Assembly: GCF_001975985.1 (NCBI RefSeq)
Contig: NZ_MTQF01000010.1
Location: 1-64,000 of the forward strand
Length of the DNA: 64,000 bases
Direction: 5' to 3'
Origin: [Flexibacter] sp. ATCC 35103
Lineage (GTDB): Bacteria > Bacteroidota > Bacteroidia > Flavobacteriales > Flavobacteriaceae
This document shows, piece by piece, positions 1 to 64,000 of this stretch; the first letter of the stretch is position 1; the number at the start of each line of letters is the position of its first letter. A program made the translations under genes and the position numbers. The notes beneath the pieces are model-generated. The model saw only the letters and a list, made by a program, of their open reading frames with translations. It made no database searches and was not told the DNA's origin.

Positions 1-313
1 AAGCTTTTGTGGCGTAGCGCCATTTTAAATTTTCTATCAAATTCATTGCTATGTCTGTCTTAATTTTTGGCAAATATAAATGATATTGTTTTCTTTTTCG
101 AGTTTTTAAAGCGCTCTGGGAAACTCCAAGTCAATCATCTTCGGTCACAAAAGAATATTTATCTGTTTTCCTGCATTATTATATTTGTTTAAAGATTAAT
201 AATCTTTAATAATATAATTTAAAAGAATAATTAACTGAATTTATCTATAAATAAAAATATTTAATCTTTTATATTCAAATTTGCAGGGTAAAAAAACTAA
301 ATAGTATCATCAG
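1..313. other. Non-coding stretch upstream of mesX
   Basis: AT-rich sequence with no convincing open reading frame on either strand. The last 40 bases carry a near match to a Bacteroidetes -7 element (CAAATTTG at about 278-287 instead of TAnnTTTG), so the mesX promoter may lie there, but I could not find an exact match. No riboswitch was recognised in the leader of this methionine-related operon. Confidence 0.5.
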
Positions 314-1366
314 ATGAAAGCGAACATACAAGAAGATAGGGGAATAAACGAAAAGCAGAATATTGAAAATACCCGGAATACAATCCAGAATGATTTTGCA
401 TTTACACTAAAGAGCACTTGTTTAGATGAAAACTATCACCCTTCAAGCGAAACGCGTTTGACAACTAATTTTGCAAACCTGGCCAGAGGAGGTAATCGCC
501 AACAAAACTTACGTAATGCATTAAATATGATTAACAATCGATTCAATGCATTGGCTCATGTAGATAATCCAAAAGCTGATCGTTACCTTGTAAAACTTGA
601 AATCATCACAGTAACGATGAGTATTGATGATCAGAATGGTACTAACAATCTGCCGTTGATTGAAGTTTTAAAAACGAATATTTTTGACCGCAAGACTAAC
701 CAGCATATCGAAGGTATTGCCGGAAATAATTTTTCGTCTTATGTTCGTGATTATGATTTCAGTATTTTATTGATCGAGCACAATAAAAATAAACCTAATT
801 TTTGTATTCCTGAAGATTTTGGAGATTTGCACGGAAAACTTTATAAGTGTTTTGTGAGTTCAGCCACTTATAAAGAGCACTTTAAGATGTCACCGATCAT
901 TTGTCTAAGTGTATCGAGCAACAAAATTTATACTCGTACTGAGTATCAGCATCCGGTTCTGGGTTTTGAGTATCTGCAGGATCAGTATTCTATCACTGAT
1001 GAATATTTCTCTAAAATGGGCTTAAAAGTTCGTTTTTTCATGCCTCAGAATAGTGTGGCACCGATGGCTTTTTATCATTCCGGAGACCTGCTTGCCGATT
1101 ATACTGATCTTGGATTAATCAGCTCAATCAGCACGATGGAGACTTTCCAGAAGATTTATCGCCCTGAAATTTACAATGCAAATTCAGTGGCTGGGAAAAT
1201 CTATCAACCTAGTCTTAAACACGAAGATTATTCACTTACCCGTGTGGATTATGATCGCGAAGAGCGCAGCCGATTGGCTGTTGAACAGGGTAAATATGCA
1301 GAAGAGCATTTCATTAAGCCTTACAAAAGTCTCCTGGAACAATGGTCTGCTAATTTTACCCTTTAA
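314..1366 (+). CDS. mesX: MesX-like protein (DUF1852), partner of methionine synthase MesD
   Basis: A 350-residue protein that I recognise as DUF1852 family. In other bacteria genes of this family sit directly before a short MetE-like core protein; the pair has been named MesX and MesD, a folate-independent methionine synthase whose activity needs MesX and oxygen. The family assignment is by overall resemblance plus the diagnostic neighbour 30 bases downstream. No signal peptide or membrane segment is visible, so it should be cytoplasmic. The start at 314 follows an A-rich leader. MesX biochemistry is poorly known, so its exact role in the reaction is not inferred here. Confidence 0.75.
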   Translation: MKANIQEDRGINEKQNIENTRNTIQNDFAFTLKSTCLDENYHPSSETRLTTNFANLARGGNRQQNLRNALNMINNRFNALAHVDNPKADRYLVKLEIITVTMSIDDQNGTNNLPLIEVLKTNIFDRKTNQHIEGIAGNNFSSYVRDYDFSILLIEHNKNKPNFCIPEDFGDLHGKLYKCFVSSATYKEHFKMSPIICLSVSSNKIYTRTEYQHPVLGFEYLQDQYSITDEYFSKMGLKVRFFMPQNSVAPMAFYHSGDLLADYTDLGLISSISTMETFQKIYRPEIYNANSVAGKIYQPSLKHEDYSLTRVDYDREERSRLAVEQGKYAEEHFIKPYKSLLEQWSANFTL

Positions 1367-1396
1367 TTGATTACAACGCATTTAAACTATACTATT

Positions 1397-2428
1397 ATGA
1401 AGAAATTATTATTACCTACCTCTATTGTTGGAAGTTTACCGAAACCTGCCTGGCTTGCACCACCCGAAAAACTTTGGTCACCATGGAAATTAGAAGGCGA
1501 TCAGCTGCTTGAAGGAAAACAAGATGCTTTACGCATTTCGCTGCAGGAACAACAATTGGCAGATCTGGATATTATTTGTGACGGCGAGCAGACACGTCAG
1601 CATTTTGTAACGACTTTTATCGAGCATTTAAGCGGTGTAGATTTTGAAAATCGTAAAACAGTAAAAATCCGTAACCGTTACGACGCAAGTGTTCCAGTAG
1701 TTGTAGGTGAGGTTGCACGTCAAAAATCAGTTTTTGTTGAAGATGCTAAATTTTTACGTAAACAAACTAATAAGCCTATAAAATGGGCATTACCAGGCCC
1801 GCTGACAATGGTAGATACCTTGTACGACGACCATTATAAAAGCCGGGAAAAATTGGCGTGGGAATTTGCGATAGCACTCAACGAAGAAGCAAGAGAACTT
1901 CAGGACGCAGGGGTAGATATTATTCAGTTTGATGAACCTGCATTTAATGTGTTCTTTGATGAAGTAAACGATTGGGGAATGGCAGCATTAGAAAGAGCCA
2001 TTGAGGGTTTACACTGTCAAACTGCGGTTCATATTTGCTATGGTTATGGAATACATGCAAATACTGATTGGAAAAAGACATTAGGTTCAGAGTGGCGACA
2101 ATACGAAGAAATTTTTCCGAAAATTCAAAAATCTAAAATTGATATAGTGTCTCTAGAATGTCACAACTCCAATGTGCCTTTAAATTTAATGGAACTTGTT
2201 CGCGGTAAAAAAGTAATGGTCGGTGCCATTGATGTGGCAGTTAACACTATCGAAACACCAGAAGAAGTAGCTGCTACCCTGCGTAAAGCCCTTGAGTTTG
2301 TAGATGCCGAAAATCTTTACCCTTCTACAAACTGCGGTATGGCCCCGCTATCCCGAAACATAGCCAGAGGTAAATTAAGTGCTTTAAGCGCAGGAGCAGA
2401 AATTATACGCAAAGAACTAGGGATTTAG
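1397..2428 (+). CDS. mesD: MesD-type methionine synthase (MetE C-terminal catalytic core)
   Basis: A 343-residue protein equal to only the C-terminal barrel of cobalamin-independent methionine synthase; full MetE is about 750 residues and has an extra N-terminal domain. The TSIVGSLPKPAWL start, FDEPAF segment, HICYGYG and the late STNCGMAPLSR segment fit the zinc/homocysteine-binding core, with His and Cys residues placed as ligands. The frame is open from a TTG at 1367, but ATG at 1397 is the likely start because family members begin with the short MKK-LLPTSIVGS sequence. It follows mesX by 30 bases and is probably co-transcribed. A flavin reductase that accompanies this pair in some bacteria is not present here. 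Confidence 0.78.
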   Translation: MKKLLLPTSIVGSLPKPAWLAPPEKLWSPWKLEGDQLLEGKQDALRISLQEQQLADLDIICDGEQTRQHFVTTFIEHLSGVDFENRKTVKIRNRYDASVPVVVGEVARQKSVFVEDAKFLRKQTNKPIKWALPGPLTMVDTLYDDHYKSREKLAWEFAIALNEEARELQDAGVDIIQFDEPAFNVFFDEVNDWGMAALERAIEGLHCQTAVHICYGYGIHANTDWKKTLGSEWRQYEEIFPKIQKSKIDIVSLECHNSNVPLNLMELVRGKKVMVGAIDVAVNTIETPEEVAATLRKALEFVDAENLYPSTNCGMAPLSRNIARGKLSALSAGAEIIRKELGI

Positions 2429-2486
2429 TCTCAATATATTAATAATAGAGTCCGTGCCTCTACGGAGAAATAATATTTAAAACACA

Positions 2487-3479
2487 TTGAATAAATTATT
2501 ACAAGTATTAAAAAAAGCAGGTTTCGACGGTTTCCTGTTAATGATCGCGACCATGATTTTGATGGCTTATTTTTTGCCAAAGCCAGGCATGGTCAAGGAA
2601 CCTGTTTCGCTGGAGGAGATTGCCAATGCCGGTGTTTCCTTTATTTTCTTGTTTTATGGCATGCGACTGAGTGTTGAGAAACTAAAAGCAGGACTTTCCA
2701 ACTGGAAAATGCACATTGTCGTTCAGTTGACCACCTTTTTATTTTTTCCGCTCATTGTTTTGGCATTTCGCCCGTTGTTTGTTAATAACGGCTTTGAGCT
2801 GCTTTGGCTGGGTGTATTTTTTCTGGCAGCATTACCGTCTACAGTTTCCTCTTCGGTGGTCATGGTTTCCATCGCAAAGGGAAACATTCCCGCAGCCATT
2901 TTCAATGCAAGCATTTCCAGTTTGATCGGAGTAGTGGTTACGCCACTCTGGGTTGGGCTGTTTATAGCTTCTGCGACAGGCGATTTTGATGTTACTCAAA
3001 TCGTCATAAAGCTGATTCTTCAAGTCTTGTTACCTGTCATCATTGGCATAAGCCTCAATTCCCGTTTAGGTGGCATTGCCGAAAAATACAAGAAGCAGCT
3101 CAAATATTTCGATCAGGCAGTTATTCTAACGATTATTTACACGTCGTTTTGCAAGTCATTTTCCGAACATCTTTTTGAGAGTTTCACCGCCCTTGAACTT
3201 GCCGGACTCGCTGCAGGGATGATGGCGTTGTTTTTTGCCGTATTCTTTTGTGTCGGACTACTAAGCCGCCTGCTTGGTTTTTCTGATGAAGACCGTATTA
3301 CTGTCTTATTCTGCGGGTCTAAAAAGTCATTGGTACACGGCACCGTTATGTCAAAAGTACTTTTTCAGCACAGTACGATCACCGGCATCGTATTGCTGCC
3401 ACTCATGCTTTACCATGCCTTGCAATTGATTGCTGCCAGTATCATCGCTCAGGGTATGGCTCGACGAAAAGAAGTATAA
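2487..3479 (+). CDS. Bile acid:sodium symporter family protein (SBF-like, YfeH type)
   Basis: A 330-residue integral membrane protein with about nine or ten hydrophobic helices. The segments GVSFIFLFYGMRLSVEKL, FFLAALPSTVSSSVVMVSIA and CGSKKSLVHGTVMS are typical of the SBF/YfeH family, which is predicted to move organic anions with sodium. Length fits the family. The frame starts with TTG, and no ATG occurs before the first helix, so TTG appears to be used. It lies 58 bases after mesD and could belong to the same transcript, but a link between substrate and methionine metabolism is only a guess. Confidence 0.8.
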   Translation: MNKLLQVLKKAGFDGFLLMIATMILMAYFLPKPGMVKEPVSLEEIANAGVSFIFLFYGMRLSVEKLKAGLSNWKMHIVVQLTTFLFFPLIVLAFRPLFVNNGFELLWLGVFFLAALPSTVSSSVVMVSIAKGNIPAAIFNASISSLIGVVVTPLWVGLFIASATGDFDVTQIVIKLILQVLLPVIIGISLNSRLGGIAEKYKKQLKYFDQAVILTIIYTSFCKSFSEHLFESFTALELAGLAAGMMALFFAVFFCVGLLSRLLGFSDEDRITVLFCGSKKSLVHGTVMSKVLFQHSTITGIVLLPLMLYHALQLIAASIIAQGMARRKEV

Positions 3480-3503
3480 TAAGATTTTTGTATTGTTTTT
3501 GGT

Positions 3504-3511
3504 TATATTTG
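3504..3511 (+). promoter_or_regulatory. Putative -7 promoter element for the Lrp gene
   Basis: TATATTTG matches the Bacteroidetes -7 consensus TAnnTTTG and lies 45 bases before the Lrp start. The only nearby TTG (3488-3490) is 13 bases upstream, shorter than the usual spacing, so the call is weak. Confidence 0.4.
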
Positions 3512-3556
3512 AAGAATTTTATTCTGTCTTATAAATAAATTAAATAAAAATATTCT

Positions 3557-4009
3557 ATGGAACAAATAGACGATATTGATCTTCAGTTATTAAATATACT
3601 ACACGATAATTCTAAATACACTGTAAAAGAGCTTGCTAAAATGGTAAATCTTTCAGCGTCGCCTGTTTTTGAGCGGATTAAAAGATTAGAAAACAGTGGT
3701 TATATTAAGAAATATATAGCCTTGTTGGATGCAGAAAAATTAAACAGAGGGTTTATTGTTTTCTGTAATATCAAACTTAAACAGCACGATCGGAATATTG
3801 GGAATCAGTTTGTTAGTGATATTATGAAAATAGAAGAAGTTGTAGAATGTTACAATATCTCCGGTGATTACGATTTTTTAATGAAAGTTTCTGCCAAAGA
3901 CATGAAGCATTATCAGGATTTTGTGTTTAATAAATTGGGATCAGTTGAAAGCATAGGAAGTACCCAAAGTACCTTTGTTATGTCAGAGATAAAAAATATG
4001 TATGGATAG
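3557..4009 (+). CDS. Lrp/AsnC family transcriptional regulator
   Basis: A 150-residue protein with the standard two-domain layout: a winged helix-turn-helix at about residues 4-62 (NLSASPVFERIKRLENSGYI is the recognition region) and an effector-binding RAM domain at about 68-145, including YNISGDYDFLMKV. Lrp-type proteins sense amino acids and bind DNA as oligomers. Its position after a methionine synthase and a transporter suggests control of amino acid metabolism, but no binding site was identified. Confidence 0.9.
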   Translation: MEQIDDIDLQLLNILHDNSKYTVKELAKMVNLSASPVFERIKRLENSGYIKKYIALLDAEKLNRGFIVFCNIKLKQHDRNIGNQFVSDIMKIEEVVECYNISGDYDFLMKVSAKDMKHYQDFVFNKLGSVESIGSTQSTFVMSEIKNMYG

Positions 4010-4119
4010 TTTCGCGATGGTTTATTTATTTGAAATTGGCAAATTTTGTCAAGGTCCTGCTTTTTCAAATTAAGTAATGTATTGAGGTAGAGTAGAAATA
4101 AGTTAAAATTATTTTGCAA

Positions 4120-4207
4120 ATTACTATAATTAGTATCAAAAAATTGCGATAAACCGATAGAGAAAAAAACTATATCCTTAACGGGACTTCAAATCATCGT
4201 TCAGCTT
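4120..4207. repeat. Dispersed intergenic repeat B, copy 1 (short form)
   Basis: An 88-bp stretch that resembles segments at about 28668-28755 and 31515-31597. The shared core contains AGTATCAAAAAATT, then CTATATCCTTAACGGGACTT and ATCGTTCAGC. This copy has only the core; the other two continue for a further 160 bases. It sits between the convergent ends of the Lrp gene and the hydrolase gene. No coding potential. Function unknown. Confidence 0.6.
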
Positions 4208-4220
4208 CTATTATTTATAA

Positions 4221-4250
4221 AAAATAGCGGTCTATTAGAACCGCTATTTT
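4221..4250 (-). terminator. Rho-independent terminator of the alpha/beta hydrolase gene
   Basis: An 11-bp stem, AAAATAGCGGT paired with ACCGCTATTTT, with an 8-base loop, followed on the minus strand by a run of T. It lies just after the hydrolase stop codon and may serve the convergent Lrp gene as well. Confidence 0.75.
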
Positions 4251-4268
4251 AAAAATACTACATACTAA

Positions 4269-5222
4269 TTATTTGGGAAGTTTGGAAAGAAATAATAATA
4301 TATCAGCGCCAATTTCTTTGTAATGAGTTTCAAGTGCAAAATGACCTGTTTTATAAAATTTTACAGAAGCATTTGGATTATCAAGTTTGTATGCTTCTGC
4401 TCCTGCTGGAAGAAAATAAGGATCCTGACTGCCCCAAACAGCTAATGTCATAGGTTTTTGATCTCTAAAATAAGCTTGAAACTTAGGATACAACGCTACA
4501 TTAGTTCGGTAATCTTTTAGTAAATCAAGCTGTATTTCAATGTTTCCGGGACGATCCAGAAAGTACTGATCTAGTGTATACGTTTCAGGTGCAATAAGCG
4601 AAGCATCTGATGCGCCTTCATGGTATTGAAACCAAGTCGATTCTTTAGATACAAAATCTTTAAGAGCATCTCTGTTGGTCTGAGATGGATCTTTCCAGTA
4701 TTTCTGGATAGGATTCCAGCCCATACTTAATCCTTCTTCGTAGGCATTACCATTTTGCGATATAATTCCGGTAATTTTTTCAGGATTTGCAAGAGCAAGC
4801 CTATATCCCGTTGGTGCTCCATAATCGAATACATATATAGCAAAACGTTTTAAACCAAGTATATCAATAAATCCTTGCATGATGTTGGCAAGATTATCAA
4901 AAGTGTATTCAAACTTAAGATGATCCGGTGCATCTGAAAAGCCAAAACCAGGAAGATCAGGCGCAATTACATGATAGTTTTTGCTTAGAATAGGAATAAG
5001 ATTTCTAAACATATGAGAAGAGGTAGGATAGCCATGCAATAATAATAGAGTAGGAGCATTTTTGTCTCCGGCTTCACGGTAGAATATGTTTAGTCCGCTG
5101 ACTTTTATAGTGTTGTAATGAGTTGCCTGTGTTGCAATGTTTTTTACTTGCGCGTTTACAGCTGTTTGTGGTAGCATAGTCATAGCTAGAATTAGAGTTA
5201 CTGATTTAATTATAGTTTTCAT
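4269..5222 (-). CDS. Secreted alpha/beta hydrolase, haloalkane dehalogenase/epoxide hydrolase-like
   Basis: A 317-residue protein with an N-terminal signal peptide (about residues 1-25, ending AVNAQ), so it should act in the periplasm or outside. The hydrolase fold is shown by LLLLHGYPTS (oxyanion hole, about 60-68), IAPDLPGFGFSD, a nucleophile-elbow-like segment YVFDYGAP with Asp at about 133, and a terminal GHFALETH with His at about 294. An Asp nucleophile, not Ser, is the pattern of dehalogenases and epoxide hydrolases. The substrate cannot be deduced. It is divergent from a LysR regulator, which probably controls it. Confidence 0.82.
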   Translation of the reverse strand: MKTIIKSVTLILAMTMLPQTAVNAQVKNIATQATHYNTIKVSGLNIFYREAGDKNAPTLLLLHGYPTSSHMFRNLIPILSKNYHVIAPDLPGFGFSDAPDHLKFEYTFDNLANIMQGFIDILGLKRFAIYVFDYGAPTGYRLALANPEKITGIISQNGNAYEEGLSMGWNPIQKYWKDPSQTNRDALKDFVSKESTWFQYHEGASDASLIAPETYTLDQYFLDRPGNIEIQLDLLKDYRTNVALYPKFQAYFRDQKPMTLAVWGSQDPYFLPAGAEAYKLDNPNASVKFYKTGHFALETHYKEIGADILLFLSKLPK

Positions 5223-5230
5223 TTTTTCAA

Positions 5231-5261
5231 TTGTTTAAGACAAAATTACATTCTATATTTG
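5231..5261 (+). promoter_or_regulatory. Promoter for the LysR gene
   Basis: TTG at 5231-5233, then 20 bases, then TATATTTG at 5254-5261, an exact match to the Bacteroidetes TAnnTTTG element with correct spacing. Transcription would start near 5267, about 45 bases before the LysR start codon. Confidence 0.65.
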
Positions 5262-5293
5262 ATACCTGAAAACGATTTATAATGATATAATAA

Positions 5294-5308
5294 ATCACTA
5301 ATTGTGAT
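5294..5308. promoter_or_regulatory. LysR-type operator in the divergent intergenic region
   Basis: ATCAC-TAATT-GTGAT is a perfect 5-bp inverted repeat with a 5-base centre, the T-N11-A form bound by LysR regulators. It is 4 bases before the LysR start and about 72 bases before the hydrolase start, a typical place for both autorepression and activation of the divergent gene. Confidence 0.65.
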
Positions 5309-5311
5309 ACT

Positions 5312-6172
5312 ATGAATAGCAATGACCTCAAAATATTTGAAGCTGCCGCAACTCTGGGAAGTTTTACAAAAGCAGCAGAAGCAACTTTTACAGTACAATC
5401 TAATGTAACAGCGCGCATCAAAAACCTTGAAGATGAATTTGGTACCGAATTATTCCGGCGGGTTTCCAGAAAAGTGGTCCTTACTGAGGCTGGAGAAACA
5501 CTTTTGCAATACGCTAAAAAAATAGGACGTTTGCTCGATGATGCCAAAAGCGATATTCAGAGCGCAGACAAAATTGGTGGCACAATACGTATAGGCTGTA
5601 TTGAGACAACAATGGCTCTTAAAGTACCTGAAATCATCAAAGGTTTTGCAGAACTTTACCCAGATGTAGAACTTGAATTTTATTCTTCGATGTTGCCGGC
5701 ACTGATACAAGATGTGCTTAGTTATAAACTGGATGCCGCTTTTGTTGCTGCACCTATAAATATTCCGGGTTTGCAGCAGCTTGTTGTGCGTGACGAGCAA
5801 CTTGTTATAATAGCCGGTGGCGATGTAGACAAGCTTTCAGTATTGTTAAAACAAGATCCTTTAAAAATTGTAGTTTTTGGACAAGGTTGCTTTTTCAGGG
5901 CAAGACTCGAAACCTGGCTCGGTTCAAAAGGAATACTTCGCTATAAAAGTACCGTACTCAATTCGATAGAAGGCATTATTAATTTTGTGGAGGCAGGACT
6001 TGGTATTAGTATACTTCCTGCAGAAGTGGTAAGTCACTATTACAGCAACAGAAATATAAAAACCTTTCCTGTGACTAAAGAACTTGCCACGATGACCACA
6101 GTTTTAATTTATAGAAATGATGAAGCGCCTTCAAAGGCTCTAAATGTGTTTTTAGATCAGTATCGGAATTAA
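5312..6172 (+). CDS. LysR family transcriptional regulator
   Basis: A 286-residue protein with an N-terminal winged helix (about 1-60: LKIFEAAATLGSFTKAAEA and VTARIKNLEDEFGTELF) and a periplasmic-binding-protein-like effector domain from about residue 90. Family members respond to a small inducer. It is divergent from the secreted hydrolase gene, with a consensus T-N11-A site between them, so that gene is its likely target. The inducer is unknown. Confidence 0.92.
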   Translation: MNSNDLKIFEAAATLGSFTKAAEATFTVQSNVTARIKNLEDEFGTELFRRVSRKVVLTEAGETLLQYAKKIGRLLDDAKSDIQSADKIGGTIRIGCIETTMALKVPEIIKGFAELYPDVELEFYSSMLPALIQDVLSYKLDAAFVAAPINIPGLQQLVVRDEQLVIIAGGDVDKLSVLLKQDPLKIVVFGQGCFFRARLETWLGSKGILRYKSTVLNSIEGIINFVEAGLGISILPAEVVSHYYSNRNIKTFPVTKELATMTTVLIYRNDEAPSKALNVFLDQYRN

Positions 6173-6230
6173 AGTGATGGCATGAATAATTTAAGTTACT
6201 GTTTATTTAGCTGGTATTCTACGATATAAA

Positions 6231-6266
6231 AAAAACGGATCACATCGTATACCATGATCCGTTTTT
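6231..6266. terminator. Bidirectional terminator between LysR and SDR genes
   Basis: A 12-bp perfect stem, AAAAACGGATCA with TGATCCGTTTTT, and a 12-base loop, with A and T runs on the two flanks. It serves the convergent ends of the LysR (plus) and SDR (minus) genes. Confidence 0.8.
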
Positions 6267-6284
6267 AAATATAGTATGTTGATT

Positions 6285-7076
6285 TTATGAATTACCATAC
6301 AGGTTTGATTCCCCTCCGTCAATTGCAATGGTCTGCCCATTTACATATTGGCATTCATCGCTAAGCAGGAAGGCTACAAGATTACCTACATCTTCAGGTT
6401 TACCTAACTTTCGGGTAGGGTTTCTTTGCGCATATGTTGTTTCTGCTGCTTTTGGGTCGGCTGGATTTACCTGTTTAAAAGCTTCTGCCACCATTGGGGT
6501 AAGAATTGCCCCAGGCGCGATTGCATTGGTATATATTCCGTCTTTTCCATATTCAATAGCTGCATTTTTTGTCATACCCGAAACAGCATGTTTACTTGCT
6601 ACATACGGCATCTGATTAATAACACCTCTGATTCCACCTACAGAAGCTACGTTTACAATTTTTCCTCCACCTTGTTTCTGCATTACTGGAATCACATATT
6701 TAAGGCCGTAATACACACCCATAAGATTGATGTCAATTACTTTTTTAAATACATTGATGTCATAATCCACTAATGGAGCCTGTTTTCCTTCGATACCTGC
6801 GTTATTGTAGAATCCATCGATACCGCCAAACTTTTCAACTGTTTGGTCTACATAATTTTTTACTGCCTGTTCATCTGAAACGTCAGCGACGATCGTTATA
6901 ATTTTTGCAGTTGGTACAACAGACTGGATTTCTGTTTTTGCTTTTTCGAGTGCTTCGGCATTGTAATCTACAATAGAAAGGTTGGCTCCTTTTAGTGCTA
7001 CGGCTTTACTTGCTGCGAGTCCTAAACCCATAGCGGCTCCGGTAATGATAATTGTTTTGTCTTTGAATATGCTCAT
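6285..7076 (-). CDS. SDR family oxidoreductase
   Basis: A 263-residue classical short-chain dehydrogenase. The nucleotide-binding motif TGAAMGLG is at about 12-19, NNAG at 91-94, catalytic Ser at about 145 and YVASK with Tyr158 and Lys162. The acidic residue at the end of strand 2 (IVDYN, about 35-39) favours NAD over NADP. Substrate unknown. It is 55 bases downstream of a TetR gene on the same strand, and near-identical TetR-type half sites lie before both genes, so it is very likely repressed by that TetR. Confidence 0.9.
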   Translation of the reverse strand: MSIFKDKTIIITGAAMGLGLAASKAVALKGANLSIVDYNAEALEKAKTEIQSVVPTAKIITIVADVSDEQAVKNYVDQTVEKFGGIDGFYNNAGIEGKQAPLVDYDINVFKKVIDINLMGVYYGLKYVIPVMQKQGGGKIVNVASVGGIRGVINQMPYVASKHAVSGMTKNAAIEYGKDGIYTNAIAPGAILTPMVAEAFKQVNPADPKAAETTYAQRNPTRKLGKPEDVGNLVAFLLSDECQYVNGQTIAIDGGESNLYGNS

Positions 7077-7096
7077 AATATATAGTATTAAAAAGT

Positions 7097-7120
7097 ATTA
7101 GTGAAAAATTATTCATTTAA
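7097..7120. promoter_or_regulatory. Probable TetR operator before the SDR gene
   Basis: TGAA-AAATTA-TTCATTTAA resembles the perfect palindrome at 7720-7743 before the TetR gene, with the same 6-base spacing between TGAA and TTCA. One arm is degenerate. Confidence 0.5.
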
Positions 7121-7131
7121 AATTTAAAGTT

Positions 7132-7710
7132 TTAGCTCATGCCCCTCCATATCATATCAAAGTTGTCATCTATGAGTTGTTGGCTTAATGGAAATAACTT
7201 TTGGATAATTCCTGTAGAGCAGGAGCGTACTGCACCATCAAAAAAGCTGATAAGTATAATAGCATCCAGCGCTTTTATGATTTCTTCCTTCTGTCCTTTT
7301 TCTAAAAGATTATATAGCGGTTTATTCTGTCTTTCATACTCGGCCAGTTGTTTTGAAAAATTGAGTTGTATGTAGCCCGACTGCTGATACTGGTCGATAA
7401 ACACGGTTTCGTCATAGTTATTTAGCCTGTAGTTGAGCATGTTGATATAAATCTGCTTAAGCGATTGCTTTATTGGTACATTAATATCAAAGTCGCGGTA
7501 AATTGCGCGAGTCATTTTATCCTCTACAGCTGCATAAGCCAACTGTACTACCTCTTCCTTGTTTTTGAAATAGATGTACAAGGTTCCGGCTGCAATTCCG
7601 GCTGTTTTACTTATACCCGAAATAGTAACGCTTGCTAATCCCTGTTTACCAGTAAGTACAAGTACCGACTTTAAAATTTTTTCTCTTTTATCAGGATCTA
7701 ATGGTCTCAT
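7132..7710 (-). CDS. TetR family transcriptional regulator
   Basis: A 192-residue protein. The N-terminal helix-turn-helix is clear (about 8-55: GLASVTISGISKTAGIAAGT followed by LYIYFKNKEEVV), and the rest is the usual alpha-helical ligand-binding domain. It is the first gene of a two-gene minus-strand unit with the SDR gene. The palindrome just upstream suggests that it represses its own transcription. The ligand is unknown. Confidence 0.92.
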   Translation of the reverse strand: MRPLDPDKREKILKSVLVLTGKQGLASVTISGISKTAGIAAGTLYIYFKNKEEVVQLAYAAVEDKMTRAIYRDFDINVPIKQSLKQIYINMLNYRLNNYDETVFIDQYQQSGYIQLNFSKQLAEYERQNKPLYNLLEKGQKEEIIKALDAIILISFFDGAVRSCSTGIIQKLFPLSQQLIDDNFDMIWRGMS

Positions 7711-7719
7711 GCAGTAAAA

Positions 7720-7743
7720 TTAAATGAAATAATATTCATTTAA
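7720..7743. promoter_or_regulatory. TetR operator upstream of its own gene
   Basis: TTAAATGAA-ATAATA-TTCATTTAA is a perfect 9-bp inverted repeat with a 6-base centre, 10 bases before the TetR start codon. A related site lies before the SDR gene. Size and symmetry suit a TetR dimer. Confidence 0.65.
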
Positions 7744-7924
7744 ACAAAAATATGTAAATTATAACTTTTATTTAAGGAAGTTTGATTTTATAATAAACTG
7801 TAAATATTTGTAGCTATTTATCGTATCATATGCAATTGTCTAATTTGAATGACCTGTTTCGTCATGATTTTTCTGTTATAGATTTAATAAATACTATATT
7901 GTTGATTTAAAAAACATATTTCTA

Positions 7925-7952
7925 ACAATTAAATTGTGTACAATTTAATTGT
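7925..7952. promoter_or_regulatory. Twin OhrR box (organic peroxide operator)
   Basis: Two 13-bp palindromes, ACAATTAAATTGT and ACAATTTAATTGT, are separated by two bases and together form a larger perfect inverted repeat. This closely resembles the known OhrR operator of Firmicutes (TACAATT-AATTGTA halves). It overlaps the promoter of the operon that includes ohrR and ohr, so it should be the site where OhrR represses until oxidised. Confidence 0.85.
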
Positions 7953-7964
7953 TGTGTATATTTG
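7934..7964 (+). promoter_or_regulatory. Promoter of the nitroreductase-ohrR-ohr operon
   Basis: TTG at 7934-7936 and TATATTTG at 7957-7964, 20 bases apart, match the Bacteroidetes promoter exactly. The -33 part lies inside the OhrR box and the -7 part directly beside it, so bound repressor would block RNA polymerase. The leader to the first start codon is about 55 bases. Confidence 0.75.
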
Positions 7965-8025
7965 TGCTGTTGTATTATTTAAAAGATTTAACAATCAGAT
8001 TTTTAATTTATAAAATAAGAAGAAA

Positions 8026-8658
8026 ATGTCGTTAATAGAAGATTTAAACTGGAGACATGCCGTAAAAGCATATGACTCAACAAAGAAAGTATCAGAAGAA
8101 GATTTAGATAAAATTTTAGAGGTTGCTAGATTAGCTCCGACTTCATCTGGTTTACAGCCTTTTCGTGTGATTGTGGTAGAAAATCAGGAATTGAAAGAGA
8201 AGATGGTAAAAGGCGCCTTAAATCCGGAAGTTATGAGAGATTGTTCTCATGTATTGGTTTTTGCTGCATGGGAGAGTTACTCTAATGAGAAAATCGATAA
8301 AGTTTATGATCATCACACTGATGTAAGAGAATTACCAAGAGGTCGTTTCAATAGTTACACAGATCAGATTAAGCAAATCTACGGAGCCCAAACTCCTGAG
8401 CAGCATTTTGCACACACAGCAAGACAATCCTATATTGCATTAGGTTTGGCAATGGCTCAGGCTGCTGAACTTAAGATTGATTCTACTCCGGCTGAAGGTT
8501 TTAGCAATGAAGTAGTAGATGAGATTTTGAATCTCAAACAATTAGGTTTAAAAAGTGTTACGCTTTTATATCTGGGTTACAGAGACACCGAAAATGACTG
8601 GCTTTCTCAAATGAAGAAAGTAAGAATTCCTATGGAGGAATTTATCATCAGAAAATAA
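8026..8658 (+). CDS. NfsB-like nitroreductase family NAD(P)H-dependent oxidoreductase
   Basis: A 210-residue protein of the flavin-dependent nitroreductase fold. The FMN-binding start (NWRHAVKAYDSTKKVSEEDL and RLAPTSSGLQPF) and the late PAEGFSNEVVDEIL region are typical of the NfsB subgroup, and length matches. It probably reduces nitroaromatics or quinones with NAD(P)H in the cytoplasm. It is the first gene behind the OhrR box, with 29 bases to ohrR, so it should be induced by organic hydroperoxides. Confidence 0.88.
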   Translation: MSLIEDLNWRHAVKAYDSTKKVSEEDLDKILEVARLAPTSSGLQPFRVIVVENQELKEKMVKGALNPEVMRDCSHVLVFAAWESYSNEKIDKVYDHHTDVRELPRGRFNSYTDQIKQIYGAQTPEQHFAHTARQSYIALGLAMAQAAELKIDSTPAEGFSNEVVDEILNLKQLGLKSVTLLYLGYRDTENDWLSQMKKVRIPMEEFIIRK

Positions 8659-8687
8659 TTTTTTACTTTACTTTTTGTCAATAGATT

Positions 8688-9122
8688 ATGGAAGATAACC
8701 ATCCGCTCATATTGGGAAACCAGCTTTGTTTCCCGCTTTACGTTATTTCAAAAGAAGTTATCGGTTTGTACCGGCCATTTCTTGATGAACTTGATATTAC
8801 CTACCCGCAATATCTTGCAATGATGGTGCTTTGGGAGAAAGATGGATTGACTGTAAATCAGGTTGGTGAAAAACTGTTTCTTGACAGTGGCACCTTAACA
8901 CCGCTATTGAAAAGACTTGAAGTAAAGGGGTTTATTATCAGAAAAAGAAAAAAAGAAGACGAAAGAGTCGTTGAAATTTTTTTAGCTGATAAAGGAAGAA
9001 ATTTGCAGCAAAAAGCGTGTGAAATTCCCTTAAAAATGCAGGAAAAACTAAATTTAACAACAGAAGATTTATTCGAACTCAAAGAAACTGTTCAGAAAAT
9101 TTTAAATAAAATTCAAAAATAA
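8688..9122 (+). CDS. ohrR: MarR family repressor, OhrR type (organic hydroperoxide sensor)
   Basis: A 144-residue winged-helix protein. The start NQLCFPLY carries the reactive Cys (residue 14) in the same context as OhrR proteins, and a second Cys at about 111 suggests the two-Cys subtype, which is switched by a disulfide. The winged helix spans about 45-105 (LTVNQVGEKLFLDSGTLTPL, then LLKRLEVKGF). It precedes ohr by one base and a matching OhrR box precedes the operon. Identification as OhrR rests on sequence plus this context. Confidence 0.88.
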   Translation: MEDNHPLILGNQLCFPLYVISKEVIGLYRPFLDELDITYPQYLAMMVLWEKDGLTVNQVGEKLFLDSGTLTPLLKRLEVKGFIIRKRKKEDERVVEIFLADKGRNLQQKACEIPLKMQEKLNLTTEDLFELKETVQKILNKIQK

Positions 9123-9123
9123 A

Positions 9124-9546
9124 ATGAAAACATTATATACAACAAGCGTTACTGCAAAAGGCGGAAGAAACGGACAGGTAAAAAGCGAAAACGGAATTTT
9201 GAACCTTGAGGTAAGAATGCCGAAAGCTTTAGGCGGAGCCAATGATGATTTTACCAATCCCGAAATGCTTTTCGCAGCAGGATACGCAGCGTGCTTTGAT
9301 AGCGCATTAAATTTGATCATTAGTAAGTCGAAAATTCAAACCGGTGAAACTTCGGTAGCTGCAAAAGTAAGCATCGGGCAGAATGAAGATGGTGGTTTTG
9401 GTCTTGCAGCAGAACTCGATGTTAATATTCCGGGAGTTTCTATTGAAGAAGCTCAGGAATTAACAGAAAAAGCCCATCAAATTTGTCCTTATTCAAATGC
9501 GACAAGATCCAATATTGAAGTTAAGCTTTCAGTGACCAATAACTAA
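9124..9546 (+). CDS. ohr: Ohr family organic hydroperoxide reductase
   Basis: A 140-residue protein of the OsmC/Ohr fold. The two catalytic cysteines are in GYAACFDSAL (Cys57) and ICPYSNATR (Cys121), and the substrate-site Arg and Glu are present near residues 15 and 47. Ohr reduces fatty-acid and other organic hydroperoxides with lipoylated proteins as electron donors. It begins one base after the ohrR stop codon, so the two are co-transcribed and translation may be coupled. Confidence 0.93.
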   Translation: MKTLYTTSVTAKGGRNGQVKSENGILNLEVRMPKALGGANDDFTNPEMLFAAGYAACFDSALNLIISKSKIQTGETSVAAKVSIGQNEDGGFGLAAELDVNIPGVSIEEAQELTEKAHQICPYSNATRSNIEVKLSVTNN

Positions 9547-9570
9547 GATTAATATCTTTAAATTATATAA

Positions 9571-9600
9571 AATCTGCTTCTTTTGATGCAGATTTTTTTA
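9571..9600 (+). terminator. Terminator of the nitroreductase-ohrR-ohr operon
   Basis: AATCTGC and GCAGATT form a 7-bp stem with a 10-base loop, followed by seven T. It lies 25 bases after ohr. Confidence 0.8.
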
Positions 9601-9670
9601 TGTTTCATTTTAAAAGCGACTTTAAGACCTGTTTATCTGACATATTTTTTAGCATTCTCATTCAAAAAGC

Positions 9671-9678
9671 TAAATTTG
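9671..9678 (+). promoter_or_regulatory. Putative -7 element for the following membrane gene
   Basis: TAAATTTG matches TAnnTTTG, 42 bases before the start codon. No TTG occurs at the expected distance upstream. Confidence 0.35.
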
Positions 9679-9719
9679 CAAGTAAAAAATAATTGGTTAA
9701 ATTTTAAAGAAATCATTCA

Positions 9720-10412
9720 ATGAAACTTAAAATGGCAGAAAAAAGTAAGGTTCAAAGCATTCCTAAATTTATGATTGAAAAGCTTCGCTTTAATTCTATA
9801 TTTTTCGTCAGCGGTTTGCTGTTTAATATTACATGGTGCATCTCTTTATTAATTACCCATTCTATAGAGTTTTACATCATTGGGTTTTCTGCTTTTTTAC
9901 TGATTATAAATGGTGGTTGCGAGATTTTTTTCTCTCTTGCTAATAAAAGAAAATTAGAGGCATGGGGATTGTTCATACAGTCTGGAATATTTACAATAAT
10001 TACTGGAATTTTAATTTTATTTGATCTTGTGAATATTCTAAATGTAAATGAAGTTTTTTTATCTTACTTTTTTATAGCAGGTTTCTTTAATCTTATCCTG
10101 GCAGGTTCACTGGTACAATACGGAATGATAGACTGGAGTCGTTTTACTAATCTAAACTGGATTGTAATTTTATTATCGGCATCAGCCTTATTGATGCTGG
10201 TGAGTGATTGGGGAAATACAGATATACTGCTTAGTATTACTTCTGTTTTGTTTGGATGCGGAAGAATGATTTTAACGGCTAATTTTTCAGAATTAAACAC
10301 TTTTCCGGACAAAGTAAGCAGGGAGATTTATCAAAAAATTGATGGTGTGAAAATAGAATATTTTGAAGCTTTGGAGAAGAACTGGGATGCTGACAGAAAT
10401 CTATTTCTTTAG
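9720..10412 (+). CDS. Polytopic membrane protein, HdeD/DUF308-like
   Basis: A 230-residue protein with about six predicted membrane helices between residues 25 and 190, a short charged N-terminus and a charged C-terminal tail of about 40 residues. The pairing of helices around small polar turns resembles the HdeD/DUF308 family, whose role in acid or stress resistance is loosely defined; I hold this match with low certainty. It stands alone between the ohr operon and a short repeat region. Confidence 0.55.
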   Translation: MKLKMAEKSKVQSIPKFMIEKLRFNSIFFVSGLLFNITWCISLLITHSIEFYIIGFSAFLLIINGGCEIFFSLANKRKLEAWGLFIQSGIFTIITGILILFDLVNILNVNEVFLSYFFIAGFFNLILAGSLVQYGMIDWSRFTNLNWIVILLSASALLMLVSDWGNTDILLSITSVLFGCGRMILTANFSELNTFPDKVSREIYQKIDGVKIEYFEALEKNWDADRNLFL

Positions 10413-10604
10413 GGATGATTTTTAGTATTTCTAATCTCTTTGCATTTTAAATACTTGTTCAAAAATCTCAAATTTTATCTACGCTTCAATCTTATTTGTA
10501 AAATCGAAAGGGTATAGTTCTGTACTTTCAAAAATTGAAATTATTGATAATTAGTTTATGTTTCAAAAGAAGTAATTTTTTCCATTAAAACTTTGCTATT
10601 AGCT

Positions 10605-10690
10605 TCCCTCGCTCTTTAAAATGTTCTCATAAAAAGCTGCGCAAATGTCCCTCGCTCTCCAAAGAGTTCTTGTAAAAATCTATGCGAATA
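10605..10690. repeat. Two imperfect 43-bp tandem units in a non-coding gap
   Basis: TCCCTCGCTCT occurs at 10605 and again at 10648, followed in both units by a related GTTCT, TAAAAA, CT, GCG-AAT pattern. The rest of the 370-base gap (10413-10782) shows no gene. Confidence 0.5.
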
Positions 10691-10730
10691 TATCATAACT
10701 TCGCAACCGTAAATAATGTTCTAAAACAAA

Positions 10731-10755
10731 AAAAGAGACTTCAAAAGTCTCTTTT
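10731..10755 (-). terminator. Terminator of the XRE regulator gene
   Basis: An 11-bp perfect stem, AAAAGAGACTT with AAGTCTCTTTT, and a 3-base loop, with T-rich sequence on the minus-strand exit. It is about 28 bases after the regulator stop codon. Confidence 0.75.
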
Positions 10756-10782
10756 TAGAATTAATATATCTTCTATGAATAA

Positions 10783-11190
10783 TTATTTATTGATTAACTT
10801 TTCAAGCCTTATAATCATTTCATCTTTCTCTTTCAACATACGCTCGTATAACTCAATTTTTTCATCATATAATTGAACAATTTTGTCAACAGGATTGAAA
10901 GTACAATTGATATGTCCAGAATTGTTTGCAACTGCTCCTTCATGAAAAGTGTTAGCAATAATATTTATCGCCTGTTCTTCATTAAAGTTCTGAAAAGCTT
11001 CAACTGGAATTTTTAATACTGCTGAAATTTGTTTCAACAGATTATCTTCAATTACATCTTTTTGCTCAAGCATAGAAATTTTCTTCTGATTCCAGTCATT
11101 TCCGAGATCATAAGCCAATGCTTCCTGCTTTATGTTAAGCATTTCTCTGAAACGTTTTACGTTTTTTCCCTGATGTATTTTCTGTTCCAT
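10783..11190 (-). CDS. XRE family helix-turn-helix protein with C-terminal coiled coil
   Basis: A 135-residue protein. A Cro/cI-type helix-turn-helix spans about residues 10-65 (GKNVKRFREMLNIKQEALA, then ALAYDLGNDWNQKKISMLEQ). After a short linker, residues 103-134 form a heptad-like coiled coil (VDKIVQLYDEKIELYERMLK), likely for dimerisation. Similar solitary XRE proteins are common in Bacteroidota. No target can be named; it is followed by its own terminator and is single in its transcription unit. Confidence 0.85.
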   Translation of the reverse strand: MEQKIHQGKNVKRFREMLNIKQEALAYDLGNDWNQKKISMLEQKDVIEDNLLKQISAVLKIPVEAFQNFNEEQAINIIANTFHEGAVANNSGHINCTFNPVDKIVQLYDEKIELYERMLKEKDEMIIRLEKLINK

Positions 11191-11346
11191 AACGAATATC
11201 GATTTTCTAAAGGCTCAAATATAAAGCCATTTTTTGAATTAAAACTCTGCGTTTCAAAATAAATGTTTTTAGAAAATAAATTTCAAAATTTGTTGAGAAC
11301 AGCAACATAAATTTTATCATTTGAAGTTTTTATCAACGTCATTTCC

Positions 11347-12243
11347 TTAATTCATTATCCTATATTCATTTGGAGTACTGCCAACATGCTGCTTAAAAAA
11401 TCGCGTAAAGTGCTGTGGATATTTAAATCCTAATTCATAAGCCACTTCATTGATTGTCTTTGTAGAATCGAATATTTTGTCTTTCGCAGTTTCAATAATT
11501 TTATTCTGAATGTATTCCTGAGCCGATTTTCCTGTTTCTTTTTTAATAAGATCGCCAAAGTAATTAGGAGATAAATTAAGTTCGGCGGCATAGTAAGCAA
11601 CAGAAGGTAATCCTATAATATTAGGTTTATCAGAAGAAAAATAGTTGTTTAACAGTTCTTCAAATTTTTCAACAATTCCTTTATTGGTGGTATCTCTGGT
11701 AATAAATTGCCTGTCGTAAAATCTTTCGCAATAATTCAAAAATAACTCAATATTTGATGCAATAAGCTTTTTACTGTGTTTGTCAATAGATTGTTTTAAT
11801 TCCACTTCAATTTTAGCAAAGCAGTCAAAGACAAGCTGTTTTTCTTTTTCAGATAAATGAAGCGCTTCGCTAGTATTATAGCTAAAGAAATTATACTCAT
11901 GGATACTTTTTCCAAGTGAAGTACCACGAATAAGATCAGGATGAAAAACTAGTCCATGGCCAACAGGTTGATAATAGTCTACTTTGTTTTCTACATCAAC
12001 GACTTGACCAGGCGAAACAAAAACCAATGTCCCTTCCTGATAATCGTAATAATTACGACCGTACTTCAAATCTCCGCAGTTTACTTCTTTTAAAAATACG
12101 CAGTAAAGCTCAAAGTTCATTTTAGAGCCTGTTCTTTCCTTTGCTTTTGAAAAATCAATTATACTAACTAAAGGATGTAATGTTTCATGATTATTAAAAT
12201 CATTATATTCATTAATTGTCTCGAAGTTATATACTTGTCCCAT
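11347..12243 (-). CDS. AraC family transcriptional regulator
   Basis: About 298 residues from the ATG at 12243; the frame is open up to a GTG at 12264, but the ATG fits better. The N-terminal part is a cupin-like sensor domain (LVFVSPGQVVDVENK), and the last 100 residues carry the two AraC helix-turn-helix units (LPSVAYYAAELNLSPNYFGD and TINEVAYELGFKYPQHFTRF). It is divergent from two aldo/keto reductase genes, which it probably activates. Confidence 0.9.
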   Translation of the reverse strand: MGQVYNFETINEYNDFNNHETLHPLVSIIDFSKAKERTGSKMNFELYCVFLKEVNCGDLKYGRNYYDYQEGTLVFVSPGQVVDVENKVDYYQPVGHGLVFHPDLIRGTSLGKSIHEYNFFSYNTSEALHLSEKEKQLVFDCFAKIEVELKQSIDKHSKKLIASNIELFLNYCERFYDRQFITRDTTNKGIVEKFEELLNNYFSSDKPNIIGLPSVAYYAAELNLSPNYFGDLIKKETGKSAQEYIQNKIIETAKDKIFDSTKTINEVAYELGFKYPQHFTRFFKQHVGSTPNEYRIMN

Positions 12244-12302
12244 GTCTTTTATTATTGATTGCACAAATTTAACTATTTAAGTATAGCTTAAACAGCAGTT
12301 AG

Positions 12303-13256
<954 letters not shown>

Positions 13257-13277
13257 CAAATATCAAAGAACATTTAG

Positions 13278-14420
<1,143 letters not shown>

Positions 14421-14452
14421 TTAAAAATATACTAATTAAAATTAACAGCATT

Positions 14453-14896
14453 ATGAAAAAATCACTTTTTGGATTACTTATAATTATTCTAATTGCAAAC
14501 AAGTCTTTCGCACAAAATACTATCGCCGAAAAGGAAGTAATTCAACTTTCGCAGCAAAAATGGCAATGGATGGCAGATAAGAATGTCGATAAACTTACAC
14601 CATTGTTTGATGATAAATCTGTTTTTGTTCATATGGGAGGAAGTTGGGGCAAAGTTCAGGAAATCAATGTGATTAAAAGTGGAGGAATTCATTACAAGAA
14701 AGCAGACGTTCACGATGTTTCAGTAAATATTATTGGCAGTACGGCGATACTTTTGAGTAAAATTACACTATTAGCAGTAGTGGGAGGAAATGAAGTTACC
14801 AATCCATTTATTGTGACAGAGGTTTATATTAAAGACAATAATGGCTGGAAATTAGGTTCATTGTCGTTTACCAAATTAATGACACCTGGTCAATAA
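14453..14896 (+). CDS. Secreted NTF2-like (SnoaL/DUF4440) protein
   Basis: A 147-residue protein with a signal peptide (about 1-20, ending SFAQ) and one cone-shaped NTF2-like domain (KWQWMADKNVDKLTPLFDDK, FVHMGGSWG, TEVYIKDNNGWKL). Members of this fold act as small enzymes or binding proteins. It ends the AraC-controlled set, 33 bases after the exported reductase. Function not deducible. Confidence 0.8.
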   Translation: MKKSLFGLLIIILIANKSFAQNTIAEKEVIQLSQQKWQWMADKNVDKLTPLFDDKSVFVHMGGSWGKVQEINVIKSGGIHYKKADVHDVSVNIIGSTAILLSKITLLAVVGGNEVTNPFIVTEVYIKDNNGWKLGSLSFTKLMTPGQ

Positions 14897-15007
14897 TTTT
14901 TCTCAGGTTGCAATAACAGGAAGAGAAAAAAGGAAAATAATTTGAATGGATCTACTTATTGAAAACGAGTATAATAAATGAAAAAATTAAAAGGTATAGT
15001 TATATAA

Positions 15008-15763
15008 ATGGAAAACTCATTAAAAGAACTTGTTTATGAATTTTCCAGAACAGCTTGGAATGAATATTTACCGCATTTATCAATTGACTGTGTTGTATTT
15101 GGTTACAATGTTGCAAATATGAAAATATTACTAGTGCAGCTTAAAGATCAGGAAAATTGGTCTTTACCTGGAGGATATATTCGGAAAGAGGAAGATATAA
15201 ATCAAGCTGCAAAAAGAATACTTACAGACAGAACAGGTGCTCACGATATTTATCTTCAGCAATTTAGCGTTTTTGCAAATGCAAATAGGAGTCAGGATTT
15301 CTTTGAAGAATATGAAGATGGACTGTGGAACAAACAGCGTTTTATTTCTTTAGGATTTTACGCTTTGGCTGATTATGAAAAAGTAAATCCTGTTGTAGAT
15401 ATTTTCTCAAGTAATTGTGATTGGATTGATATTAATGAATTGCCCAATATGATGATGGATCATAAATTGATTTTTGATCAGGCATTATTAAACCTTCGTA
15501 GGGAACTTAATTATAAGCCCATCGGCTATAACCTTCTTCCTGAAGAATTTACAATGCCGGAATTACAGAGACTCTACGAAATTATCCTTGGTAAAAAACT
15601 AAATAGGGGAAATTTTTACAGAAAGATGATAGGTTATGATATTTTAGATAAAATGGATGAACCAAGAATGGAAGGCAAAGCACATAAAGCACCAAACCTT
15701 TACAGATTTAATATTCAAAAATATAATATTGCGCTTCAGGACGGACTAAAAGAAGGATGGTAG
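15008..15763 (+). CDS. NrtR-like Nudix-domain transcriptional regulator with degenerate Nudix box
   Basis: A 251-residue protein with a Nudix domain (about 20-150) joined to a winged helix (about 165-245: YNLLPEEFTMPELQRLYEII and NRGNFYRKMIGYDIL). The Nudix box reads G-x5-E-x7-R but the following REUxEE positions are I, L, T, D, R, so the metal-binding glutamates are missing and hydrolysis is unlikely. In Bacteroidota such proteins act as repressors that sense ADP-ribose or sugars. No sugar operon adjoins it, so the effector is unknown. Confidence 0.82.
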   Translation: MENSLKELVYEFSRTAWNEYLPHLSIDCVVFGYNVANMKILLVQLKDQENWSLPGGYIRKEEDINQAAKRILTDRTGAHDIYLQQFSVFANANRSQDFFEEYEDGLWNKQRFISLGFYALADYEKVNPVVDIFSSNCDWIDINELPNMMMDHKLIFDQALLNLRRELNYKPIGYNLLPEEFTMPELQRLYEIILGKKLNRGNFYRKMIGYDILDKMDEPRMEGKAHKAPNLYRFNIQKYNIALQDGLKEGW

Positions 15764-15791
15764 AAAGAGAATAAAATTAATTTTATAAAAA

Positions 15792-15821
15792 AAAATCCCA
15801 TTTCGTTAGAAATGGGATTTT
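15792..15821. terminator. Strong hairpin terminator between the Nudix regulator and repeat A1
   Basis: A 13-bp perfect stem, AAAATCCCATTTC with GAAATGGGATTTT, and a GTTA loop. On the plus strand it ends the Nudix gene; on the minus strand it is followed by nine T and would end a transcript of element A1. Confidence 0.85.
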
Positions 15822-15826
15822 GTGAG

Positions 15827-15964
15827 GTTGAGTTCACAATTTACAAATCATTTTATGAATGATTTAAAGAAATTAGCCTATTTTCAAGTTAATTTGTAAG
15901 ATAATTATTTTAAATTTTCATTTTTAATAGGTTTGTATCTATCGCAAGGGTTAAATGTTAAAAA
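15827..15964 (-). ncRNA. Structured repeat A, copy 1 (putative small RNA)
   Basis: A 138-bp element that recurs at 21993-22132 and 28920-29056. It holds a perfect hairpin AAATCATT-TTATG-AATGATTT (15845-15865) and a second inverted pair TTACAAA/TTTGTAA (15841-15847, 15893-15899) that shares bases with the hairpin. Each copy is followed on the minus strand by a different hairpin terminator. Base changes between copies keep pairing only in minus-strand RNA. No TAnnTTTG promoter was found, so transcription is inferred. The rest of the gap to 16171 shows nothing. Confidence 0.5.
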
Positions 15965-16171
15965 TCATTAATTAAACGAAAAAGATGATTTTTATAATAA
16001 TATTTGGGTGTAATTTTTCTAATAATCTTTGAGCATTTAGAATCAAGTTCTATAAGTAAATTTAAGTTATTATTCTGAAGATATTGACATCAAAATTTAT
16101 CAATGATAGATTTTGGAATGTAAGAGCCTTGAATTTTTGTGACAAAAAAAGTTATCAGCTCCGGCTATAAT

Positions 16172-16963
16172 TTAAATCGTTTTTAAAGTACCCCCATCTG
16201 CTCGAAGGCACGAGCCGTTTGTAGCAATTGATAATGGGCTGGATAAATAAGCGACTAAAGAAGCAATTTCTGCAGGATCTATAAAACGCTGTAATAAAGA
16301 ATGCGGATTGGTTTGTTGTATAATGGCGCTCTTCATTTGCTCAACTTCTATGTTTTGTAAAGAAGCAATATGTTCGATTGTTGAGGCAACACCGTCAGAA
16401 TAAGTTGGGCCGCCTAAAATAGTATTTACGGTAACTTCAGTTCCTATGGTTAGTTTAGACAAACCATTGCTCACGGCCATCATAGCTGCTTTTGTCATTC
16501 CGTAATGAATCATGTTTCCTGGAATAATCACGCCCGATTCACTGCTGATGAAAATAATTCTGCCTGATTTTTTCTCAAGCATCTGCGGCAAAAATTTCTT
16601 AGAAAGTTTGATACTGCTCATTACATTAATCTCAAAGATTTTATACCAGTTTTCCTCTTCGATAATTTCAAAATCTTTTAATTCAAAAACTCCCACATTG
16701 TTTATTAAAATATCAATATCGTTTAACTGGTTTAGTAATGCGGTTACTTGTTCTTTACTTCCAAAATCGCAAACTATTCCCGAAACTAAAGCATTAGGAA
16801 ATTCATTTTTTAGTTTTTGAACAGCCAGATTGATTTTATCTTCATGTCGCCCGTTAATAATAACTTCTGCTTTTTCATTTAATAATTGTTTTGCAATGGC
16901 AAAACCAATTCCTTGTGTCGAACCGCTTATAAAAGCTCTTTTTCCTTCTAATTTTAAATTCAT
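16172..16963 (-). CDS. SDR family oxidoreductase (second TetR-linked copy)
   Basis: A 263-residue short-chain dehydrogenase. The cofactor motif SGSTQGIG is at about 13-20, NNVG at 88-91, catalytic Ser at 140-141 and YGMTK with Tyr154 and Lys158. INGRHEDK after strand 2 has a basic residue, which favours NADP, unlike the SDR at 6285-7076. It is 50 bases downstream of a TetR gene and has a matching operator in front, so it is likely repressed by it. Substrate unknown. Confidence 0.9.
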   Translation of the reverse strand: MNLKLEGKRAFISGSTQGIGFAIAKQLLNEKAEVIINGRHEDKINLAVQKLKNEFPNALVSGIVCDFGSKEQVTALLNQLNDIDILINNVGVFELKDFEIIEEENWYKIFEINVMSSIKLSKKFLPQMLEKKSGRIIFISSESGVIIPGNMIHYGMTKAAMMAVSNGLSKLTIGTEVTVNTILGGPTYSDGVASTIEHIASLQNIEVEQMKSAIIQQTNPHSLLQRFIDPAEIASLVAYLSSPLSIATNGSCLRADGGTLKTI

Positions 16964-16979
16964 TTTTGTTATTTTAATT

Positions 16980-17000
16980 TTTGTAATGATCGATACATAA
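16980..17000. promoter_or_regulatory. Probable TetR operator before the second SDR gene
   Basis: TTTGTAATGATCGATACATAA closely matches the site at 17611-17632; the symmetric form is TGTA-N2-GATC-N2-TACA. It lies between the TetR stop and the SDR start. Confidence 0.6.
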
Positions 17001-17013
17001 ATAGTTAAAAAAA

Positions 17014-17595
17014 TTAGCTGATAACAGCTAATTGCATTTCGATTTGATTTTTTAGGACATTTTTATCTGGATACATTCGGCGAAGTGTGTTAAGACCGCA
17101 CCAAAATGTTATTAAATACCTGCCCAATATTTCGGGATTAATCTGTGTTTTTAAGTTTCCTTTTATTTGTTCATTTTTAATCGCCTGAGTAAACATTTGT
17201 TCGACTTCTTTTAAAATCTGAACCGCATTATCTTCCAGATTTGCATCAATAAAAGTCATTTCTACAACTGTATTTGCAATAATACAGCCTTTAAGATGCT
17301 CGTTTTCTTTCGCGGAAGCGATACTTCTAAAAAAATCTTTGATCAATTCTAACGGAGAGCCACTTTTACTTAATTCAATTTTAAAAGTGTCAAAAGCCAA
17401 TCTTCGTTCTTCAATTGCTTTTTGAAAAACCTCTTTTTTACCGCCTTTAAAAGTATTATAAAAACTTCCAGCACCAGCTCCAGTGGCTTTTTGCAAATCA
17501 CTCAATGAAGTCGCGCTATATCCTTTCTGCCAAAAAACTTCCTGTGCTTTTTTTACAATATTAACATCTTCATAGATGGTGGGTCTTCCTCTCAT
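17014..17595 (-). CDS. TetR family transcriptional regulator (second)
   Basis: A 193-residue protein beginning MRGRPTIYEDVNIVKKAQEV, with the helix-turn-helix at about 10-55 (GYSATSLSDLQKATGAGAGS, then FYNTFKGGKKEVF). The C-terminal helices resemble the TetR_C group that controls drug- or quinone-responsive reductases (KGCIIANTVVEM). It is the first gene of a two-gene unit with an SDR. Two copies of one palindrome, before this gene and before the SDR, point to autoregulation. Confidence 0.92.
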   Translation of the reverse strand: MRGRPTIYEDVNIVKKAQEVFWQKGYSATSLSDLQKATGAGAGSFYNTFKGGKKEVFQKAIEERRLAFDTFKIELSKSGSPLELIKDFFRSIASAKENEHLKGCIIANTVVEMTFIDANLEDNAVQILKEVEQMFTQAIKNEQIKGNLKTQINPEILGRYLITFWCGLNTLRRMYPDKNVLKNQIEMQLAVIS

Positions 17596-17610
17596 CTTTA
17601 TATTTTTTTA

Positions 17611-17632
17611 TTTTGTAATGAATGATACAAAA
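17611..17632. promoter_or_regulatory. TetR operator upstream of its own gene
   Basis: TTTTGTA-ATGAATGA-TACAAAA, a perfect 7-bp inverted repeat with an 8-base centre, 15 bases before the TetR start. A near copy precedes the SDR gene. Confidence 0.65.
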
Positions 17633-17788
17633 TTATATAAAAATAAGTTTACTGCAAATTTTAAAGACTTTTATTTAAAGTAAACAAATCTGTACCCGTT
17701 AAATAATAATTTTTTGTATCTGTAATTATTGGTTTCAGTAAAATAATTTTGTGCAAGGCAATATTATGAAAAGAATATCTTGGTAATT

Positions 17789-18019
17789 ATGGTTCATCTC
17801 ATTGGTTATATAGCACTGCTTTTAAATACATTTTCGATGACAATGAAAAATGTATTTTATTTAAGGGTTCTCTCTTTAATTGCGAACCTGATTTATATAA
17901 TTTATGGAATACTACTCAGCGTACCTCCAATGATTATTGGCTGTGCCATGGCTATTATTATCCATTCTTACAGAATTTATAAATTACAAAAAGAAAAAAA
18001 TGCAGTAATTACGGACTGA
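17789..18019 (+). CDS. Small membrane protein, YgjV-like
   Basis: A 76-residue protein with about three membrane helices filling almost the whole length and a short basic tail (RIYKLQKEKN). The pattern GYIALLLNTFSMTMKNVFYL, IYGILLS and PMIIGCAMAIIIHSYRIYKL resembles YgjV-type inner membrane proteins of unknown function. The frame opens at a TTG (17780), but ATG at 17789 is preferred. TAATTTTG at 17744-17751 could be the -7 element. It is followed 21 bases later by a GNAT gene. Confidence 0.6.
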   Translation: MVHLIGYIALLLNTFSMTMKNVFYLRVLSLIANLIYIIYGILLSVPPMIIGCAMAIIIHSYRIYKLQKEKNAVITD

Positions 18020-18040
18020 TCTTCCTTAAGATTTTTAAAA

Positions 18041-18514
18041 ATGGAAAAAAGAATTAAATATCAAATAGCTGAGAGTGAGCAGGATTTTGAAAACTGCAAA
18101 GGTATTATTATTGAATATCTGGATACTTTAGGAATTGATCTTTCTTATATGAATCTGGATAATGAATTCGCAGAGATGAAACAGATGTATGGAGGAAGCC
18201 AGGGAACTTTTTTATATGCATTAGATGAAGAAGAAGTGATTGGCTGTGTGGGCGTGAGAAGAAATGAAACAGAAATTGCAGAACTTAAGAGGCTTTATGT
18301 TAAAGATTCTCACAGAGGTTATAAAATAGGTGTTACACTTCTTGAAAAGGCTCTTGAATCAGCAATAGCTCTGGGTTATAAAAAAATCAGGCTTGATGTA
18401 ATCCCAACTCTGCAAAAAGCGAAAGAACTTTATATTTCGTTTGGATTTTACGAAATAGAACCTTATTTCAAGAACCCGGTTGAAGGCACAGCTTATATGG
18501 AAAAGTGTTTATAA
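18041..18514 (+). CDS. GNAT family N-acetyltransferase
   Basis: A 157-residue acetyltransferase. The acetyl-CoA segment is ELKRLYVKDSHRGYKIGVTL (about 85-104), where RGYKIG matches the R/Q-x-x-G-x-G/A loop, and LYISFGFYEIEPYFKNP is the usual C-terminal strand. It probably acetylates an amine in the cytoplasm. Close spacing to the small membrane protein upstream suggests one transcript. Confidence 0.9.
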   Translation: MEKRIKYQIAESEQDFENCKGIIIEYLDTLGIDLSYMNLDNEFAEMKQMYGGSQGTFLYALDEEEVIGCVGVRRNETEIAELKRLYVKDSHRGYKIGVTLLEKALESAIALGYKKIRLDVIPTLQKAKELYISFGFYEIEPYFKNPVEGTAYMEKCL

Positions 18515-18546
18515 GGCTGGGAACTCTTAAATCACTTTTTTATAAA

Positions 18547-18575
18547 TTGATACAGATTAAAGTTTTGTAACTTTG
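18547..18575 (+). promoter_or_regulatory. Promoter of the MocR gene
   Basis: TTG at 18547-18549, 18 bases, then TAACTTTG at 18568-18575, an exact Bacteroidetes promoter, 23 bases before the MocR start codon. Confidence 0.65.
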
Positions 18576-18597
18576 TTAGTCACAGAAAACAGGTGAT

Positions 18598-20028
18598 ATG
18601 AAAAAGGAAGTTTTATATCTTAAAATAGCCAGGGTTATTGAGGAACAGATTTTAAGCGGTACATTAACTCTTGGAGAAAAACTTCCATCAATCCGTGCTG
18701 TGCAAAAGCTTTATAATGTCAGTATTAATACTGCTAAACAGGCATTTTTAGAATTAGAAAGTAAATCTCTTATTGAACCACGGCCTAAATCAGGCCATTT
18801 TGTAAGCAAAACTTCCCAGCGAAAATTTGCACTTCCTTCTGTAAGCACCTTGAATACTGTCCAAAAAGAGCGTTCATCGGAGGAGCTATTAAAGACTGTC
18901 TTCGATACATTGAACGATAAGAATATTACTCAGTTTTCTCTTGGAGTTCCAGACCAAACTCTTCTGCCGATTGCCAAATTAAATAAAGGAGTAATTACTG
19001 CAATGCGTAATCTAGAAGATGGAGGTACAAATTATGAAACAGCCCAAGGCAATGTCAATCTAAGAAGAACAGTTGCCAAATGGTCTTTGGTTTTAGAAGG
19101 TAAATTGACGGAGGATGATTTGGTTACCACAGCAGGGGCAATGAATGCTATTTTTAATTGTCTCAAAGCGGTTACTTCATCAGGAGATACTATAGCAATC
19201 GAAAGTCCGGCTTATTTTGGGATTCATCAAATAATAAAATCTTTAGGTTTAAAAGCGATAGAAATCCCGACACATCCTATTACTGGAGTTGACCTAGAAG
19301 CGGTAAAAAAGGTTCTTCCTCAGATAAAAGCCTGCTATTTCATTAGTAATTTTAGCAATCCATTGGGAAGTTTAATGCACGATGATCATAAAAAAGAATT
19401 GGTAAGGATGCTTACTGAATTCAATATACCTTTAATTGAAGATGATATTTACGGTAATCTTTACTTTGGCGTTTCAAGACCTAAACCCTGTAAAGCTTTT
19501 GATGAAGCAGGGATTGTAATGTGGTGTGGTTCTGTATCCAAAACATTAGCACCTGGTTACAGAGTGGGATGGGTTGCACCTGGAAAATTTAAAGAAAAGA
19601 TTATCAGACAGAAGTTTTCTCAGATGGTTTCCACCCCGACATTGTATCAGGAAGTGATTGCTGATTTTATGGAAAACGGAAGATATGACCATCATTTACG
19701 AACATTTAGAAATAAATTATATTCGAACTGTTTACATTTTCAGAGAGCTATAGAAGAGTATTTTCCTGATAGTACCAAAGTATCACAGCCACAGGGAGGT
19801 TTTATGTTATGGCTTGAACTGGATAAATCGATTGATACAGCGCAATTATACGATAAGGCAATTCAGCAAAAAATCAGTTTTGCTCCCGGCAGGCTTTTTT
19901 CGCAGCACAACCAGTTTAATAATTGCATGCGATTGAATTTTGCACTCGAATGGAGCGACAAATTGGATGATGACCTTAAACGTTTAGGGGAAATTGTAAA
20001 AAAAGAACTAAAAACTGGATCCTATTAA
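18598..20028 (+). CDS. MocR/GntR-type regulator with aminotransferase domain
   Basis: A 476-residue fusion of a GntR winged helix (about 5-75: EEQILSGTLTLGEKLPSIRA and LYNVSINTAKQAFLELESK) to a type I PLP-dependent aminotransferase fold (about 110-470). The PLP lysine is in GSVSKTLAPGYRVGW. MocR proteins bind PLP or aminoacyl-PLP and regulate nearby genes; many are not active transaminases. The panE-like and methyltransferase genes directly downstream are possible targets. Confidence 0.92.
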   Translation: MKKEVLYLKIARVIEEQILSGTLTLGEKLPSIRAVQKLYNVSINTAKQAFLELESKSLIEPRPKSGHFVSKTSQRKFALPSVSTLNTVQKERSSEELLKTVFDTLNDKNITQFSLGVPDQTLLPIAKLNKGVITAMRNLEDGGTNYETAQGNVNLRRTVAKWSLVLEGKLTEDDLVTTAGAMNAIFNCLKAVTSSGDTIAIESPAYFGIHQIIKSLGLKAIEIPTHPITGVDLEAVKKVLPQIKACYFISNFSNPLGSLMHDDHKKELVRMLTEFNIPLIEDDIYGNLYFGVSRPKPCKAFDEAGIVMWCGSVSKTLAPGYRVGWVAPGKFKEKIIRQKFSQMVSTPTLYQEVIADFMENGRYDHHLRTFRNKLYSNCLHFQRAIEEYFPDSTKVSQPQGGFMLWLELDKSIDTAQLYDKAIQQKISFAPGRLFSQHNQFNNCMRLNFALEWSDKLDDDLKRLGEIVKKELKTGSY

Positions 20029-20093
20029 AATGCAATAACTGTATCTGTAACCATACCGTTGAGATTTCTAGATTTGCTAAAAAAGATGCTACA

Positions 20094-21020
20094 ATGAATC
20101 ACAATGAAGATCATATTTACATTATTGGAAACGGCGTAATAGGAAAAGCTCTGGCTGTCGCTTTAACTTTGAATGGAAGAAAAACGACCATTCTTCGAGG
20201 AAGTATAGATAATCAGCCTGAGGGTATTGAGAATATACAGGTAGAAATTGAAAATAAAATAATAGGAGCAGAGGTTGTAATTAGTTCGCTTTCTAACTGC
20301 GAAAGGCTTGATGGAATTATATTACTCACCAATAAGTCATTTGGAAACAGTGTTCTTGCTGATAAACTGAAAGATAAAACTGGAAAATCGCCAATTGTCT
20401 TTCTTCAAAATGGACTGCATATTGAAAATAGTTTTATTGATAAAGGCTTTGATGAACTATACAGATGTGTTTTACTGGCAACAAGCGAATCCTTAGAAAA
20501 TAATAAAGTTAGATTTAAATTAGTTGCCCCATCTCCAATTGGAATTGTTAAGGGATCGAATGAAATTCTTCAAGAAATTGTTGATGTACTCAACACTGGT
20601 CTTTTTTCATTTAGAAATGAAGAGGATATCCAAACGCTTATTTGGAAAAAAGTAATCAGCAACTGTGTATTCAATTCAATCTGTCCTCTGCTGGAAACTG
20701 ATAACGGAATTTTTCAGCGTAATGATCGAGCACTTCAAATTGCAAAAACAGTTACAGCTGAGTGTTTATTGGTAGCCAAAGAATATGGCATCGATTTAAC
20801 GATGGAAACTGTTTTAGAAAACGTACTTGCTATTAGTAAAATGTCTGACGGACAAAAAATATCAACCTATCAGGATATATTAAATAAAAGAGAAACAGAA
20901 ATAGAAACTATGAATTTAGCTATTGCAGAATCAGCCATTCTAAAAGGAAATATTTCTGTACCTGTTACTGAGATGCTTGGTCAATTAGTAAAAATAAAGT
21001 CAGAAATATCAAGAAAGTAA
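20094..21020 (+). CDS. Ketopantoate reductase (ApbA/PanE) family protein
   Basis: A 308-residue protein with an N-terminal NADP-binding fold (IYIIGNGVIGKALAVALTLN at about 8-27) and the C-terminal helical domain of PanE (KKVISNCVFNSICPLLETDN and DGQKISTYQDILNKRETEIE). PanE reduces 2-dehydropantoate to pantoate in coenzyme A synthesis. Bacteroidota carry several paralogues, so this may act on another 2-keto acid. It is 65 bases after the MocR gene on the same strand. Confidence 0.82.
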   Translation: MNHNEDHIYIIGNGVIGKALAVALTLNGRKTTILRGSIDNQPEGIENIQVEIENKIIGAEVVISSLSNCERLDGIILLTNKSFGNSVLADKLKDKTGKSPIVFLQNGLHIENSFIDKGFDELYRCVLLATSESLENNKVRFKLVAPSPIGIVKGSNEILQEIVDVLNTGLFSFRNEEDIQTLIWKKVISNCVFNSICPLLETDNGIFQRNDRALQIAKTVTAECLLVAKEYGIDLTMETVLENVLAISKMSDGQKISTYQDILNKRETEIETMNLAIAESAILKGNISVPVTEMLGQLVKIKSEISRK

Positions 21021-21035
21021 TATTATCTTAGAATT

Positions 21036-21668
21036 ATGAATAAGAAAGAAAGTAGTCCTTGGAACGAAATACCTTTAGAAGATTATGAAAACCATATGTC
21101 TCATAATTCGGTTGGTCAATTGGAGATTCTGAATTTTTTGACCAAAAAATATCTAGATAAAATAAAACCTAAAATTTGTCTCTTTCTTGGTGTTGCGGGC
21201 GGAAATGGCTTAGAACATATTGATAATGCAATTACTCAAAATGTAATAGGAATAGATATCAATCAAGACTATCTTAATAAAGCAAAGGAAAGATATATTG
21301 GAAAGATTACTTCTCTTGAACTTATCAATTTTGATATCACAACAAATGCAAAGGTATTTTGCAAAGCTGATTTTATATGGGCAGGGTTAGTATTAGAATA
21401 TACTGGAATTGATAAAAGTCTAGAATTTTCAATAAGTAACCTTCAGGCAGGCGGAAATCTGATTATATCAATACAATCCAATAATGGTGTCCAATCAGTA
21501 AGTAAGTCAGGAATTGAGAGTTTACAAAAAGTTAGATCAATTTTCCAGCTGATAGATCCAGATACTCTAGTTAGTAAAGCGATAGAAAAGGGATTAAAAC
21601 TTATAGAAAATGAAGAGTCCTTTTTTCCAAATGGAAAATCATTAAAGACGTTTCATTTTAAAATATAA
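21036..21668 (+). CDS. Class I SAM-dependent methyltransferase
   Basis: A 210-residue protein with the SAM-binding motif I FLGVAGGNGLEH (about 48-59), motif II acidic residue in VIGIDINQDYL and motif post-II INFDI. The target is unknown. It ends a three-gene run (MocR, PanE-like, methyltransferase) and is followed by a strong terminator. Confidence 0.85.
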   Translation: MNKKESSPWNEIPLEDYENHMSHNSVGQLEILNFLTKKYLDKIKPKICLFLGVAGGNGLEHIDNAITQNVIGIDINQDYLNKAKERYIGKITSLELINFDITTNAKVFCKADFIWAGLVLEYTGIDKSLEFSISNLQAGGNLIISIQSNNGVQSVSKSGIESLQKVRSIFQLIDPDTLVSKAIEKGLKLIENEESFFPNGKSLKTFHFKI

Positions 21669-21746
21669 TATCATTTTTGACTTTAAGTTTTTTCAAATCC
21701 TGAAAAAGTTTTTTGCATAGATTTTTAATCGCCTCTAAAATTACCA

Positions 21747-21776
21747 AAACTCCAAAATCATTTGATTTTGGAGTTT
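21747..21776 (+). terminator. Terminator after the methyltransferase gene
   Basis: AAACTCCAAAATCA pairs with TGATTTTGGAGTTT, a 14-bp stem with a very short loop, followed by T. Confidence 0.8.
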
Positions 21777-21845
21777 TTTTATTCGATATTCCCACTAGTA
21801 GTTTGTAAAATAAATATAAGGGATTCTATTAGCTTCCTATAAACA

Positions 21846-21904
21846 TAGTAGTTAACGATGGTTTGAATACAGAGTAGTCACCCCGACAGGACTCCCAAAC
21901 CGCT
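21846..21904. other. tRNA-3'-end-like fragment in an intergenic region
   Basis: The stretch GTCACCCCGACAGGACTCCC looks like the reverse complement of a tRNA T-arm and acceptor end (AGTCCTGTCGGGGTGAC). No full cloverleaf can be drawn around it. Just before it, TAACGATGGTTTGAA resembles the reverse complement of repeat B. It could be a decayed tRNA or an old integration scar. The surrounding gap 21669-22322 otherwise holds two terminators and element A2. Confidence 0.3.
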
Positions 21905-21950
21905 TTAAAAAATAAGTTAAAACTGATTAAATATCGTAAAAAAGCATAAA

Positions 21951-21980
21951 AAAACGCTAAAACAAATGTTTTAACGTTTT
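21951..21980 (-). terminator. Hairpin terminator belonging to element A2
   Basis: AAAACGCTAAAAC and GTTTTAACGTTTT form a 13-bp stem with an AAAT loop. One position is C/A on the plus strand but G-U in minus-strand RNA, where a T run also follows, so it favours a minus-strand transcript. Confidence 0.6.
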
Positions 21981-21992
21981 TTTAAGAGTGAC

Positions 21993-22132
21993 GTTGAGTT
22001 CACAATTTACAAACCATTTTATGAATGATTTAAAGAAATTAGCTTATTTCCAAGTGAATTTGTAAGATAATAATTTTGTATTTTGAGTCAATAGAGGTTT
22101 GTATATATCGTAAGGGTTAAATGTGAAAAAAA
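21993..22132 (-). ncRNA. Structured repeat A, copy 2 (putative small RNA)
   Basis: Same element as at 15827-15964, about 85 percent alike by eye. The core CATTTTATGAATGATTTAAA is unchanged. Here the inner stem has one C instead of T, which becomes a G-U pair in minus-strand RNA. GGTTTGTA near its end (about 22097-22104) is the inverted copy of TACAAACC at its start. A separate hairpin terminator lies at 21951-21980. Confidence 0.5.
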
Positions 22133-22280
22133 ACTTTAAACTATTAATTTTAATACAACAAAAAATAGCATTAGAATTAATGCAACGTTTTAAAAAAATA
22201 ACTTATAACTAGTTATGCTTAGTTTAGTTTTAGGGGGTTAGAGGAGAGTGTTATTAAAAAAGCGGTTGCATTAAAAATAT

Positions 22281-22305
22281 AAAAATCTGCCTAAGCGGAT
22301 TTTTA
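22281..22305. terminator. Hairpin at the end of the lipocalin-like gene
   Basis: AAAATCTGC and GCGGATTTT form a 9-bp stem with one U-G pair and a CTAA loop, flanked by A and T runs, 18 bases beyond the stop codon of the minus-strand gene. Confidence 0.55.
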
Positions 22306-22322
22306 TCAAGAATATGTGGAAT

Positions 22323-22691
22323 TTATATTTTAGTTAAAGTTACGGTCATCTGTTTAGTGTCTAGCACGAGTTCGTCTTCATTTATTATGCTTTGGCAATT
22401 GTAAGGAGTTCCGGTATCTTCTTTGATTACAAGACTTTTTCCTTTTTTTGTCAGGGCAAAAGTTCCGTTATTTATATCCTGAAGAATACGGCCTCTAACA
22501 AAGCCGTCATCAGTAAAAGTTAATGAGCCATGAGAGAGTATATCATTTTTGGCGGTTTGTGAAACAGCTGTTTTAGGTTCAACTTTGGTAATCTTCCAGC
22601 TTCCAACCAGATTGTCCCTGTTTTTATTAAATGAAAGAAACATTAGTGACAGCAGTGCCAGACTAAACGTATATAAAAATGGTTTTTTCAT
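22323..22691 (-). CDS. Small secreted lipocalin-like protein
   Basis: A 122-residue protein from ATG at 22691 (the frame is open to a TTG at 22742, less likely). An N-terminal hydrophobic segment (residues 4-20) looks like a signal peptide. The DNLVGSWKITKVEPK start and repeated beta strands (GSLTFTDDGFVRGRI, GTFALTKKGKSLVI) are typical of Bacteroidota lipocalin-like domains. No lipobox Cys. It follows the His/Tyr-rich secreted protein on the same strand by 65 bases. Function unknown. Confidence 0.7.
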   Translation of the reverse strand: MKKPFLYTFSLALLSLMFLSFNKNRDNLVGSWKITKVEPKTAVSQTAKNDILSHGSLTFTDDGFVRGRILQDINNGTFALTKKGKSLVIKEDTGTPYNCQSIINEDELVLDTKQMTVTLTKI

Positions 22692-22756
22692 GATTTTATG
22701 AATTAAATTAAAAATATTTTTTAAGTGGAACAGCTTTTTCAAGACTCCAAACAGGT

Positions 22757-23761
22757 TTACATCTTAGAACGAACAGGTCGCTTCACTGCTGTATGCGGTG
22801 CAGTTTTTAATGCAGAAGATCTCTGGGTCTGGCTGTAATTTTTTGCAGGTCTGTTTGCTGACTGGTTATATTTACGCGTCTTCGATGATTCTCCTTTATT
22901 GTATTTTGTACTTCTCTGTTCTAAATTTCGTGCCTGCTGTCTGTTGCCGGAGTTTTTAGGAGTACGGTATTTTCCGCTTTCCCTATTAGTGATAACAGTA
23001 TTAGAGCGGTTTCTGTTTATGTTATAGTTATTATATACATTTTTATTATGAATTATAACCGTACCGCCTCCTCCATAATGACCGCCATGATAGTGATGGT
23101 GATGGTGGTAATGGTGATGAGCGTATACTGCTACAGATATAGCCGCAAAAGGTACATAGTAAGGCGGGTAATATCCATAGTAGTAAGGAGGATAATAAGG
23201 AACGTAAGCAGGAGAATATATATACTGCACAACAGGCACATTTTCCACAACCACTGCCTGTGCAGCAGGAGTGCTTTTAGCCACTGGATCAGATCCCGTG
23301 TAAGCTGGGTTAGCGGTAATTGCCGCCGTGGATGTTGTTTTTGGTTCGATCACATAGTTTTTGCCGTATAAATCTTCATCACCCATAATCTGCAGGTTTA
23401 CTTTTCCGGATTTATCTCTGTCAACTAAAATAACGGCAACATCTTGTGTTTCAGTTTTGCTTACCGGATCCTGAAGTACAAAAGTGTAATCAGAGCCTTC
23501 GTTTTTTGAAGTAACTTTAATGAAATCTACTTTTTTATCCAGATTTAAATCAAGATTGTTTATACCTGAATTTTTATCATTCAGTGATTTTTCAAAATCT
23601 TCAATGGTTTTTGATTTTTGAAAAAGATCCAGAACGGCATATAAATCAAGGTTATCTCCCGGAAGACCAAGCGATGGAGCATCATTACTGCTCTGGCTGA
23701 AAATAGATTGCCCCAGAAGGCAAACTGCTGCTAACGAAAAAATGAAATTTTTGCTTATCAT
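22757..23761 (-). CDS. Secreted His/Tyr-rich protein of unknown function
   Basis: A 334-residue protein with a signal peptide (1-22, ending SIFSQ). The N-terminal half has two segments that look like calcium-binding loops: DLNLDKKVDFIK (about 72) and DRDKSGKVNLQI (about 114). A middle region is packed with Tyr and Pro (YSPAYVPYYPPYYYGYYPP), then a His-rich run (HHYHHHHHYHGG), then a basic, Asn/Arg/Ser-rich tail. The composition suggests metal binding and a disordered surface role. I do not recognise the family beyond seeing similar proteins in flavobacteria. Confidence 0.7.
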   Translation of the reverse strand: MISKNFIFSLAAVCLLGQSIFSQSSNDAPSLGLPGDNLDLYAVLDLFQKSKTIEDFEKSLNDKNSGINNLDLNLDKKVDFIKVTSKNEGSDYTFVLQDPVSKTETQDVAVILVDRDKSGKVNLQIMGDEDLYGKNYVIEPKTTSTAAITANPAYTGSDPVAKSTPAAQAVVVENVPVVQYIYSPAYVPYYPPYYYGYYPPYYVPFAAISVAVYAHHHYHHHHHYHGGHYGGGGTVIIHNKNVYNNYNINRNRSNTVITNRESGKYRTPKNSGNRQQARNLEQRSTKYNKGESSKTRKYNQSANRPAKNYSQTQRSSALKTAPHTAVKRPVRSKM

Positions 23762-24311
23762 AACTGTTTTTGGTTTTAAGTTTCTGATTGTTCAATTCAG
23801 TAACATTTTAATAAAAATGAATGAAATATGCAGCTGTGTGATGCTTTTAAATCTGTCATGTTTTTATATTATTATTAAAAACTGCATTTTCAATTCTGTT
23901 TTACTGCAGAGTAAAAGCAAGAGTTAAAAAAATATTTTCAAACACTATGCCAATAAAATAATGAAATTTGATTTTATGATTAAATTAAGGACTTATTTGG
24001 TTGTATTTTTGATTTTTAATTCACTTTATTGTTAAAAATAAATTTTTTATTTATCATTTTAAGAAATCACTATTGCTTGGAATTTTGCTGTCCGAATTAA
24101 AAATCAGTCCTACTAAAAAAATCTTAAAACCGTTTAACTATTTATTTCGTAAATGCTAAAAAGTATGTTTTTGTAAATTGTTTTATTGTCAATATTTTAG
24201 TTTTCTTGTTGTGTTATTCATTGTGCTGTGAAGGATTAGTGAAATTTTATTTAATTTTTTTTGAAGTACTTTTTATATTTAATAATTTCTTTTTAATTTT
24301 AGGAAAAACAA
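23762..24311. other. 550-base AT-rich non-coding gap
   Basis: No gene, hairpin or exact TAnnTTTG promoter was found. It separates the divergent His/Tyr-rich gene and the outer-membrane barrel gene and must contain both promoters. Confidence 0.5.
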
Positions 24312-25283
24312 ATGCTTATGAAGAAACTATACTCTACTTTATTTTTTCTGATTACAATTCAGATAGCTGTCGGACAAAATGCTACCGAGGCTAAAATTTA
24401 CCAGAATTATCCTTTAGGAATGCAGATGCTGCAGGGAGGATACCTTTTGCAGACTACAAATTCCACAATCGACGGGGCAATTACAATTCCTAATAGAGAT
24501 ATTGATATTGATGCGCATATAGGGTATGTCCGTTATGCTAATTTTTTTAATGTTGCAGGAAGAACTGCAGGAGTGCAAGTCATGATTCCCTATGTGAATA
24601 TTGATGCCAATATTTTAGGATACAATGCCAATAAATCTGGAATGGGTGATGTTATGGTTGTTTTGGGCACCAATATTATCGGTGGTGATGCCCTTTCTTT
24701 TCCTAAATTTATGCAGACCAAAAAACAGCTGGCTTTAGCATGGTCACTTGCAGTGACAATGCCTACAGGATCTTATTCAGAAACACAGCTGCTTAATCCG
24801 GGAGGAAACCGCTGGCAGTTCAGACCTGAGATCGCTTTAACAGTACCGGTTGACAACTGGGATTTTGAAGCCTATGTGAATGCTAAATTTTTCACGCGCA
24901 ACAATGCCCTGCCTAATCTTCTTCCGTCAGGGAATCCTTCAGTTCTGGACCAGAAAGCATTTTACGGACTAACGCTGCATGCTGTTTATAATTTCAACCA
25001 GAAATTCTGGATTTCTGCCGATGCTGCGGGACGCACAGGGGGAGAGACCAAAAAAGACGGCATTGGACAGGATGATGCGCAGTCTGTTACGGGTGTGGGA
25101 GGAACTTTTAATTACAGTCCTTCACTGTTTCACCAATTCGGTATTAATTACATCACAGCTGCCGGAGGTAACGAATATGCTCCGAATGGTTCCTTATTCA
25201 CCGTTAAATATACTTATGTCTTTGGCGGAGGCATGAAAAAAACAATGCAGGCCTTAAAAAATCAGAATCAAAACAACCAATAA
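24312..25283 (+). CDS. Outer-membrane beta-barrel protein (Phenol_MetA_deg-like transporter)
   Basis: A 323-residue protein with a signal peptide (about 1-22, ending IAVGQ) and alternating amphipathic strands to a near-terminal FTVKYTYVFGGG. Segments such as LAWSLAVTMPTGSYSETQLL and NRWQFRPEIALTVPV are like the family annotated as meta-pathway phenol degradation outer membrane protein. It probably lets hydrophobic or amphipathic compounds across the outer membrane. It is 7 bases before an alkylsulfatase-like gene, so uptake and hydrolysis may be coupled. AGGA lies 7 bases before the ATG. Confidence 0.72.
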   Translation: MLMKKLYSTLFFLITIQIAVGQNATEAKIYQNYPLGMQMLQGGYLLQTTNSTIDGAITIPNRDIDIDAHIGYVRYANFFNVAGRTAGVQVMIPYVNIDANILGYNANKSGMGDVMVVLGTNIIGGDALSFPKFMQTKKQLALAWSLAVTMPTGSYSETQLLNPGGNRWQFRPEIALTVPVDNWDFEAYVNAKFFTRNNALPNLLPSGNPSVLDQKAFYGLTLHAVYNFNQKFWISADAAGRTGGETKKDGIGQDDAQSVTGVGGTFNYSPSLFHQFGINYITAAGGNEYAPNGSLFTVKYTYVFGGGMKKTMQALKNQNQNNQ

Positions 25284-25290
25284 TTATAGT

Positions 25291-27246
25291 ATGAAAAAAA
25301 TAATTTTATGCTGTTCTCTTATGCTGGGAACAGCTGGGATAGCCCAGAACCAGCCTTCAAAAAGTAATCCGCCGACTTCATACACTACAGCGGCTAACAA
25401 AGCATTGTACAGTTATCTGGATTTTAAGGACCAGACCGACCAGAAAAATGTCAATAAAGGCCTCATTGCGGCTTATCCGCAGGACACAATCGGTAAATCG
25501 TATAATTTTAAGCAGTTTGATTTCCTTAAAGGCAACGCGCCTGAAAGCGTGAATCCGAGTTTATGGAGACAGAGCGGGTTTAACGCTACAGCAGGACTGT
25601 TTAAAGTCAGCGATGGAATTTATCAGATCAGGGGATTTGATCTGGCAAATATGTCACTGATCAGGGGAAAAACAGGCTGGATTATTGTAGATCCGCTGAC
25701 AGTGAAAGAAACGGTGCAGGCAGGTATGCGACTGGTTAAAAAATATCTGGAAGACCTTCCTGTTTCTGCCGTGATTGTTACCCACAGTCATATGGATCAT
25801 TTCGGAGGAATGCGCGGTGTGGTTAATGAAGATGATGTAAAATCAGGCAGAATAAAAATATATGCGCCTGAAGGTTTTCTGGAACACTCAGTAAGCGAAA
25901 ACCTGATAGCAGGAAATGCCATGACCAGAAGGGCCATGTACATGTACGGTAATTTAATTCCGAAAAGTGCGACAGGTTCATTAGGTTCTGGGCTGGGAAC
26001 CACCACTGCAGGGGGAACTGCCGGAATCCTGGATGGGACAGATATTATTTCCTCAAAAGAAGGGGAAACCAAAATAATTGACGGAGTTAAATTTGAATTT
26101 GTGTACACTCCCGAATCTGAAGCGCCTGCTGAAATGATGTTTTACCTGCCGGATTTTAAGGCTTTCATGCAGGCGGAAGTGGTAAATCATACCCTGCATA
26201 ATCTGTATACCCTTAGAGGTGCTCAGGTGAGAAACGGGCAGAAATGGAGTATGTATATTGATAAGGCCATTGATAAATGGGGAAAAGATGCGCAGCTTTC
26301 TTTTGGGTCACACCACTGGCCAACTTGGGGGAATGCTGAAGTTGTGGATTTTCTGGAAAATCAGAGGGATCTGTTCAGATTCATACACGATCAGACCGTT
26401 AGAATGGCTAATGAAGGGATGAATCCTGTGGAAATTGCAAATACTTTAAAACTGCCTAAACAGCTGGATACCCAGTTTTCCAACAGAGGATATTATGGAA
26501 CCGTAAGCCACAATGCAAGAGCACAGTACCAGCTTTATTTTGGTTTTTTTGATGGTAATCCCGCTAATTTAAATCCGCTGCCTCCTGTAGAAGAAGGACA
26601 AAAATATGTAGAGTTAATGGGCGGCAGCGAGAATATCCTGAAAAAAGCCAAAGAGTCTTACGATAAGGGAGAATATCGCTGGGTGGCAGAACTGGTAAAT
26701 CACGTGGTTTTTGCAGAACCTAAAAACCAAAAAGCGAGAGATCTGCTGGCAGACGCTTACGAGCAGATGGGGTATCAGGCTGAATCGGGTCCTTGGCGTA
26801 ATTTTTATCTGACAGGGGCTCAGGAGCTTCGCTACGGTAAGAAAATTTATAAAAATTCTTCCGCATCCAACCCGGATATGATTAACGGAATGTCATCAGA
26901 ATTATTCTTTAACTATCTGGCAATGCGATATAAAGGAACTGAGCAAAATACGGACAAGTTTAATTTTAACATGGAACTTACTGATACAAATGAAAAAGTT
27001 GGGCTGGTTGTAAGTAATGGTACAGTAAGTACAAGAGTTGGAAGTCCGATAAAAGATAAAGTTACTGCAACAATTACAGGACCTCGAAAAGCACTTATGG
27101 CGCTGACAGCTGACGGCCACGATGTAACTGTAGACCAATTGTTATCAAAGGGTGTACTTAAAATTACGGGTGATAAAGAAGCCTTTAAGAAGTTTATAGG
27201 CAACATTGAGAATTTTGATGTCTGGTTTAATCTTATCGAGCCTTAA
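25291..27246 (+). CDS. Secreted alkyl sulfatase, metallo-beta-lactamase type (SdsA1/YjcS-like)
   Basis: A 651-residue protein with a signal peptide (1-18, ending GIAQN). The zinc motif THSHMDHFGG lies near residue 168, and further ligands lie in FMQAEVVNH and SFGSHHWPTWG. After the hydrolase domain comes the family dimerisation region (from about 445) and a C-terminal SCP2-like domain (from about 535) that binds the alkyl chain. The length and domain order match SdsA1-type enzymes, which cleave primary alkyl sulfates such as dodecyl sulfate to alcohol and sulfate. Co-transcribed with the barrel protein upstream. Confidence 0.9.
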   Translation: MKKIILCCSLMLGTAGIAQNQPSKSNPPTSYTTAANKALYSYLDFKDQTDQKNVNKGLIAAYPQDTIGKSYNFKQFDFLKGNAPESVNPSLWRQSGFNATAGLFKVSDGIYQIRGFDLANMSLIRGKTGWIIVDPLTVKETVQAGMRLVKKYLEDLPVSAVIVTHSHMDHFGGMRGVVNEDDVKSGRIKIYAPEGFLEHSVSENLIAGNAMTRRAMYMYGNLIPKSATGSLGSGLGTTTAGGTAGILDGTDIISSKEGETKIIDGVKFEFVYTPESEAPAEMMFYLPDFKAFMQAEVVNHTLHNLYTLRGAQVRNGQKWSMYIDKAIDKWGKDAQLSFGSHHWPTWGNAEVVDFLENQRDLFRFIHDQTVRMANEGMNPVEIANTLKLPKQLDTQFSNRGYYGTVSHNARAQYQLYFGFFDGNPANLNPLPPVEEGQKYVELMGGSENILKKAKESYDKGEYRWVAELVNHVVFAEPKNQKARDLLADAYEQMGYQAESGPWRNFYLTGAQELRYGKKIYKNSSASNPDMINGMSSELFFNYLAMRYKGTEQNTDKFNFNMELTDTNEKVGLVVSNGTVSTRVGSPIKDKVTATITGPRKALMALTADGHDVTVDQLLSKGVLKITGDKEAFKKFIGNIENFDVWFNLIEP

Positions 27247-27280
27247 TCTTAGACATTAATAAGATATTAAGAATCAAAAC

Positions 27281-27308
27281 AAAGCTGGGCTGATTAAAAC
27301 CCAGCTTT
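27281..27308 (+). terminator. Terminator after the alkyl sulfatase gene
   Basis: AAAGCTGGG and CCCAGCTTT form a 9-bp stem with a 10-base loop, followed by TT. Confidence 0.7.
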
Positions 27309-27433
27309 TGTATATAGAAAAAAAATAATAAAATGATTATGTTTTAAATGACTGCAGTGTTTTTACACATTAGATATCTATAGTCGTTTAATTGAAATAA
27401 TCAGACAGGCTTCATTAGAAATTTTAAAAATCA

Positions 27434-27817
27434 ATGATTATGAAAAGTAAATTATTTATCGTTTTCTTATTATTATCCACATTTTCTTATTCGCAGGAAC
27501 ATTATTATGAAACCGCTAAAATTTATGTAAAAAAGGCCGATGGTAGCAGTACTGTAGAAAAACATGATGTAGCAGTAATGCTGAATGAGAGTATAAAGCA
27601 GTGTACAGTGAGAATTGATTACAAAGAACCGCAGATTTTTAAAATTGTAAGCGAAAAAAAAGATGTGCAGACAACAGTTAAGACTTATGAACTGGAGCAT
27701 GCGGACGGCAGAAAAATAACTTTAGCTATTAAGAAAAAAAGAATCACCGTCACGGCACATACTACAGGAAAGAAGTTTGAAACTGATATAACCTATCAAA
27801 AATCAGAAAAAGGATAA
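27434..27817 (+). CDS. Small secreted protein of unknown function
   Basis: A 127-residue protein with a signal peptide (about 1-20, ending TFSYSQ); a second ATG two codons downstream is an equally good start. The rest is beta-rich and lysine-rich (AKIYVKKADGSSTVEKHDVA, ITLAIKKKRITVTA). No family recognised. It precedes a DUF4136 lipoprotein gene on the same strand. Confidence 0.65.
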   Translation: MIMKSKLFIVFLLLSTFSYSQEHYYETAKIYVKKADGSSTVEKHDVAVMLNESIKQCTVRIDYKEPQIFKIVSEKKDVQTTVKTYELEHADGRKITLAIKKKRITVTAHTTGKKFETDITYQKSEKG

Positions 27818-27901
27818 TAATCTTTATCGGAATCTGACAGAATAATTTTTAGAAAGCCAAATCATATATGTAACGAATATTAATCCTTTAAATTCTAAGC
27901 C

Positions 27902-28495
27902 ATGACTGCGACAAAAATTAAATTACCAATCATTTTACTGTTATTAATCGGACTTTTTTACAGCTGTTCGCCTTCTTTAAAGGTTACAACAGATTATGAC
28001 CGTACAACTAACTTTGGAGAATTAAGAAATTATACTATTTATGACTTAAAAGCTGAGGAAGGGCAGGTGAGCCAGCTCAATGTTGACAGGGTGACCAATG
28101 CAATCCGCACGGAGATGAATGCGAGAGGTTTTATTGAGACCGCTAAAAATCCTGATGTAAAAGTAAATGCAGTTTCAGTTCTTAAAAATAAGACAGAAGT
28201 TGTAGCCAATACAACTGGTTCTGCTTATGTGTACGGAGGGAGATACCGCCCGTACAGATACTGGGGAGGAACGGCCATGGTGTCCGGATCTGCTAATACC
28301 ACTTATGATACTTATGAGTATGTTGACGGATCTCTTATTATTGATATTGTTTCGGCAAAAACTGATAAACTCATCTGGCAGGGAATTGGTAATACGCAGA
28401 TAAGCAGCAAACCGGGAAATCCGGACGAACTTGTTGCTGCTGCGATCAAAAAAATGCTGGCAGATTTTCCTCCCGGAGAAGGAAAAAAGAAATAA
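27902..28495 (+). CDS. DUF4136 lipoprotein
   Basis: A 197-residue protein with a lipoprotein signal (LLLIGLFYSC, Cys about 22). The domain has the pattern of DUF4136: DYDRTTNFGELRNYTIYDL, a central ALKNK-like region, WQGIGNTQIS and PDELVAAAIKKMLADFPP. Such proteins are anchored in the cell envelope; role unknown. Followed by a strong terminator. Confidence 0.88.
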   Translation: MTATKIKLPIILLLLIGLFYSCSPSLKVTTDYDRTTNFGELRNYTIYDLKAEEGQVSQLNVDRVTNAIRTEMNARGFIETAKNPDVKVNAVSVLKNKTEVVANTTGSAYVYGGRYRPYRYWGGTAMVSGSANTTYDTYEYVDGSLIIDIVSAKTDKLIWQGIGNTQISSKPGNPDELVAAAIKKMLADFPPGEGKKK

Positions 28496-28501
28496 TTTAA
28501 C

Positions 28502-28530
28502 AAAAGGCTGTTCTGTTTGAACAGCCTTTT
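28502..28530 (+). terminator. Terminator after the DUF4136 gene
   Basis: A 12-bp perfect stem, AAAAGGCTGTTC with GAACAGCCTTTT, a 5-base loop and a T-rich tail. Confidence 0.85.
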
Positions 28531-28663
28531 ATTTTTTGCTTAACAAATTAGATAATATATTTATATTTGTTAATCCTTAGACTTTTTCTGCAGAAAAAGC
28601 AATTATTTTCTTTCTAACAGCGGCATCCAAATAGATAAGAAGAGAACTAAGGTCATTTTCGAA

Positions 28664-28918
28664 TTACTATATTTAATATCAAAAAAATACAATAAACGGA
28701 AAGATAAAAAAATCCTATATCCTTAACAGGACTTCGAACCATCGTTCAACTCTGATTAAATCTCAGATAAAGCCACTTTTAGACTGTTTATTTTAAACAA
28801 ACTAAGGATTCCTTGTGAAAAAATCGAACCGTAAAATGATAAGTGGTGAAGGCTTGAAAAATCTACATATTTGTGAATAAAAAAGGAGACAACTATTTAC
28901 TAGTTGTCTCCTTAAGTG
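28664..28918. repeat. Dispersed intergenic repeat B, copy 2 (long form)
   Basis: About 255 bp that match 31511-31757 closely over the whole length, including TTAACAGGACTTCGAACC, AAAAATCGAACCGTAAAATG and the final hairpin of GGAGACAACTA with TAGTTGTCTCC. In the other long copy the hairpin ends a tRNA-Arg gene; here it ends element A3. No coding potential. Confidence 0.75.
28885..28911 (-). terminator. Hairpin terminator of element A3
   Basis: GGAGACAACTA and TAGTTGTCTCC form an 11-bp perfect stem with a 5-base loop; the minus strand continues into six T. The same hairpin follows the tRNA-Arg gene. Confidence 0.75.
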
Positions 28919-28919
28919 A

Positions 28920-29056
28920 GGTTACTGAACAATTTACAAACCATTTTATGAATGATTTAAAGAAATTGGCTTACTTTTAAATGAATTTGTAAGATAATTA
29001 TTTTAAATTTTAATTCCAGAGCGGTTTGTATGTATCGTAGGGGTTAAATGCCAAAA
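28920..29056 (-). ncRNA. Structured repeat A, copy 3 (putative small RNA)
   Basis: Third copy of the element at 15827 and 21993. It keeps the CATTTTATGAATGATTTAAA core, the TTACAAA/TTTGTAA pair and TACAAACC/GGTTTGTA at its two ends. On the minus strand it runs into the terminator at 28885-28911. No promoter of the TAnnTTTG type was found just upstream. The bases 29057-29250 show nothing else. Confidence 0.5.
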
Positions 29057-29253
29057 ATGTTAAAATTTAGGGCAGTAATTCAGATATCACAATAAAAGAA
29101 AGAATGATGAAAAAGATGCTAATAGCAAACGTGGACTTATGGGTAGAGTATATTGGTATGCTGTGATTCCGTTTAATGGTTTATATTTGAAGGTATGTTT
29201 AAAAAGCTGACTTAAGCATTCAGAAAACAGCTATTGAACTTGTATAAATAAAA

Positions 29254-29277
29254 AAGCACCTGTCTGGACAGGTGCTT
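29254..29277 (-). terminator. Terminator of the cold-shock gene
   Basis: AAGCACCTGTC and GACAGGTGCTT form an 11-bp stem with a two-base centre, followed on the minus strand by a T run, 24 bases after the stop codon. Confidence 0.85.
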
Positions 29278-29300
29278 ATATAAACTAATGCTATAGTATA

Positions 29301-29492
29301 TTATGCTATCACTACGTTTACTGCGTTTGGACCTTTGCGGCCTTCCTGAATATCATATCGAACTGAATCGTTTTCACGAATATTTTCTGATAGACCTGAA
29401 ACATGAACAAAAACTTCGTTTCCTCCATTATTTGGAGTAATAAATCCGAAACCTTTTTCTTCATTGAAAAATTTTACTGTACCTTCTTGCAT
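29301..29492 (-). CDS. Cold-shock protein (CspA family)
   Basis: A 63-residue single OB-fold protein. RNP1 is KGFGFITP and RNP2 is VFVHVSGL; the aromatic side chains for single-stranded nucleic-acid binding are in place. It acts as an RNA chaperone. TACATTTG at 29512-29519 on the minus strand could be its -7 element, though that would give a leader of only about 14 bases, short for a cold-inducible gene. Confidence 0.96.
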   Translation of the reverse strand: MQEGTVKFFNEEKGFGFITPNNGGNEVFVHVSGLSENIRENDSVRYDIQEGRKGPNAVNVVIA

Positions 29493-29511
29493 TTTAAATA
29501 TTTAATTTGGC

Positions 29512-29519
29512 CAAATGTA
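29512..29519 (-). promoter_or_regulatory. Putative -7 element for the cold-shock gene
   Basis: TACATTTG on the minus strand fits TAnnTTTG, 20 bases before the start codon. No TTG at the expected upstream distance. Confidence 0.35.
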
Positions 29520-29739
29520 GTGCATTAAATGATAAGGAGTTAAAAAAGAGTTTTTAATTATGTTTATATTAACTTTATTGAGAATTTGCATGATACCGCA
29601 GCCGCTGTTTTTTTGTATTATTATACAGGCTTCAACCAAATTATGCATTGCAGATCCAATCTAAGGTGTCAGACATGTTAAATAAGTCAAGAAGGTATAC
29701 AGCTAACCCGAACCCAATAACAGAACATTATTATCAAAA

Positions 29740-30303
29740 ATGGAAATTGATCAAATACTCGACAAAATACATCCGCTTTCACCTGCTTCAAAACTGATCC
29801 TCAAGAAAAATATTCTGGAAGTAAGCCTACCCAATCATACCCTTATAATACAGGCTGACAAGGTTGAGAAAAATATCTATTTTATCAAAAAGGGCATTGC
29901 ACGGACTTTTTCCAATGACGGGGAGAGCGAAATTACATTTTCCTTTGGAAAAGAAGGCGATACAATAGCGTCGCTGAAAAGCTATATTTGCAGTGAGAAA
30001 GGATATGAAAATATAGAACTGCTGGAAAACAGCGTGCTTTATGAACTAAATACTGAAGCCCTTCAGAATCTTTTCAATGAAAATATTGAAATTGCCAACT
30101 GGGGCAGAAAGTTTGCAGAAAATGAACTGCTCAAAGCAGAAGAAAGACTTATTTCCCGACAGCTGGGAACTGCAGCCGACCGCTACATGCAGCTTTTAAA
30201 AAATTATCCCGACCTTATACAAAGGGTCCAGCTTGGGCATATCGCTTCCTATTTAGGCATAACACAGGTAAGCTTGAGCCGTATCAGAACAAATATAAAA
30301 TAG
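29740..30303 (+). CDS. Crp/Fnr family transcriptional regulator
   Basis: A 187-residue protein with a cyclic-nucleotide-binding-like barrel (about 20-115: IYFIKKGIARTFSNDGESEI) and a C-terminal helix-turn-helix (about 150-185: LGHIASYLGITQVSLSRIRT). No iron-sulfur cysteines, so it is not an Fnr-type oxygen sensor. It is of the short CRP-like group common in Bacteroidota. The double GNAT gene begins 71 bases later and may share its transcript. Confidence 0.9.
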   Translation: MEIDQILDKIHPLSPASKLILKKNILEVSLPNHTLIIQADKVEKNIYFIKKGIARTFSNDGESEITFSFGKEGDTIASLKSYICSEKGYENIELLENSVLYELNTEALQNLFNENIEIANWGRKFAENELLKAEERLISRQLGTAADRYMQLLKNYPDLIQRVQLGHIASYLGITQVSLSRIRTNIK

Positions 30304-30374
30304 GGTTCATTTTTTATCATTTGTATAATTTTTCCTTGGGACATATTCAGAACTTTGCCTAAAATCTTTAAAAA

Positions 30375-31376
30375 ATGAATATAACCATTAGAAAAGCTGC
30401 AGAAAAAGACAGTGAACAAATTTGGAGCTTAATGAAAGAACTTGCTGTTTTTGAAAAATACATTAACAGTTTTGCCATCACAGCTGAAATAGTAAAAGAG
30501 AGCGGTTTTAGAAAAGATCCCCCGGATTTCTATTGTATTGTTGCCCAATGCGATGAGAAGATTGCAGGAATTCTGGTATATTATTTCCTGCCTTTTACGG
30601 CGCAGAACCGTCCGGCAATTTATATGAAAGAACTGTATGTTGCCGAGGATTTCCGAGGCCAGAGGATAGGTGAGAAATTAATGGACGAACTCAAAGAAGA
30701 AGCAATAAAGAAGAACTGCGGACAGATAAAATGGACCGTTGCACCTTGGAATGAGGGAGGCAGGAATTTTTATGAAAGACTGGGAGCCATAGAAAACCAG
30801 GAATGGCTTAATTATGAGTGGAATTTAAAAACTAACGGCGAAAACAGTTCTAAGATGAAACCCATAACCATTATAAAAGTTACTATTGCTGATCTGTATG
30901 AACTGCAGAGAATCGGCCGTGAGACTTTTCAGGAAACATTTGCAGATTCGAACTCCGAGGAAAACATGAAATCTTATCTTGAAGAAGGTTTCTCAATAAA
31001 AAAATTAACTGCAGAGCTTCAAAATGAAAATTCCGAGTTTTATTTTGCCAGGATTGATAATGAAGTTGTAGGCTATCTCAAAATCAATTTTGGAGAATCA
31101 CAAACCGAATTGAAGGACAGTACATCTCTTGAAATTGAAAGGATTTATGTTTCAAAGGAATTTCACGGGAAAAGTGTCGGGCAGCTGCTTTATGATAAAG
31201 CAATCGAAGCTGCCAGACAAAAGGGATCTGAATATGTCTGGCTGGGAGTCTGGGAAGAGAATTTAAGGGCAATCCGGTTTTATGAAAAAAATGGTTTTGC
31301 AGCCTTCGACGCACACATATTTAAATTGGGAGATGATCAGCAGACTGACATAATGATGAAATTGAAATTGGATTAA
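30375..31376 (+). CDS. Tandem GNAT acetyltransferase (two fused domains)
   Basis: A 333-residue protein with two complete GNAT domains. Domain 1 (about 1-150) resembles spermidine/diamine acetyltransferase, with YMKELYVAEDFRGQRIGEKL and APWNEGGRNFYERLGA. Domain 2 (about 162-330) is of the PaiA/YjgM type, with LEIERIYVSKEFHGKSVGQL and RAIRFYEKNGF. They are joined by KTNGENSSK, and domain 2 begins with an in-frame ATG (30855), so it may also be made separately. Substrates are probably polyamines or other amines. Confidence 0.88.
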   Translation: MNITIRKAAEKDSEQIWSLMKELAVFEKYINSFAITAEIVKESGFRKDPPDFYCIVAQCDEKIAGILVYYFLPFTAQNRPAIYMKELYVAEDFRGQRIGEKLMDELKEEAIKKNCGQIKWTVAPWNEGGRNFYERLGAIENQEWLNYEWNLKTNGENSSKMKPITIIKVTIADLYELQRIGRETFQETFADSNSEENMKSYLEEGFSIKKLTAELQNENSEFYFARIDNEVVGYLKINFGESQTELKDSTSLEIERIYVSKEFHGKSVGQLLYDKAIEAARQKGSEYVWLGVWEENLRAIRFYEKNGFAAFDAHIFKLGDDQQTDIMMKLKLD

Positions 31377-31510
31377 TTCACGAATTCTTTATAAAGCCTA
31401 TAGCTAAACTTTGTAGTAATACTATTGGTCTGCCTGCGCACTATTTTAAAGCTGGCTTATTGATAAGGCGTTTCTATTTTTTCGGAAATTTTTCTTACAT
31501 TGTATGTTGT

Positions 31511-31757
31511 CTATTTAGTATCAAAAAATTACGACAAGCCAAAAGAGAAAAAAATCCTATATCCTTAACGGGACTTCGAACCATCGTTCAGCTATGATTA
31601 AATCTCAAATAAAGTCACTTTTAGACTGTTTATTTCGACAGACTAAGGATTTCGCGTGAAAAAATCGAACCGTAAAATGATAAGCCGTAAAGGCTTGAAA
31701 AATCTACATATTTGTGTATAAAAAAAGAGACAACTATTACATAGTTGTCTCTTTAAG
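31511..31757. repeat. Dispersed intergenic repeat B, copy 3 (long form, beside tRNA-Arg)
   Basis: About 247 bp matching 28664-28918; the core also occurs at 4120-4207. It begins right after the tRNA-Arg gene (minus strand) with the shared hairpin. The bases 31377-31510 before it show nothing. Confidence 0.75.
31724..31754 (-). terminator. Terminator of tRNA-Arg
   Basis: AAAGAGACAACTAT and ATAGTTGTCTCTTT form a 14-bp perfect stem with a TAC loop, four bases after the tRNA 3' end on the minus strand, with T on exit. Confidence 0.85.
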
Positions 31758-31831
31758 TGACCTCGACTGGATTCAAACCAGTAACCTCTTGAGCCGTAAT
31801 CAAGTGCGCTATTCAGTTGCGCCACGAGGCC
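31758..31831 (-). tRNA. tRNA-Arg (anticodon ACG)
   Basis: A complete 74-base cloverleaf without encoded CCA. Acceptor stem GGCCTCG/CGAGGTC (one G-U at 2-71), D-stem GCGC/GCGC, anticodon arm CTTGA-TTACGGC-TCAAG with ACG at 34-36, variable loop AGGTT, T-arm ACTGG-TTTGAAT-CCAGT and discriminator A. A20, an arginine identity base, is present. Position 19 is A and 56 is T instead of the usual G and C, a change that preserves the tertiary pair. Reads CGU and, after A-to-I editing, CGC and CGA. Confidence 0.95.
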
Positions 31832-31833
31832 TT

Positions 31834-31867
31834 TTTGTTATCAATTAGCTAATTTTTCGTAGCTTTG
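31834..31867 (+). promoter_or_regulatory. Promoter of apt
   Basis: TTTG at 31834-31837, 22 bases, then TAGCTTTG at 31860-31867, matching TAnnTTTG. The leader to the apt start is about 75 bases. It is divergent from, and overlaps, the tRNA-Arg promoter region. Confidence 0.55.
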
Positions 31868-31887
31868 TTGATTGCTTATTGCGGGTG

Positions 31888-31917
31888 CAAAGATAGGAAG
31901 AAATGTGAGATATACAA
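31888..31917 (-). promoter_or_regulatory. Promoter of tRNA-Arg
   Basis: On the minus strand TTG (31917-31915), 19 bases, then TATCTTTG (31895-31888): the full Bacteroidetes promoter with ideal spacing. The tRNA 5' end lies about 50 bases after the expected start site. Confidence 0.75.
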
Positions 31918-31945
31918 GAGAAAAATAACATAAAATTAAAAAAAA

Positions 31946-32458
31946 ATGCAGTTAGAAAATTATATACGTGATATTCAGGGTTTTCCAAAAGAAGGAATTT
32001 TGTTTAAAGATATAACTCCGCTACTAAATGACCCAATTGCGACAAAAGAATGCCTTAATATTCTAATCGAATCTCTTGACGGACAAAAAATAGACAAGGT
32101 AGTAGGAGCAGAAAGTCGTGGTTTTTTCTTCGGGATATTATTAGCGCAGGAATTAAATGCAGGTTTTGTTCCGGTTAGAAAACCAAAAAAGCTTCCTTAC
32201 GAAATCATTTCAGCTTCATATGATTTAGAATACGGCACAGACAGCTTAGAAATGCATACAGATGCAATAAAAAAAGGAGACAGGGTTTTGATCCACGACG
32301 ACGTTTTGGCAACAGGAGGAACCGCTAAAGCAGTTTGTGAATTAGTAGAGAAATTAGGTGGCGAAATTGTACAATGCAACTTTCTAATGGAACTAACTTT
32401 CCTGAACGGAAGGCAAAAGATTAAAGAGCATCCAATTTTTGCAGCTTTAACATACTAA
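31946..32458 (+). CDS. apt: Adenine phosphoribosyltransferase
   Basis: A 170-residue enzyme that joins adenine to PRPP to give AMP in purine salvage. The PRPP-binding motif is VLIHDDVLATGGTAKAV (about 112-128); VGAESRGFFFG and FVPVRKPKKLPYE are the adenine-site segments of the family. Length is typical. Cytoplasmic and presumably constitutive. Confidence 0.97.
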   Translation: MQLENYIRDIQGFPKEGILFKDITPLLNDPIATKECLNILIESLDGQKIDKVVGAESRGFFFGILLAQELNAGFVPVRKPKKLPYEIISASYDLEYGTDSLEMHTDAIKKGDRVLIHDDVLATGGTAKAVCELVEKLGGEIVQCNFLMELTFLNGRQKIKEHPIFAALTY

Positions 32459-32490
32459 AAACAGCATTATAAGCATTATATTAGTGAAAT

Positions 32491-32526
32491 AAAATTGTTC
32501 TGGTAAATTTATACCAGGACAATTTT
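32491..32526. terminator. Bidirectional terminator between apt and the response regulator
   Basis: AAAATTGTTCTGGTA and TACCAGGACAATTTT form a 15-bp stem with one U-G pair; it overlaps the last codons of the minus-strand response regulator and is T-rich beyond. Confidence 0.75.
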
Positions 32527-33153
32527 ATTTTTAATAGCATATAAAACTAAGCCTATTCTGGTTTTAATTTCAAGTTTGTCGAATAAACATTCCCTGTAAC
32601 CGTCAATTGTTTTGGGACTCAGACACATTTCTGAAGCGATTTCCTTGTATGTTTTTTCAGTACAGGCGTGTTTTATAAAAATGATTTCTTTGTCTTTTAG
32701 GTTTATTTTTGCGGTGTCATTGTTGGCTTTTTTCACTAACATGCCAGACACTAATTCAGTAAAATAAAACCCTTTTTCGATCACAGATATAATGCAGTCC
32801 TTAAATATTTCCGGCGATGTATCTTTAAGCAAATAGCCTTTGGCACCATTGGTGAGCATTTTTATAATAATTTCTTCATCATCGTTTACAGATAACGCAA
32901 TAACTTTAAGTTCAGGTCTGTTTTCCTTAATCCATTTCATGGTACTAACGCCATCGAGAACCGGCATATTTACATCTAGTAAAATTAAATCAACATCTGA
33001 GTTGGTGTTTTCCTGTAAATACGAAATAAATACTTTCCCGTTTTCAAAGCGGTTGATGACTTCAAAATCTTTAAAACTATTGATCAAAAGCTCCAGTGAT
33101 TGCGAAAAAAGCAAATGATCGTCTACAATAATAATTTTGTTTTTAGGTTTCAT
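32509..33153 (-). CDS. LuxR/NarL-type response regulator
   Basis: A 214-residue two-domain regulator. The receiver (1-120) has the phosphate-accepting Asp in LILLDVNMPVLDG (about 59), with KIIIVDDH at the start and Lys in GAKGYLLKD. The C-terminal LuxR helix-turn-helix is at about 145-205 (TYKEIASEMCLSPKTIDGYR). It overlaps the kinase gene by 11 bases. Last gene of a four-gene minus-strand operon facing the six-gene cluster, which is its likely target. Confidence 0.93.
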   Translation of the reverse strand: MKPKNKIIIVDDHLLFSQSLELLINSFKDFEVINRFENGKVFISYLQENTNSDVDLILLDVNMPVLDGVSTMKWIKENRPELKVIALSVNDDEEIIIKMLTNGAKGYLLKDTSPEIFKDCIISVIEKGFYFTELVSGMLVKKANNDTAKINLKDKEIIFIKHACTEKTYKEIASEMCLSPKTIDGYRECLFDKLEIKTRIGLVLYAIKNKIVLV

Positions 33154-33928
33154 TGGGTTTCGTTAAGGGATATTCTAAAGTTACAGTTGTTCCTGATGCG
33201 TCTGATTTCATGATTAATAGTGCGCCAATTAATTTGGCTCTTAACTTCATGTTGGTTAATCCTAATCCGGGATTTATCCTGAGCGGATCATATCCAATCC
33301 CGAAATCTTTCATTTCCAGATAAAAAACATCCTTTGTTGTGTTAATATTTACTTCAAATAAATCACTGTGAGAATGTTTTAGGCTATTGTGCATTGCTTC
33401 TTGAAAAATGCGGTAAATAAACAAATCATGCTCTTCGTTTATATTGGGTACACCGCCTGTAAAGTTATAATTATATGGAATATTTTTCAACTTTTTTATG
33501 CGCTCCAAATCTTGTTTTATTGCTTCTATAAAATTGGTTTGCAATAAGTTGTCTTTGTTTATTATTCTGGATAAAATCCGTATTTCGTCCAGGGATTTGG
33601 CAAGGACTGCCTTAAGGTCAGACAGTTCAGGACCATAAACAGGTTTACCGCTATCGATATACATATTGAGCTGCAAAATGCCAACAGATACAATTTGACC
33701 AATATTATCATGAAGTTCTTTACTGATTTCGCTTAAAGTCTGATCCTTAATTTCGATTCTAGTTTTTATTAATTCCGATTGAAAATACAATTCCGATTCC
33801 ATTTTTTCGACCAGATACGTATTCTTTTTCTTTAAGAAATAAAAGAATATGACAAGCAGAATCACCAGTAAAGTAAAAAAAACGATACCTAACGAAATTA
33901 CTAGTAATTGTATTTCTTTTCGCTCCAT
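33143..33928 (-). CDS. HisKA_3-type sensor histidine kinase
   Basis: A 261-residue kinase from ATG at 33928 (frame open to a TTG at 33949). One N-terminal membrane helix, then a coiled stretch, the HisKA_3 phosphoacceptor in EISKELHDNIGQI (His about 73) and a HATPase domain with GLGLTNMKLRAKLIGA. It has no periplasmic sensor of its own; the 7TM-like protein encoded directly upstream probably supplies the signal. Start overlaps that gene by 28 bases, which suggests coupled translation. Confidence 0.9.
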   Translation of the reverse strand: MERKEIQLLVISLGIVFFTLLVILLVIFFYFLKKKNTYLVEKMESELYFQSELIKTRIEIKDQTLSEISKELHDNIGQIVSVGILQLNMYIDSGKPVYGPELSDLKAVLAKSLDEIRILSRIINKDNLLQTNFIEAIKQDLERIKKLKNIPYNYNFTGGVPNINEEHDLFIYRIFQEAMHNSLKHSHSDLFEVNINTTKDVFYLEMKDFGIGYDPLRINPGLGLTNMKLRAKLIGALLIMKSDASGTTVTLEYPLTKPNET

Positions 33929-34548
33929 AAAAATCCAATAATAAAACAACCGTGCATTAGAAAATTTAATATAAATAACACTAAACTAAACACTGATTCA
34001 TCTTGTTTGATCAAAAACCATTTTATAGCCAGCATAAACGGCAGAACTGGCACATGAAAGACCAGAATGCCTAATATGTACCAAAAAAATACAGATTTTT
34101 TAAAATTTAAAATTTTATCAGAATTAAAAATTTCTATCAAATATAAACAAGATAATATCATAACTATCAGAACACCAATAGCAAAACTGTAAATAAAGGA
34201 ATGGTTTATATCTTCTTTACAGTATAAAATATTGAGAAGAAATGAAAATACAAACAAAACCAAACATAAAGCCGCCGTTCCTTTATAATTAATTTTTATT
34301 AATAAACTCCTGAGAAGCAGAATATAAGAACAAAAAGTAACGAACATGTAAATGTTGAAAACATAATAATTTAATACTCCTGTCCATTCTGTAAAATGGT
34401 AGCCAACTATTTCGGTCAGAGCTGAAAACCAAATTAAAACTACTAAAAATTTAGCCCTTTTGCCCGGGAGCTTATGCAGCGATATCAGTCCGGTAATACC
34501 CGATAATAAAGCGAGATAAACAATATAAAATCTTAAAATTTCAAACAT
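33901..34548 (-). CDS. 7TM-like membrane protein of a sensory operon
   Basis: A 215-residue protein with about seven membrane helices and short loops. No enzyme motif is visible. In Bacteroidota proteins of this shape often precede a small HisKA_3 kinase and a LuxR-type regulator, as here, and may be the sensing subunit. It overlaps the kinase gene and is 6 bases from the gene before it. Confidence 0.75.
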   Translation of the reverse strand: MFEILRFYIVYLALLSGITGLISLHKLPGKRAKFLVVLIWFSALTEIVGYHFTEWTGVLNYYVFNIYMFVTFCSYILLLRSLLIKINYKGTAALCLVLFVFSFLLNILYCKEDINHSFIYSFAIGVLIVMILSCLYLIEIFNSDKILNFKKSVFFWYILGILVFHVPVLPFMLAIKWFLIKQDESVFSLVLFILNFLMHGCFIIGFLWSEKKYNY

Positions 34549-34554
34549 AGTTTT

Positions 34555-34995
34555 TTAATATAATAAAGCTGGTGGTCTTCCAATACTGCCATAATTCATA
34601 GGTTCTATAGTCGATATGTCTGCATTCTCCTCTTCACGAACCAATGCAAAAGTTTGTACATCATTAGAACTTATAGTATTGATTCTGATCTTTTTGCCTG
34701 TTGCTGTCAAAAATAACGTCATCAAACCAGCTTTTTCAGCATATTTTTTTTCTTCAGGATACACTCCAAAATAAAAACGGATTCCGTTTACATTATAACC
34801 GGTTTTTTCGCCCTGAGTTTTGATATAATGTATGTAGTTTTCGAGCTCTTCTAATGAAAACCAAATGGCATTTGCATCTTCTTTCTTGATGTATTTCGCA
34901 ATAATACTGGCTCTGTACTTCATAAAATTTAAGTGTAATTCTTTACCAAATTTTTTAGTAATTAATTGAGTCGGTCTTCCTGGTTCTTTTTTCAT
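34555..34995 (-). CDS. Unknown 146-residue protein, first gene of the sensory operon
   Basis: Start placed at ATG 34995 (MKKEPGRPTQLITKKFGKEL); the frame is open 8 codons further upstream. Mixed alpha/beta composition, no signal peptide or membrane helix, a central SLEELENYIHYIKTQGEKTG helix and KIRINTIS strand. I do not recognise the family. It faces the six-gene plus-strand cluster across a 285-base intergenic region. Confidence 0.65.
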   Translation of the reverse strand: MKKEPGRPTQLITKKFGKELHLNFMKYRASIIAKYIKKEDANAIWFSLEELENYIHYIKTQGEKTGYNVNGIRFYFGVYPEEKKYAEKAGLMTLFLTATGKKIRINTISSNDVQTFALVREEENADISTIEPMNYGSIGRPPALLY

Positions 34996-35100
34996 AATCT
35001 TAAAAATTAAATCATTCAATGGTTAATTGGTTAATTTGTTGTTTTATAGTGTTTTAAATAAAACTTACATGCAAAATTATTTTAAACTTATAAAGTTTGC

Positions 35101-35155
35101 AAGGGGAAATATACCCTTTTTTTATAGGGTTAATTTATTTAAAAAATAGGGTTAA
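35101..35155. promoter_or_regulatory. Repeated AGGGTTAA/ACCCT sites between the sensory operon and the six-gene cluster
   Basis: ATAGGGTTAA occurs at 35124-35133 and again at 35146-35155, start to start 22 bases, or about two helical turns. An inverted half, ACCCT, is at 35113-35117. This looks like a multi-site operator, most simply for the neighbouring response regulator. A TTTTG is present at about 35161, but no exact TAnnTTTG follows. Confidence 0.5.
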
Positions 35156-35279
35156 AGTGCTGTTTTGTAGTAATTTATAAAAAATCAACTTTACATCGTT
35201 CATTTTCGTGCACAAAATGGACAGGCGAAATCTGAAAAGCCTGTTAAAAGAGTAAGAGCTAATTGTAATACTAAAAATT

Positions 35280-36131
35280 ATGAGTTTATATCATGAAGTT
35301 TTTCAAGGAGAATCATTCAGCGAAGACAATTATTTTGAAGCTGTACGATATGTTTTAGGTCCTGAATATTCAAATCTAAATGAAAACGAATTAGAGGATG
35401 TGTTGTTGTCAAGAGTAGATCAAATGTCTGAAAGTGAAGCCGAAGGATTCTGGTCCAGTTTAGGAAATGTTGCCAGCAGTATTGGTTCCGGAGTTTTGCG
35501 AGGAGTTTCGGCAGTTGCTCCTATAGCAGGAACAGCGATTGGTACTTATTTTGGAGCTCCGCAAATTGGCGGTGCCGTGGGAGGATTAGTGAGCAATCTG
35601 GCCGGATCTGCCAGTACGGCATTAGATAATAATCGCCAGCAGCAAAGACCTGTACAGCCACAACGCAGACCTGCTTATAATAACAGACCGCGACAAAATC
35701 CGTCGCCAATTGGGCAGGCATGGAACAATACAACCAGATATCTGGCAGATGCCGGCAGAGCTGCTATTCCGGCTATTCAGCAATATGTACAAAACAATCC
35801 CGTACAATTGCGTCCGCAGGCAGCCCAGGATATTGGCAGGGTTCAGGGACTTTATAACCAGCTTGGAGGTGTAATCAACAATCCGCAATTTCAAGCCGGA
35901 CAAGCACAGCAAAGTTTAGGAACCGCAAGTCCAAATGCACCTATCGAAAGCCATTCATTTGCAGAATTAATCGAAAATGTAAATTACCTCACAGAAAATA
36001 TTCTATATGAATATTATAACGGAGGATTAATTCCTGCCGAAGATTACTACATCGATCAATACGGTCAGTTTGTGGGCACAAATACCCCAAACCGTATCAA
36101 CCGACTTGAAAATTCTATTGCCAGTTTATAA
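35280..36131 (+). CDS. Cluster gene 1: Gly/Ala-rich hydrophobic protein of unknown function
   Basis: A 283-residue protein I do not recognise. Residues 1-57 are acidic (ESFSEDNYFEAV, NLNENELEDVL, SESEAEG). Residues 62-115 are rich in Gly, Ala and Ser and hydrophobic (SAVAPIAGTAIGTYFGAPQI), with the feel of a membrane-active or self-assembling segment. Residues 118-160 are Gln/Arg/Pro/Asn-rich, and the C-terminus is helical and acidic. There is no signal peptide. First gene of the cluster, 20 bases before gene 2. Confidence 0.7.
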   Translation: MSLYHEVFQGESFSEDNYFEAVRYVLGPEYSNLNENELEDVLLSRVDQMSESEAEGFWSSLGNVASSIGSGVLRGVSAVAPIAGTAIGTYFGAPQIGGAVGGLVSNLAGSASTALDNNRQQQRPVQPQRRPAYNNRPRQNPSPIGQAWNNTTRYLADAGRAAIPAIQQYVQNNPVQLRPQAAQDIGRVQGLYNQLGGVINNPQFQAGQAQQSLGTASPNAPIESHSFAELIENVNYLTENILYEYYNGGLIPAEDYYIDQYGQFVGTNTPNRINRLENSIASL

Positions 36132-36151
36132 AACACTTAAAAGTTATACCA

Positions 36152-36556
36152 ATGGATGCTTATATAGAATATTTGAAAGAACATAATCCTGAAATGGCTA
36201 AATATTTTGAATTGATGCAGCCTATGATGGAGAAAAAAGAACCGGAAGAGGAAAAAGAAACTCCTAAAATTGATTTGGAACTCGAAGAAAGAGTCAGAAA
36301 ACTAAAGAAAATCAATCAGAAACTTTTTACCATTATCGAAGGATTAAAATTTCAATTAGAATTTGAATTGAATCAAAATGATGACTTAGCAAAAGCTATT
36401 GGCGCTTGTACAGAATGTTTTGGCGAAAATATAGATTGCCCGGAATGTTTTGGAACAGGAAAACCAGGCAATAGTATTCCGGATTTTATTCTTTTTAATA
36501 AATATATCCAACCTGCAATCCAGAAATATAACAAACATTATTTCAATAAAAATTAA
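36152..36556 (+). CDS. Cluster gene 2: small zinc-ribbon, coiled-coil protein
   Basis: A 134-residue protein. Residues 25-75 form a charged helix, probably a coiled coil (LELEERVRKLKKINQKL). Then CTEC (86-89) and CPEC (96-99), each followed by FG, make a CxxC-x6-CxxC zinc ribbon like one half of the DnaJ zinc finger. The last 30 residues are hydrophobic and basic. No signal peptide. Unknown function; probably an adaptor or assembly factor for its neighbours. Confidence 0.7.
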   Translation: MDAYIEYLKEHNPEMAKYFELMQPMMEKKEPEEEKETPKIDLELEERVRKLKKINQKLFTIIEGLKFQLEFELNQNDDLAKAIGACTECFGENIDCPECFGTGKPGNSIPDFILFNKYIQPAIQKYNKHYFNKN

Positions 36557-36574
36557 CCTTTAAAATTTAAAATT

Positions 36575-37297
36575 ATGAGTTATTTCGAAAGTTATTTAGA
36601 TGAAGATTTATTAAATGAAGACTATTATAATGAAGATTTGCTAAGCGAAGATTTATTAGAAAGCTACGATGAAAGTTATGATGAAGCTGCAAAACGCAGA
36701 AGACCTTCAGCAAGAACGATCAGGCCAAATGTAAGTTCTGCAGTCAAGCAAAGATCAAACTTTGGTAAAGCCCTGAGCGGTAGAGCGAATGATTATGCCA
36801 CTAAAAGTGAGTTGAAAAAATCTTTGGATTCAATTTCAAATCAGGTTAATGAACTTAAAAAGACCTCACTTGCTACCAATAAAGCCTTGGTTTCATTAGA
36901 TCAAAAACATACAGAGTTTGCAAAAATCGATGCCAGAAAAGGCGAAAACCAAACCAAGGTTTTAAAAAATATGCAAATGATGAGCATGATGGGATCACTT
37001 TTGAATCAGCCAAAATTAAAACCTGAAAACCTCGAGATTGTGGCTGATACAAAAGATAAAGACGGGAATGTATTAACTACAAAAATCGTCGAAAAAACAA
37101 ACACAAGTGCTATTTATGTAGATCAAACCCTGTCGCTATTGTTGCCTATGATGACCACAATGGGAGATTCAGGTTCCGGAAAATCAGATAATAATATGAT
37201 GTTGCCATTAGTCTTAATTATGTCTCAACAAAATAAAGACACTACAAACAATAACAGCATGTTACCGCTTGCAATGGTCATGATGATGAACAAGTAA
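36575..37297 (+). CDS. Cluster gene 3: acidic-repeat, Met-rich protein
   Basis: A 240-residue protein with unusual layout. Residues 9-28 are four pentapeptide repeats of the form (D/N/S)-E-D-(L/Y)-(L/Y), followed by ESYDESYDEA and then a basic stretch (KRRRPSART). Residues 75-130 are likely coiled coil. From about 137 the protein is Met- and Leu-rich, with three related hydrophobic units LLPMMTTM, MLPLVLIM and MLPLAMVM separated by Asn/Ser/Lys spacers, ending in MMMNK. No signal peptide. Not recognised. A terminator hairpin follows. Confidence 0.7.
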   Translation: MSYFESYLDEDLLNEDYYNEDLLSEDLLESYDESYDEAAKRRRPSARTIRPNVSSAVKQRSNFGKALSGRANDYATKSELKKSLDSISNQVNELKKTSLATNKALVSLDQKHTEFAKIDARKGENQTKVLKNMQMMSMMGSLLNQPKLKPENLEIVADTKDKDGNVLTTKIVEKTNTSAIYVDQTLSLLLPMMTTMGDSGSGKSDNNMMLPLVLIMSQQNKDTTNNNSMLPLAMVMMMNK

Positions 37298-37303
37298 TAT
37301 TAA

Positions 37304-37334
37304 AAAAGGGCAGTTAATACCCAATTGCCCTTTT
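37304..37334 (+). terminator. Hairpin inside the six-gene cluster, after gene 3
   Basis: AAAAGGGCAGTT and AATTGCCCTTTT form a 12-bp stem with one G-U pair and an AATACCC loop, then a T-rich tail. It could reduce transcription of genes 4-6 relative to genes 1-3, or end a first transcript. Confidence 0.7.
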
Positions 37335-37362
37335 ATTTCTATGAACCTTAAAATATGAAAAG

Positions 37363-37887
37363 ATGAATCCATTTAATTTATTAATCAATTATGTAATAGC
37401 AAACAGCAGGGCGAGTTATTATAATGTACCGGGCAATCAGGAAGTCACAAATATGGCGCTTTTGACAGGTATGATTTCAGAAAATCCTTTACTGAGTTAT
37501 TTAATTATTGATAACAAAGCAAAATCAGAAGGGGAGAATGTCAGCAGTTCATTAACGGTAGTAACTCCTCCTGTAACTCACAGTATACCTGAATTACCAG
37601 CGTCAACATCAGGTACTTCGCAAACTACGCCTAAAGATCCTGAAAAAGAAACTACTGTGCCCGGAGAAGAAGCTGTTACTGTAAAAACGCTGGAGACTTT
37701 TAAAGATGAAATAACAACCAGTAATAAAGAATTAAAAAATAAAATACTAGAAGAACTGTCAGGTCTAAAGGAAAAACTGGAATCTTTTGATAAAGAAAAA
37801 GTTGCAATAAGTGACTCTATTGCAACAATCGAAAAAAGACTGGATGAAATCGTAAAAGCCACACCAAATCATGGATCCCAGGCTTAA
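37363..37887 (+). CDS. Cluster gene 4: Pro/Thr linker and coiled-coil protein
   Basis: A 174-residue protein. The first 55 residues are mildly hydrophobic (NPFNLLINYVIANSRASYY), residues 60-100 are a Pro/Ser/Thr-rich linker and residues 105-168 are a long helix with coiled-coil heptads (EITTSNKELKNKILEELSGL). It overlaps the subtilase gene by 17 bases, which indicates coupled translation and perhaps a physical partner. Family unknown. Confidence 0.65.
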   Translation: MNPFNLLINYVIANSRASYYNVPGNQEVTNMALLTGMISENPLLSYLIIDNKAKSEGENVSSSLTVVTPPVTHSIPELPASTSGTSQTTPKDPEKETTVPGEEAVTVKTLETFKDEITTSNKELKNKILEELSGLKEKLESFDKEKVAISDSIATIEKRLDEIVKATPNHGSQA

Positions 37888-39541
37888 AATTATCTTATAT
37901 GGTAATCCGGACGAGGAGTTGTCGTTGCTTATGCGTTTAGAGAAAGAAAAAGATTATCCTGAAAATTGCAAGATCATTACCGAATTCGGAAAAATTGTAA
38001 GCATCACTACAAAGCGGCGTTATTTGCTCTCGATTTACAACAGCAAAAAAGTAAAAAGCCTAAAAGCTCCCACTGTTGTTCCTGCCAATGAAATTATAGA
38101 AGAATTTCCTGAAAATCAGATTCTCGATAAAAATAATGTTTCCGGCGATCCTGTTTCGAATGTTATGTTTGGAATTATTGATTTTGGTTTCGATTTTACA
38201 CATCCTGATTTTATTGTGAACGGTAAAACCCGTTTCGAAAAAATCTGGGTACAATCAGATCGATATGATGGCAATGCATACGGCTACGGAAGAATTATTA
38301 CCAAAGAGCAGATTAATGACGCTTTGCAAGATGAATTTCCGTTTAAAAAACTGGGTTATCATCCCGGTAAAACAGATTTATTTGGTAACGGAACACATGG
38401 TACACACGTACTTGGTATTGCCTGTGGTAACGGCGCCGTTGCAACAAAAAGTTTTGCACCAAACGTTCCTATTACCGCAGTAGACCTGGGATTAAACAAT
38501 ATCAACGGATCTAATTTATCCTTGGGCGATTCTGTAAAAACATCTCACGGATTGCATTTTTGTACCGTTACGGCAAATAAAATGCCGCTTGTAATTAATA
38601 TGAGTTTAGGAGGTCATGGCGATGCACATACCGGAGAAACTTTGCTGGAGCAAATCATAGATTATATTTTGACCACCAGAAAAGGAACAGCGATTGTTCA
38701 GAGTACAGGAAATTATCATCAGGCAAATGTGCATACTTACAGCGATATAAAAGCAAACCAGAAAGTGAAAATCCCGTGGATGTTTAAGAAAAATGACCGT
38801 ACGCCAAACGAAATGGAAATTTGGTATCACGGCGACGATATATTAAGTGTCAATATTTATGATGATAATCAGAATTTACTGCTTTCTTCGACGCCTTTTA
38901 AAGATGAATTAATCATAAAAGATGATGACGAAGTGGGAATTTGCCTTCACAGATGCAACGAGCCAAATACCAATAAAAATCAAATTAATATTCTGATTAA
39001 TGGTAAATTAAATTCAAAATTCTGGACGATAGAACTGGTTGGCAGAACAGTAAAAAACGGACGATATCATTGCTATATTGAGCGTGACGATGGCGGACAA
39101 TCTATTTTTTTGCCTGCAATTGCCAACAAAACGCACACAACCAATTCTATTTGTAATTCGAAATACAGTATCGTTGTAGGCGCATACAATCAGACCGATG
39201 AGACAAAACCTATTTTGTCTTTTAGCAGTTCCGGACCTACGGCTGACGGAAGGATGAAACCGGAACTTGTTGCGCCTGGTTTTAAGATAAAATCATCGTG
39301 TTCGTCTTCAAGTCGCGAAAACAGGGCGTCAAATAAACTTACTTCTAAAAGTGGGAGCAGTATGGCAGCGCCTTATGTTGCTTCTCTGGTAATGAAAATT
39401 CTCGAAAAAGAACCTGAACTGGATATTATTGCCATCAGAAAAAAGCTTTTTGCGGCCTGTGATACTGCTTTTTTCAAAGAAAATAATTTCGAAGTTTTCA
39501 GATCCGGACACGGTTATATCAATCCTAATAAAATAATATAA
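37871..39541 (+). CDS. Cluster gene 5: S8 family (subtilisin-like) peptidase without signal peptide
   Basis: A 556-residue subtilase. The triad is intact: Asp104 in GIIDFGFDFTHPDF, His176 in GNGTHGTHVLG and Ser497 in SGSSMAAPYVASL. Residues 1-90 precede the catalytic domain and could be a short regulatory or pro-region; a roughly 150-residue beta-rich insert lies between His and Ser (IPWMFKKNDRTPNEMEIWYH). No signal peptide or membrane anchor, so it is either cytoplasmic or exported by an unusual route. It overlaps gene 4 and precedes the SGNH protein by 12 bases. Substrate unknown; cluster proteins are candidates. Confidence 0.92.
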   Translation: MDPRLKIILYGNPDEELSLLMRLEKEKDYPENCKIITEFGKIVSITTKRRYLLSIYNSKKVKSLKAPTVVPANEIIEEFPENQILDKNNVSGDPVSNVMFGIIDFGFDFTHPDFIVNGKTRFEKIWVQSDRYDGNAYGYGRIITKEQINDALQDEFPFKKLGYHPGKTDLFGNGTHGTHVLGIACGNGAVATKSFAPNVPITAVDLGLNNINGSNLSLGDSVKTSHGLHFCTVTANKMPLVINMSLGGHGDAHTGETLLEQIIDYILTTRKGTAIVQSTGNYHQANVHTYSDIKANQKVKIPWMFKKNDRTPNEMEIWYHGDDILSVNIYDDNQNLLLSSTPFKDELIIKDDDEVGICLHRCNEPNTNKNQINILINGKLNSKFWTIELVGRTVKNGRYHCYIERDDGGQSIFLPAIANKTHTTNSICNSKYSIVVGAYNQTDETKPILSFSSSGPTADGRMKPELVAPGFKIKSSCSSSSRENRASNKLTSKSGSSMAAPYVASLVMKILEKEPELDIIAIRKKLFAACDTAFFKENNFEVFRSGHGYINPNKII

Positions 39542-39553
39542 ATCAGGAATAAA

Positions 39554-40792
39554 ATGGAAAATTTAGTTTCGAATATCCCAGTTATACAAAATAGAAATCC
39601 TGTAAACCCACGCAGGATATTAAATAATAGTGTTGGGTTAAATGCTGTTAATAATCCTGCAGATGTTTTGCAAATTCAAAATTATCTCAACGCATTAGGA
39701 TATCCTGTTCAGACAAATGGCAGTATTGCAAACAGCCAAACGGATAATACGATTATTTCTATCTTAAATTTTCAGGCAAATAACGGAGTTCAGGTTACTG
39801 GAATTATTAATCCAAATGACCAAACCTATAATACGTTGAAACAATTAAACGGTGCTAGTGTTTCCTTGTCAGAAGAATTTGATGAATCCCTGCATCAGCC
39901 TTTTATTACCAATTCGTTTATTTTTAGGCGAAATGCCGGAAATGCCAATACACTCAATGTTATTTTCGAAGGTGATTCGTGGCTGGATTATCCCGTGCCC
40001 AGAATTTTAGATTTGTATGATACGATTACAGATCACAATCAAAGGCTTAACCTGAATTGTCTGCACTTGGCCAAATTTGGAGAAACAACTTCACAGATGT
40101 ATGCTGATAAAGCAAATTTTGTACAATATATAAGTGGTTATCGTATTGATAGAATTTATTTTAGCGGAGGCGGAAATGATGTTTTTCCTCAACTGGGCAG
40201 AATATTAAATCCAGGAGTTACTTTATTTGATGCTTCTTTTTTTACGGATGCAGCAAAACTGAATGAATTAAAAAGCATGTCTTCCGGCGATTCCTTATAT
40301 CAAAAATGCATTCAGTATAAAAGGTATTTAAATACAACGGCGTTTGATGCAGCTCTTTTTAATACCGTTAATCTCAACGGGATTTTTACTGTTATAATGC
40401 GAAATTATCTGGGTTTTGGCAGTATAATAAATGCTCATTCAACACCTAATACGATATTTTACATGCATACTTATGATTATCCGTTGTTTAAACTGGGAGT
40501 CAGACCGTCGATTGTAGGTGTAGATTTGCCTTTAGGGCCGTGGATAAAACCTGTTCTTGACCGATTGGGAATTACAGATGAGATTTTGAAAGCCTATATC
40601 ATTATACGTTTGCTGGACAAGTTTTATGCGCTTTTATTGCAAATTAAAAATCATTTTAATTATTATGGATATCGCTTTCAAAGCAGAATAATTGATTACC
40701 GCGGGCTTTTAAATTCTTCTGAATACTGGAGAGATGAGATTCATCCTAATTCTGGCGGAGCGCGAAGATTGTCGACGCGAGTTAATTTTTAA
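39554..40792 (+). CDS. Cluster gene 6: peptidoglycan-binding-like domain fused to SGNH hydrolase
   Basis: A 412-residue protein. Residues 25-100 have the repeat of a PG_binding_1-like domain (NNPADVLQIQNYLNALGYPV, NTIISILNFQANNGVQVTGI). An acidic LSEEFDESL linker follows. From about 132 an SGNH hydrolase has block I EGDSW (Ser142), block II Gly176, block III GGGND (Asn208) and block V DEIH (Asp394, His397). The enzyme is probably an esterase or deacetylase acting on a polymer. As with its neighbours, there is no signal peptide. A strong terminator follows. Confidence 0.8.
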   Translation: MENLVSNIPVIQNRNPVNPRRILNNSVGLNAVNNPADVLQIQNYLNALGYPVQTNGSIANSQTDNTIISILNFQANNGVQVTGIINPNDQTYNTLKQLNGASVSLSEEFDESLHQPFITNSFIFRRNAGNANTLNVIFEGDSWLDYPVPRILDLYDTITDHNQRLNLNCLHLAKFGETTSQMYADKANFVQYISGYRIDRIYFSGGGNDVFPQLGRILNPGVTLFDASFFTDAAKLNELKSMSSGDSLYQKCIQYKRYLNTTAFDAALFNTVNLNGIFTVIMRNYLGFGSIINAHSTPNTIFYMHTYDYPLFKLGVRPSIVGVDLPLGPWIKPVLDRLGITDEILKAYIIIRLLDKFYALLLQIKNHFNYYGYRFQSRIIDYRGLLNSSEYWRDEIHPNSGGARRLSTRVNF

Positions 40793-40795
40793 AAC

Positions 40796-40827
40796 AAAAA
40801 ACCCGACTTTGTAAAGTCGGGTTTTTT
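40796..40827. terminator. Bidirectional terminator between the cluster and pheT
   Basis: AAAAAACCCGACTTT and AAAGTCGGGTTTTTT form a 15-bp perfect stem with A and T runs on both sides, shared by the convergent genes. Confidence 0.9.
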
Positions 40828-40846
40828 ATATAATGAGAAACAAGAT

Positions 40847-43267
40847 TTATCTTAAACTTGCTCCAAGCTCCGTCTCAAATGTTTGTTGCAATTTAGACAT
40901 GATTTTATCGATTTGAGCATCTGTAAGTGTTTTTGTATTGTCCTGAATCGTGAAACTCAACGCATAAGACTTTTTACCTTCCGGAAGTTTTTCGCCTTCA
41001 TAAACATCAAATAAATTAACGTCTTTTAAAAGCGCTTTTTCAGATTGTTTTGCCAGGTTATAAATACTCTCATAAGTGGTGTTCTTATCGATCAATAACG
41101 CTAAATCCCTGCGAACTTCCGGATATTTAGGAATTTCAGAATATTTAATTTTTCCGGTAATGATTTTTAAAATCAAATCCCAGTTAAAATCAGCGAAATA
41201 AACATCTTGTTTAATTCCAAAATGTTTTAGTATTGGTTTTTTAATCACACCCATTTCTACCAATGTATCATTGTTGTAGCAAATAGCCGTTCCTTCAGAG
41301 AAAATATCCGTCTGAACCGGCGCATTCGAAATTTTTTCAATTCCTAAACGGGCTAAAATTCCTTTTACATATCCTTTAAGTAAAAAGAAATCAGTAGTTT
41401 TTTGAGGGTTTGTCCAGCTTTCCTTATTTCTGTTTCCAGAAATCAATAAAGTAAGATGTTTGTGTTCCTCATAACCGTTCAGGTATTTATGGTACGATTT
41501 TCCGAATTCGAATAATTTTAAATCAGCATTTTTTCTGTTAATATTATAAGAGATCGCCTCTAAACCTGAAAACAATAACGATTGACGCATCGTAGATAAA
41601 TCACTACTAAGCGGATTCAGCATTGTAACATTGTGTTCTTCTTTTAAAACGCTCGATAACTTAGCATAAGAAGCCGTTGTTAAAGAGTTTGCCATCATTT
41701 CATGAAATCCCTGAGAATTTAATTGAGACGCAATAACGTTTTGTACTTTATAATCTTCTGTTCTTGGCGAATTAGAAACAGTTGCATTGAATTTTTTAGA
41801 GAAATTAATGTTGTTATAACCGTAAACTCTCAAAATCTCTTCGATTACATCAATTTCACGCTGCACATCTACGCGATACGCCGGAATTGTTAATCCTAAA
41901 CCAGAATCAGAAACACTGTTTACTTTAATATCTAAAGAAACAAGGATTTTTTTGATGGTATCTTTTGGAATTTCCTGTCCGATGATTTTCGATACATGGC
42001 TGAAATTCAACAAAACCGAAAAATCTTCTACTTTTTTAGGATATACTTCCACAACATCAGAAGTTATTTTTCCGCCTGCAACTTCCTGAATTAAAAGTGC
42101 CGCACGTTTCAATGCATATTCTGTAATAGTTGGATCAATACCTCTTTCAAATCTAAAAGAAGCATCTGTATTTAATTGGTGTCTTTTAGCTGTTTTACGA
42201 ATACTAACAGCATCAAAATAAGCACTTTCTAAGAATATAGTAGTGGTACCATCTGATACGCCTGATTTTTTTCCTCCAAAAACACCTGCAATACAAAGCG
42301 GGCCTTTTTCGTCGCAAATCATTAAATCTTCTTTATGTAATGTTCTTTCAACATCATCTAAAGTCACAAATTTTGTACCTTCAGGAAGTGTTTTTACGAT
42401 TACTTTTCCGTTAATTTTTGCAGCATCAAATGCGTGAAGCGGCTGTCCTAATTCATGCAAAACATAATTAGTAACATCGACAATATTATTTTTTGGAGTT
42501 AATCCAATAGCTTTTAAACGATCTTGTAACCATGCAGGAGATTCCTGAACCGAAATTCCTGAAATTGTTACACCACAATATCTTGGAGCTAAAAGAGGTT
42601 CCTCGACATTTACATCAATTTTCAAAGTACGCATGTCAACTCTAAAGTTACTCACAGATGGCGTAATTAATTCTACGTTTACACCGCGTTGCAGCATTCC
42701 GGCTCTCAAATCACGCGCTGTTCCGTAATGGCTCATGGCATCAGCACGATTTGGCGTTAATCCAATTTCGAAAACTTCGTCATTAGCAATCTGAAAAACT
42801 TCTGCAGCCGGTGTTCCCGGAATTAGCGCTTCATCCAGAATCATGATTCCGTCATGTCCTGTACCCAAACCTAATTCATCTTCGGCACAAATCATTCCGT
42901 GGCTTTCCTGTCCGCGTATTTTTCCTTTTTTAATGGTAAATTCACCACCATCTTTATCATATAAAATAGTTCCTATAGTAGCTACAGGTACTTTTTGTCC
43001 TGCGGCAACATTAGCGGCGCCACAAACAATTTGTATAGGAGCTTCTAAACCAATATTTACCGTTGTAATGTTTAATCTGTCAGCATCAGGGTGCTTTTCG
43101 CAAGTAAGTACGTGTCCTACAACAACTCCTTCTAAACCGCCTTTAACTGATTGGTATTTTTCGACAACTTCAACTTCCAGACCCAGATCTGTTAGTAATT
43201 CTGAAGTTTGTTCAGATGTCCAGTCTGTTTTAATGAATTGTTTTAACCAGTTGTAAGATATTTTCAT
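40847..43267 (-). CDS. pheT: Phenylalanine--tRNA ligase beta subunit
   Basis: An 806-residue protein of normal length. Domain order: N-terminal B1 with ISYNWLKQFIKTDWT, a tRNA-binding OB-fold (about 40-150: LTCEKHPDADRLNITTVNIG), B3/B4 core, B5 domain, the catalytic-like core, and a C-terminal anticodon-binding ferredoxin fold (SEIPKYPEVRRDLALLID). It works with PheS, which is not in this window. Single gene with terminator. Confidence 0.97.
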   Translation of the reverse strand: MKISYNWLKQFIKTDWTSEQTSELLTDLGLEVEVVEKYQSVKGGLEGVVVGHVLTCEKHPDADRLNITTVNIGLEAPIQIVCGAANVAAGQKVPVATIGTILYDKDGGEFTIKKGKIRGQESHGMICAEDELGLGTGHDGIMILDEALIPGTPAAEVFQIANDEVFEIGLTPNRADAMSHYGTARDLRAGMLQRGVNVELITPSVSNFRVDMRTLKIDVNVEEPLLAPRYCGVTISGISVQESPAWLQDRLKAIGLTPKNNIVDVTNYVLHELGQPLHAFDAAKINGKVIVKTLPEGTKFVTLDDVERTLHKEDLMICDEKGPLCIAGVFGGKKSGVSDGTTTIFLESAYFDAVSIRKTAKRHQLNTDASFRFERGIDPTITEYALKRAALLIQEVAGGKITSDVVEVYPKKVEDFSVLLNFSHVSKIIGQEIPKDTIKKILVSLDIKVNSVSDSGLGLTIPAYRVDVQREIDVIEEILRVYGYNNINFSKKFNATVSNSPRTEDYKVQNVIASQLNSQGFHEMMANSLTTASYAKLSSVLKEEHNVTMLNPLSSDLSTMRQSLLFSGLEAISYNINRKNADLKLFEFGKSYHKYLNGYEEHKHLTLLISGNRNKESWTNPQKTTDFFLLKGYVKGILARLGIEKISNAPVQTDIFSEGTAICYNNDTLVEMGVIKKPILKHFGIKQDVYFADFNWDLILKIITGKIKYSEIPKYPEVRRDLALLIDKNTTYESIYNLAKQSEKALLKDVNLFDVYEGEKLPEGKKSYALSFTIQDNTKTLTDAQIDKIMSKLQQTFETELGASLR

Positions 43268-43541
43268 GTTAACTTTTTTATTCTTGAATAAGGATACAAA
43301 TATAAGGATTGCGTGTGGTAGTAAGAAACAATTTATTTGGTTTTTTCGAGCTGTTTTTATTTCATTTAAAACGTGCTGTTATTGAGTAGTTTGCATTTTT
43401 AGCGCCAATATTTTATTAATTAAATATTAAAACTAAGTTATAAAAATGAATATGTAATTTTTGTGCTACTAGATGAATGAAAAGTGCTATTCTGTTTCAA
43501 TTTATGCAGGTAAATTTGAAATGAATCAAAAAAATATAATT

Positions 43542-45047
43542 ATGAGTACTATAGCGCAAAGACCTGAATTTAAGGCAAAATATGAAAATTATATCAATGG
43601 TAAATTTACTGCACCGGTAAAAGGAGAATACTTTGATGTTATTTCTCCAATTGATGGAAAAGTATTTACAAAAGCAGCACATTCAGGTAAAGAAGATCTG
43701 GAACTGGCAGTAGACGCAGCTTACGAAGCATTCAAAACCTGGGGAAAAACATCAGTAACAGAACGAAGTATTTTACTCAATAAGATTGCACAAAAAATAG
43801 AAGACAACCTTGAATATATTGCAACCGTAGAAACTATCGATAACGGAAAACCAATTCGTGAAACCCTTGCAGCAGATATTCCGTTGGCAATTGACCATTT
43901 CAGGTATTTTGCAGGCGTAATTCGTGCCGAAGAAAGTTCGATTGCAGAACTGGATTCGCAGACTGTTTCTATTGCTTTAAGTGAACCTTTAGGAGTTGTA
44001 GCCCAGATTATTCCCTGGAATTTCCCTATTTTAATGGCAGTCTGGAAAATTGCCCCGGCACTTGCAGCAGGAAACACCATTGTTTTAAAACCGGCAGAAA
44101 GTACGCCAATTTCTATTTTAGTTTTAATGGAATTAATAGGCGATATCCTTCCTCCGGGAGTTCTGAATATAGTAAATGGTTTTGGTGCAGAACTTGGTCG
44201 TCCGTTAGTTACAAACAAAAAAGTTGCGAAAGCAGCATTTACAGGTTCTACTACTACAGGACGTCTTGTAATGCAATATGCAACAGAAAATATTATTCCG
44301 GTTACACTTGAACTTGGTGGTAAATCTCCCAATATTTTTTTCCCTTCAGTAGCAGATTATGATGATGATTTCTTTGATAAAGCGATTGAAGGCGCTGTTT
44401 TATTTGCCTTAAACCAAGGTGAAATCTGTACATGTCCGTCGAGATTATTGATTCACGAAGATATATACGAGAAGTTTATTGCAAAAGTAATCGAAAGAAC
44501 CGAAGCGATTATCGCAGGAAACCCATTAGATAAATCGACAATGATTGGAGCACAAACTTCATTAGTGCAAAAAGAAAAAATCATGTCCTATATAAAACTG
44601 GGTAAAGAAGAAGGAGCAGAGTTGCTGACCGGAGGAGACGAAAACAAATTGGGAGGAGATCTTGAAGGAGGTTACTATATCAAGCCTACTTTGTTTAAAG
44701 GACATAATAAAATGAGAATTTTCCAGGAAGAAATTTTCGGGCCTGTTCTTGCTGTTACCACTTTTAAAACTACTGAAGAAGCTATCGAGATTGCCAATGA
44801 TACCATGTACGGTTTAGGCGCAGGAGTATGGACACGTGATGCACACGAAATTTATCAGGTTCCAAGAGCGATACAATCCGGTCGTGTCTGGATCAATCAA
44901 TACCATTCATATCCTGCCGGAGCACCTTTTGGAGGTTATAAACAATCCGGAATTGGTCGTGAAAATCATAAAATGATGTTGGGACAATACCGTCAGACAA
45001 AAAATATGCTGATTTCTTACGATAAAAAGAAACTTGGTTTCTTTTAA
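43542..45047 (+). CDS. Aldehyde dehydrogenase (ExaC/acetaldehyde-type)
   Basis: About 501 residues from ATG at 43542 ([10 protein letters not shown]), chosen because the family starts there; the frame is open from 43473. NAD-binding and catalytic features are clear: [29 protein letters not shown] with the general-base Glu and the GEICTC segment with the nucleophilic Cys. It oxidises an aldehyde, possibly acetaldehyde or an alcohol breakdown product, with NAD. Followed by a terminator and then DUF779; the convergent AraC gene may control both. Confidence 0.95.
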
Positions 45048-45070
45048 TTAGTTATTATGTTGGTTCGAAA

Positions 45071-45098
45071 AGGTAAGTTTCTGACTTACCTTTTTTTT
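45071..45098 (+). terminator. Terminator after the aldehyde dehydrogenase gene
   Basis: AGGTAAGT and ACTTACCT form an 8-bp stem with a TTCTG loop and nine T. Confidence 0.8.
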
Positions 45099-45123
45099 GT
45101 AAATTTAATTTAAAAACAATACC

Positions 45124-45498
45124 ATGATAAAGAGACTTGATGCCACAGATGAAGCTATTGAATTAATAAAAATTCTAAAAGAAAAACACGGTGATCTCAT
45201 GTTTTATCAAGCCGGAGGTTGTTGTGAGGGAACACAGCCACAGTGTTTTGAGAAAGGAGGATATTACCAAAGAATGGGAGATGTTTGCATTGGTACAATC
45301 GAAGATACAGAGTTCTGGGTCGATAAGGATTTATTCGAATACTGGAAACATGCACATTTTACACTAAAAGTAATTGATGCTTTTGGAGTAGGAGGTTTTT
45401 CATTAGAAACCCCATTAAAGAAAACGTTTCAAATTGAATACCGGATTTTTACCGAAAAAGAAGAGAAAGATTTAGAACCGGTTAGTTTTATTGAATAG
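45124..45498 (+). CDS. DUF779 family protein
   Basis: A 124-residue protein. The Cys-rich QAGGCCEGTQPQC near residue 30 and the FEYWKHAHFTLKVIDAFGVG region identify DUF779, a family that regularly sits beside acetaldehyde or alcohol dehydrogenase genes, as it does here. The conserved cysteines may bind metal. Biochemical role unknown. Confidence 0.9.
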   Translation: MIKRLDATDEAIELIKILKEKHGDLMFYQAGGCCEGTQPQCFEKGGYYQRMGDVCIGTIEDTEFWVDKDLFEYWKHAHFTLKVIDAFGVGGFSLETPLKKTFQIEYRIFTEKEEKDLEPVSFIE

Positions 45499-45504
45499 GT
45501 TGAA

Positions 45505-45780
45505 AGGTTCAGAGGTGCAAAGCGACAAAGATTGACCGTAGAGATGCACAGCAGTGCGTCTAACATATGATATGGAAATTGGAAATAGTTGCAAAGCGAC
45601 AAAGATTGACCGTAGAGACGCACAGCGGTACGTCTAACATAAAATATAAATAATTGGAACGTAGACGCACTGCTGTGCGTCTCTACGATAAACGTTGAGA
45701 ATAAACGTTGTAAAATAAATGTTTTGAAAAAACATCATAAAAAACCTTTGTCCCTTTGCAACTCTAAACCTTTGAACCTC
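45505..45780. repeat. REP palindrome cluster (three copies) flanked by inverted arms
   Basis: A palindromic unit GTAGAGACGCACAGCAGTGC plus GTCTAC-like ending occurs at 45538-45563, 45612-45637 and, inverted, at 45661-45686. The first two lie in 52-bp direct repeats (45516-45567, 45590-45641). The outer arms, GAGGTGCAAAGCGACAAAG at about 45513 and its inverted relative near 45743-45775, enclose the block. Two more copies of the palindrome are inside the transposase gene at 61.8 kb, so this is a mobilisable REP family. Confidence 0.85.
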
Positions 45781-45782
45781 CC

Positions 45783-46706
45783 TTAGTTAATATACAACAA
45801 CTGATATTGCTTAGGCGTAATTCCTTCATGTTTTTTGAATAATCTTATAAAGTAATTAGCGTCTTCAAAGCCAGACAAATAACACACTTCGTTAATTTGT
45901 ATTCCGGGATTTCTGAGTAATTTCTTGGCGTGTTTTATTTTTTCATTTAGAACATACTCAATCGGACTCATGCCTAATTCGCGTTTAAAGAAACGGTAAA
46001 AAGAAGCTGTGCTCATACAGGCTTTTTCGCTCAGGCTTTTCATGTTGATATTTTCCTTTAGATTAAGCTTGATAAATTCCGTTACTTCAAAAATTGGATT
46101 ATTGGTTTGAATCGCAATTCCGTCATCTATAGATTTTACAGTTTGTGTCTGGATGATTCTAATTAGCAATTCCTGCAAAGTCAAATCAGCAAGGGCATCT
46201 TTTGTGATGGAAGTGCTCATGCATTCCTTAATGAGTTTATTGACTGTCGTAGCAAGATCTACATTATTATAAAAGAAATAATTTTGATAATTTAATTGCC
46301 AATACGCATCGATTCCTTCTTTAGGATAACGTTCATTTAGAAAATTTAAAGTGTCGTTTATTTTAGATTTATCGATTGCCAAGGCAAGGCATTGCGTTGG
46401 ATTTTCTCTTGATGCTTCCGGAAAATCAATCTTCATTTCTACGTTTGACGGGATAACAACTGTTTCTCCGGGTAAATAATCAAATCCGGGTTCATCAAAA
46501 AGATGCATTACTTTTTTGCCTCTCAACATACTGGTTACCACAAAATCATTGAATTTTAGCGGAACAAGTTTAGAAGACTCATACGTTTCAAAAATATTTA
46601 ATTCACAATGATTTAGCGTATAAACCGTCCTGTTTTCGACTAGTGTTTTTAATGATTTTTCATTCGATAATTGAGGAGGACGGATCAAAGCACGTTGATT
46701 ATTCAT
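45783..46706 (-). CDS. AraC family transcriptional regulator
   Basis: About 307 residues from ATG at 46706 (frame open to a TTG at 46715). N-terminal cupin-type sensor (FDYLPGETVVIPSNVEMKID) and C-terminal double helix-turn-helix (NMKSLSEKACMSTASFYRFF and INEVCYLSGFEDANYFIRLF). It is convergent with the DUF779 and aldehyde dehydrogenase genes; AraC regulators beside such pairs usually activate them, so an alcohol or aldehyde inducer is plausible. Confidence 0.9.
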   Translation of the reverse strand: MNNQRALIRPPQLSNEKSLKTLVENRTVYTLNHCELNIFETYESSKLVPLKFNDFVVTSMLRGKKVMHLFDEPGFDYLPGETVVIPSNVEMKIDFPEASRENPTQCLALAIDKSKINDTLNFLNERYPKEGIDAYWQLNYQNYFFYNNVDLATTVNKLIKECMSTSITKDALADLTLQELLIRIIQTQTVKSIDDGIAIQTNNPIFEVTEFIKLNLKENINMKSLSEKACMSTASFYRFFKRELGMSPIEYVLNEKIKHAKKLLRNPGIQINEVCYLSGFEDANYFIRLFKKHEGITPKQYQLLYIN

Positions 46707-46778
46707 TGCGATCAAATTTTAAGTGGATTCTTTAAAATTAATCAAAAAAGAAATAGCAAGCTGAGATTTAACGTTTTA

Positions 46779-47642
46779 TTAAATTAATTCTTCGACGTGC
46801 TTTTTGATGTTTTCAGCGATTTTTTTTGTTGGCAGATCATTTTCATCATCGCCAAACGGATCTTCAATTTCTTCTGCAATAAGCTCGAGACTCGCCAGTA
46901 CATAAAAAATAAAAACAACGACCGGAGCTACAAAATATCCCAGGCTAATCGAGTAGCCAAATGGCAATGTCATGATGTAAAAGAAAATAAATTTTTTGAT
47001 AAAAGCGCTGTAAGAGTAGGGAATAGGCGTGTTTTTTATTCTCTCGCAAGCGCCGCATATATCTGTAAAAGATTGCAGTTCTTCGTTTAAAATAATAAGC
47101 TGGTCTCCGGTAATTTTTTTAGCATCATATAAATCATTGATTTTATGAAACATCATTCTTTTTACCTGATTGGGTTTGTGTTTATGATGGTCAATTTCTA
47201 AATCTACATCTTCAAAAAGCTGTTTGCTGGTTTCAGAATCATGAAGATGTTTGTGCAGAATAGAAGCGTAAGTAGGAATGAATTTTCTAAAGAATTTTCG
47301 ATCATTTTCATCCTTAAGTATAGCAGAAAGTTTAATAGCCAGATTACGGCTATTATTTACAAGACCTCCCCATAATTTGCGGCCTTCCCACCAGCGGTCA
47401 TAAGCCGTATTAGTTCGAAAAACAAGCAATAACGAAATTACAAAACCAAGCATTCCGTGCATGATTGGAATGTTATGGATATAATCATTTTTTCCAATCT
47501 TGAAATATTCAACTTCAAGATAACCAACTACAGCAGAGTAAATCCCGATGGCAATCATAACCGGAAGCAGCTTTCTAACGGTATCAGATTTATGAAAATG
47601 GAAAATAAAAGTAAACCAATCTTTGGTATTATATGAGATCAT
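46779..47642 (-). CDS. Bestrophin family anion channel
   Basis: A 287-residue membrane protein. IPIMHGMLGFVISLLLVFRT and TAYDRWWEGRKLWGGLVNNS are the defining bestrophin/YneE segments, with the pore-lining helix near residue 65. Four main membrane helices and a cytoplasmic C-terminal tail. Bacterial bestrophins form pentameric ion channels. Single gene between AraC and the efflux operon. Confidence 0.92.
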   Translation of the reverse strand: MISYNTKDWFTFIFHFHKSDTVRKLLPVMIAIGIYSAVVGYLEVEYFKIGKNDYIHNIPIMHGMLGFVISLLLVFRTNTAYDRWWEGRKLWGGLVNNSRNLAIKLSAILKDENDRKFFRKFIPTYASILHKHLHDSETSKQLFEDVDLEIDHHKHKPNQVKRMMFHKINDLYDAKKITGDQLIILNEELQSFTDICGACERIKNTPIPYSYSAFIKKFIFFYIMTLPFGYSISLGYFVAPVVVFIFYVLASLELIAEEIEDPFGDDENDLPTKKIAENIKKHVEELI

Positions 47643-47668
47643 TAAGTTTGTTTTGAAACAAATTTACT

Positions 47669-48979
47669 TTAAAAATTAATATTTCCTGCTAATTCTTTTA
47701 ACGCAATTTCAGATAATTTAGCTTCATATTGAGCATTACTGTAACGTACTTTTGCATTTACATAATTTAACTGTGCAGTTCTGAAATCAATAGTAGTGAT
47801 GGTTCCTATTCTAAATTTATCGAGTGTAATATCTAAGTTTTGTTTGGCGATAGCTTCGTTATCTTCTTCCAGATCAATTAATTCCAGATTGGTTAAATAC
47901 GTTTGAAAAGCAGTACTTAATTGTGTGTCTAAAATCATATTTTGCTGTTCGATCGCAATTTGGGTATTCTCAATTTGCAATTTTGCTACTTTTTCATTTC
48001 GATGCTGGTTAAAGCCATCAAATATGTTTAGTGTTGCGTTAAAACCATAATTAAAACCCTTTGAAGAAGATTCACTTGTGAAACCTAAACTAGACTGGCT
48101 TTCGGCAAAATTATATCCGGATGTTAAGTTTACAACAGGATAACGATCTGCCTTTATTTGTTTAAGCTGTAATTCTGCAATTCGTTTGTTTATTATTTGC
48201 GATTCTAAAGCAGGGTTTTGCTTTTTTGCCAATTCCATTAAATCAATCAGAACCAATTTATTGTCGACAGTAACCTGATTAGTAACTGTAAAATTAATTT
48301 TTGGGTCGCGGGCTAAATACTGGTTCAGTAAAATTTTAGCATTTGCATACGATTCTTTCTGTCTTAATAAAGCAACCTGATCTGAGTTTAAATCAACCTG
48401 AGCATTTAAAACTTCAAGTTTGGATGCTTTTCCTATTGTAAAACGGTTTTGTGCAAGGGTTAAACGCTGTTTCGAAATTACAATTGTAGTATCTAATGCC
48501 GATAATTGCTGCTGTTGTTGTACTAAATCATAGTAAGCAGAATTTACCTGACCAATTTTGACTAAAATGGTTCTTTTAAGTTCCGCATCGCCAAGCTTTT
48601 GTAACTCTTTTAACTGATCTAATCTGGCGAACATTTTCATACCGTCAAAAACCGTCCAGCCCAAACTTACACCATAATTCAAACTGTTGTTTTTGGCATT
48701 GTTTAAAGAAGTTGAAGTTCCATCCTGACGAGTCTGAGATGAATTTGTAACACTGTTATTGTCTGTAATTGAAGCCGTAGCCGTAGGAAGCATTCCTGCG
48801 TTTCCAACTGTTACATTGGTTTCGCTAATTTTAGAATTGTTTTTGGCGATCTTAATTTCAAAATTATTTTCTAAAGCTATTTTCATAGCGTCTTCTATAG
48901 TTAAGACTTCTTGCGCGTTGCTTTTTGCTATACAAAACAAAAATAAAACGAGGCTTATTACTGTTATTTTAGTTTTCAT
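47669..48979 (-). CDS. TolC family outer membrane efflux protein
   Basis: A 436-residue protein with a signal peptide (1-22, ending SNAQ) and the tandem TolC repeat of long helices and barrel strands (LTIEDAMKIALENNFEIKIA at the start, RYSNAQYEAKLSEIALKELA at the end). Outer-membrane channel for the RND pump encoded just upstream, 74 bases away in the same operon. Confidence 0.95.
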   Translation of the reverse strand: MKTKITVISLVLFLFCIAKSNAQEVLTIEDAMKIALENNFEIKIAKNNSKISETNVTVGNAGMLPTATASITDNNSVTNSSQTRQDGTSTSLNNAKNNSLNYGVSLGWTVFDGMKMFARLDQLKELQKLGDAELKRTILVKIGQVNSAYYDLVQQQQQLSALDTTIVISKQRLTLAQNRFTIGKASKLEVLNAQVDLNSDQVALLRQKESYANAKILLNQYLARDPKINFTVTNQVTVDNKLVLIDLMELAKKQNPALESQIINKRIAELQLKQIKADRYPVVNLTSGYNFAESQSSLGFTSESSSKGFNYGFNATLNIFDGFNQHRNEKVAKLQIENTQIAIEQQNMILDTQLSTAFQTYLTNLELIDLEEDNEAIAKQNLDITLDKFRIGTITTIDFRTAQLNYVNAKVRYSNAQYEAKLSEIALKELAGNINF

Positions 48980-49053
48980 ATGATGAATTGTTAGCTGTGA
49001 ATTAAACTTTTAAACGAAATTCACAGCTTCTATATTATTTCAAATTTTAGTAT

Positions 49054-52000
49054 CTATTTATGGCTCTCTCTTTCATATTCTTCGATATGATCAAATTCAG
49101 GATAATGTTTTCTGGCTTTAGACCACATCAAATAAATAGCAGGAATTACAAAAAGTGTCAGTGCAAGAGAGAAAATAGTTCCTCCCACAATTACAACTCC
49201 CATCCCGATTCTACTGGTAGAGGCCGCTCCAAGTGACATTGCAATTGGTAAAGCTCCTAATGCGATGGCTAAACTGGTCATTAAAATAGGACGTAAACGC
49301 GCTTCTGATGCTTCAAGAATTGCTTCCAGTTTTGGTTTTCCCTGTTCTCGCAGCTGATTCGCAAATTCTACAATCAAAATACCATTTTTAGTTACCAGAC
49401 CAATAAGCATTACGGTACCAATCTGGCTGAATATATTCCAGGTCTGATTGAATAACCATAGAGAGAATAAAGCTCCTGCAACAGCCATAGGTACTGTTAA
49501 TATGATAATAAGCGGATCTATAAAACTTTCAAATTGAGCTGCAAGAATTAAAAATATTAATAATAAGGCCAATCCAAAGGCGAAAGACGTATTTGAACTA
49601 CTTTCTACGAAATCTCGTGATTCTCCACTTAAATCGGTTGTAAAACTTTGATCGAGAACTTTAGTTTTAATTCGGTCCATTTCTTCAATACCATCGCTGA
49701 TACTTTTGCCTGGTGCTAAACCTGCAGAAACAGTTGCAGACATATATCGGTTATTATGATACAATTGCGGCGGATTACTTTGTTCTTCGACTTTTACAAC
49801 ATTATCCATCTGGATCAACTGGCCTGATTTGTTTCTCACAAACATAGAAGTTAAATCCAGTGGTTTAGAACGGTCTTTTTGATCAAACTGACCAATTACC
49901 TGATATTGTTTTCCGTTTTTAATAAAGTAACCAAAACGCTGACCGCTTAAAGAAAGCTGCAAAGTTTGGGCAATATCCATAATCGAAATTCCTAAACTCT
50001 CTGCTTTTGCACGATCAATACTTACGTTGATTTCAGGTTTATTAAATTTTAAATTCACATCTGTAGTCGAGAAAACATCACTTTTACCCACTTCATTCAT
50101 GAAAACCGGGATTTTTTCTCTTAGTTTTTCAAAAGTCGGCGCCTGGATAATATACTGAATAGGCAAACCTCCACGTCTGTTTACAGAAATTGTAGGCTGC
50201 TGAATTACAGATGTTTTAGCATTTGGATATTTTTTAGTCCATTTGGTTAATTTATCAGCAATATCTTTTTGAGATGTAGTTCTTTCATCCGGTTCTTTCA
50301 ACGAAAGCCTGATAAAACCTGAGTTCGTTGCAGAACCTCCGGAACCTCCAGCCGTAATTACTAAACTTACTTTTTTCTCTGAGATAGAATCATCAACCAA
50401 TTTTGACATTTCCTGCATAAAACGATTGGTATATTCATAAGATGAACCTTCGGGGGTTGTCATACGCATCGTTACAGAACTACGGTCATCATAAGGGGCA
50501 GTTTCTTTGGGAAGTATCGTGAAAAATAAATAAATCAATCCAAAACAAGCAATAAGAATAGGGAATGAGATCCATTTTTTGCCCATAAAACGACCTAACG
50601 AAGCTGCATATCCGCTGTTTAACTTTTCGAAAAAAGGTTCGGTTTTAATGTAGAATTTAGATTTCTTTTGTTCTCCGCCTTTCATTAAATAAGCATTTAA
50701 CATTGGCGTTAAAGTCAGCGATACAAAAGCAGAAATTAATACTGCAGCACCAATTACGACCCCAAATTCCCGAAAGAGTCGGCCTACGAAACCTTCTAAG
50801 AAAATTACCGGTAAAAATACCGCGGCAAGTGTTACTGAAATCGAGATCACAGCATAAAAAATTTCGTTTGAACCCTTAATCGCGGCCTCAATTGGCGACA
50901 TTCCTTCTTCGACTTTTTTGAAGATATTTTCCGTAACTACAATTCCATCATCCACAACTAAACCGGTTGCTAATACAATTGCCAGTAAGGTCAATACATT
51001 GATCGAAAAACCGAAAAGCCACATGATAAAAAACGTAGCAATTAACGAAACCGGAATATCAATTAAAGGTCTGAATGCAATTGCCCAGTCTCTAAAAAAC
51101 AAATAAATAATAATGATTACCAAAATAATCGAAATACCTAAAGTTTCTGCTACTTCAAGTACTGATTTTTTTACGAAAAGCGTATTATCAAGTGCAATAT
51201 TTAGTTTAATATCCTTAGGAAGATCTTTCTTTAAAGCGTCATATTTTTTATAAAATTCTTTTGAAATATCCAGATAATTAGCACCGGGCATTGGTACAAT
51301 AGCCAATCCAATCATTGGAAGCCCTGACGAAGTCAAAGAAGTTTCAATATTTTCAGGACCTAGTTCAGCACCGCCAACATCGCTTAAACGAACAATTTTA
51401 TCTCCGTCTGTTCGAATGATAATATTATTAAATTCTTCTGGTTTAGAAAGGTTTCCAATTGTTTTAACCGTTAGTTCTGTATTGTTTCCGGTTAATTTTC
51501 CAGATGGTAATTCTACGTTTTGTGCATTTAAGGCATCTCGAACATCAGAAACCGTACAATTATAGGCATTTAATTTTACCGGATCGATCCACAAACGCAT
51601 TGCATAACGCTTTTGTCCCCAGATCTGAACACCGCTTACTCCAGGAATCGTTTCTAGACGCTGGGAAATAACATTTTCGGCATAATCACTTAATTCTAAA
51701 GAGCTTCTGCTGTCACTTTGAACAGTCATCGAAATAATAGATTCACTATCTGCATCTGCTTTAGAAACTACCGGCGGAGCATCAATATCCTGTGGCAAAC
51801 TTCTAACAGCCTGCGAAACCTTGTCACGAACATCATTTGCTGCTTCTTCTAAATTTTTATCTAAATTAAATTCGATTGTGATATTGCTGCTTCCCTGATT
51901 ACTTGATGACGTAATATTTCTGATTCCGTCAATGGCATTTACGGCTTTTTCGAGAGGTTCTGTAATTTGTGATTCAATAATATCAGAATTGGCTCCTGTA

Positions 52001-52152
52001 TAATTGGTTCTGATAGAAACCTGCGCCGGATCAATTGAAGGAAATTCCCGAACACCTAAAAATGTATAACCAATGAAACCGAATAAAATAATCAAAAGAT
52101 TCAGTACAATAGTTAAAACAGGTCTTCTTATACTTGTAGTTGATAAACTCAT
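49054..52152 (-). CDS. RND efflux transporter permease (HAE1 family)
   Basis: A 1032-residue inner membrane pump. Twelve membrane helices in two halves; the proton-relay pair is in ATGLVVDDGIVVTENIFK (TM4), and the porter start FGFIGYTFLGVREFPSIDPA is typical. It forms a tripartite pump with the adaptor and TolC protein of this operon and exports drugs or lipophilic compounds. Confidence 0.96.
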   Translation of the reverse strand: MSLSTTSIRRPVLTIVLNLLIILFGFIGYTFLGVREFPSIDPAQVSIRTNYTGANSDIIESQITEPLEKAVNAIDGIRNITSSSNQGSSNITIEFNLDKNLEEAANDVRDKVSQAVRSLPQDIDAPPVVSKADADSESIISMTVQSDSRSSLELSDYAENVISQRLETIPGVSGVQIWGQKRYAMRLWIDPVKLNAYNCTVSDVRDALNAQNVELPSGKLTGNNTELTVKTIGNLSKPEEFNNIIIRTDGDKIVRLSDVGGAELGPENIETSLTSSGLPMIGLAIVPMPGANYLDISKEFYKKYDALKKDLPKDIKLNIALDNTLFVKKSVLEVAETLGISIILVIIIIYLFFRDWAIAFRPLIDIPVSLIATFFIMWLFGFSINVLTLLAIVLATGLVVDDGIVVTENIFKKVEEGMSPIEAAIKGSNEIFYAVISISVTLAAVFLPVIFLEGFVGRLFREFGVVIGAAVLISAFVSLTLTPMLNAYLMKGGEQKKSKFYIKTEPFFEKLNSGYAASLGRFMGKKWISFPILIACFGLIYLFFTILPKETAPYDDRSSVTMRMTTPEGSSYEYTNRFMQEMSKLVDDSISEKKVSLVITAGGSGGSATNSGFIRLSLKEPDERTTSQKDIADKLTKWTKKYPNAKTSVIQQPTISVNRRGGLPIQYIIQAPTFEKLREKIPVFMNEVGKSDVFSTTDVNLKFNKPEINVSIDRAKAESLGISIMDIAQTLQLSLSGQRFGYFIKNGKQYQVIGQFDQKDRSKPLDLTSMFVRNKSGQLIQMDNVVKVEEQSNPPQLYHNNRYMSATVSAGLAPGKSISDGIEEMDRIKTKVLDQSFTTDLSGESRDFVESSSNTSFAFGLALLLIFLILAAQFESFIDPLIIILTVPMAVAGALFSLWLFNQTWNIFSQIGTVMLIGLVTKNGILIVEFANQLREQGKPKLEAILEASEARLRPILMTSLAIALGALPIAMSLGAASTSRIGMGVVIVGGTIFSLALTLFVIPAIYLMWSKARKHYPEFDHIEEYERESHK

Positions 52153-52252
52153 GTGAGATTTTAGATTTTAGATTGTTGATTTTAGATTGTTGATTTCTAA
52201 TATCTATATTAAAGACTTATGACTTTAGGTTTTAAGACTTTCAACTTTATGA
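52153..52252. repeat. Short low-complexity repeats between pump and adaptor genes
   Basis: TTTTAGATTGTTGA occurs twice in tandem (about 52168-52196), followed by a GACTT-TGACTT-AGACTTTCAACTT pattern. No hairpin terminator. Such AT-rich periodic spacers recur in the window (see 56165-56257). Confidence 0.5.
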
Positions 52253-53311
52253 CTATTTAACTTTAACTTTTATCGGAGACTCATCTTTTAAGGACATCAC
52301 GCCGCTTGTTATCAAAGTGTCGCCAGCTTTTAATCCTGATAAAATCAAGATTGAAGCGTCTGTTCTTGTTGTTGCATCCACTTTTACTTCTTTGGCTTTG
52401 CCCATATTGGCAATGTAGACTTTTTTACCATCTTGTATAGGTACAATTGCTTCAGTAGGAACCACAATAGCATCTTTAATGATGTTTAAAGGCAATTTTA
52501 CATCAGCAAAAGTTCCCGGAAATAATTTTCCGTCGTGATTATCAGCAATTGCGCGAATTTGTAATGTACGTGTTGCTACAGCCACTTCAGGTTCTATGGC
52601 GTATATTTTTGCAGTATATGTTTTATCAGATCCTGAGACGTTGAAATCAATTGAAGAACCGGTTTTTACCTGAGCAGCATATTTTTCAGGGATAGAAAAA
52701 GTGATTTTTAATTTGCCTGTGTTAACCAGTTTTGCCACCAAAATTGTTGGTGTAATATAAGTTCCTGGAGAAATAGAACGTAAACCAATTTTACCTGAAA
52801 AAGGAGCTTTTACAGATGTTTTGGCAATTTGAGCTTTTATTAATTGGCTTTGTGCCTGAGCAGATGCGTGATCTGCATTGGCAACATCAAATTCTTCCTG
52901 GCTAATCGCCTCTTTTTGTAAAAGTAATTTAGCTCGTCTTTGGTTTTCTGCAGTAAGGCTTTCTTTGGTCTGTGCTTGCCTTAATTGTGCTTTTAATTCG
53001 ATATCATTTACCTTAAAAAGTACCTGACCTTTATTTACGTAACTTCCTTCATTAAAATAAATGCCTTCAACAATTCCTGAAACCTCACTGTGAATTTCTA
53101 CTTGTTCATTTGCTTCGATAGATCCTGATAACGATAAGTTATTATCAAAAGTAGCTGTTTTAACTACAATTCCGGTTACTGCTGTTGGTTTGTCTTTGTC
53201 TCCGAATTTTTTTGAATCTTCGTTTTTCTTTTTATTAGAAACTATTCTGTAGGTTATAAATCCTCCGATACAAATAATCAGCAAGGCATAAATAAGGTTT
53301 TTTACTTTCAT
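52253..53311 (-). CDS. RND efflux periplasmic adaptor subunit (membrane fusion protein)
   Basis: A 352-residue adaptor with an N-terminal membrane anchor (about 4-25). Lipoyl half-motifs (VEIHSEVSGIVEGIYFNEGS and KTSVKAPFSGKIGLRSISPG) flank a coiled-coil hairpin (about 105-165), then beta-barrel and membrane-proximal domains. First gene of the adaptor-pump-TolC operon. No regulator gene adjoins. Confidence 0.95.
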   Translation of the reverse strand: MKVKNLIYALLIICIGGFITYRIVSNKKKNEDSKKFGDKDKPTAVTGIVVKTATFDNNLSLSGSIEANEQVEIHSEVSGIVEGIYFNEGSYVNKGQVLFKVNDIELKAQLRQAQTKESLTAENQRRAKLLLQKEAISQEEFDVANADHASAQAQSQLIKAQIAKTSVKAPFSGKIGLRSISPGTYITPTILVAKLVNTGKLKITFSIPEKYAAQVKTGSSIDFNVSGSDKTYTAKIYAIEPEVAVATRTLQIRAIADNHDGKLFPGTFADVKLPLNIIKDAIVVPTEAIVPIQDGKKVYIANMGKAKEVKVDATTRTDASILILSGLKAGDTLITSGVMSLKDESPIKVKVK

Positions 53312-53861
53312 AAAATTGAGGTAAATGTTTTTTTGGTAATGTGTTTTTAGTAAGCTTACAAATTTAACTTTTTGAAACGAAAACTAAAGATGTTAGGTTT
53401 TATTTAACACTTGGATAATATTAATTTTAAACGTCTTTTAACAGTAAAATAAGCCAGCTTTTTGTAATTAGACATGAGTTGCGAAAAAAGGTTTAAATCA
53501 AATTTTAATTATTTTAAAATTATTTGTTCTCCATTGTTAAAAGTTTGTATTAAATTCATTTTTAGTAAATATATACTTATAAAAATGCTTTTTAAATGAT
53601 GTTTTATGTGAGATATTTATTATTTAAAAAATTTTTCGCATTTTGACTGATTTTTTTTGCACTTTATCGATTTTATTCGTAACATTGATAAGCTTAAACA
53701 AAATGATCCGTTTTTTGTGAGAATAGTAATGTTTTTGGTGGTTAAGCGATAAGATGTGTAGGTTTTTTATTTGTTTTTAAGTTAAAGTTATTAAATACTA
53801 GAATAAATCATTTAACAATCGTTTAATCATTTTCTGTTCTCAATCAAAAACTATCTTTTTT
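53312..53861. other. 550-base AT-rich non-coding gap
   Basis: Lies between the divergent efflux operon and the thioredoxin-like gene. No gene, repeat or exact TAnnTTTG promoter was found; very AT-rich. Confidence 0.5.
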
Positions 53862-54458
53862 ATGCTAAGAAAACTACTTGTTGGCTTATGGATGTTATTA
53901 TTGTGCATTGCTATTTCTGCTTTGTTCTGGAAGAACGAATTTAAATATAGCTTGCCAACCCCAATTCCTAAAAACTACCATGAGATAGCCATGGGAAGTA
54001 AAATTGACTTAAAATGCTGTATTACTGACAGCAGACCTATTTTTATTCATTTTTTTAATCCGGATTGTCCTTGTTCCCGTTTCAATATTCCTCATGTAAG
54101 CGGACTGATTAAAAAATATGGCGACAGAATTAATTTTAAAATCGTTGTACTGAATAAAGAAAGAGATTTTTCGATAGAAGAAATCCAGAAAAAATTTGAT
54201 GCCAAAATTCCGGTATATTTTGATAATGAAATTGCAAAAATCTGTGGCGTTTTCTCAACACCACAGGCAGTTATTATAGATGGTTCAAGAAACTTATATT
54301 ATCGCGGGAATTATAATAAAACCAGATATTGTACAAACGCAGACAGCAATTATGCGCAAATGGCAATTGATTCTCTGTTAAAACAAACCAAGACCCCTTC
54401 GTTTGATGCTTTAGCTCTTAGAGCTTATGGATGTTCGCTACCAAAATGCACTAAATAA
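53862..54458 (+). CDS. Membrane-anchored thioredoxin-like protein with CPC motif
   Basis: A 198-residue protein with one N-terminal membrane helix (about 4-23) and a periplasmic thioredoxin-like domain. The active-site region is FFNPDCPCSRFNIPH, with Cys-Pro-Cys in place of the usual CxxC. FSTPQAVIIDGSRNLYYRGN is the cis-Pro and strand region of TlpA/redoxin proteins. A C-terminal pair of Cys (AYGCSLPKC) may shuttle electrons. It starts a three-gene signalling group. Confidence 0.78.
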   Translation: MLRKLLVGLWMLLLCIAISALFWKNEFKYSLPTPIPKNYHEIAMGSKIDLKCCITDSRPIFIHFFNPDCPCSRFNIPHVSGLIKKYGDRINFKIVVLNKERDFSIEEIQKKFDAKIPVYFDNEIAKICGVFSTPQAVIIDGSRNLYYRGNYNKTRYCTNADSNYAQMAIDSLLKQTKTPSFDALALRAYGCSLPKCTK

Positions 54459-54488
54459 ATCTATTTCTTAACCTAATTATTTTAATTT

Positions 54489-55349
54489 ATGAAAACAAAA
54501 GCCAGTTTAAACGAACGAGATTATCTGCACAATTTTATGTCGACCATGACACAAAAATCAGATACGATTATCAATTATGTTCTTGCAGTTTATTTCCTTC
54601 TTGGGATCGCCTTATCTTTTAAGTACGACACATTTGAAATTGGGGTTGGAGTAGGGACTTTGAATCTTCTATTGTATTATTCAGCCAAATTTTTTATCAA
54701 AAACTCTACTTTTTATCAATACGTTTTATCAGTAGTTCTTGCAATATTTATGGCGCAATATATTTACCAGATGCACGGTTTATTTGAGATGCATTTTACG
54801 GTTTTTATAGCCAGTACAATCTTAATTATTTATCAAAACTGGAAGCTTCAGATTCCGCTTACGCTTTTGGTAGTCTTGCATCACGCCGCTTTGGCTTATA
54901 TGCAAAACTTTATTTATACTGATCCAAAAGGATTACAGTTGTATTTTTCTCAGGTAAATTTTGATCTCGAAACGCTGATTATCCACGTTGTTCTGGCTGC
55001 AGTAGTTTTCTTTATGAATGGTTATTGGGCCTATTATTTTAAAGAACACAGCCAAAAACATATTTCTAAAATTTCTGATGAATATGAATTGGAAAACATC
55101 AAACTGGCATCGGCAAAATATAGCTCAATGAGTGCTACAAAAGATTATAACGACTTTATACACAGAACAACTCTTGATTTAAAATTGCCCGTAAACTCAG
55201 TTCTTAAGCTTATTGATGTTTCAAAAGGACATACAGATAATGATAAACTATTGAGTTACCTGGAAATGATGAGAGAAAGTGCTAAAAAAATTGACGATCT
55301 GGTAAATGATATTCACGTTAAGTCGACTAACACCAGAAGTCAGAGTTAA
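54489..55349 (+). CDS. Membrane sensor with degenerate HisKA-like tail
   Basis: A 286-residue protein. Residues 25-180 hold about six membrane helices with MHGLFEMHF (His96, His102) and VVLHHAALAY (His131, His132), a pattern seen in membrane-anchored receptor proteins, possibly for haem or metal. Residues 195-280 resemble a HisKA dimerisation helix pair, FIHRTTLDLKLPVNS, where the phosphoacceptor His position is Leu229 while Pro234 and Asn236 are kept. No ATPase domain follows. It cannot be a kinase and may act as a scaffold or receptor for the PAS protein next to it. Confidence 0.7.
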   Translation: MKTKASLNERDYLHNFMSTMTQKSDTIINYVLAVYFLLGIALSFKYDTFEIGVGVGTLNLLLYYSAKFFIKNSTFYQYVLSVVLAIFMAQYIYQMHGLFEMHFTVFIASTILIIYQNWKLQIPLTLLVVLHHAALAYMQNFIYTDPKGLQLYFSQVNFDLETLIIHVVLAAVVFFMNGYWAYYFKEHSQKHISKISDEYELENIKLASAKYSSMSATKDYNDFIHRTTLDLKLPVNSVLKLIDVSKGHTDNDKLLSYLEMMRESAKKIDDLVNDIHVKSTNTRSQS

Positions 55350-55441
55350 TTTTAAAGAGAAAAGTACTTAATTAAAATAATACTTTACAGGCCTCAATTA
55401 TACGCAAATGCAATTGCATAGTAATTTTAAATACAAAATTT

Positions 55442-56044
55442 ATGGATACCAGAAATAATCGCCCAACGCCATCAGACAGAGAAGTAGATTGGAATAAAAC
55501 TAAAGTATTATTAAGTAAAACAGACACTAAAGGAACAATTTTATATGCAAATGAAGCTTTTATCGACGTTTCAGGATATGATGAACATGAACTAATTGGT
55601 CAGCCTCATAATGTGGTACGCCATCCTGATATGCCAAAAGTGATTTTTAAATTTTTGTGGGATAGTATTAAGTCCAGTGAAAATATACATGTGGTTATAA
55701 AAAACATGTCTAAAACCGGTAGATATTATTGGGTTGTAACCGATTTTAAAATTATTGCTGATGGCGACGGAGAAATTGCCGGTTATTTTGGTACCAGAAA
55801 ATCTGTTCCTGAAGAAATTATTGTCAAATTTATAGAGCCTTTATATAAAAAACTGCTTCATATCGAGGAAGTAAGCGGTCTTGGCGCCTCTGAAGATTAT
55901 TTAATTGGTTTTCTTGAAGAACGCAAAAAGACATATATGGAATATATAGATCACCTGATTGCTACAGGAAAAGATGATAAAAATAAAATAAGCAAGGGAC
56001 TTTTTAGTGGTTTGTTCGACAAGAAAGCACCACCAAAAAAATAA
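55442..56044 (+). CDS. Aer-type PAS domain protein
   Basis: A 200-residue soluble protein. A PAS domain (about 15-125) with TILYANEAFIDVSGYDEHEL and NVVRHPDMPKVIFKFLWDSI is of the Aer aerotaxis type that binds FAD. A helical region follows, ending in a basic, Lys-rich tail. In Aer the PAS is joined to a chemoreceptor domain, which is missing here. It is 92 bases after the degenerate-kinase gene. Likely a redox or oxygen sensor; output unknown. Confidence 0.85.
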   Translation: MDTRNNRPTPSDREVDWNKTKVLLSKTDTKGTILYANEAFIDVSGYDEHELIGQPHNVVRHPDMPKVIFKFLWDSIKSSENIHVVIKNMSKTGRYYWVVTDFKIIADGDGEIAGYFGTRKSVPEEIIVKFIEPLYKKLLHIEEVSGLGASEDYLIGFLEERKKTYMEYIDHLIATGKDDKNKISKGLFSGLFDKKAPPKK

Positions 56045-56164
56045 AGAATGCAAACTAAAAATAGCTTCATTGTATCAACTGAATTTCAATCTTAAAATTT
56101 GTCCCCCAACAAATCTAAATCACCTTAGAATATGAGATATTGATATTTTTAATACAGTGAAGTG

Positions 56165-56257
56165 TTTTTTTTTTTTTTAAAGTTGCTGAGTTGCAAAGAT
56201 TCTAAGCATCTAAGTTTTTTTAAACTCAGAGTCTTAGTAACTTAGAACCTTAGTATC
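56165..56257. repeat. T14 run and CTTAG-type periodic repeat after recG
   Basis: A run of 14 T (56165-56178) is followed by a sequence with repeated CTTAG/CTAAG units (TCTTAGTAACTTAGAACC, TTAGTATCTTAAC) spaced about 9-10 bases and partly inverted (TCTAAGCATCTAAG). Non-coding, between the convergent PAS and recG genes. Confidence 0.6.
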
Positions 56258-58366
56258 TTAACTAATATAATTCCAAATATTTTTCTTTTTTGTCAATTCT
56301 ATAAAAACGGCTTTTAGTACAGCATGCTCCGGTTTTTGCAATGGCCCGTCTTCTTTTAATATTTTCATGGCATAGTTTCGTGCCAGGCTTAAAATATCCC
56401 GGTCACGAACAATATCAGCAATTTGAAGGTTTAAAACACCACTTTGCTGTGTTCCCATTAAGTCTCCGGGACCACGAAGCTTCAGGTCGACCTCGGCAAT
56501 TTCGAAACCGTCATTGGTCTGAACCATTGTTTCCATTCTGGTTTTACTGTCAGAACTTAACTTGTGGCTTGTCATTAATATGCAATAACTCTGTTCTGCT
56601 CCACGACCTACACGACCACGTAATTGGTGTAGTTGTGATAATCCAAAACGTTCTGCACTTTCGATAATCATAACACTTGCATTTGGTACGTTTACACCAA
56701 CTTCAATTACGGTTGTTGCCACCATAATATTCGTTTTACCTTCAGAAAAGCGTTTCATTTCAGCATCTTTATCTGCAGGTTTCATTTTACCATGTAAGAT
56801 AGAAATTGAATATTGCGGTAACGGAAAATCACGTGAAATACTTTCGTAACCATCCATCAAATCCTTGAAATCCATTTTTTCGGATTCCTGAATTAAAGGA
56901 TAAACAATATAAATTTGTCTGCCCAAAGCGATTTCATCTCTTAGAAATTTCCACACTTTCAAACGATTGCTGTCAAATCTGTGAACGGTTTGAATAGGTT
57001 TTCGACCCGGAGGCAATTCGTCAATTACTGAAATGTCCAGATCGCCATACAAACTCATCGCTAATGTTCGCGGAATAGGAGTGGCGGTCATGACTAAAAC
57101 ATGTGGCGGAATTTCGTTTTTTTTCCACAATTTAGACCTTTGTTCTACACCAAAACGATGCTGCTCATCGATTACTGCTAAACCTAAATTCTGAAATTTC
57201 ACTTTATCTTCTAATAAAGCATGAGTACCTATAAGAATATGTAAACTTCCGTTTTCGAGTTCTTCGTGAATGATTCTTCGTGCTGCAGTTTTTGTAGAGC
57301 CTGTCAGTATTTTTATGTTGATATTTAATGTCGCAGCCAACTCTGATAATCCAATAAAATGCTGATTTGCCAGAATTTCTGTTGGAGCCATCAAACAAGC
57401 CTGAAAACCATTATCGATTGCCAGAAGCATGCTTAAAAACGCTACAATTGTTTTTCCGGAACCTACATCTCCTTGCAATAATCGGTTCATTTGAGCATTG
57501 CTGCCCATATCTGCCCGAATTTCTTTTACGACTCTTTTTTGTGCGTTTGTGAGATCAAATGGCAAATGATTCTGATAAAAATCATTAAAATATTCTCCTA
57601 CTTTTGTAAATGGATGTCCTTTTATTTTATGTTTCCTGATCAGGTTTTTGGTAATCAGTTGCAATTGGATAAAGAACAATTCTTCAAACTTCAATCTAAA
57701 TTGGGCTTTCGCCAAAGCGTCTGTGCTTTTAGGAAAATGAATGTTGAATAAAGCAGCTCTTTTTGAAATTAGTTTTAGTTCCTCGATTAAATACGGAGGG
57801 AAAGTTTCACTGAACAACGCCTGTGTTTCAATAAACAATTGCTCCATCATTTTGTTGATGGTGCGGTTTGAAATACCTCTGTTGGTTAAAGTTTCTGTCG
57901 AAGGATAAACAGGCTGCATGGCTGAACGCAGACTTTTTTCATGCTCACTTAATAATTCAATTTCCGGATGCGCCATACTAAACTGACTTCCGTAAAGAGA
58001 ACATTTTCCAAAAATAACACAAGGCACATTGAGTTTTAAGCTCTCCCTGACCCATTTATGTCCCTGAAACCAGTTTAGATCAATTTGGCCTGTATCATCG
58101 ACGAAAGTAGCAACCAGGCGTTTTTTGTTTTTAGCAAACTCAACGGTTTTTATATTGATGATTTTTCCAATAATCTGAACTTCTGTACCCGTATTTTGAA
58201 GTTCATTAATCTTATAATATCGGGTTCTGTCAATGTATCTGTTCGGGAAAAAATTAACTAAATCTATATACCTATGAATACCCAACTCCTTACGAAGCAA
58301 TTGGCCACGATTGGGACCAACGCCTTTTAAGTATTCAATTGGGGTTTCAAGAAGATTGTTAGACAT
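56258..58366 (-). CDS. recG: ATP-dependent DNA helicase RecG
   Basis: A 702-residue protein of normal length. N-terminal wedge/OB domain (about 50-150), then superfamily 2 helicase with Walker A GDVGSGKTIVAF (about 302-313), DEQHRFG (motif II), TATPIPRTLA (motif III) and QLRGRVGRG (motif VI). It remodels stalled replication forks and Holliday junctions. Single gene on the minus strand. Confidence 0.97.
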   Translation of the reverse strand: MSNNLLETPIEYLKGVGPNRGQLLRKELGIHRYIDLVNFFPNRYIDRTRYYKINELQNTGTEVQIIGKIINIKTVEFAKNKKRLVATFVDDTGQIDLNWFQGHKWVRESLKLNVPCVIFGKCSLYGSQFSMAHPEIELLSEHEKSLRSAMQPVYPSTETLTNRGISNRTINKMMEQLFIETQALFSETFPPYLIEELKLISKRAALFNIHFPKSTDALAKAQFRLKFEELFFIQLQLITKNLIRKHKIKGHPFTKVGEYFNDFYQNHLPFDLTNAQKRVVKEIRADMGSNAQMNRLLQGDVGSGKTIVAFLSMLLAIDNGFQACLMAPTEILANQHFIGLSELAATLNINIKILTGSTKTAARRIIHEELENGSLHILIGTHALLEDKVKFQNLGLAVIDEQHRFGVEQRSKLWKKNEIPPHVLVMTATPIPRTLAMSLYGDLDISVIDELPPGRKPIQTVHRFDSNRLKVWKFLRDEIALGRQIYIVYPLIQESEKMDFKDLMDGYESISRDFPLPQYSISILHGKMKPADKDAEMKRFSEGKTNIMVATTVIEVGVNVPNASVMIIESAERFGLSQLHQLRGRVGRGAEQSYCILMTSHKLSSDSKTRMETMVQTNDGFEIAEVDLKLRGPGDLMGTQQSGVLNLQIADIVRDRDILSLARNYAMKILKEDGPLQKPEHAVLKAVFIELTKKKNIWNYIS

Positions 58367-58648
58367 TTATTTAGAAAGTTAATCTTAGACTTTGTTAGAT
58401 TATAGAAAAAAGAGAATAGATATTATTTTAGTCTGTTTTCTTTAATCGATACTCTTTTATCTTTAGAAAAGCGAAGATAGATTTTAATTGGGAAATTTGA
58501 AAGTGTATTGTTTATTATGCTTTTATTAGTTTACGGGGAAGTTTTCATTTTTTTTAATATTAACTTCGTGATAACTTAATTATCTATGACGCAACCATTT
58601 TGATAAATCAGAATCTTTATAATAATAACCTTTAAACCATAAAGAAAA

Positions 58649-59062
58649 ATGAAGAATATTGTACTTTTATTTGTGATTGCTCTTACACTCGTTTCTTGTT
58701 CTAAAAATGAGACAGAAGATGATGTTGTTGTTTCTGATTATTATGGAAAATGGGATCAATTTGCTGAAGCTCCATATAGTAATGATGCATCTTCGACACA
58801 GTTTTCGTATCGGTTTAATAAAGACAATACTTTTACTAAAACACGAAACTATGACAATAAGATTGCAACCTTGTCAGGAACTTTTGAGATAAAAACCAAT
58901 GAAAATACAACCGTTTTTGTATTAACATATCCGGAACAAAATTTTTTAATATCCAGCTGTACCGGAGGTTTAACTGAGAGTTTTACTTTAGATAAATCAG
59001 GACATTTAAATGATAATGCGGGCATGTGTGATCGTTACGGGAAATATAAAAAAGCAAAATAA
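58649..59062 (+). CDS. Small lipoprotein, lipocalin-like
   Basis: A 137-residue protein with a clear lipobox (ALTLVSC, Cys17). The body is beta-rich (YYGKWDQFAEAPYSNDASST, FSYRFNKDNTFTKTRNYDNK) with two late Cys that may form a disulfide (SSCTGG, GMCDRYG). Similar to lipocalin-like lipoproteins of flavobacteria; function unknown. A DUF1697 gene follows at 32 bases. Confidence 0.75.
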   Translation: MKNIVLLFVIALTLVSCSKNETEDDVVVSDYYGKWDQFAEAPYSNDASSTQFSYRFNKDNTFTKTRNYDNKIATLSGTFEIKTNENTTVFVLTYPEQNFLISSCTGGLTESFTLDKSGHLNDNAGMCDRYGKYKKAK

Positions 59063-59094
59063 AAAACGTAAGTTTGCTAAAAAATAACTTATAA

Positions 59095-59637
59095 ATGACA
59101 ACTCACTTAGCACTTTTACGCGGCATTAATGTTTCCGGTCACAATATGATAAAAATGGAAGCTTTGAAAACGATGTTAGAAAATATTGGTTTTCAGAATG
59201 TAAGAACGTATCTGCAATCCGGAAACGTTTTTGTGGATACAGAGGAGGAAAGTGCTTCGAAAGTAGGTTTTATGATCAAACAGGAAATTTTTAAGGTTTT
59301 CGGTCATGAAGTTCCTACAATTGTTATTGCTAAAGAAGACTTGGAATTGTGTTTTAAAAACAATCCTTTTCTAAAAGAAAAAGACGTCGACACAAAAAAA
59401 CTGTATGTATCATTTGTTTCTGTTGCCTTGAAAAGTGAGAACATAAACGATTTAAAAATCAGCCAGTTTAAACCGGATGAAGCAAGTATCGACGGAAACA
59501 GAATTTTTATTAAATATGCGGTTGGTGCAGGAAAAACAAGATTTGATCAAAAATATATTGAGAAAAAACTAAATGTTACCGCAACAATTAGAAACTGGAA
59601 TACCGTTACGAATTTATTGAAGATGTATGCTGAATAA
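59095..59637 (+). CDS. DUF1697 family protein
   Basis: A 180-residue protein. HLALLRGINVSGHNMIKMEA and VRTYLQSGNVFVDTEE are the hallmarks of DUF1697, a conserved family of two ferredoxin-like repeats with unknown role. Length is typical. No regulator nearby. Confidence 0.93.
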   Translation: MTTHLALLRGINVSGHNMIKMEALKTMLENIGFQNVRTYLQSGNVFVDTEEESASKVGFMIKQEIFKVFGHEVPTIVIAKEDLELCFKNNPFLKEKDVDTKKLYVSFVSVALKSENINDLKISQFKPDEASIDGNRIFIKYAVGAGKTRFDQKYIEKKLNVTATIRNWNTVTNLLKMYAE

Positions 59638-59658
59638 TTTAATTAGATAATTTTCTCA

Positions 59659-60162
59659 CTAATCTCTCAGCCATTTTAGCATTTCAGGAAAAGCAGGTTT
59701 ACCTTCCTGAAGAGCACGATCTTGCGATAAACAAAGTCCCATCCATTCCAGGAAAGGTAAACCAATATAGTTTTTAACACTAAAATTAGAAATAAACCAA
59801 TCTGATTGGTTTTTATAACCATTGGGATGAAACACAAATTCCAGCGGTAATTTTAAGTGAGTTAACGCGGCAAATGACCACAAAATTGCACCTATTTCTT
59901 CGGCTTGAGTGGGCCAATCCGGAGAGATTTCATTAGTTCCTGCTAATTTCCTTTCGGCAGAACTTGTTACAGCTAAATGTCCCGCTTCATGCAGGATATC
60001 TCCGGGATATAGTAATTTATCATAATCAATATAAAGACAATTTGGACCTAAACTTAATCCGGGTAAAAAAGTAGTATCTAATTCTTTTTCGATTATATCT
60101 AATCCTATTTCTCTTAGAAAGGATATAATTTTCTGTATTTCAGGACTTGCTTTTACAGACAT
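59659..60162 (-). CDS. Unknown protein with HExxH-like metal motif
   Basis: About 167 residues from ATG at 60162; an upstream TTG start at 60222 would overlap the neighbouring gene. ILHEAGHLAV gives an HEAGH zinc-binding helix and QAEEIGAILWSFAAL supplies a Glu about 30 residues later, as in some minimal metallopeptidases. No signal peptide. Family not recognised; it may be a peptidase or only structurally related. Confidence 0.65.
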   Translation of the reverse strand: MSVKASPEIQKIISFLREIGLDIIEKELDTTFLPGLSLGPNCLYIDYDKLLYPGDILHEAGHLAVTSSAERKLAGTNEISPDWPTQAEEIGAILWSFAALTHLKLPLEFVFHPNGYKNQSDWFISNFSVKNYIGLPFLEWMGLCLSQDRALQEGKPAFPEMLKWLRD

Positions 60163-60211
60163 AGTAATAGATTTTGATATGAAATTAATATTTAGATAAT
60201 CAGGCAGTAAC

Positions 60212-60613
60212 TTATTTGTCAATAGATAGAATAGGTGTTCTTTTTAAAAAGATTGTATCGGCATTATGAATAGTACCTTTTCTGATTCCACCGCCAAACG
60301 GGTTGAATAATTCAATGTGTTTTTTATCATAACCTTCTTTGTTAATTAATTCATTTACAAGTAAAGGCGGCGTTTCATAACCAATAAAAGTAAATTGGGA
60401 ATACCGAAGTTCTTTTAATTGAAAATAACCATTAGCATCTGTTATATTTTCTCCAACTTTACAGTTTTCGATCGGTTTTCTGGAAATAGAATCATAAATA
60501 TATCCAACAATTTGAGGTCTTCTGCATCTGCTCACCAAACAGCTTTGACAAACAAAAGCAAGCATAATCAATAGGAGAAAGGCGTGTAGTTTTTTAAAAC
60601 TGAATATTTTCAT
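60212..60613 (-). CDS. Small lipoprotein with carboxypeptidase-regulatory-like fold
   Basis: A 133-residue protein with a lipoprotein signal (FVCQSC, Cys25). IVGYIYDSISRKPIENCKVG followed by TDANGYFQLKEL is the pattern of the CarboxypepD_reg beta-sandwich found in many Bacteroidota envelope proteins. Six bases separate it from the ATP-pyrophosphatase gene, so they are probably co-transcribed. Role unknown. Confidence 0.75.
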   Translation of the reverse strand: MKIFSFKKLHAFLLLIMLAFVCQSCLVSRCRRPQIVGYIYDSISRKPIENCKVGENITDANGYFQLKELRYSQFTFIGYETPPLLVNELINKEGYDKKHIELFNPFGGGIRKGTIHNADTIFLKRTPILSIDK

Positions 60614-60619
60614 CTTTTC

Positions 60620-61357
60620 TTAAATTAAATCGCAGTACCAAAATCCAAAATCAAAGACATCTGTAGCATTTGTATCGCAAGCAGTATTAGAAGAGTTTTG
60701 AGTTTTAGGCTGTTTATATTTGCGGTAAACGATTTCGCCAATTTCAAAATTTATGGGTTCAGAAAAAATTGGTCCGTCAAAAGTAAAAGTGTGAAATTCG
60801 CCATTTTCTCCACAAACATCAACATTTTCAGGTAAATCATTTATGAAATCCTGATCGATAATTCGGCCCACAAAACTTTTATCAAGATAACGTTCGTTAA
60901 CGCAAACTACAATCGTTTTGAAATCAAGGGATAAAAATTCCTGTATTAAATCCTGAGTAGGGATTTTCCAAAGCGGAAAAACGCTTTCCATACCAATTTT
61001 TTCCAGTTGATTCTCGCGATATTTACGTAAATCTTCCAGAAAAATATCACCAAAAATAGAATGTGTAATATCTTCTTTTTTTAATTCTGTTAGGGTTTCA
61101 GTAAGTACATTTTCATAAACTTCCATCGTTGGCATTTCAGGAATCTGCATGATTTTCAATGGTAATCCAATACTTTTTGCTTGTGCTTCAAGTAACTCAA
61201 CACGAACACCATGCATCGAAATTCGTTGAAATTGCTGATTGACACTCGTTAGTAAATATTCTATTTTAAAATCAGGATTTTGTAGTATTTTGTATAAAGC
61301 CAGAGCAGAATCTTTCCCGCTGCTCCAGTTAAATATTGCTTTTTTTGGTGTTGGCAC
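60620..61357 (-). CDS. Dph6-related ATP pyrophosphatase (diphthine--ammonia ligase family)
   Basis: A 245-residue protein with the PP-loop FNWSSGKDSALALYKIL at about 9-25, and SIFGDIFLEDLRKYRENQLE plus GENGEFHTFTFDGPIF, all typical of the Dph6 family. In eukaryotes and archaea Dph6 amidates diphthine on elongation factor 2; bacteria lack diphthamide, so the bacterial members have another, unestablished substrate. First gene of a three-gene minus-strand group. Confidence 0.88.
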   Translation of the reverse strand: MPTPKKAIFNWSSGKDSALALYKILQNPDFKIEYLLTSVNQQFQRISMHGVRVELLEAQAKSIGLPLKIMQIPEMPTMEVYENVLTETLTELKKEDITHSIFGDIFLEDLRKYRENQLEKIGMESVFPLWKIPTQDLIQEFLSLDFKTIVVCVNERYLDKSFVGRIIDQDFINDLPENVDVCGENGEFHTFTFDGPIFSEPINFEIGEIVYRKYKQPKTQNSSNTACDTNATDVFDFGFWYCDLI

Positions 61358-61446
61358 GTTATTATAATTTTCTATGGTAAACTTACAAATTTCATTCGAT
61401 TTGTTTGTGAAACCTTTGTAACTTTGAATTTCTTACATGCCAAAAA

Positions 61447-62166
61447 ATGACATTATTTAAAGATAAATTTAAAATTGATTCAAATAGATTGAAAAACTGG
61501 GATTATTCCAGCGCTGCAATTTATTTTATTACATTGGTTACTCAAAATAGAGAATGTGTTTTTGGTTCTATTAAAGAGGATAAAATGATTTTAAATGAGA
61601 ATGGTCAAATTATAGAAAATGAATTGTTGAAATCTATAAAAATCCGTAAAAGTTGGTTTTTCCACAATTGGATTGTTATGCCCAATCATATTCATTTATT
61701 GATAGAAATTCAGAACAACGAAGTTTCTACAGAAATAAATAATCTATTCAAGGAGATTGATATATCACAAATTGAACGATCGAATATTGAACCATCACAA
61801 ATTGAACGATCGCATATTGTAGAGACGCACAGCAGTGCGTCTACACCCGGCACATCGACAACAAATATTGTGTCAAACATTGCGGAGACGCACTGCTGTG
61901 CGTCTCTACGGAATAACCATGAGATTAACCATGAGAATAATCACGCCAATAAATATGGAACTGTATTATATCGAAAACCCAATTCTATTTCATCATTTGT
62001 TGCTATCTTTAAATCGGTAACAACAAAACAAATAAATGGCGTTGATTCTATATGGCAATCAAATTATCACGATCATATTGTTCGCAATCATAAAACTTTC
62101 GAAACTATTTATAATTATATAAAAACCAACCCATTATCTTGGGAAACGGATTCTATGAAACTTTAA
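61447..62166 (+). CDS. REP-associated tyrosine transposase (RAYT)
   Basis: A 239-residue single-strand transposase of the Y1/HUH class. The HUH motif is in VMPNHIHLL (His81, His83) and the catalytic Tyr is probably Tyr224 in IYNYIKTNP. Between them, about residues 91-170, is an extra low-complexity segment (SQIERSNIEP twice, then ETHSSAST, ETHCCASL, HEINHENNH) encoded by a 30-bp tandem repeat and two REP palindromes. Without it the protein would be of ordinary RAYT length. It probably processes the REP palindromes seen at 45.5 kb. The M1 peptidase gene begins 6 bases later. Confidence 0.9.
   Translation: MTLFKDKFKIDSNRLKNWDYSSAAIYFITLVTQNRECVFGSIKEDKMILNENGQIIENELLKSIKIRKSWFFHNWIVMPNHIHLLIEIQNNEVSTEINNLFKEIDISQIERSNIEPSQIERSHIVETHSSASTPGTSTTNIVSNIAETHCCASLRNNHEINHENNHANKYGTVLYRKPNSISSFVAIFKSVTTKQINGVDSIWQSNYHDHIVRNHKTFETIYNYIKTNPLSWETDSMKL
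61764..61823. repeat. 30-bp tandem repeat inside the RAYT coding sequence
   Basis: Two in-frame units beginning ATCACAAATTGAACGATCG at 61764 and 61794, coding for SQIERSNIEP and SQIERSHIVE. Located directly before the first internal REP palindrome. Confidence 0.8.
61819..61909. repeat. Inverted pair of REP palindromes inside the RAYT coding sequence
   Basis: A GAGACGCACAGCAGTGCGTC-type palindrome at 61819-61844 and its inverted copy at 61884-61909, 39 bases apart. They are the same unit as the cluster at 45505-45780. Both are read through in frame and encode ETHSSAST and ETHCCASL. Confidence 0.85.
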
Positions 62167-62172
62167 TTATCA

Positions 62173-64000
62173 ATGAAATACATCTTTCTATTTATTACCA
62201 GTTTCGTTTTTGCGCAACAAACCCAATTTGTCGATTTTAAATGGGTTAACGGACAATTAAAATTAAATGCTTCAGAAAAATCAGTTTCCGGAGTAGTCGA
62301 TTATCAATTTGAGGTTTTAAAACCTGTTGATACGATCAAAATAGATGCTAAAAACATGGAATTTTCTAAGGTTCAGATTGATAATAGAGATGTTATTTTT
62401 ATCAATACGGGTAAGGAGTTGAAAATCCTGAATAATTTTCAGAAAGGCGAAAACCACCTCACTTTTGAATATTCGGTTAAACCGAAACAAGCTTTATATT
62501 TTGTTGCTATTGAAAATAATGAAGTCCAAATCTGGACACAAGGACAGGGAAGATATACCAGCAACTGGTTTCCCAGTTTTGATGATGTCAACGAAAAAGT
62601 TGTTTTTAGTTTAGGAATAAGCTATGATAAAGAATATCAGGTGATTTCTAACGGAATCTTAAAAGAAAAGAAACCGGATGGAAATTTATTTCATTGGCAA
62701 TATAAAATGGAAAATCCAATGAGTTCTTATTTATTAATGCTTGCAATTGGCAAATATGATAAAAAAGAGTTCAGGGCAAAATCTAAAATTCCATTAGAAT
62801 ATTATCTTGAAAATAAAGATGCGAGTCGTTTTGAACCTACTTATCGATATTCTAAACGTATTTTCGATTTTCTGGAGAAAGAAATTGGAGTAAAATATCC
62901 ATGGGAAATTTACAGAGAGATTCCGGTTCGTGATTTCTTATATGCCGGGATGGAAAATACAACTTCGACACTTTTTGCAACACGTTACGTTGTTGATTCA
63001 ATTGGTTTTACAGATCGAAATTATACAAATGTCGATGCGCACGAATTAGCACACCACTGGTTTGGGGATTTAATAACGGCAGAAAGCAGCACACATCACT
63101 GGCTTCAGGAAGGTTTTGCAACTTATTATGCTGCATTGGCAGAAAGAGAAATATATGGTGATGATTTCTTTTATTCTAAATTATACGAAACCGCGCAACA
63201 GATAAAATTTGCTTCGCGAACAGATACAATTCCAGTTTTGAATGCTAAAGCAAGTTCTTTGACTTTTTACGAAAAAGGTGCCTGGGCTTTATTTGTTTTG
63301 CACGAATCTATTGGTGATAAAGCATTTAAAAAAGCGATAAAAAGCTATCTTAAAAAATATGCTTACCAAACTGTAAACACACAAAACTTCTTTGAGGAGA
63401 TTAAAAAAGTATCCGACTTTGATTTGGATAAATTTGAGAAAACCTGGCTGGAATCTACTGCTTTTGATACACCAACGGCAAATGCATTATTGAGTAAAAA
63501 CAAGTCAATTCAGATTCGTTTAGAAGTTGATAAATTAAAGAAAACTCCTTTAGCAGAAAAAGAAGCTTTCTTAAAAAATACTTTAGAATCAGATGTTTAC
63601 GAGTCTGTGAAAGAAGCAATTGTAAATCAATTAGAGACAGAGAAATACGAAGCTAAAAAAGAACTCTTGAAAATAGCATTAAAAACTAATAATGTTCAAA
63701 TTCGTCAGGCTGTGGCAGGTTCGTTATCAAAGATCCCTGAAGATTTCAGAACTGAATATGAGATTCTATTAGATGATAAATCCTATCAGACGCAAGAACT
63801 CGCGTTATTTTATTTATGGAGGAATTTTCCGGATCACCGTACACAATATTTAGATAAATCTAAAAACTGGATTGGTTTTAGTGATTATAATCTTCGCACT
63901 TTGTGGCTTTCCCTGGCTTTATCAACTGCAAATTATACTGAGAATCCAGAGATGTTAGTTTCAGAATTAATTGACTTTTCTTCTACTAAATATGAAGCGA
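62173..64000 (+). CDS. M1 family metallopeptidase (aminopeptidase), 3' end outside the window
   Basis: At least 609 residues, cut by the window end. A signal peptide (about 1-14, ending FVFAQ) directs export. The aminopeptidase motif GMENT follows LYAGMEN, and the zinc site is HELAHHWFGD with a downstream Glu in HHWLQEGFATY. Beta-rich N-terminal domain first, catalytic domain at about 225-440, then alpha-helical repeats that continue past the edge. It removes N-terminal residues from peptides in the periplasm or outside. The start at 62173 lies 6 bases after the transposase stop. Confidence 0.93.
   Translation, partial: MKYIFLFITSFVFAQQTQFVDFKWVNGQLKLNASEKSVSGVVDYQFEVLKPVDTIKIDAKNMEFSKVQIDNRDVIFINTGKELKILNNFQKGENHLTFEYSVKPKQALYFVAIENNEVQIWTQGQGRYTSNWFPSFDDVNEKVVFSLGISYDKEYQVISNGILKEKKPDGNLFHWQYKMENPMSSYLLMLAIGKYDKKEFRAKSKIPLEYYLENKDASRFEPTYRYSKRIFDFLEKEIGVKYPWEIYREIPVRDFLYAGMENTTSTLFATRYVVDSIGFTDRNYTNVDAHELAHHWFGDLITAESSTHHWLQEGFATYYAALAEREIYGDDFFYSKLYETAQQIKFASRTDTIPVLNAKASSLTFYEKGAWALFVLHESIGDKAFKKAIKSYLKKYAYQTVNTQNFFEEIKKVSDFDLDKFEKTWLESTAFDTPTANALLSKNKSIQIRLEVDKLKKTPLAEKEAFLKNTLESDVYESVKEAIVNQLETEKYEAKKELLKIALKTNNVQIRQAVAGSLSKIPEDFRTEYEILLDDKSYQTQELALFYLWRNFPDHRTQYLDKSKNWIGFSDYNLRTLWLSLALSTANYTENPEMLVSELIDFSSTKYEA

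Follow-up and report, generated by a model that had tools for sequence, protein, structure and literature searches.

A Csp-like subtilase, four unnamed protein families and exchangeable wall hydrolases opposite a conserved sensor in Flavobacterium: what looks like an undescribed attack or self-lysis system

The window, i.e. the whole stretch of 64,000 nucleotides of DNA that was analyzed, contains a ten-gene cluster (32509-40792) between apt and pheT. Four minus-strand genes form a sensor cassette and face six plus-strand ORFs (35280-40792), which are separated by 20, 18, 65, -17, and 12 bases. An earlier note on this DNA had given coordinates that were all correct, and had described both the closely spaced or overlapping plus-strand genes and a minus-strand operon of an unknown protein, a 7TM-like protein, a kinase, and a LuxR regulator. 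Both descriptions held, with the HisKA_3 match itself lying below its cut-off. The features are as follows.

32509..33153, minus strand: NarL/LuxR-type response regulator (RR; Response_reg 4.2e-23, GerE 2.2e-6)
33143..33949, minus strand: sensor histidine kinase (HK; HATPase_c 1e-7; HisKA_3 22.4 bits, under the cut-off of 24)
33901..34548, minus strand: TM7, membrane protein with seven hydrophobic segments (hydropathy peaks)
34555..35019, minus strand: Unk154, 154 aa, first gene of the sensor operon (homologues across Flavobacteriaceae)
35101..35118, no strand: operator-like inverted repeat AAGGGG-N6-(A/C)CCCTT (sole exact match in the 5.68-Mb genome; the pattern reversed as a control likewise matches once)
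35222..35258, plus strand: DUF805b cis-regulatory RNA (RF02914), 21 nt ahead of the g1 start codon, in the leader (39.1 bits)
35280..36131, plus strand: g1, 283 aa, opens the kernel (homologues in the kernels of L033, L034, and L036)
36152..36556, plus strand: g2, 134 aa (six-sequence alignment, profile comparison)
36575..37297, plus strand: g3, 240 aa (profile comparison 96.7%, E=4.6e-10)
37363..37887, plus strand: g4, 174 aa (dN/dS 0.30)
37871..39541, plus strand: S8 subtilase with an N-terminal prodomain-like region and no visible signal peptide (PF00082 Peptidase_S8 6.7e-34)
39554..40792, plus strand: last gene, 412 aa, PG_binding_1 plus SGNH hydrolase (PG_binding_1 PF01471 3.4e-7)

Flavobacterium loci with this g1-SGNH payload opposite the sensor are termed type A. 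All ten genes were found in the same order in the loci of 14 of 14 Flavobacterium relatives, retrieved via the SGNH hydrolase, and the apt and pheT flanks were kept in 12. Median dN/dS was 0.03-0.07 for g1, g2, g3, S8, and SGNH, comparable to apt (0.058) and pheT (0.033), and highest for g4, a fast-evolving gene under the weakest purifying selection; all these values are rough, because dS was about 1 or above. As the cluster is complete in every relative and the dN/dS of all its plus-strand genes but g4 is as low as that of apt and pheT, it is not a product of chance. An additional gene of about 150 aa lies between g4 and S8 in 11 of the 14 relatives and is missing in the window. No immunity gene was recognized.

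Genes 1-4 gave no match above Pfam or NCBIfam cut-offs, in agreement with the earlier view that they have no recognizable family, and their matches to PHROG and PADLOC were weak (best, g4 to PbeC, 4.1e-4). In the window, g1 combines an acidic N-terminus with a Gly/Ala-rich centre and an Arg/Pro/Gln linker. The g2 protein consists of a charged, probably helical part and a GAC-x2-C-x-G-x4-C-x2-C-x-G-x-G knuckle, invariant in the six sequences aligned, that may bind metal. The g3 protein has an acidic N-terminus, a middle that by reading looks coiled-coil-like, and short Met/Leu-rich C-terminal blocks; g4 has a short hydrophobic N-terminus and, again by reading, a coiled-coil-like tail. At the level of hydropathy, the six plus-strand proteins displayed neither a hydrophobic N-terminus nor a 19-residue window with mean hydropathy >=1.6, and no N-terminal signal peptide was visible, as had been claimed. 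No holin-like part is visible, since the six proteins have no transmembrane segment; a role of g1 as a pore was set aside for want of a transmembrane window. Structure models of g1 and the SGNH hydrolase (mean pLDDT 46.2 and 49.8, 15 close sequences each) were too poor to use.

The S8 peptidase is intact, as its PF00082 match and triad motifs (GIIDFGFD, GTHGTHV, and GSSMAAP, starting at residues 101, 174, and 495) confirm. The Asp-His-Ser residues D104, H176, and S497 do not vary among 15 Flavobacterium sequences, nor do they in a cross-phylum alignment. The nearest solved relatives of the cross-phylum profile were the Csp germination proteases (9sj6, E=9.5e-49; CspB 4i0w, 8.5e-39). Several Csp chains could be aligned to the profile from about position 105 to 575, the observation that bears on a possible Csp-type jellyroll insertion between His and Ser. 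As a member of NCBIfam CspBA the protein failed, scoring 82 bits versus a cut-off of 1250. It also matched the PADLOC subtilase models PDLC03014 (1.3e-23) and IetS (2.6e-5).

For the last gene, the SGNH blocks GDSW140, GGGND205, and DEIHPN394 and the PF01471 match bear out an SGNH hydrolase with a peptidoglycan-binding-like domain; GDS142, N208, D394, and H397 are invariant in 15 SGNH sequences. In Pfam, PG_binding_1 alone and no GDSL family scored, and PDB sequences gave no match at E<=0.1. Proteins of six plasmids are 25-27% identical to it; two R. phaseoli records among them are annotated SGNH/GDSL, and in the three relatives scanned GDSL lay below cut-off. PHROG returned weak endolysin matches (best 7.1e-4), phage records no relatives, and a sample of 395 Bacteroidota genomes the own genome alone (E<=1e-5). 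Possibly, its substrate is a lipid or another ester.

Outside Flavobacterium, a kernel of g1-g2-g3-g4-S8 was found in the same order and strand on plasmids of Cupriavidus (L033), Gemmatirosa (L034), and Streptomyces (L036), and thus spans Bacteroidota, Pseudomonadota, Gemmatimonadota, and Actinomycetota. S8 identities to the window were 36, 33, and 29%, respectively. Profile comparison linked g1 to its kernel homologues with 94.0% (E=1.4e-7 over 47 positions) and g2 with 97.8% (E=7.8e-13); homology of g4 outside Flavobacterium is suggested by position and weak similarity (14-17% identity) and is not taken as proven. A search of 72,556 plasmids with the Cupriavidus g2 returned exactly three matches, i.e. 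the same three kernel plasmids. Genes 1-4 scattered without the peptidase, named in the earlier note as grounds for refutation, were not seen as far as the plasmid search with g2 reached: g2 stood beside the peptidase in three of three records. The Streptomyces g1 found only itself among plasmids (E<=1e-3). In total, 25 plasmid records held an S8 relative; ten neighbourhoods were opened, with the kernel in three and none seen in seven, among which the upstream side of L044 lies beyond the record's end and L040 was read on the plus strand alone.

Viral contigs searched with SGNH, S8, and g2 alignments held no kernel; the sole S8 match there (L046) has phage-like neighbours, and relatives of the Cupriavidus S8 occur in five unannotated phage records. 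Within the 395 Bacteroidota genomes, the g1 profile matched two at E<=0.01 (the own genome and one Gly-rich relative) and S8 the own genome alone (E<=1e-40). The cross-phylum g2 profile matched the own genome and two others among 385 genomes; both of the latter were dropped, their frames reading as what we take to be tryptophan synthase alpha.

Because kernel order is kept across phyla, S8 belongs to a multi-protein system, as the earlier note had proposed, and three or four unnamed families keeping their order with a Csp-like protease in four phyla point to an undescribed conserved machine. No annotated system of the same gene order was met in those parts of the literature that our search reached. 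A regulator gene lies within about 2 kb upstream of each plasmid kernel (a NarL-type RR, an AraC protein with a sub-threshold receiver domain, and a BTAD protein), so that the proposed regulated system has regulator genes near the kernel in all four organisms. The hydrolase, which had been thought a fixed part, is instead an exchangeable one that is replaced in other phyla: the Cupriavidus S8 is fused to PG_binding domains, an M4 peptidase adjoins the Streptomyces kernel, and the Gemmatirosa S8 has a weak beta-lactamase-fold match.

The sensor is more widespread than this payload. Neither Unk154 nor TM7 matched a family in Pfam or NCBIfam; HK has a single N-terminal hydrophobic segment (hydropathy peak 3.23). 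Homologues of Unk154, marking the cassette, were present in 28 of 121 Flavobacterium genomes (7 type A, 16 opened, and 5 unopened) and in 77 of 149 sampled Flavobacteriaceae genomes, and among Flavobacterium genomes the cassette is commoner than its g1-SGNH payload. RR was present in every type-A locus (14 of 14) and in all 16 opened loci that carry a different payload or none. In these 16, all without g1, the sensor gene order was kept and the payload differed. Twelve carried a wall hydrolase (11 PG_binding-muramidases and one amidase); the one muramidase scanned, in L075, matched the phage endolysin family phrog_1224 over its full length (7.9e-83) and also PF11860. No recognized wall hydrolase was seen in the L080 payload, and two loci (L071 and L081) had no evident payload. 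One sister payload carries a caspase and a trypsin-like protease. One sensor relative (L085/L110) lies immediately beside an eCIS locus, with sheath, tube, spike, and baseplate genes in L110; in L085, sensor and eCIS neighbour run in the same direction.

Two rival explanations bear on these findings. In the first, which we consider unlikely, the kernel is an intracellular anti-phage suicide system: infection would activate S8, and the lethal form resulting from its cleavage of g1/g3 would kill the infected cell. A protease accompanied by low-complexity proteins, the lack of visible export signals, the plasmid location of the kernel, the PADLOC subtilase matches of S8 together with a partial PD-T4-6 match of the Cupriavidus g4 (5.9e-8), and the caspase-bearing sister payload would all suit it. 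However, a payload controlled by a two-component sensor in the envelope would sooner answer to a cue from outside, wall hydrolases occur in 12 of 16 sister payloads, g1-g3 of Cupriavidus have no PADLOC match, and the genes seen to flank the cluster in 12 of 14 relatives, apt and pheT, are no defence genes.

In the second, g1, g3, and g4 would assemble into an extracellular or surface particle, matured by S8, in which the hydrolase is carried out. Hydrophobic 9-mers and an acidic N-terminus of g3 are common to all four organisms compared, the sensor relative adjoins an eCIS locus, and, in a distant island that also encodes an eCIS_core protein, a Gly-rich protein resembles g1. Yet this resemblance covers about 110 low-complexity residues, and Gemmatirosa and Streptomyces lack a clearly acidic N-terminus in g1. 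The cluster itself spoke in no way for the assembled particle of the earlier note, as it has no particle gene and the structure models are too poor to judge; we regard this explanation as unlikely. The distant Gly-rich island (L025, L032, L037, and L038) was rejected as the same system, its gene content being different and the shared stretch short and of low complexity.

Between the two operons, the repeat at 35101-35118 is a putative operator that the regulator may bind. A slightly wider form occurs once in each of the 16 opened sensor loci whose payload is different or absent, and also in 13 of 14 type-A loci; from loci of other genera it is mostly absent (present in 2 of 12). As it also precedes the payload-less sensors L071 and L081 and the L085 sensor, the role of the repeat may be limited to autoregulation of the sensor. 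In 15 of the 16 opened loci, the intergenic DNA aligned to that of the window better than 200 shuffles; L082 did not (20 versus 23).

It may be that sensor and payload are mere neighbours at an insertion hotspot, with no mutual regulation. Payloads differ completely between loci, L071 and L081 have none evident, and L071 nevertheless keeps the repeat and much intergenic similarity (57 versus a shuffle maximum of 28). We consider this very improbable: three loci with other payloads (L070, L080, and L083) show similarity to the intergenic DNA of the window that extends past the promoter side of the sensor to within 2-17 nt of the g1 start of the window.

The g1 leader exceeds the DUF805b gathering score (39.1 versus 35.6 bits, E=6.6e-10), as do leaders in six of seven further type-A loci scanned; of the 11 scanned sensor loci whose payload is different or absent, just two reached the cut-off (L082 and L084, where the RNA precedes a 515-aa payload gene). 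In the own genome, the best 7 of 14 listed matches are each located 18-23 nt upstream of a start codon; the other seven, all <19 bits, were dropped. Other sites in this genome precede two small peptides with Gly-Gly leaders, one of them with a sub-threshold class IIc bacteriocin match.

A housekeeping role, in which the sensor detects wall stress and induces muramidase or esterase repair with S8 as quality control, appears quite improbable to us. Wall-binding hydrolases do recur among the payloads, and Unk154 is widespread, but export signals, which are normal for wall-editing enzymes, were not seen here, and conflict would better account for both the turnover of payloads between species and the sharing of this leader RNA with Gly-Gly-leader peptides.

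The explanation that we favour, tentatively and at a little less than an even chance, is a cytoplasmic payload of lytic or antagonistic action that is armed with a protease, induced by a signal through the sensor, and set free when the cell lyses. The sensor cassette (Unk154, 7TM protein, HK, and NarL-type regulator) would sense a cue, upon which the repeat and the divergent promoter region would switch on whichever payload stands opposite; here, the DUF805b leader RNA may tune its translation. The g1, g3, and g4 proteins might assemble into a soluble complex in the cytoplasm, in which the knuckle protein g2 serves as an adaptor and the Csp-like S8 and the wall hydrolase are kept inactive. Once triggered, S8 would cut and free both itself and the hydrolase. 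Lysis of the producer or membrane failure would let the hydrolase reach peptidoglycan, where it may act on the own wall (programmed lysis) or on the walls of neighbours. The release by lysis or an unusual route envisaged earlier is consistent with the lack of visible export signals and with endolysin-like sister payloads.

Since the same sensor faces different, often wall-attacking genes, and the kernel recurs in other phyla, the whole appears to be a regulated and exchangeable system, undescribed as yet, for attack or self-lysis. More speculatively, and with rather less confidence, the kernel could be an undescribed, horizontally mobile, protease-armed cytoplasmic chassis in at least four phyla that is loaded with different wall-binding or hydrolytic modules. 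In Flavobacterium it would be one of several interchangeable payloads of a single sensor cassette, which elsewhere would serve endolysins, caspase sets, and possibly an eCIS, and DUF805b would switch translation in at least some members of a regulon for conflict or lysis. The Flavobacterium locus is a natural experiment with one sensor, one recurring repeat, and many payloads; the inducing signal, payload function, and the role of the orphan DUF805b thereby become testable in an environmental genus.

Several known systems invite comparison. An eCIS adjoins the sensor relative L085/L110, but was set aside for the window, in whose cluster genes for a sheath, tube, spike, or baseplate are absent. 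Protease-plus-effector conflict systems (IetAS-type subtilases and caspase/trypsin sets) share the PADLOC matches of S8 and the caspase/trypsin-like sister payload; on the side of differences, there is no AAA gene beside S8 and no convincing PADLOC match for g1-g3, and the cluster yielded subtilase-type S8 matches and partial g4 matches but no complete PADLOC defence model. Phage-type endolysins (PG_binding plus N-acetylmuramidase) are present in 11 of 16 sister loci, whereas the last gene here is an SGNH hydrolase with weak endolysin matches; unlike a phage-type lysis cassette, the cluster has no holin, g1-g4 showing no 19-residue window >=1.6. The leader reaches the gathering score of DUF805b (RF02914), a name that presumably implies another kind of downstream gene, which g1, without a Pfam match, is not. 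Finally, in spore cortex activation of Clostridium, Csp proteases are required for cleavage of the cortex hydrolase SleC (PMC3567191). The window cluster differs in having no spores, unnamed partners g1-g4, and PG_binding plus SGNH in place of SleC; what it has in common with Csp-SleC is a prodomain subtilase with a peptidoglycan hydrolase as partner.

The interval between apt and pheT (gene names by reading of the translations) holds two facing operons, a minus-strand sensor cassette (Unk154-TM7-HK-RR) and a plus-strand set of six genes (g1-g2-g3-g4-S8-SGNH):

31946-32458, apt
32509-33153, minus strand, response regulator (RR)
33143-33949, minus strand, kinase (HK)
33901-34548, minus strand, 7TM-like protein (TM7)
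34555-35019, minus strand, Unk154
35101-35118, operator-like inverted repeat
35222-35258, plus strand, DUF805b cis-regulatory RNA (RF02914)
35280-36131, plus strand, g1
36152-36556, plus strand, g2
36575-37297, plus strand, g3
37363-37887, plus strand, g4
37871-39541, plus strand, S8 peptidase (S8)
39554-40792, plus strand, PG_binding and SGNH hydrolase (SGNH)
40847-43267, pheT

Here, g1-g2-g3-g4-S8 is referred to as the kernel, the genes facing the sensor as the payload, and loci with the payload of the window as type A. Family matches above the cut-off were obtained for S8, PG_binding_1, Response_reg, GerE and HATPase_c. For g1-g4, TM7 and Unk154, nothing exceeded the Pfam or NCBIfam cut-off, and comparison of g1-g4 and Unk154 with PHROG and PADLOC gave weak matches at most. 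Hydropathy analysis detected neither a hydrophobic N-terminus nor a 19-residue hydrophobic window in the six plus-strand proteins.

The kernel was also found on plasmids of other phyla. Relatives of S8 were detected on 25 of 72,556 plasmids (E ≤ 1e-8), and ten of their neighbourhoods were examined. Three of these, in Cupriavidus oxalaticus, Gemmatirosa kalamazoonensis and Streptomyces canus, contained the kernel with order and strand kept, with S8 identities to that of the window of 36, 33 and 29%, respectively; no kernel was seen in the other seven. Profile comparisons gave 97.8% (E = 7.8e-13) for g2, which has the invariant knuckle GAC-x2-C-x-G-x4-C-x2-C-x-G-x-G, 96.7% (E = 4.6e-10) for g3, and 94.0% (E = 1.4e-7, across 47 N-terminal positions) for g1. 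By position and weak similarity, the g4 genes outside Flavobacterium are putative homologues. The sharpest test of the kernel is the search of all plasmids with the Cupriavidus g2, which, at E values up to 1, retrieved three records, exactly the three kernel plasmids, the Streptomyces record at only 2e-2. The Streptomyces g1 matched only itself on plasmids (E up to 1e-3) and is therefore too divergent for such a test.

A transcriptional regulator lies within about 2 kb upstream of each plasmid kernel: (i) a NarL-type response regulator in Gemmatirosa; (ii) an AraC protein with a receiver domain just below the cut-off in Cupriavidus; and (iii) a BTAD protein in Streptomyces. The module following or fused to S8 differs among kernels. 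In Cupriavidus it comprises two stretches of PG_binding_1 together with PG_binding_3; in Streptomyces the next gene encodes an M4 peptidase; Gemmatirosa shows a weak match to the beta-lactamase fold; and Flavobacterium has PG_binding with SGNH. The kernel was sought on plasmids and, among chromosomes, in samples of Bacteroidota genomes, and in the latter it is rare: S8 was found in the genome of the window only (395 genomes, E ≤ 1e-40), as was g2 (385 genomes, two further matches being rejected as false).

Several other islands were noted. On two Rhizobiales plasmids (L035 and L041), an S8 gene of about 700 aa has a phospholipase D-like neighbour together with genes for caspase or CHAT proteins, and no kernel was seen around it. 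A viral contig (L046) encodes an S8 of the same family as that of the window beside genes that read as phage-like, with a PG_binding-like hydrolase. A separate island in L025 (9186-9989), L032, L037 and L038 combines a Gly-rich protein, similar to g1 for about 110 residues, with two further proteins, one of 440-455 aa bearing the motif HE(V/T)GHQ and the other of 550-720 aa; by reading, it also encodes a sigma-54-type activator. PG_binding proteins carrying GIY-YIG or glucosaminidase domains were additionally present in L032 and L037, and an eCIS_core protein in L025.

Type-A loci were selected with the SGNH protein as the query against genome contigs. All 14 loci retrieved belonged to Flavobacterium, and each had all ten genes, collinear. 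A search with g1 was positive in seven of 150 genomes of the genus, including that of the window, and Unk154, TM7, HK, g2, g3 and g4 were also visible in each of these seven short loci; six of them (that of the window apart) are not independent of six of the SGNH-selected loci. Both apt and pheT were present in 12 of the 14 loci each, and L013, L016 and L018 had additional DNA upstream of pheT. Median dN/dS values between the window and its relatives, which are rough because dS was about 0.9 or above, were 0.046 (g1), 0.032 (g2), 0.061 (g3), 0.062 (S8) and 0.074 (SGNH), with 0.058 and 0.033 for the flanking apt and pheT; in contrast to the other cluster genes, g4 reached 0.298. Between g4 and S8, 11 of the 14 relatives have an additional gene of about 150 aa (no Pfam match in two scanned copies), which seems dispensable since it is absent from the window, L010, L012 and L017.

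The sensor is more widespread than its type-A payload. Unk154 was present in 77 of 149 Flavobacteriaceae genomes and 28 of 121 Flavobacterium genomes, seven of the latter being type A. Sixteen of the remaining 21 loci were examined (all but G006, G040, G048, G057 and G079, two of them with weak matches). Each kept the order Unk154-TM7-HK-RR, ten were placed between apt and pheT as in the window, and their 16-kb stretches had no match to g1-g4, S8 or SGNH (E ≤ 1e-4). Outside the genus, the complete four-gene order was seen in eight of 12 loci (L098-L100, L102-L104, L106 and L107).

Payloads of the 16 non-type-A sensor loci, assigned by ORF reading and tblastn, with representatives checked with Pfam
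L070, L075, L077, L078, L083: unknown proteins of 669-671 and 715-718 aa, PG_binding-muramidase
L072, L073, L074, L076, L079: muramidase alone or with one small gene
L080: DUF2589 and two more
L082 (8717-15190): caspase, trypsin-like protease, 515 aa, 582 aa, PG-binding muramidase, small gene, in one row opposite the sensor
L084: 150 aa, 515 aa, 589 aa, 197 aa, amidase-SH3
L085: sensor adjoins an eCIS locus
L071, L081: no evident payload opposite the sensor

Twelve of the 16 loci thus encode a wall hydrolase (11 muramidases, one amidase), and the L075 muramidase matched endolysin phrog_1224 at 7.9e-83. In L073, a remnant of 43 residues (8212-8340), derived from the 717-aa payload gene, precedes the lone muramidase, which suggests that this short payload arose by deletion from the longer form. 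The eCIS locus beyond L085 (L110, on G024:C51) encodes sheath, two gp19-type tube, CIS_tube, spike (Phage_base_V), PAAR and gp25 proteins; it is co-directional with the sensor cassette and runs into it.

No second exact match to the inverted repeat AAGGGG-N6-(A/C)CCCTT (35101-35118) was found in the 5.68 Mb of the genome, but reading the pattern backwards as a control also gave one match, so uniqueness by itself proves nothing. Allowing one mismatch, the search of the 64 kb found this same site, on both strands (0.32 expected); seven of 100 shuffles reached that count. The evidential weight of the repeat is its recurrence among loci: a slightly wider form occurs once per locus in all 16 non-type-A loci and in 13 of the 14 type-A loci; in other genera, only two of 12 loci had the repeat. 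As L071, L081 and the co-directional L085 share the repeat, it may serve the promoter of the sensor itself. In 15 of the 16 loci, the intergenic DNA aligned to that of the window better than each of 200 shuffles, which preserved dinucleotides only roughly; L081, L084 and L085 did so narrowly, and L082 did not exceed the shuffles. This similarity reaches to 2-17 nt from the g1 start of the window in L070, L080 and L083 and stops at least 31 nt ahead of it in the remaining loci. From this extent, we infer that the repeat may also serve the payload.

The DUF805b RNA in the g1 leader scored 39.1 bits (cut-off 35.6) and was found in six of seven further type-A loci, the exception being L021. In the 11 non-type-A sensor loci that were scanned, it exceeded the cut-off twice, each time ahead of the 515-aa gene (L084, 52.8 bits; L082, barely, 35.8 bits); L080 and L083 had the short core pattern only. 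The genome of the window contains four matches above the cut-off and three more at 26-33 bits, all 18-23 nt upstream of a start codon, preceding g1, two small Gly-Gly-leader peptides and genes of 173, 410, 137 and 236 aa. In 14 control genomes, matches at E ≤ 1 occurred in all and above the cut-off in none. The two peptides, of 68 and 60 aa, lie directly downstream of the RNAs at C29:119436-119468 and C14:702532-702564; one has a sub-threshold match to Bacteriocin_IIc (class IIc bacteriocin), and both, preceded by the same type of leader RNA as g1, are candidates for secretion. The 33-bit match, in C14:309730-312764, precedes the 410-aa unknown gene, which, by reading, immediately follows a further pair of kinase and LuxR-type regulator genes. 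The literature on DUF805, searched by title or abstract, yielded nothing about the RNA.

Among solved structures, those closest to S8 belong to Csp germination proteases (9sj6, E = 9.5e-49; CspB 4i0w, 8.5e-39); SleC, a cortex hydrolase, depends on Csp proteases for its cleavage (PMC3567191). A Csp-like protease and a wall-binding hydrolase that both lack visible export signals, placed opposite an envelope sensor with frequently endolysin-like payloads elsewhere, point to signal-induced lysis or to antagonism after lysis. In such a mechanism, g1-g4 would assemble, S8 would act by cleavage, and the wall would be the target. The main gap in the lysis reading is that there is no holin-like segment.

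No description of this gene order was found in the literature, a weak negative as most subscription papers and all preprints lay outside coverage. By the tests run, the cluster is neither an eCIS, nor one of the listed defence systems, nor a complete phage lysis cassette. S8 resembles the Csp subtilases but scores far beneath the NCBIfam CspBA cut-off.
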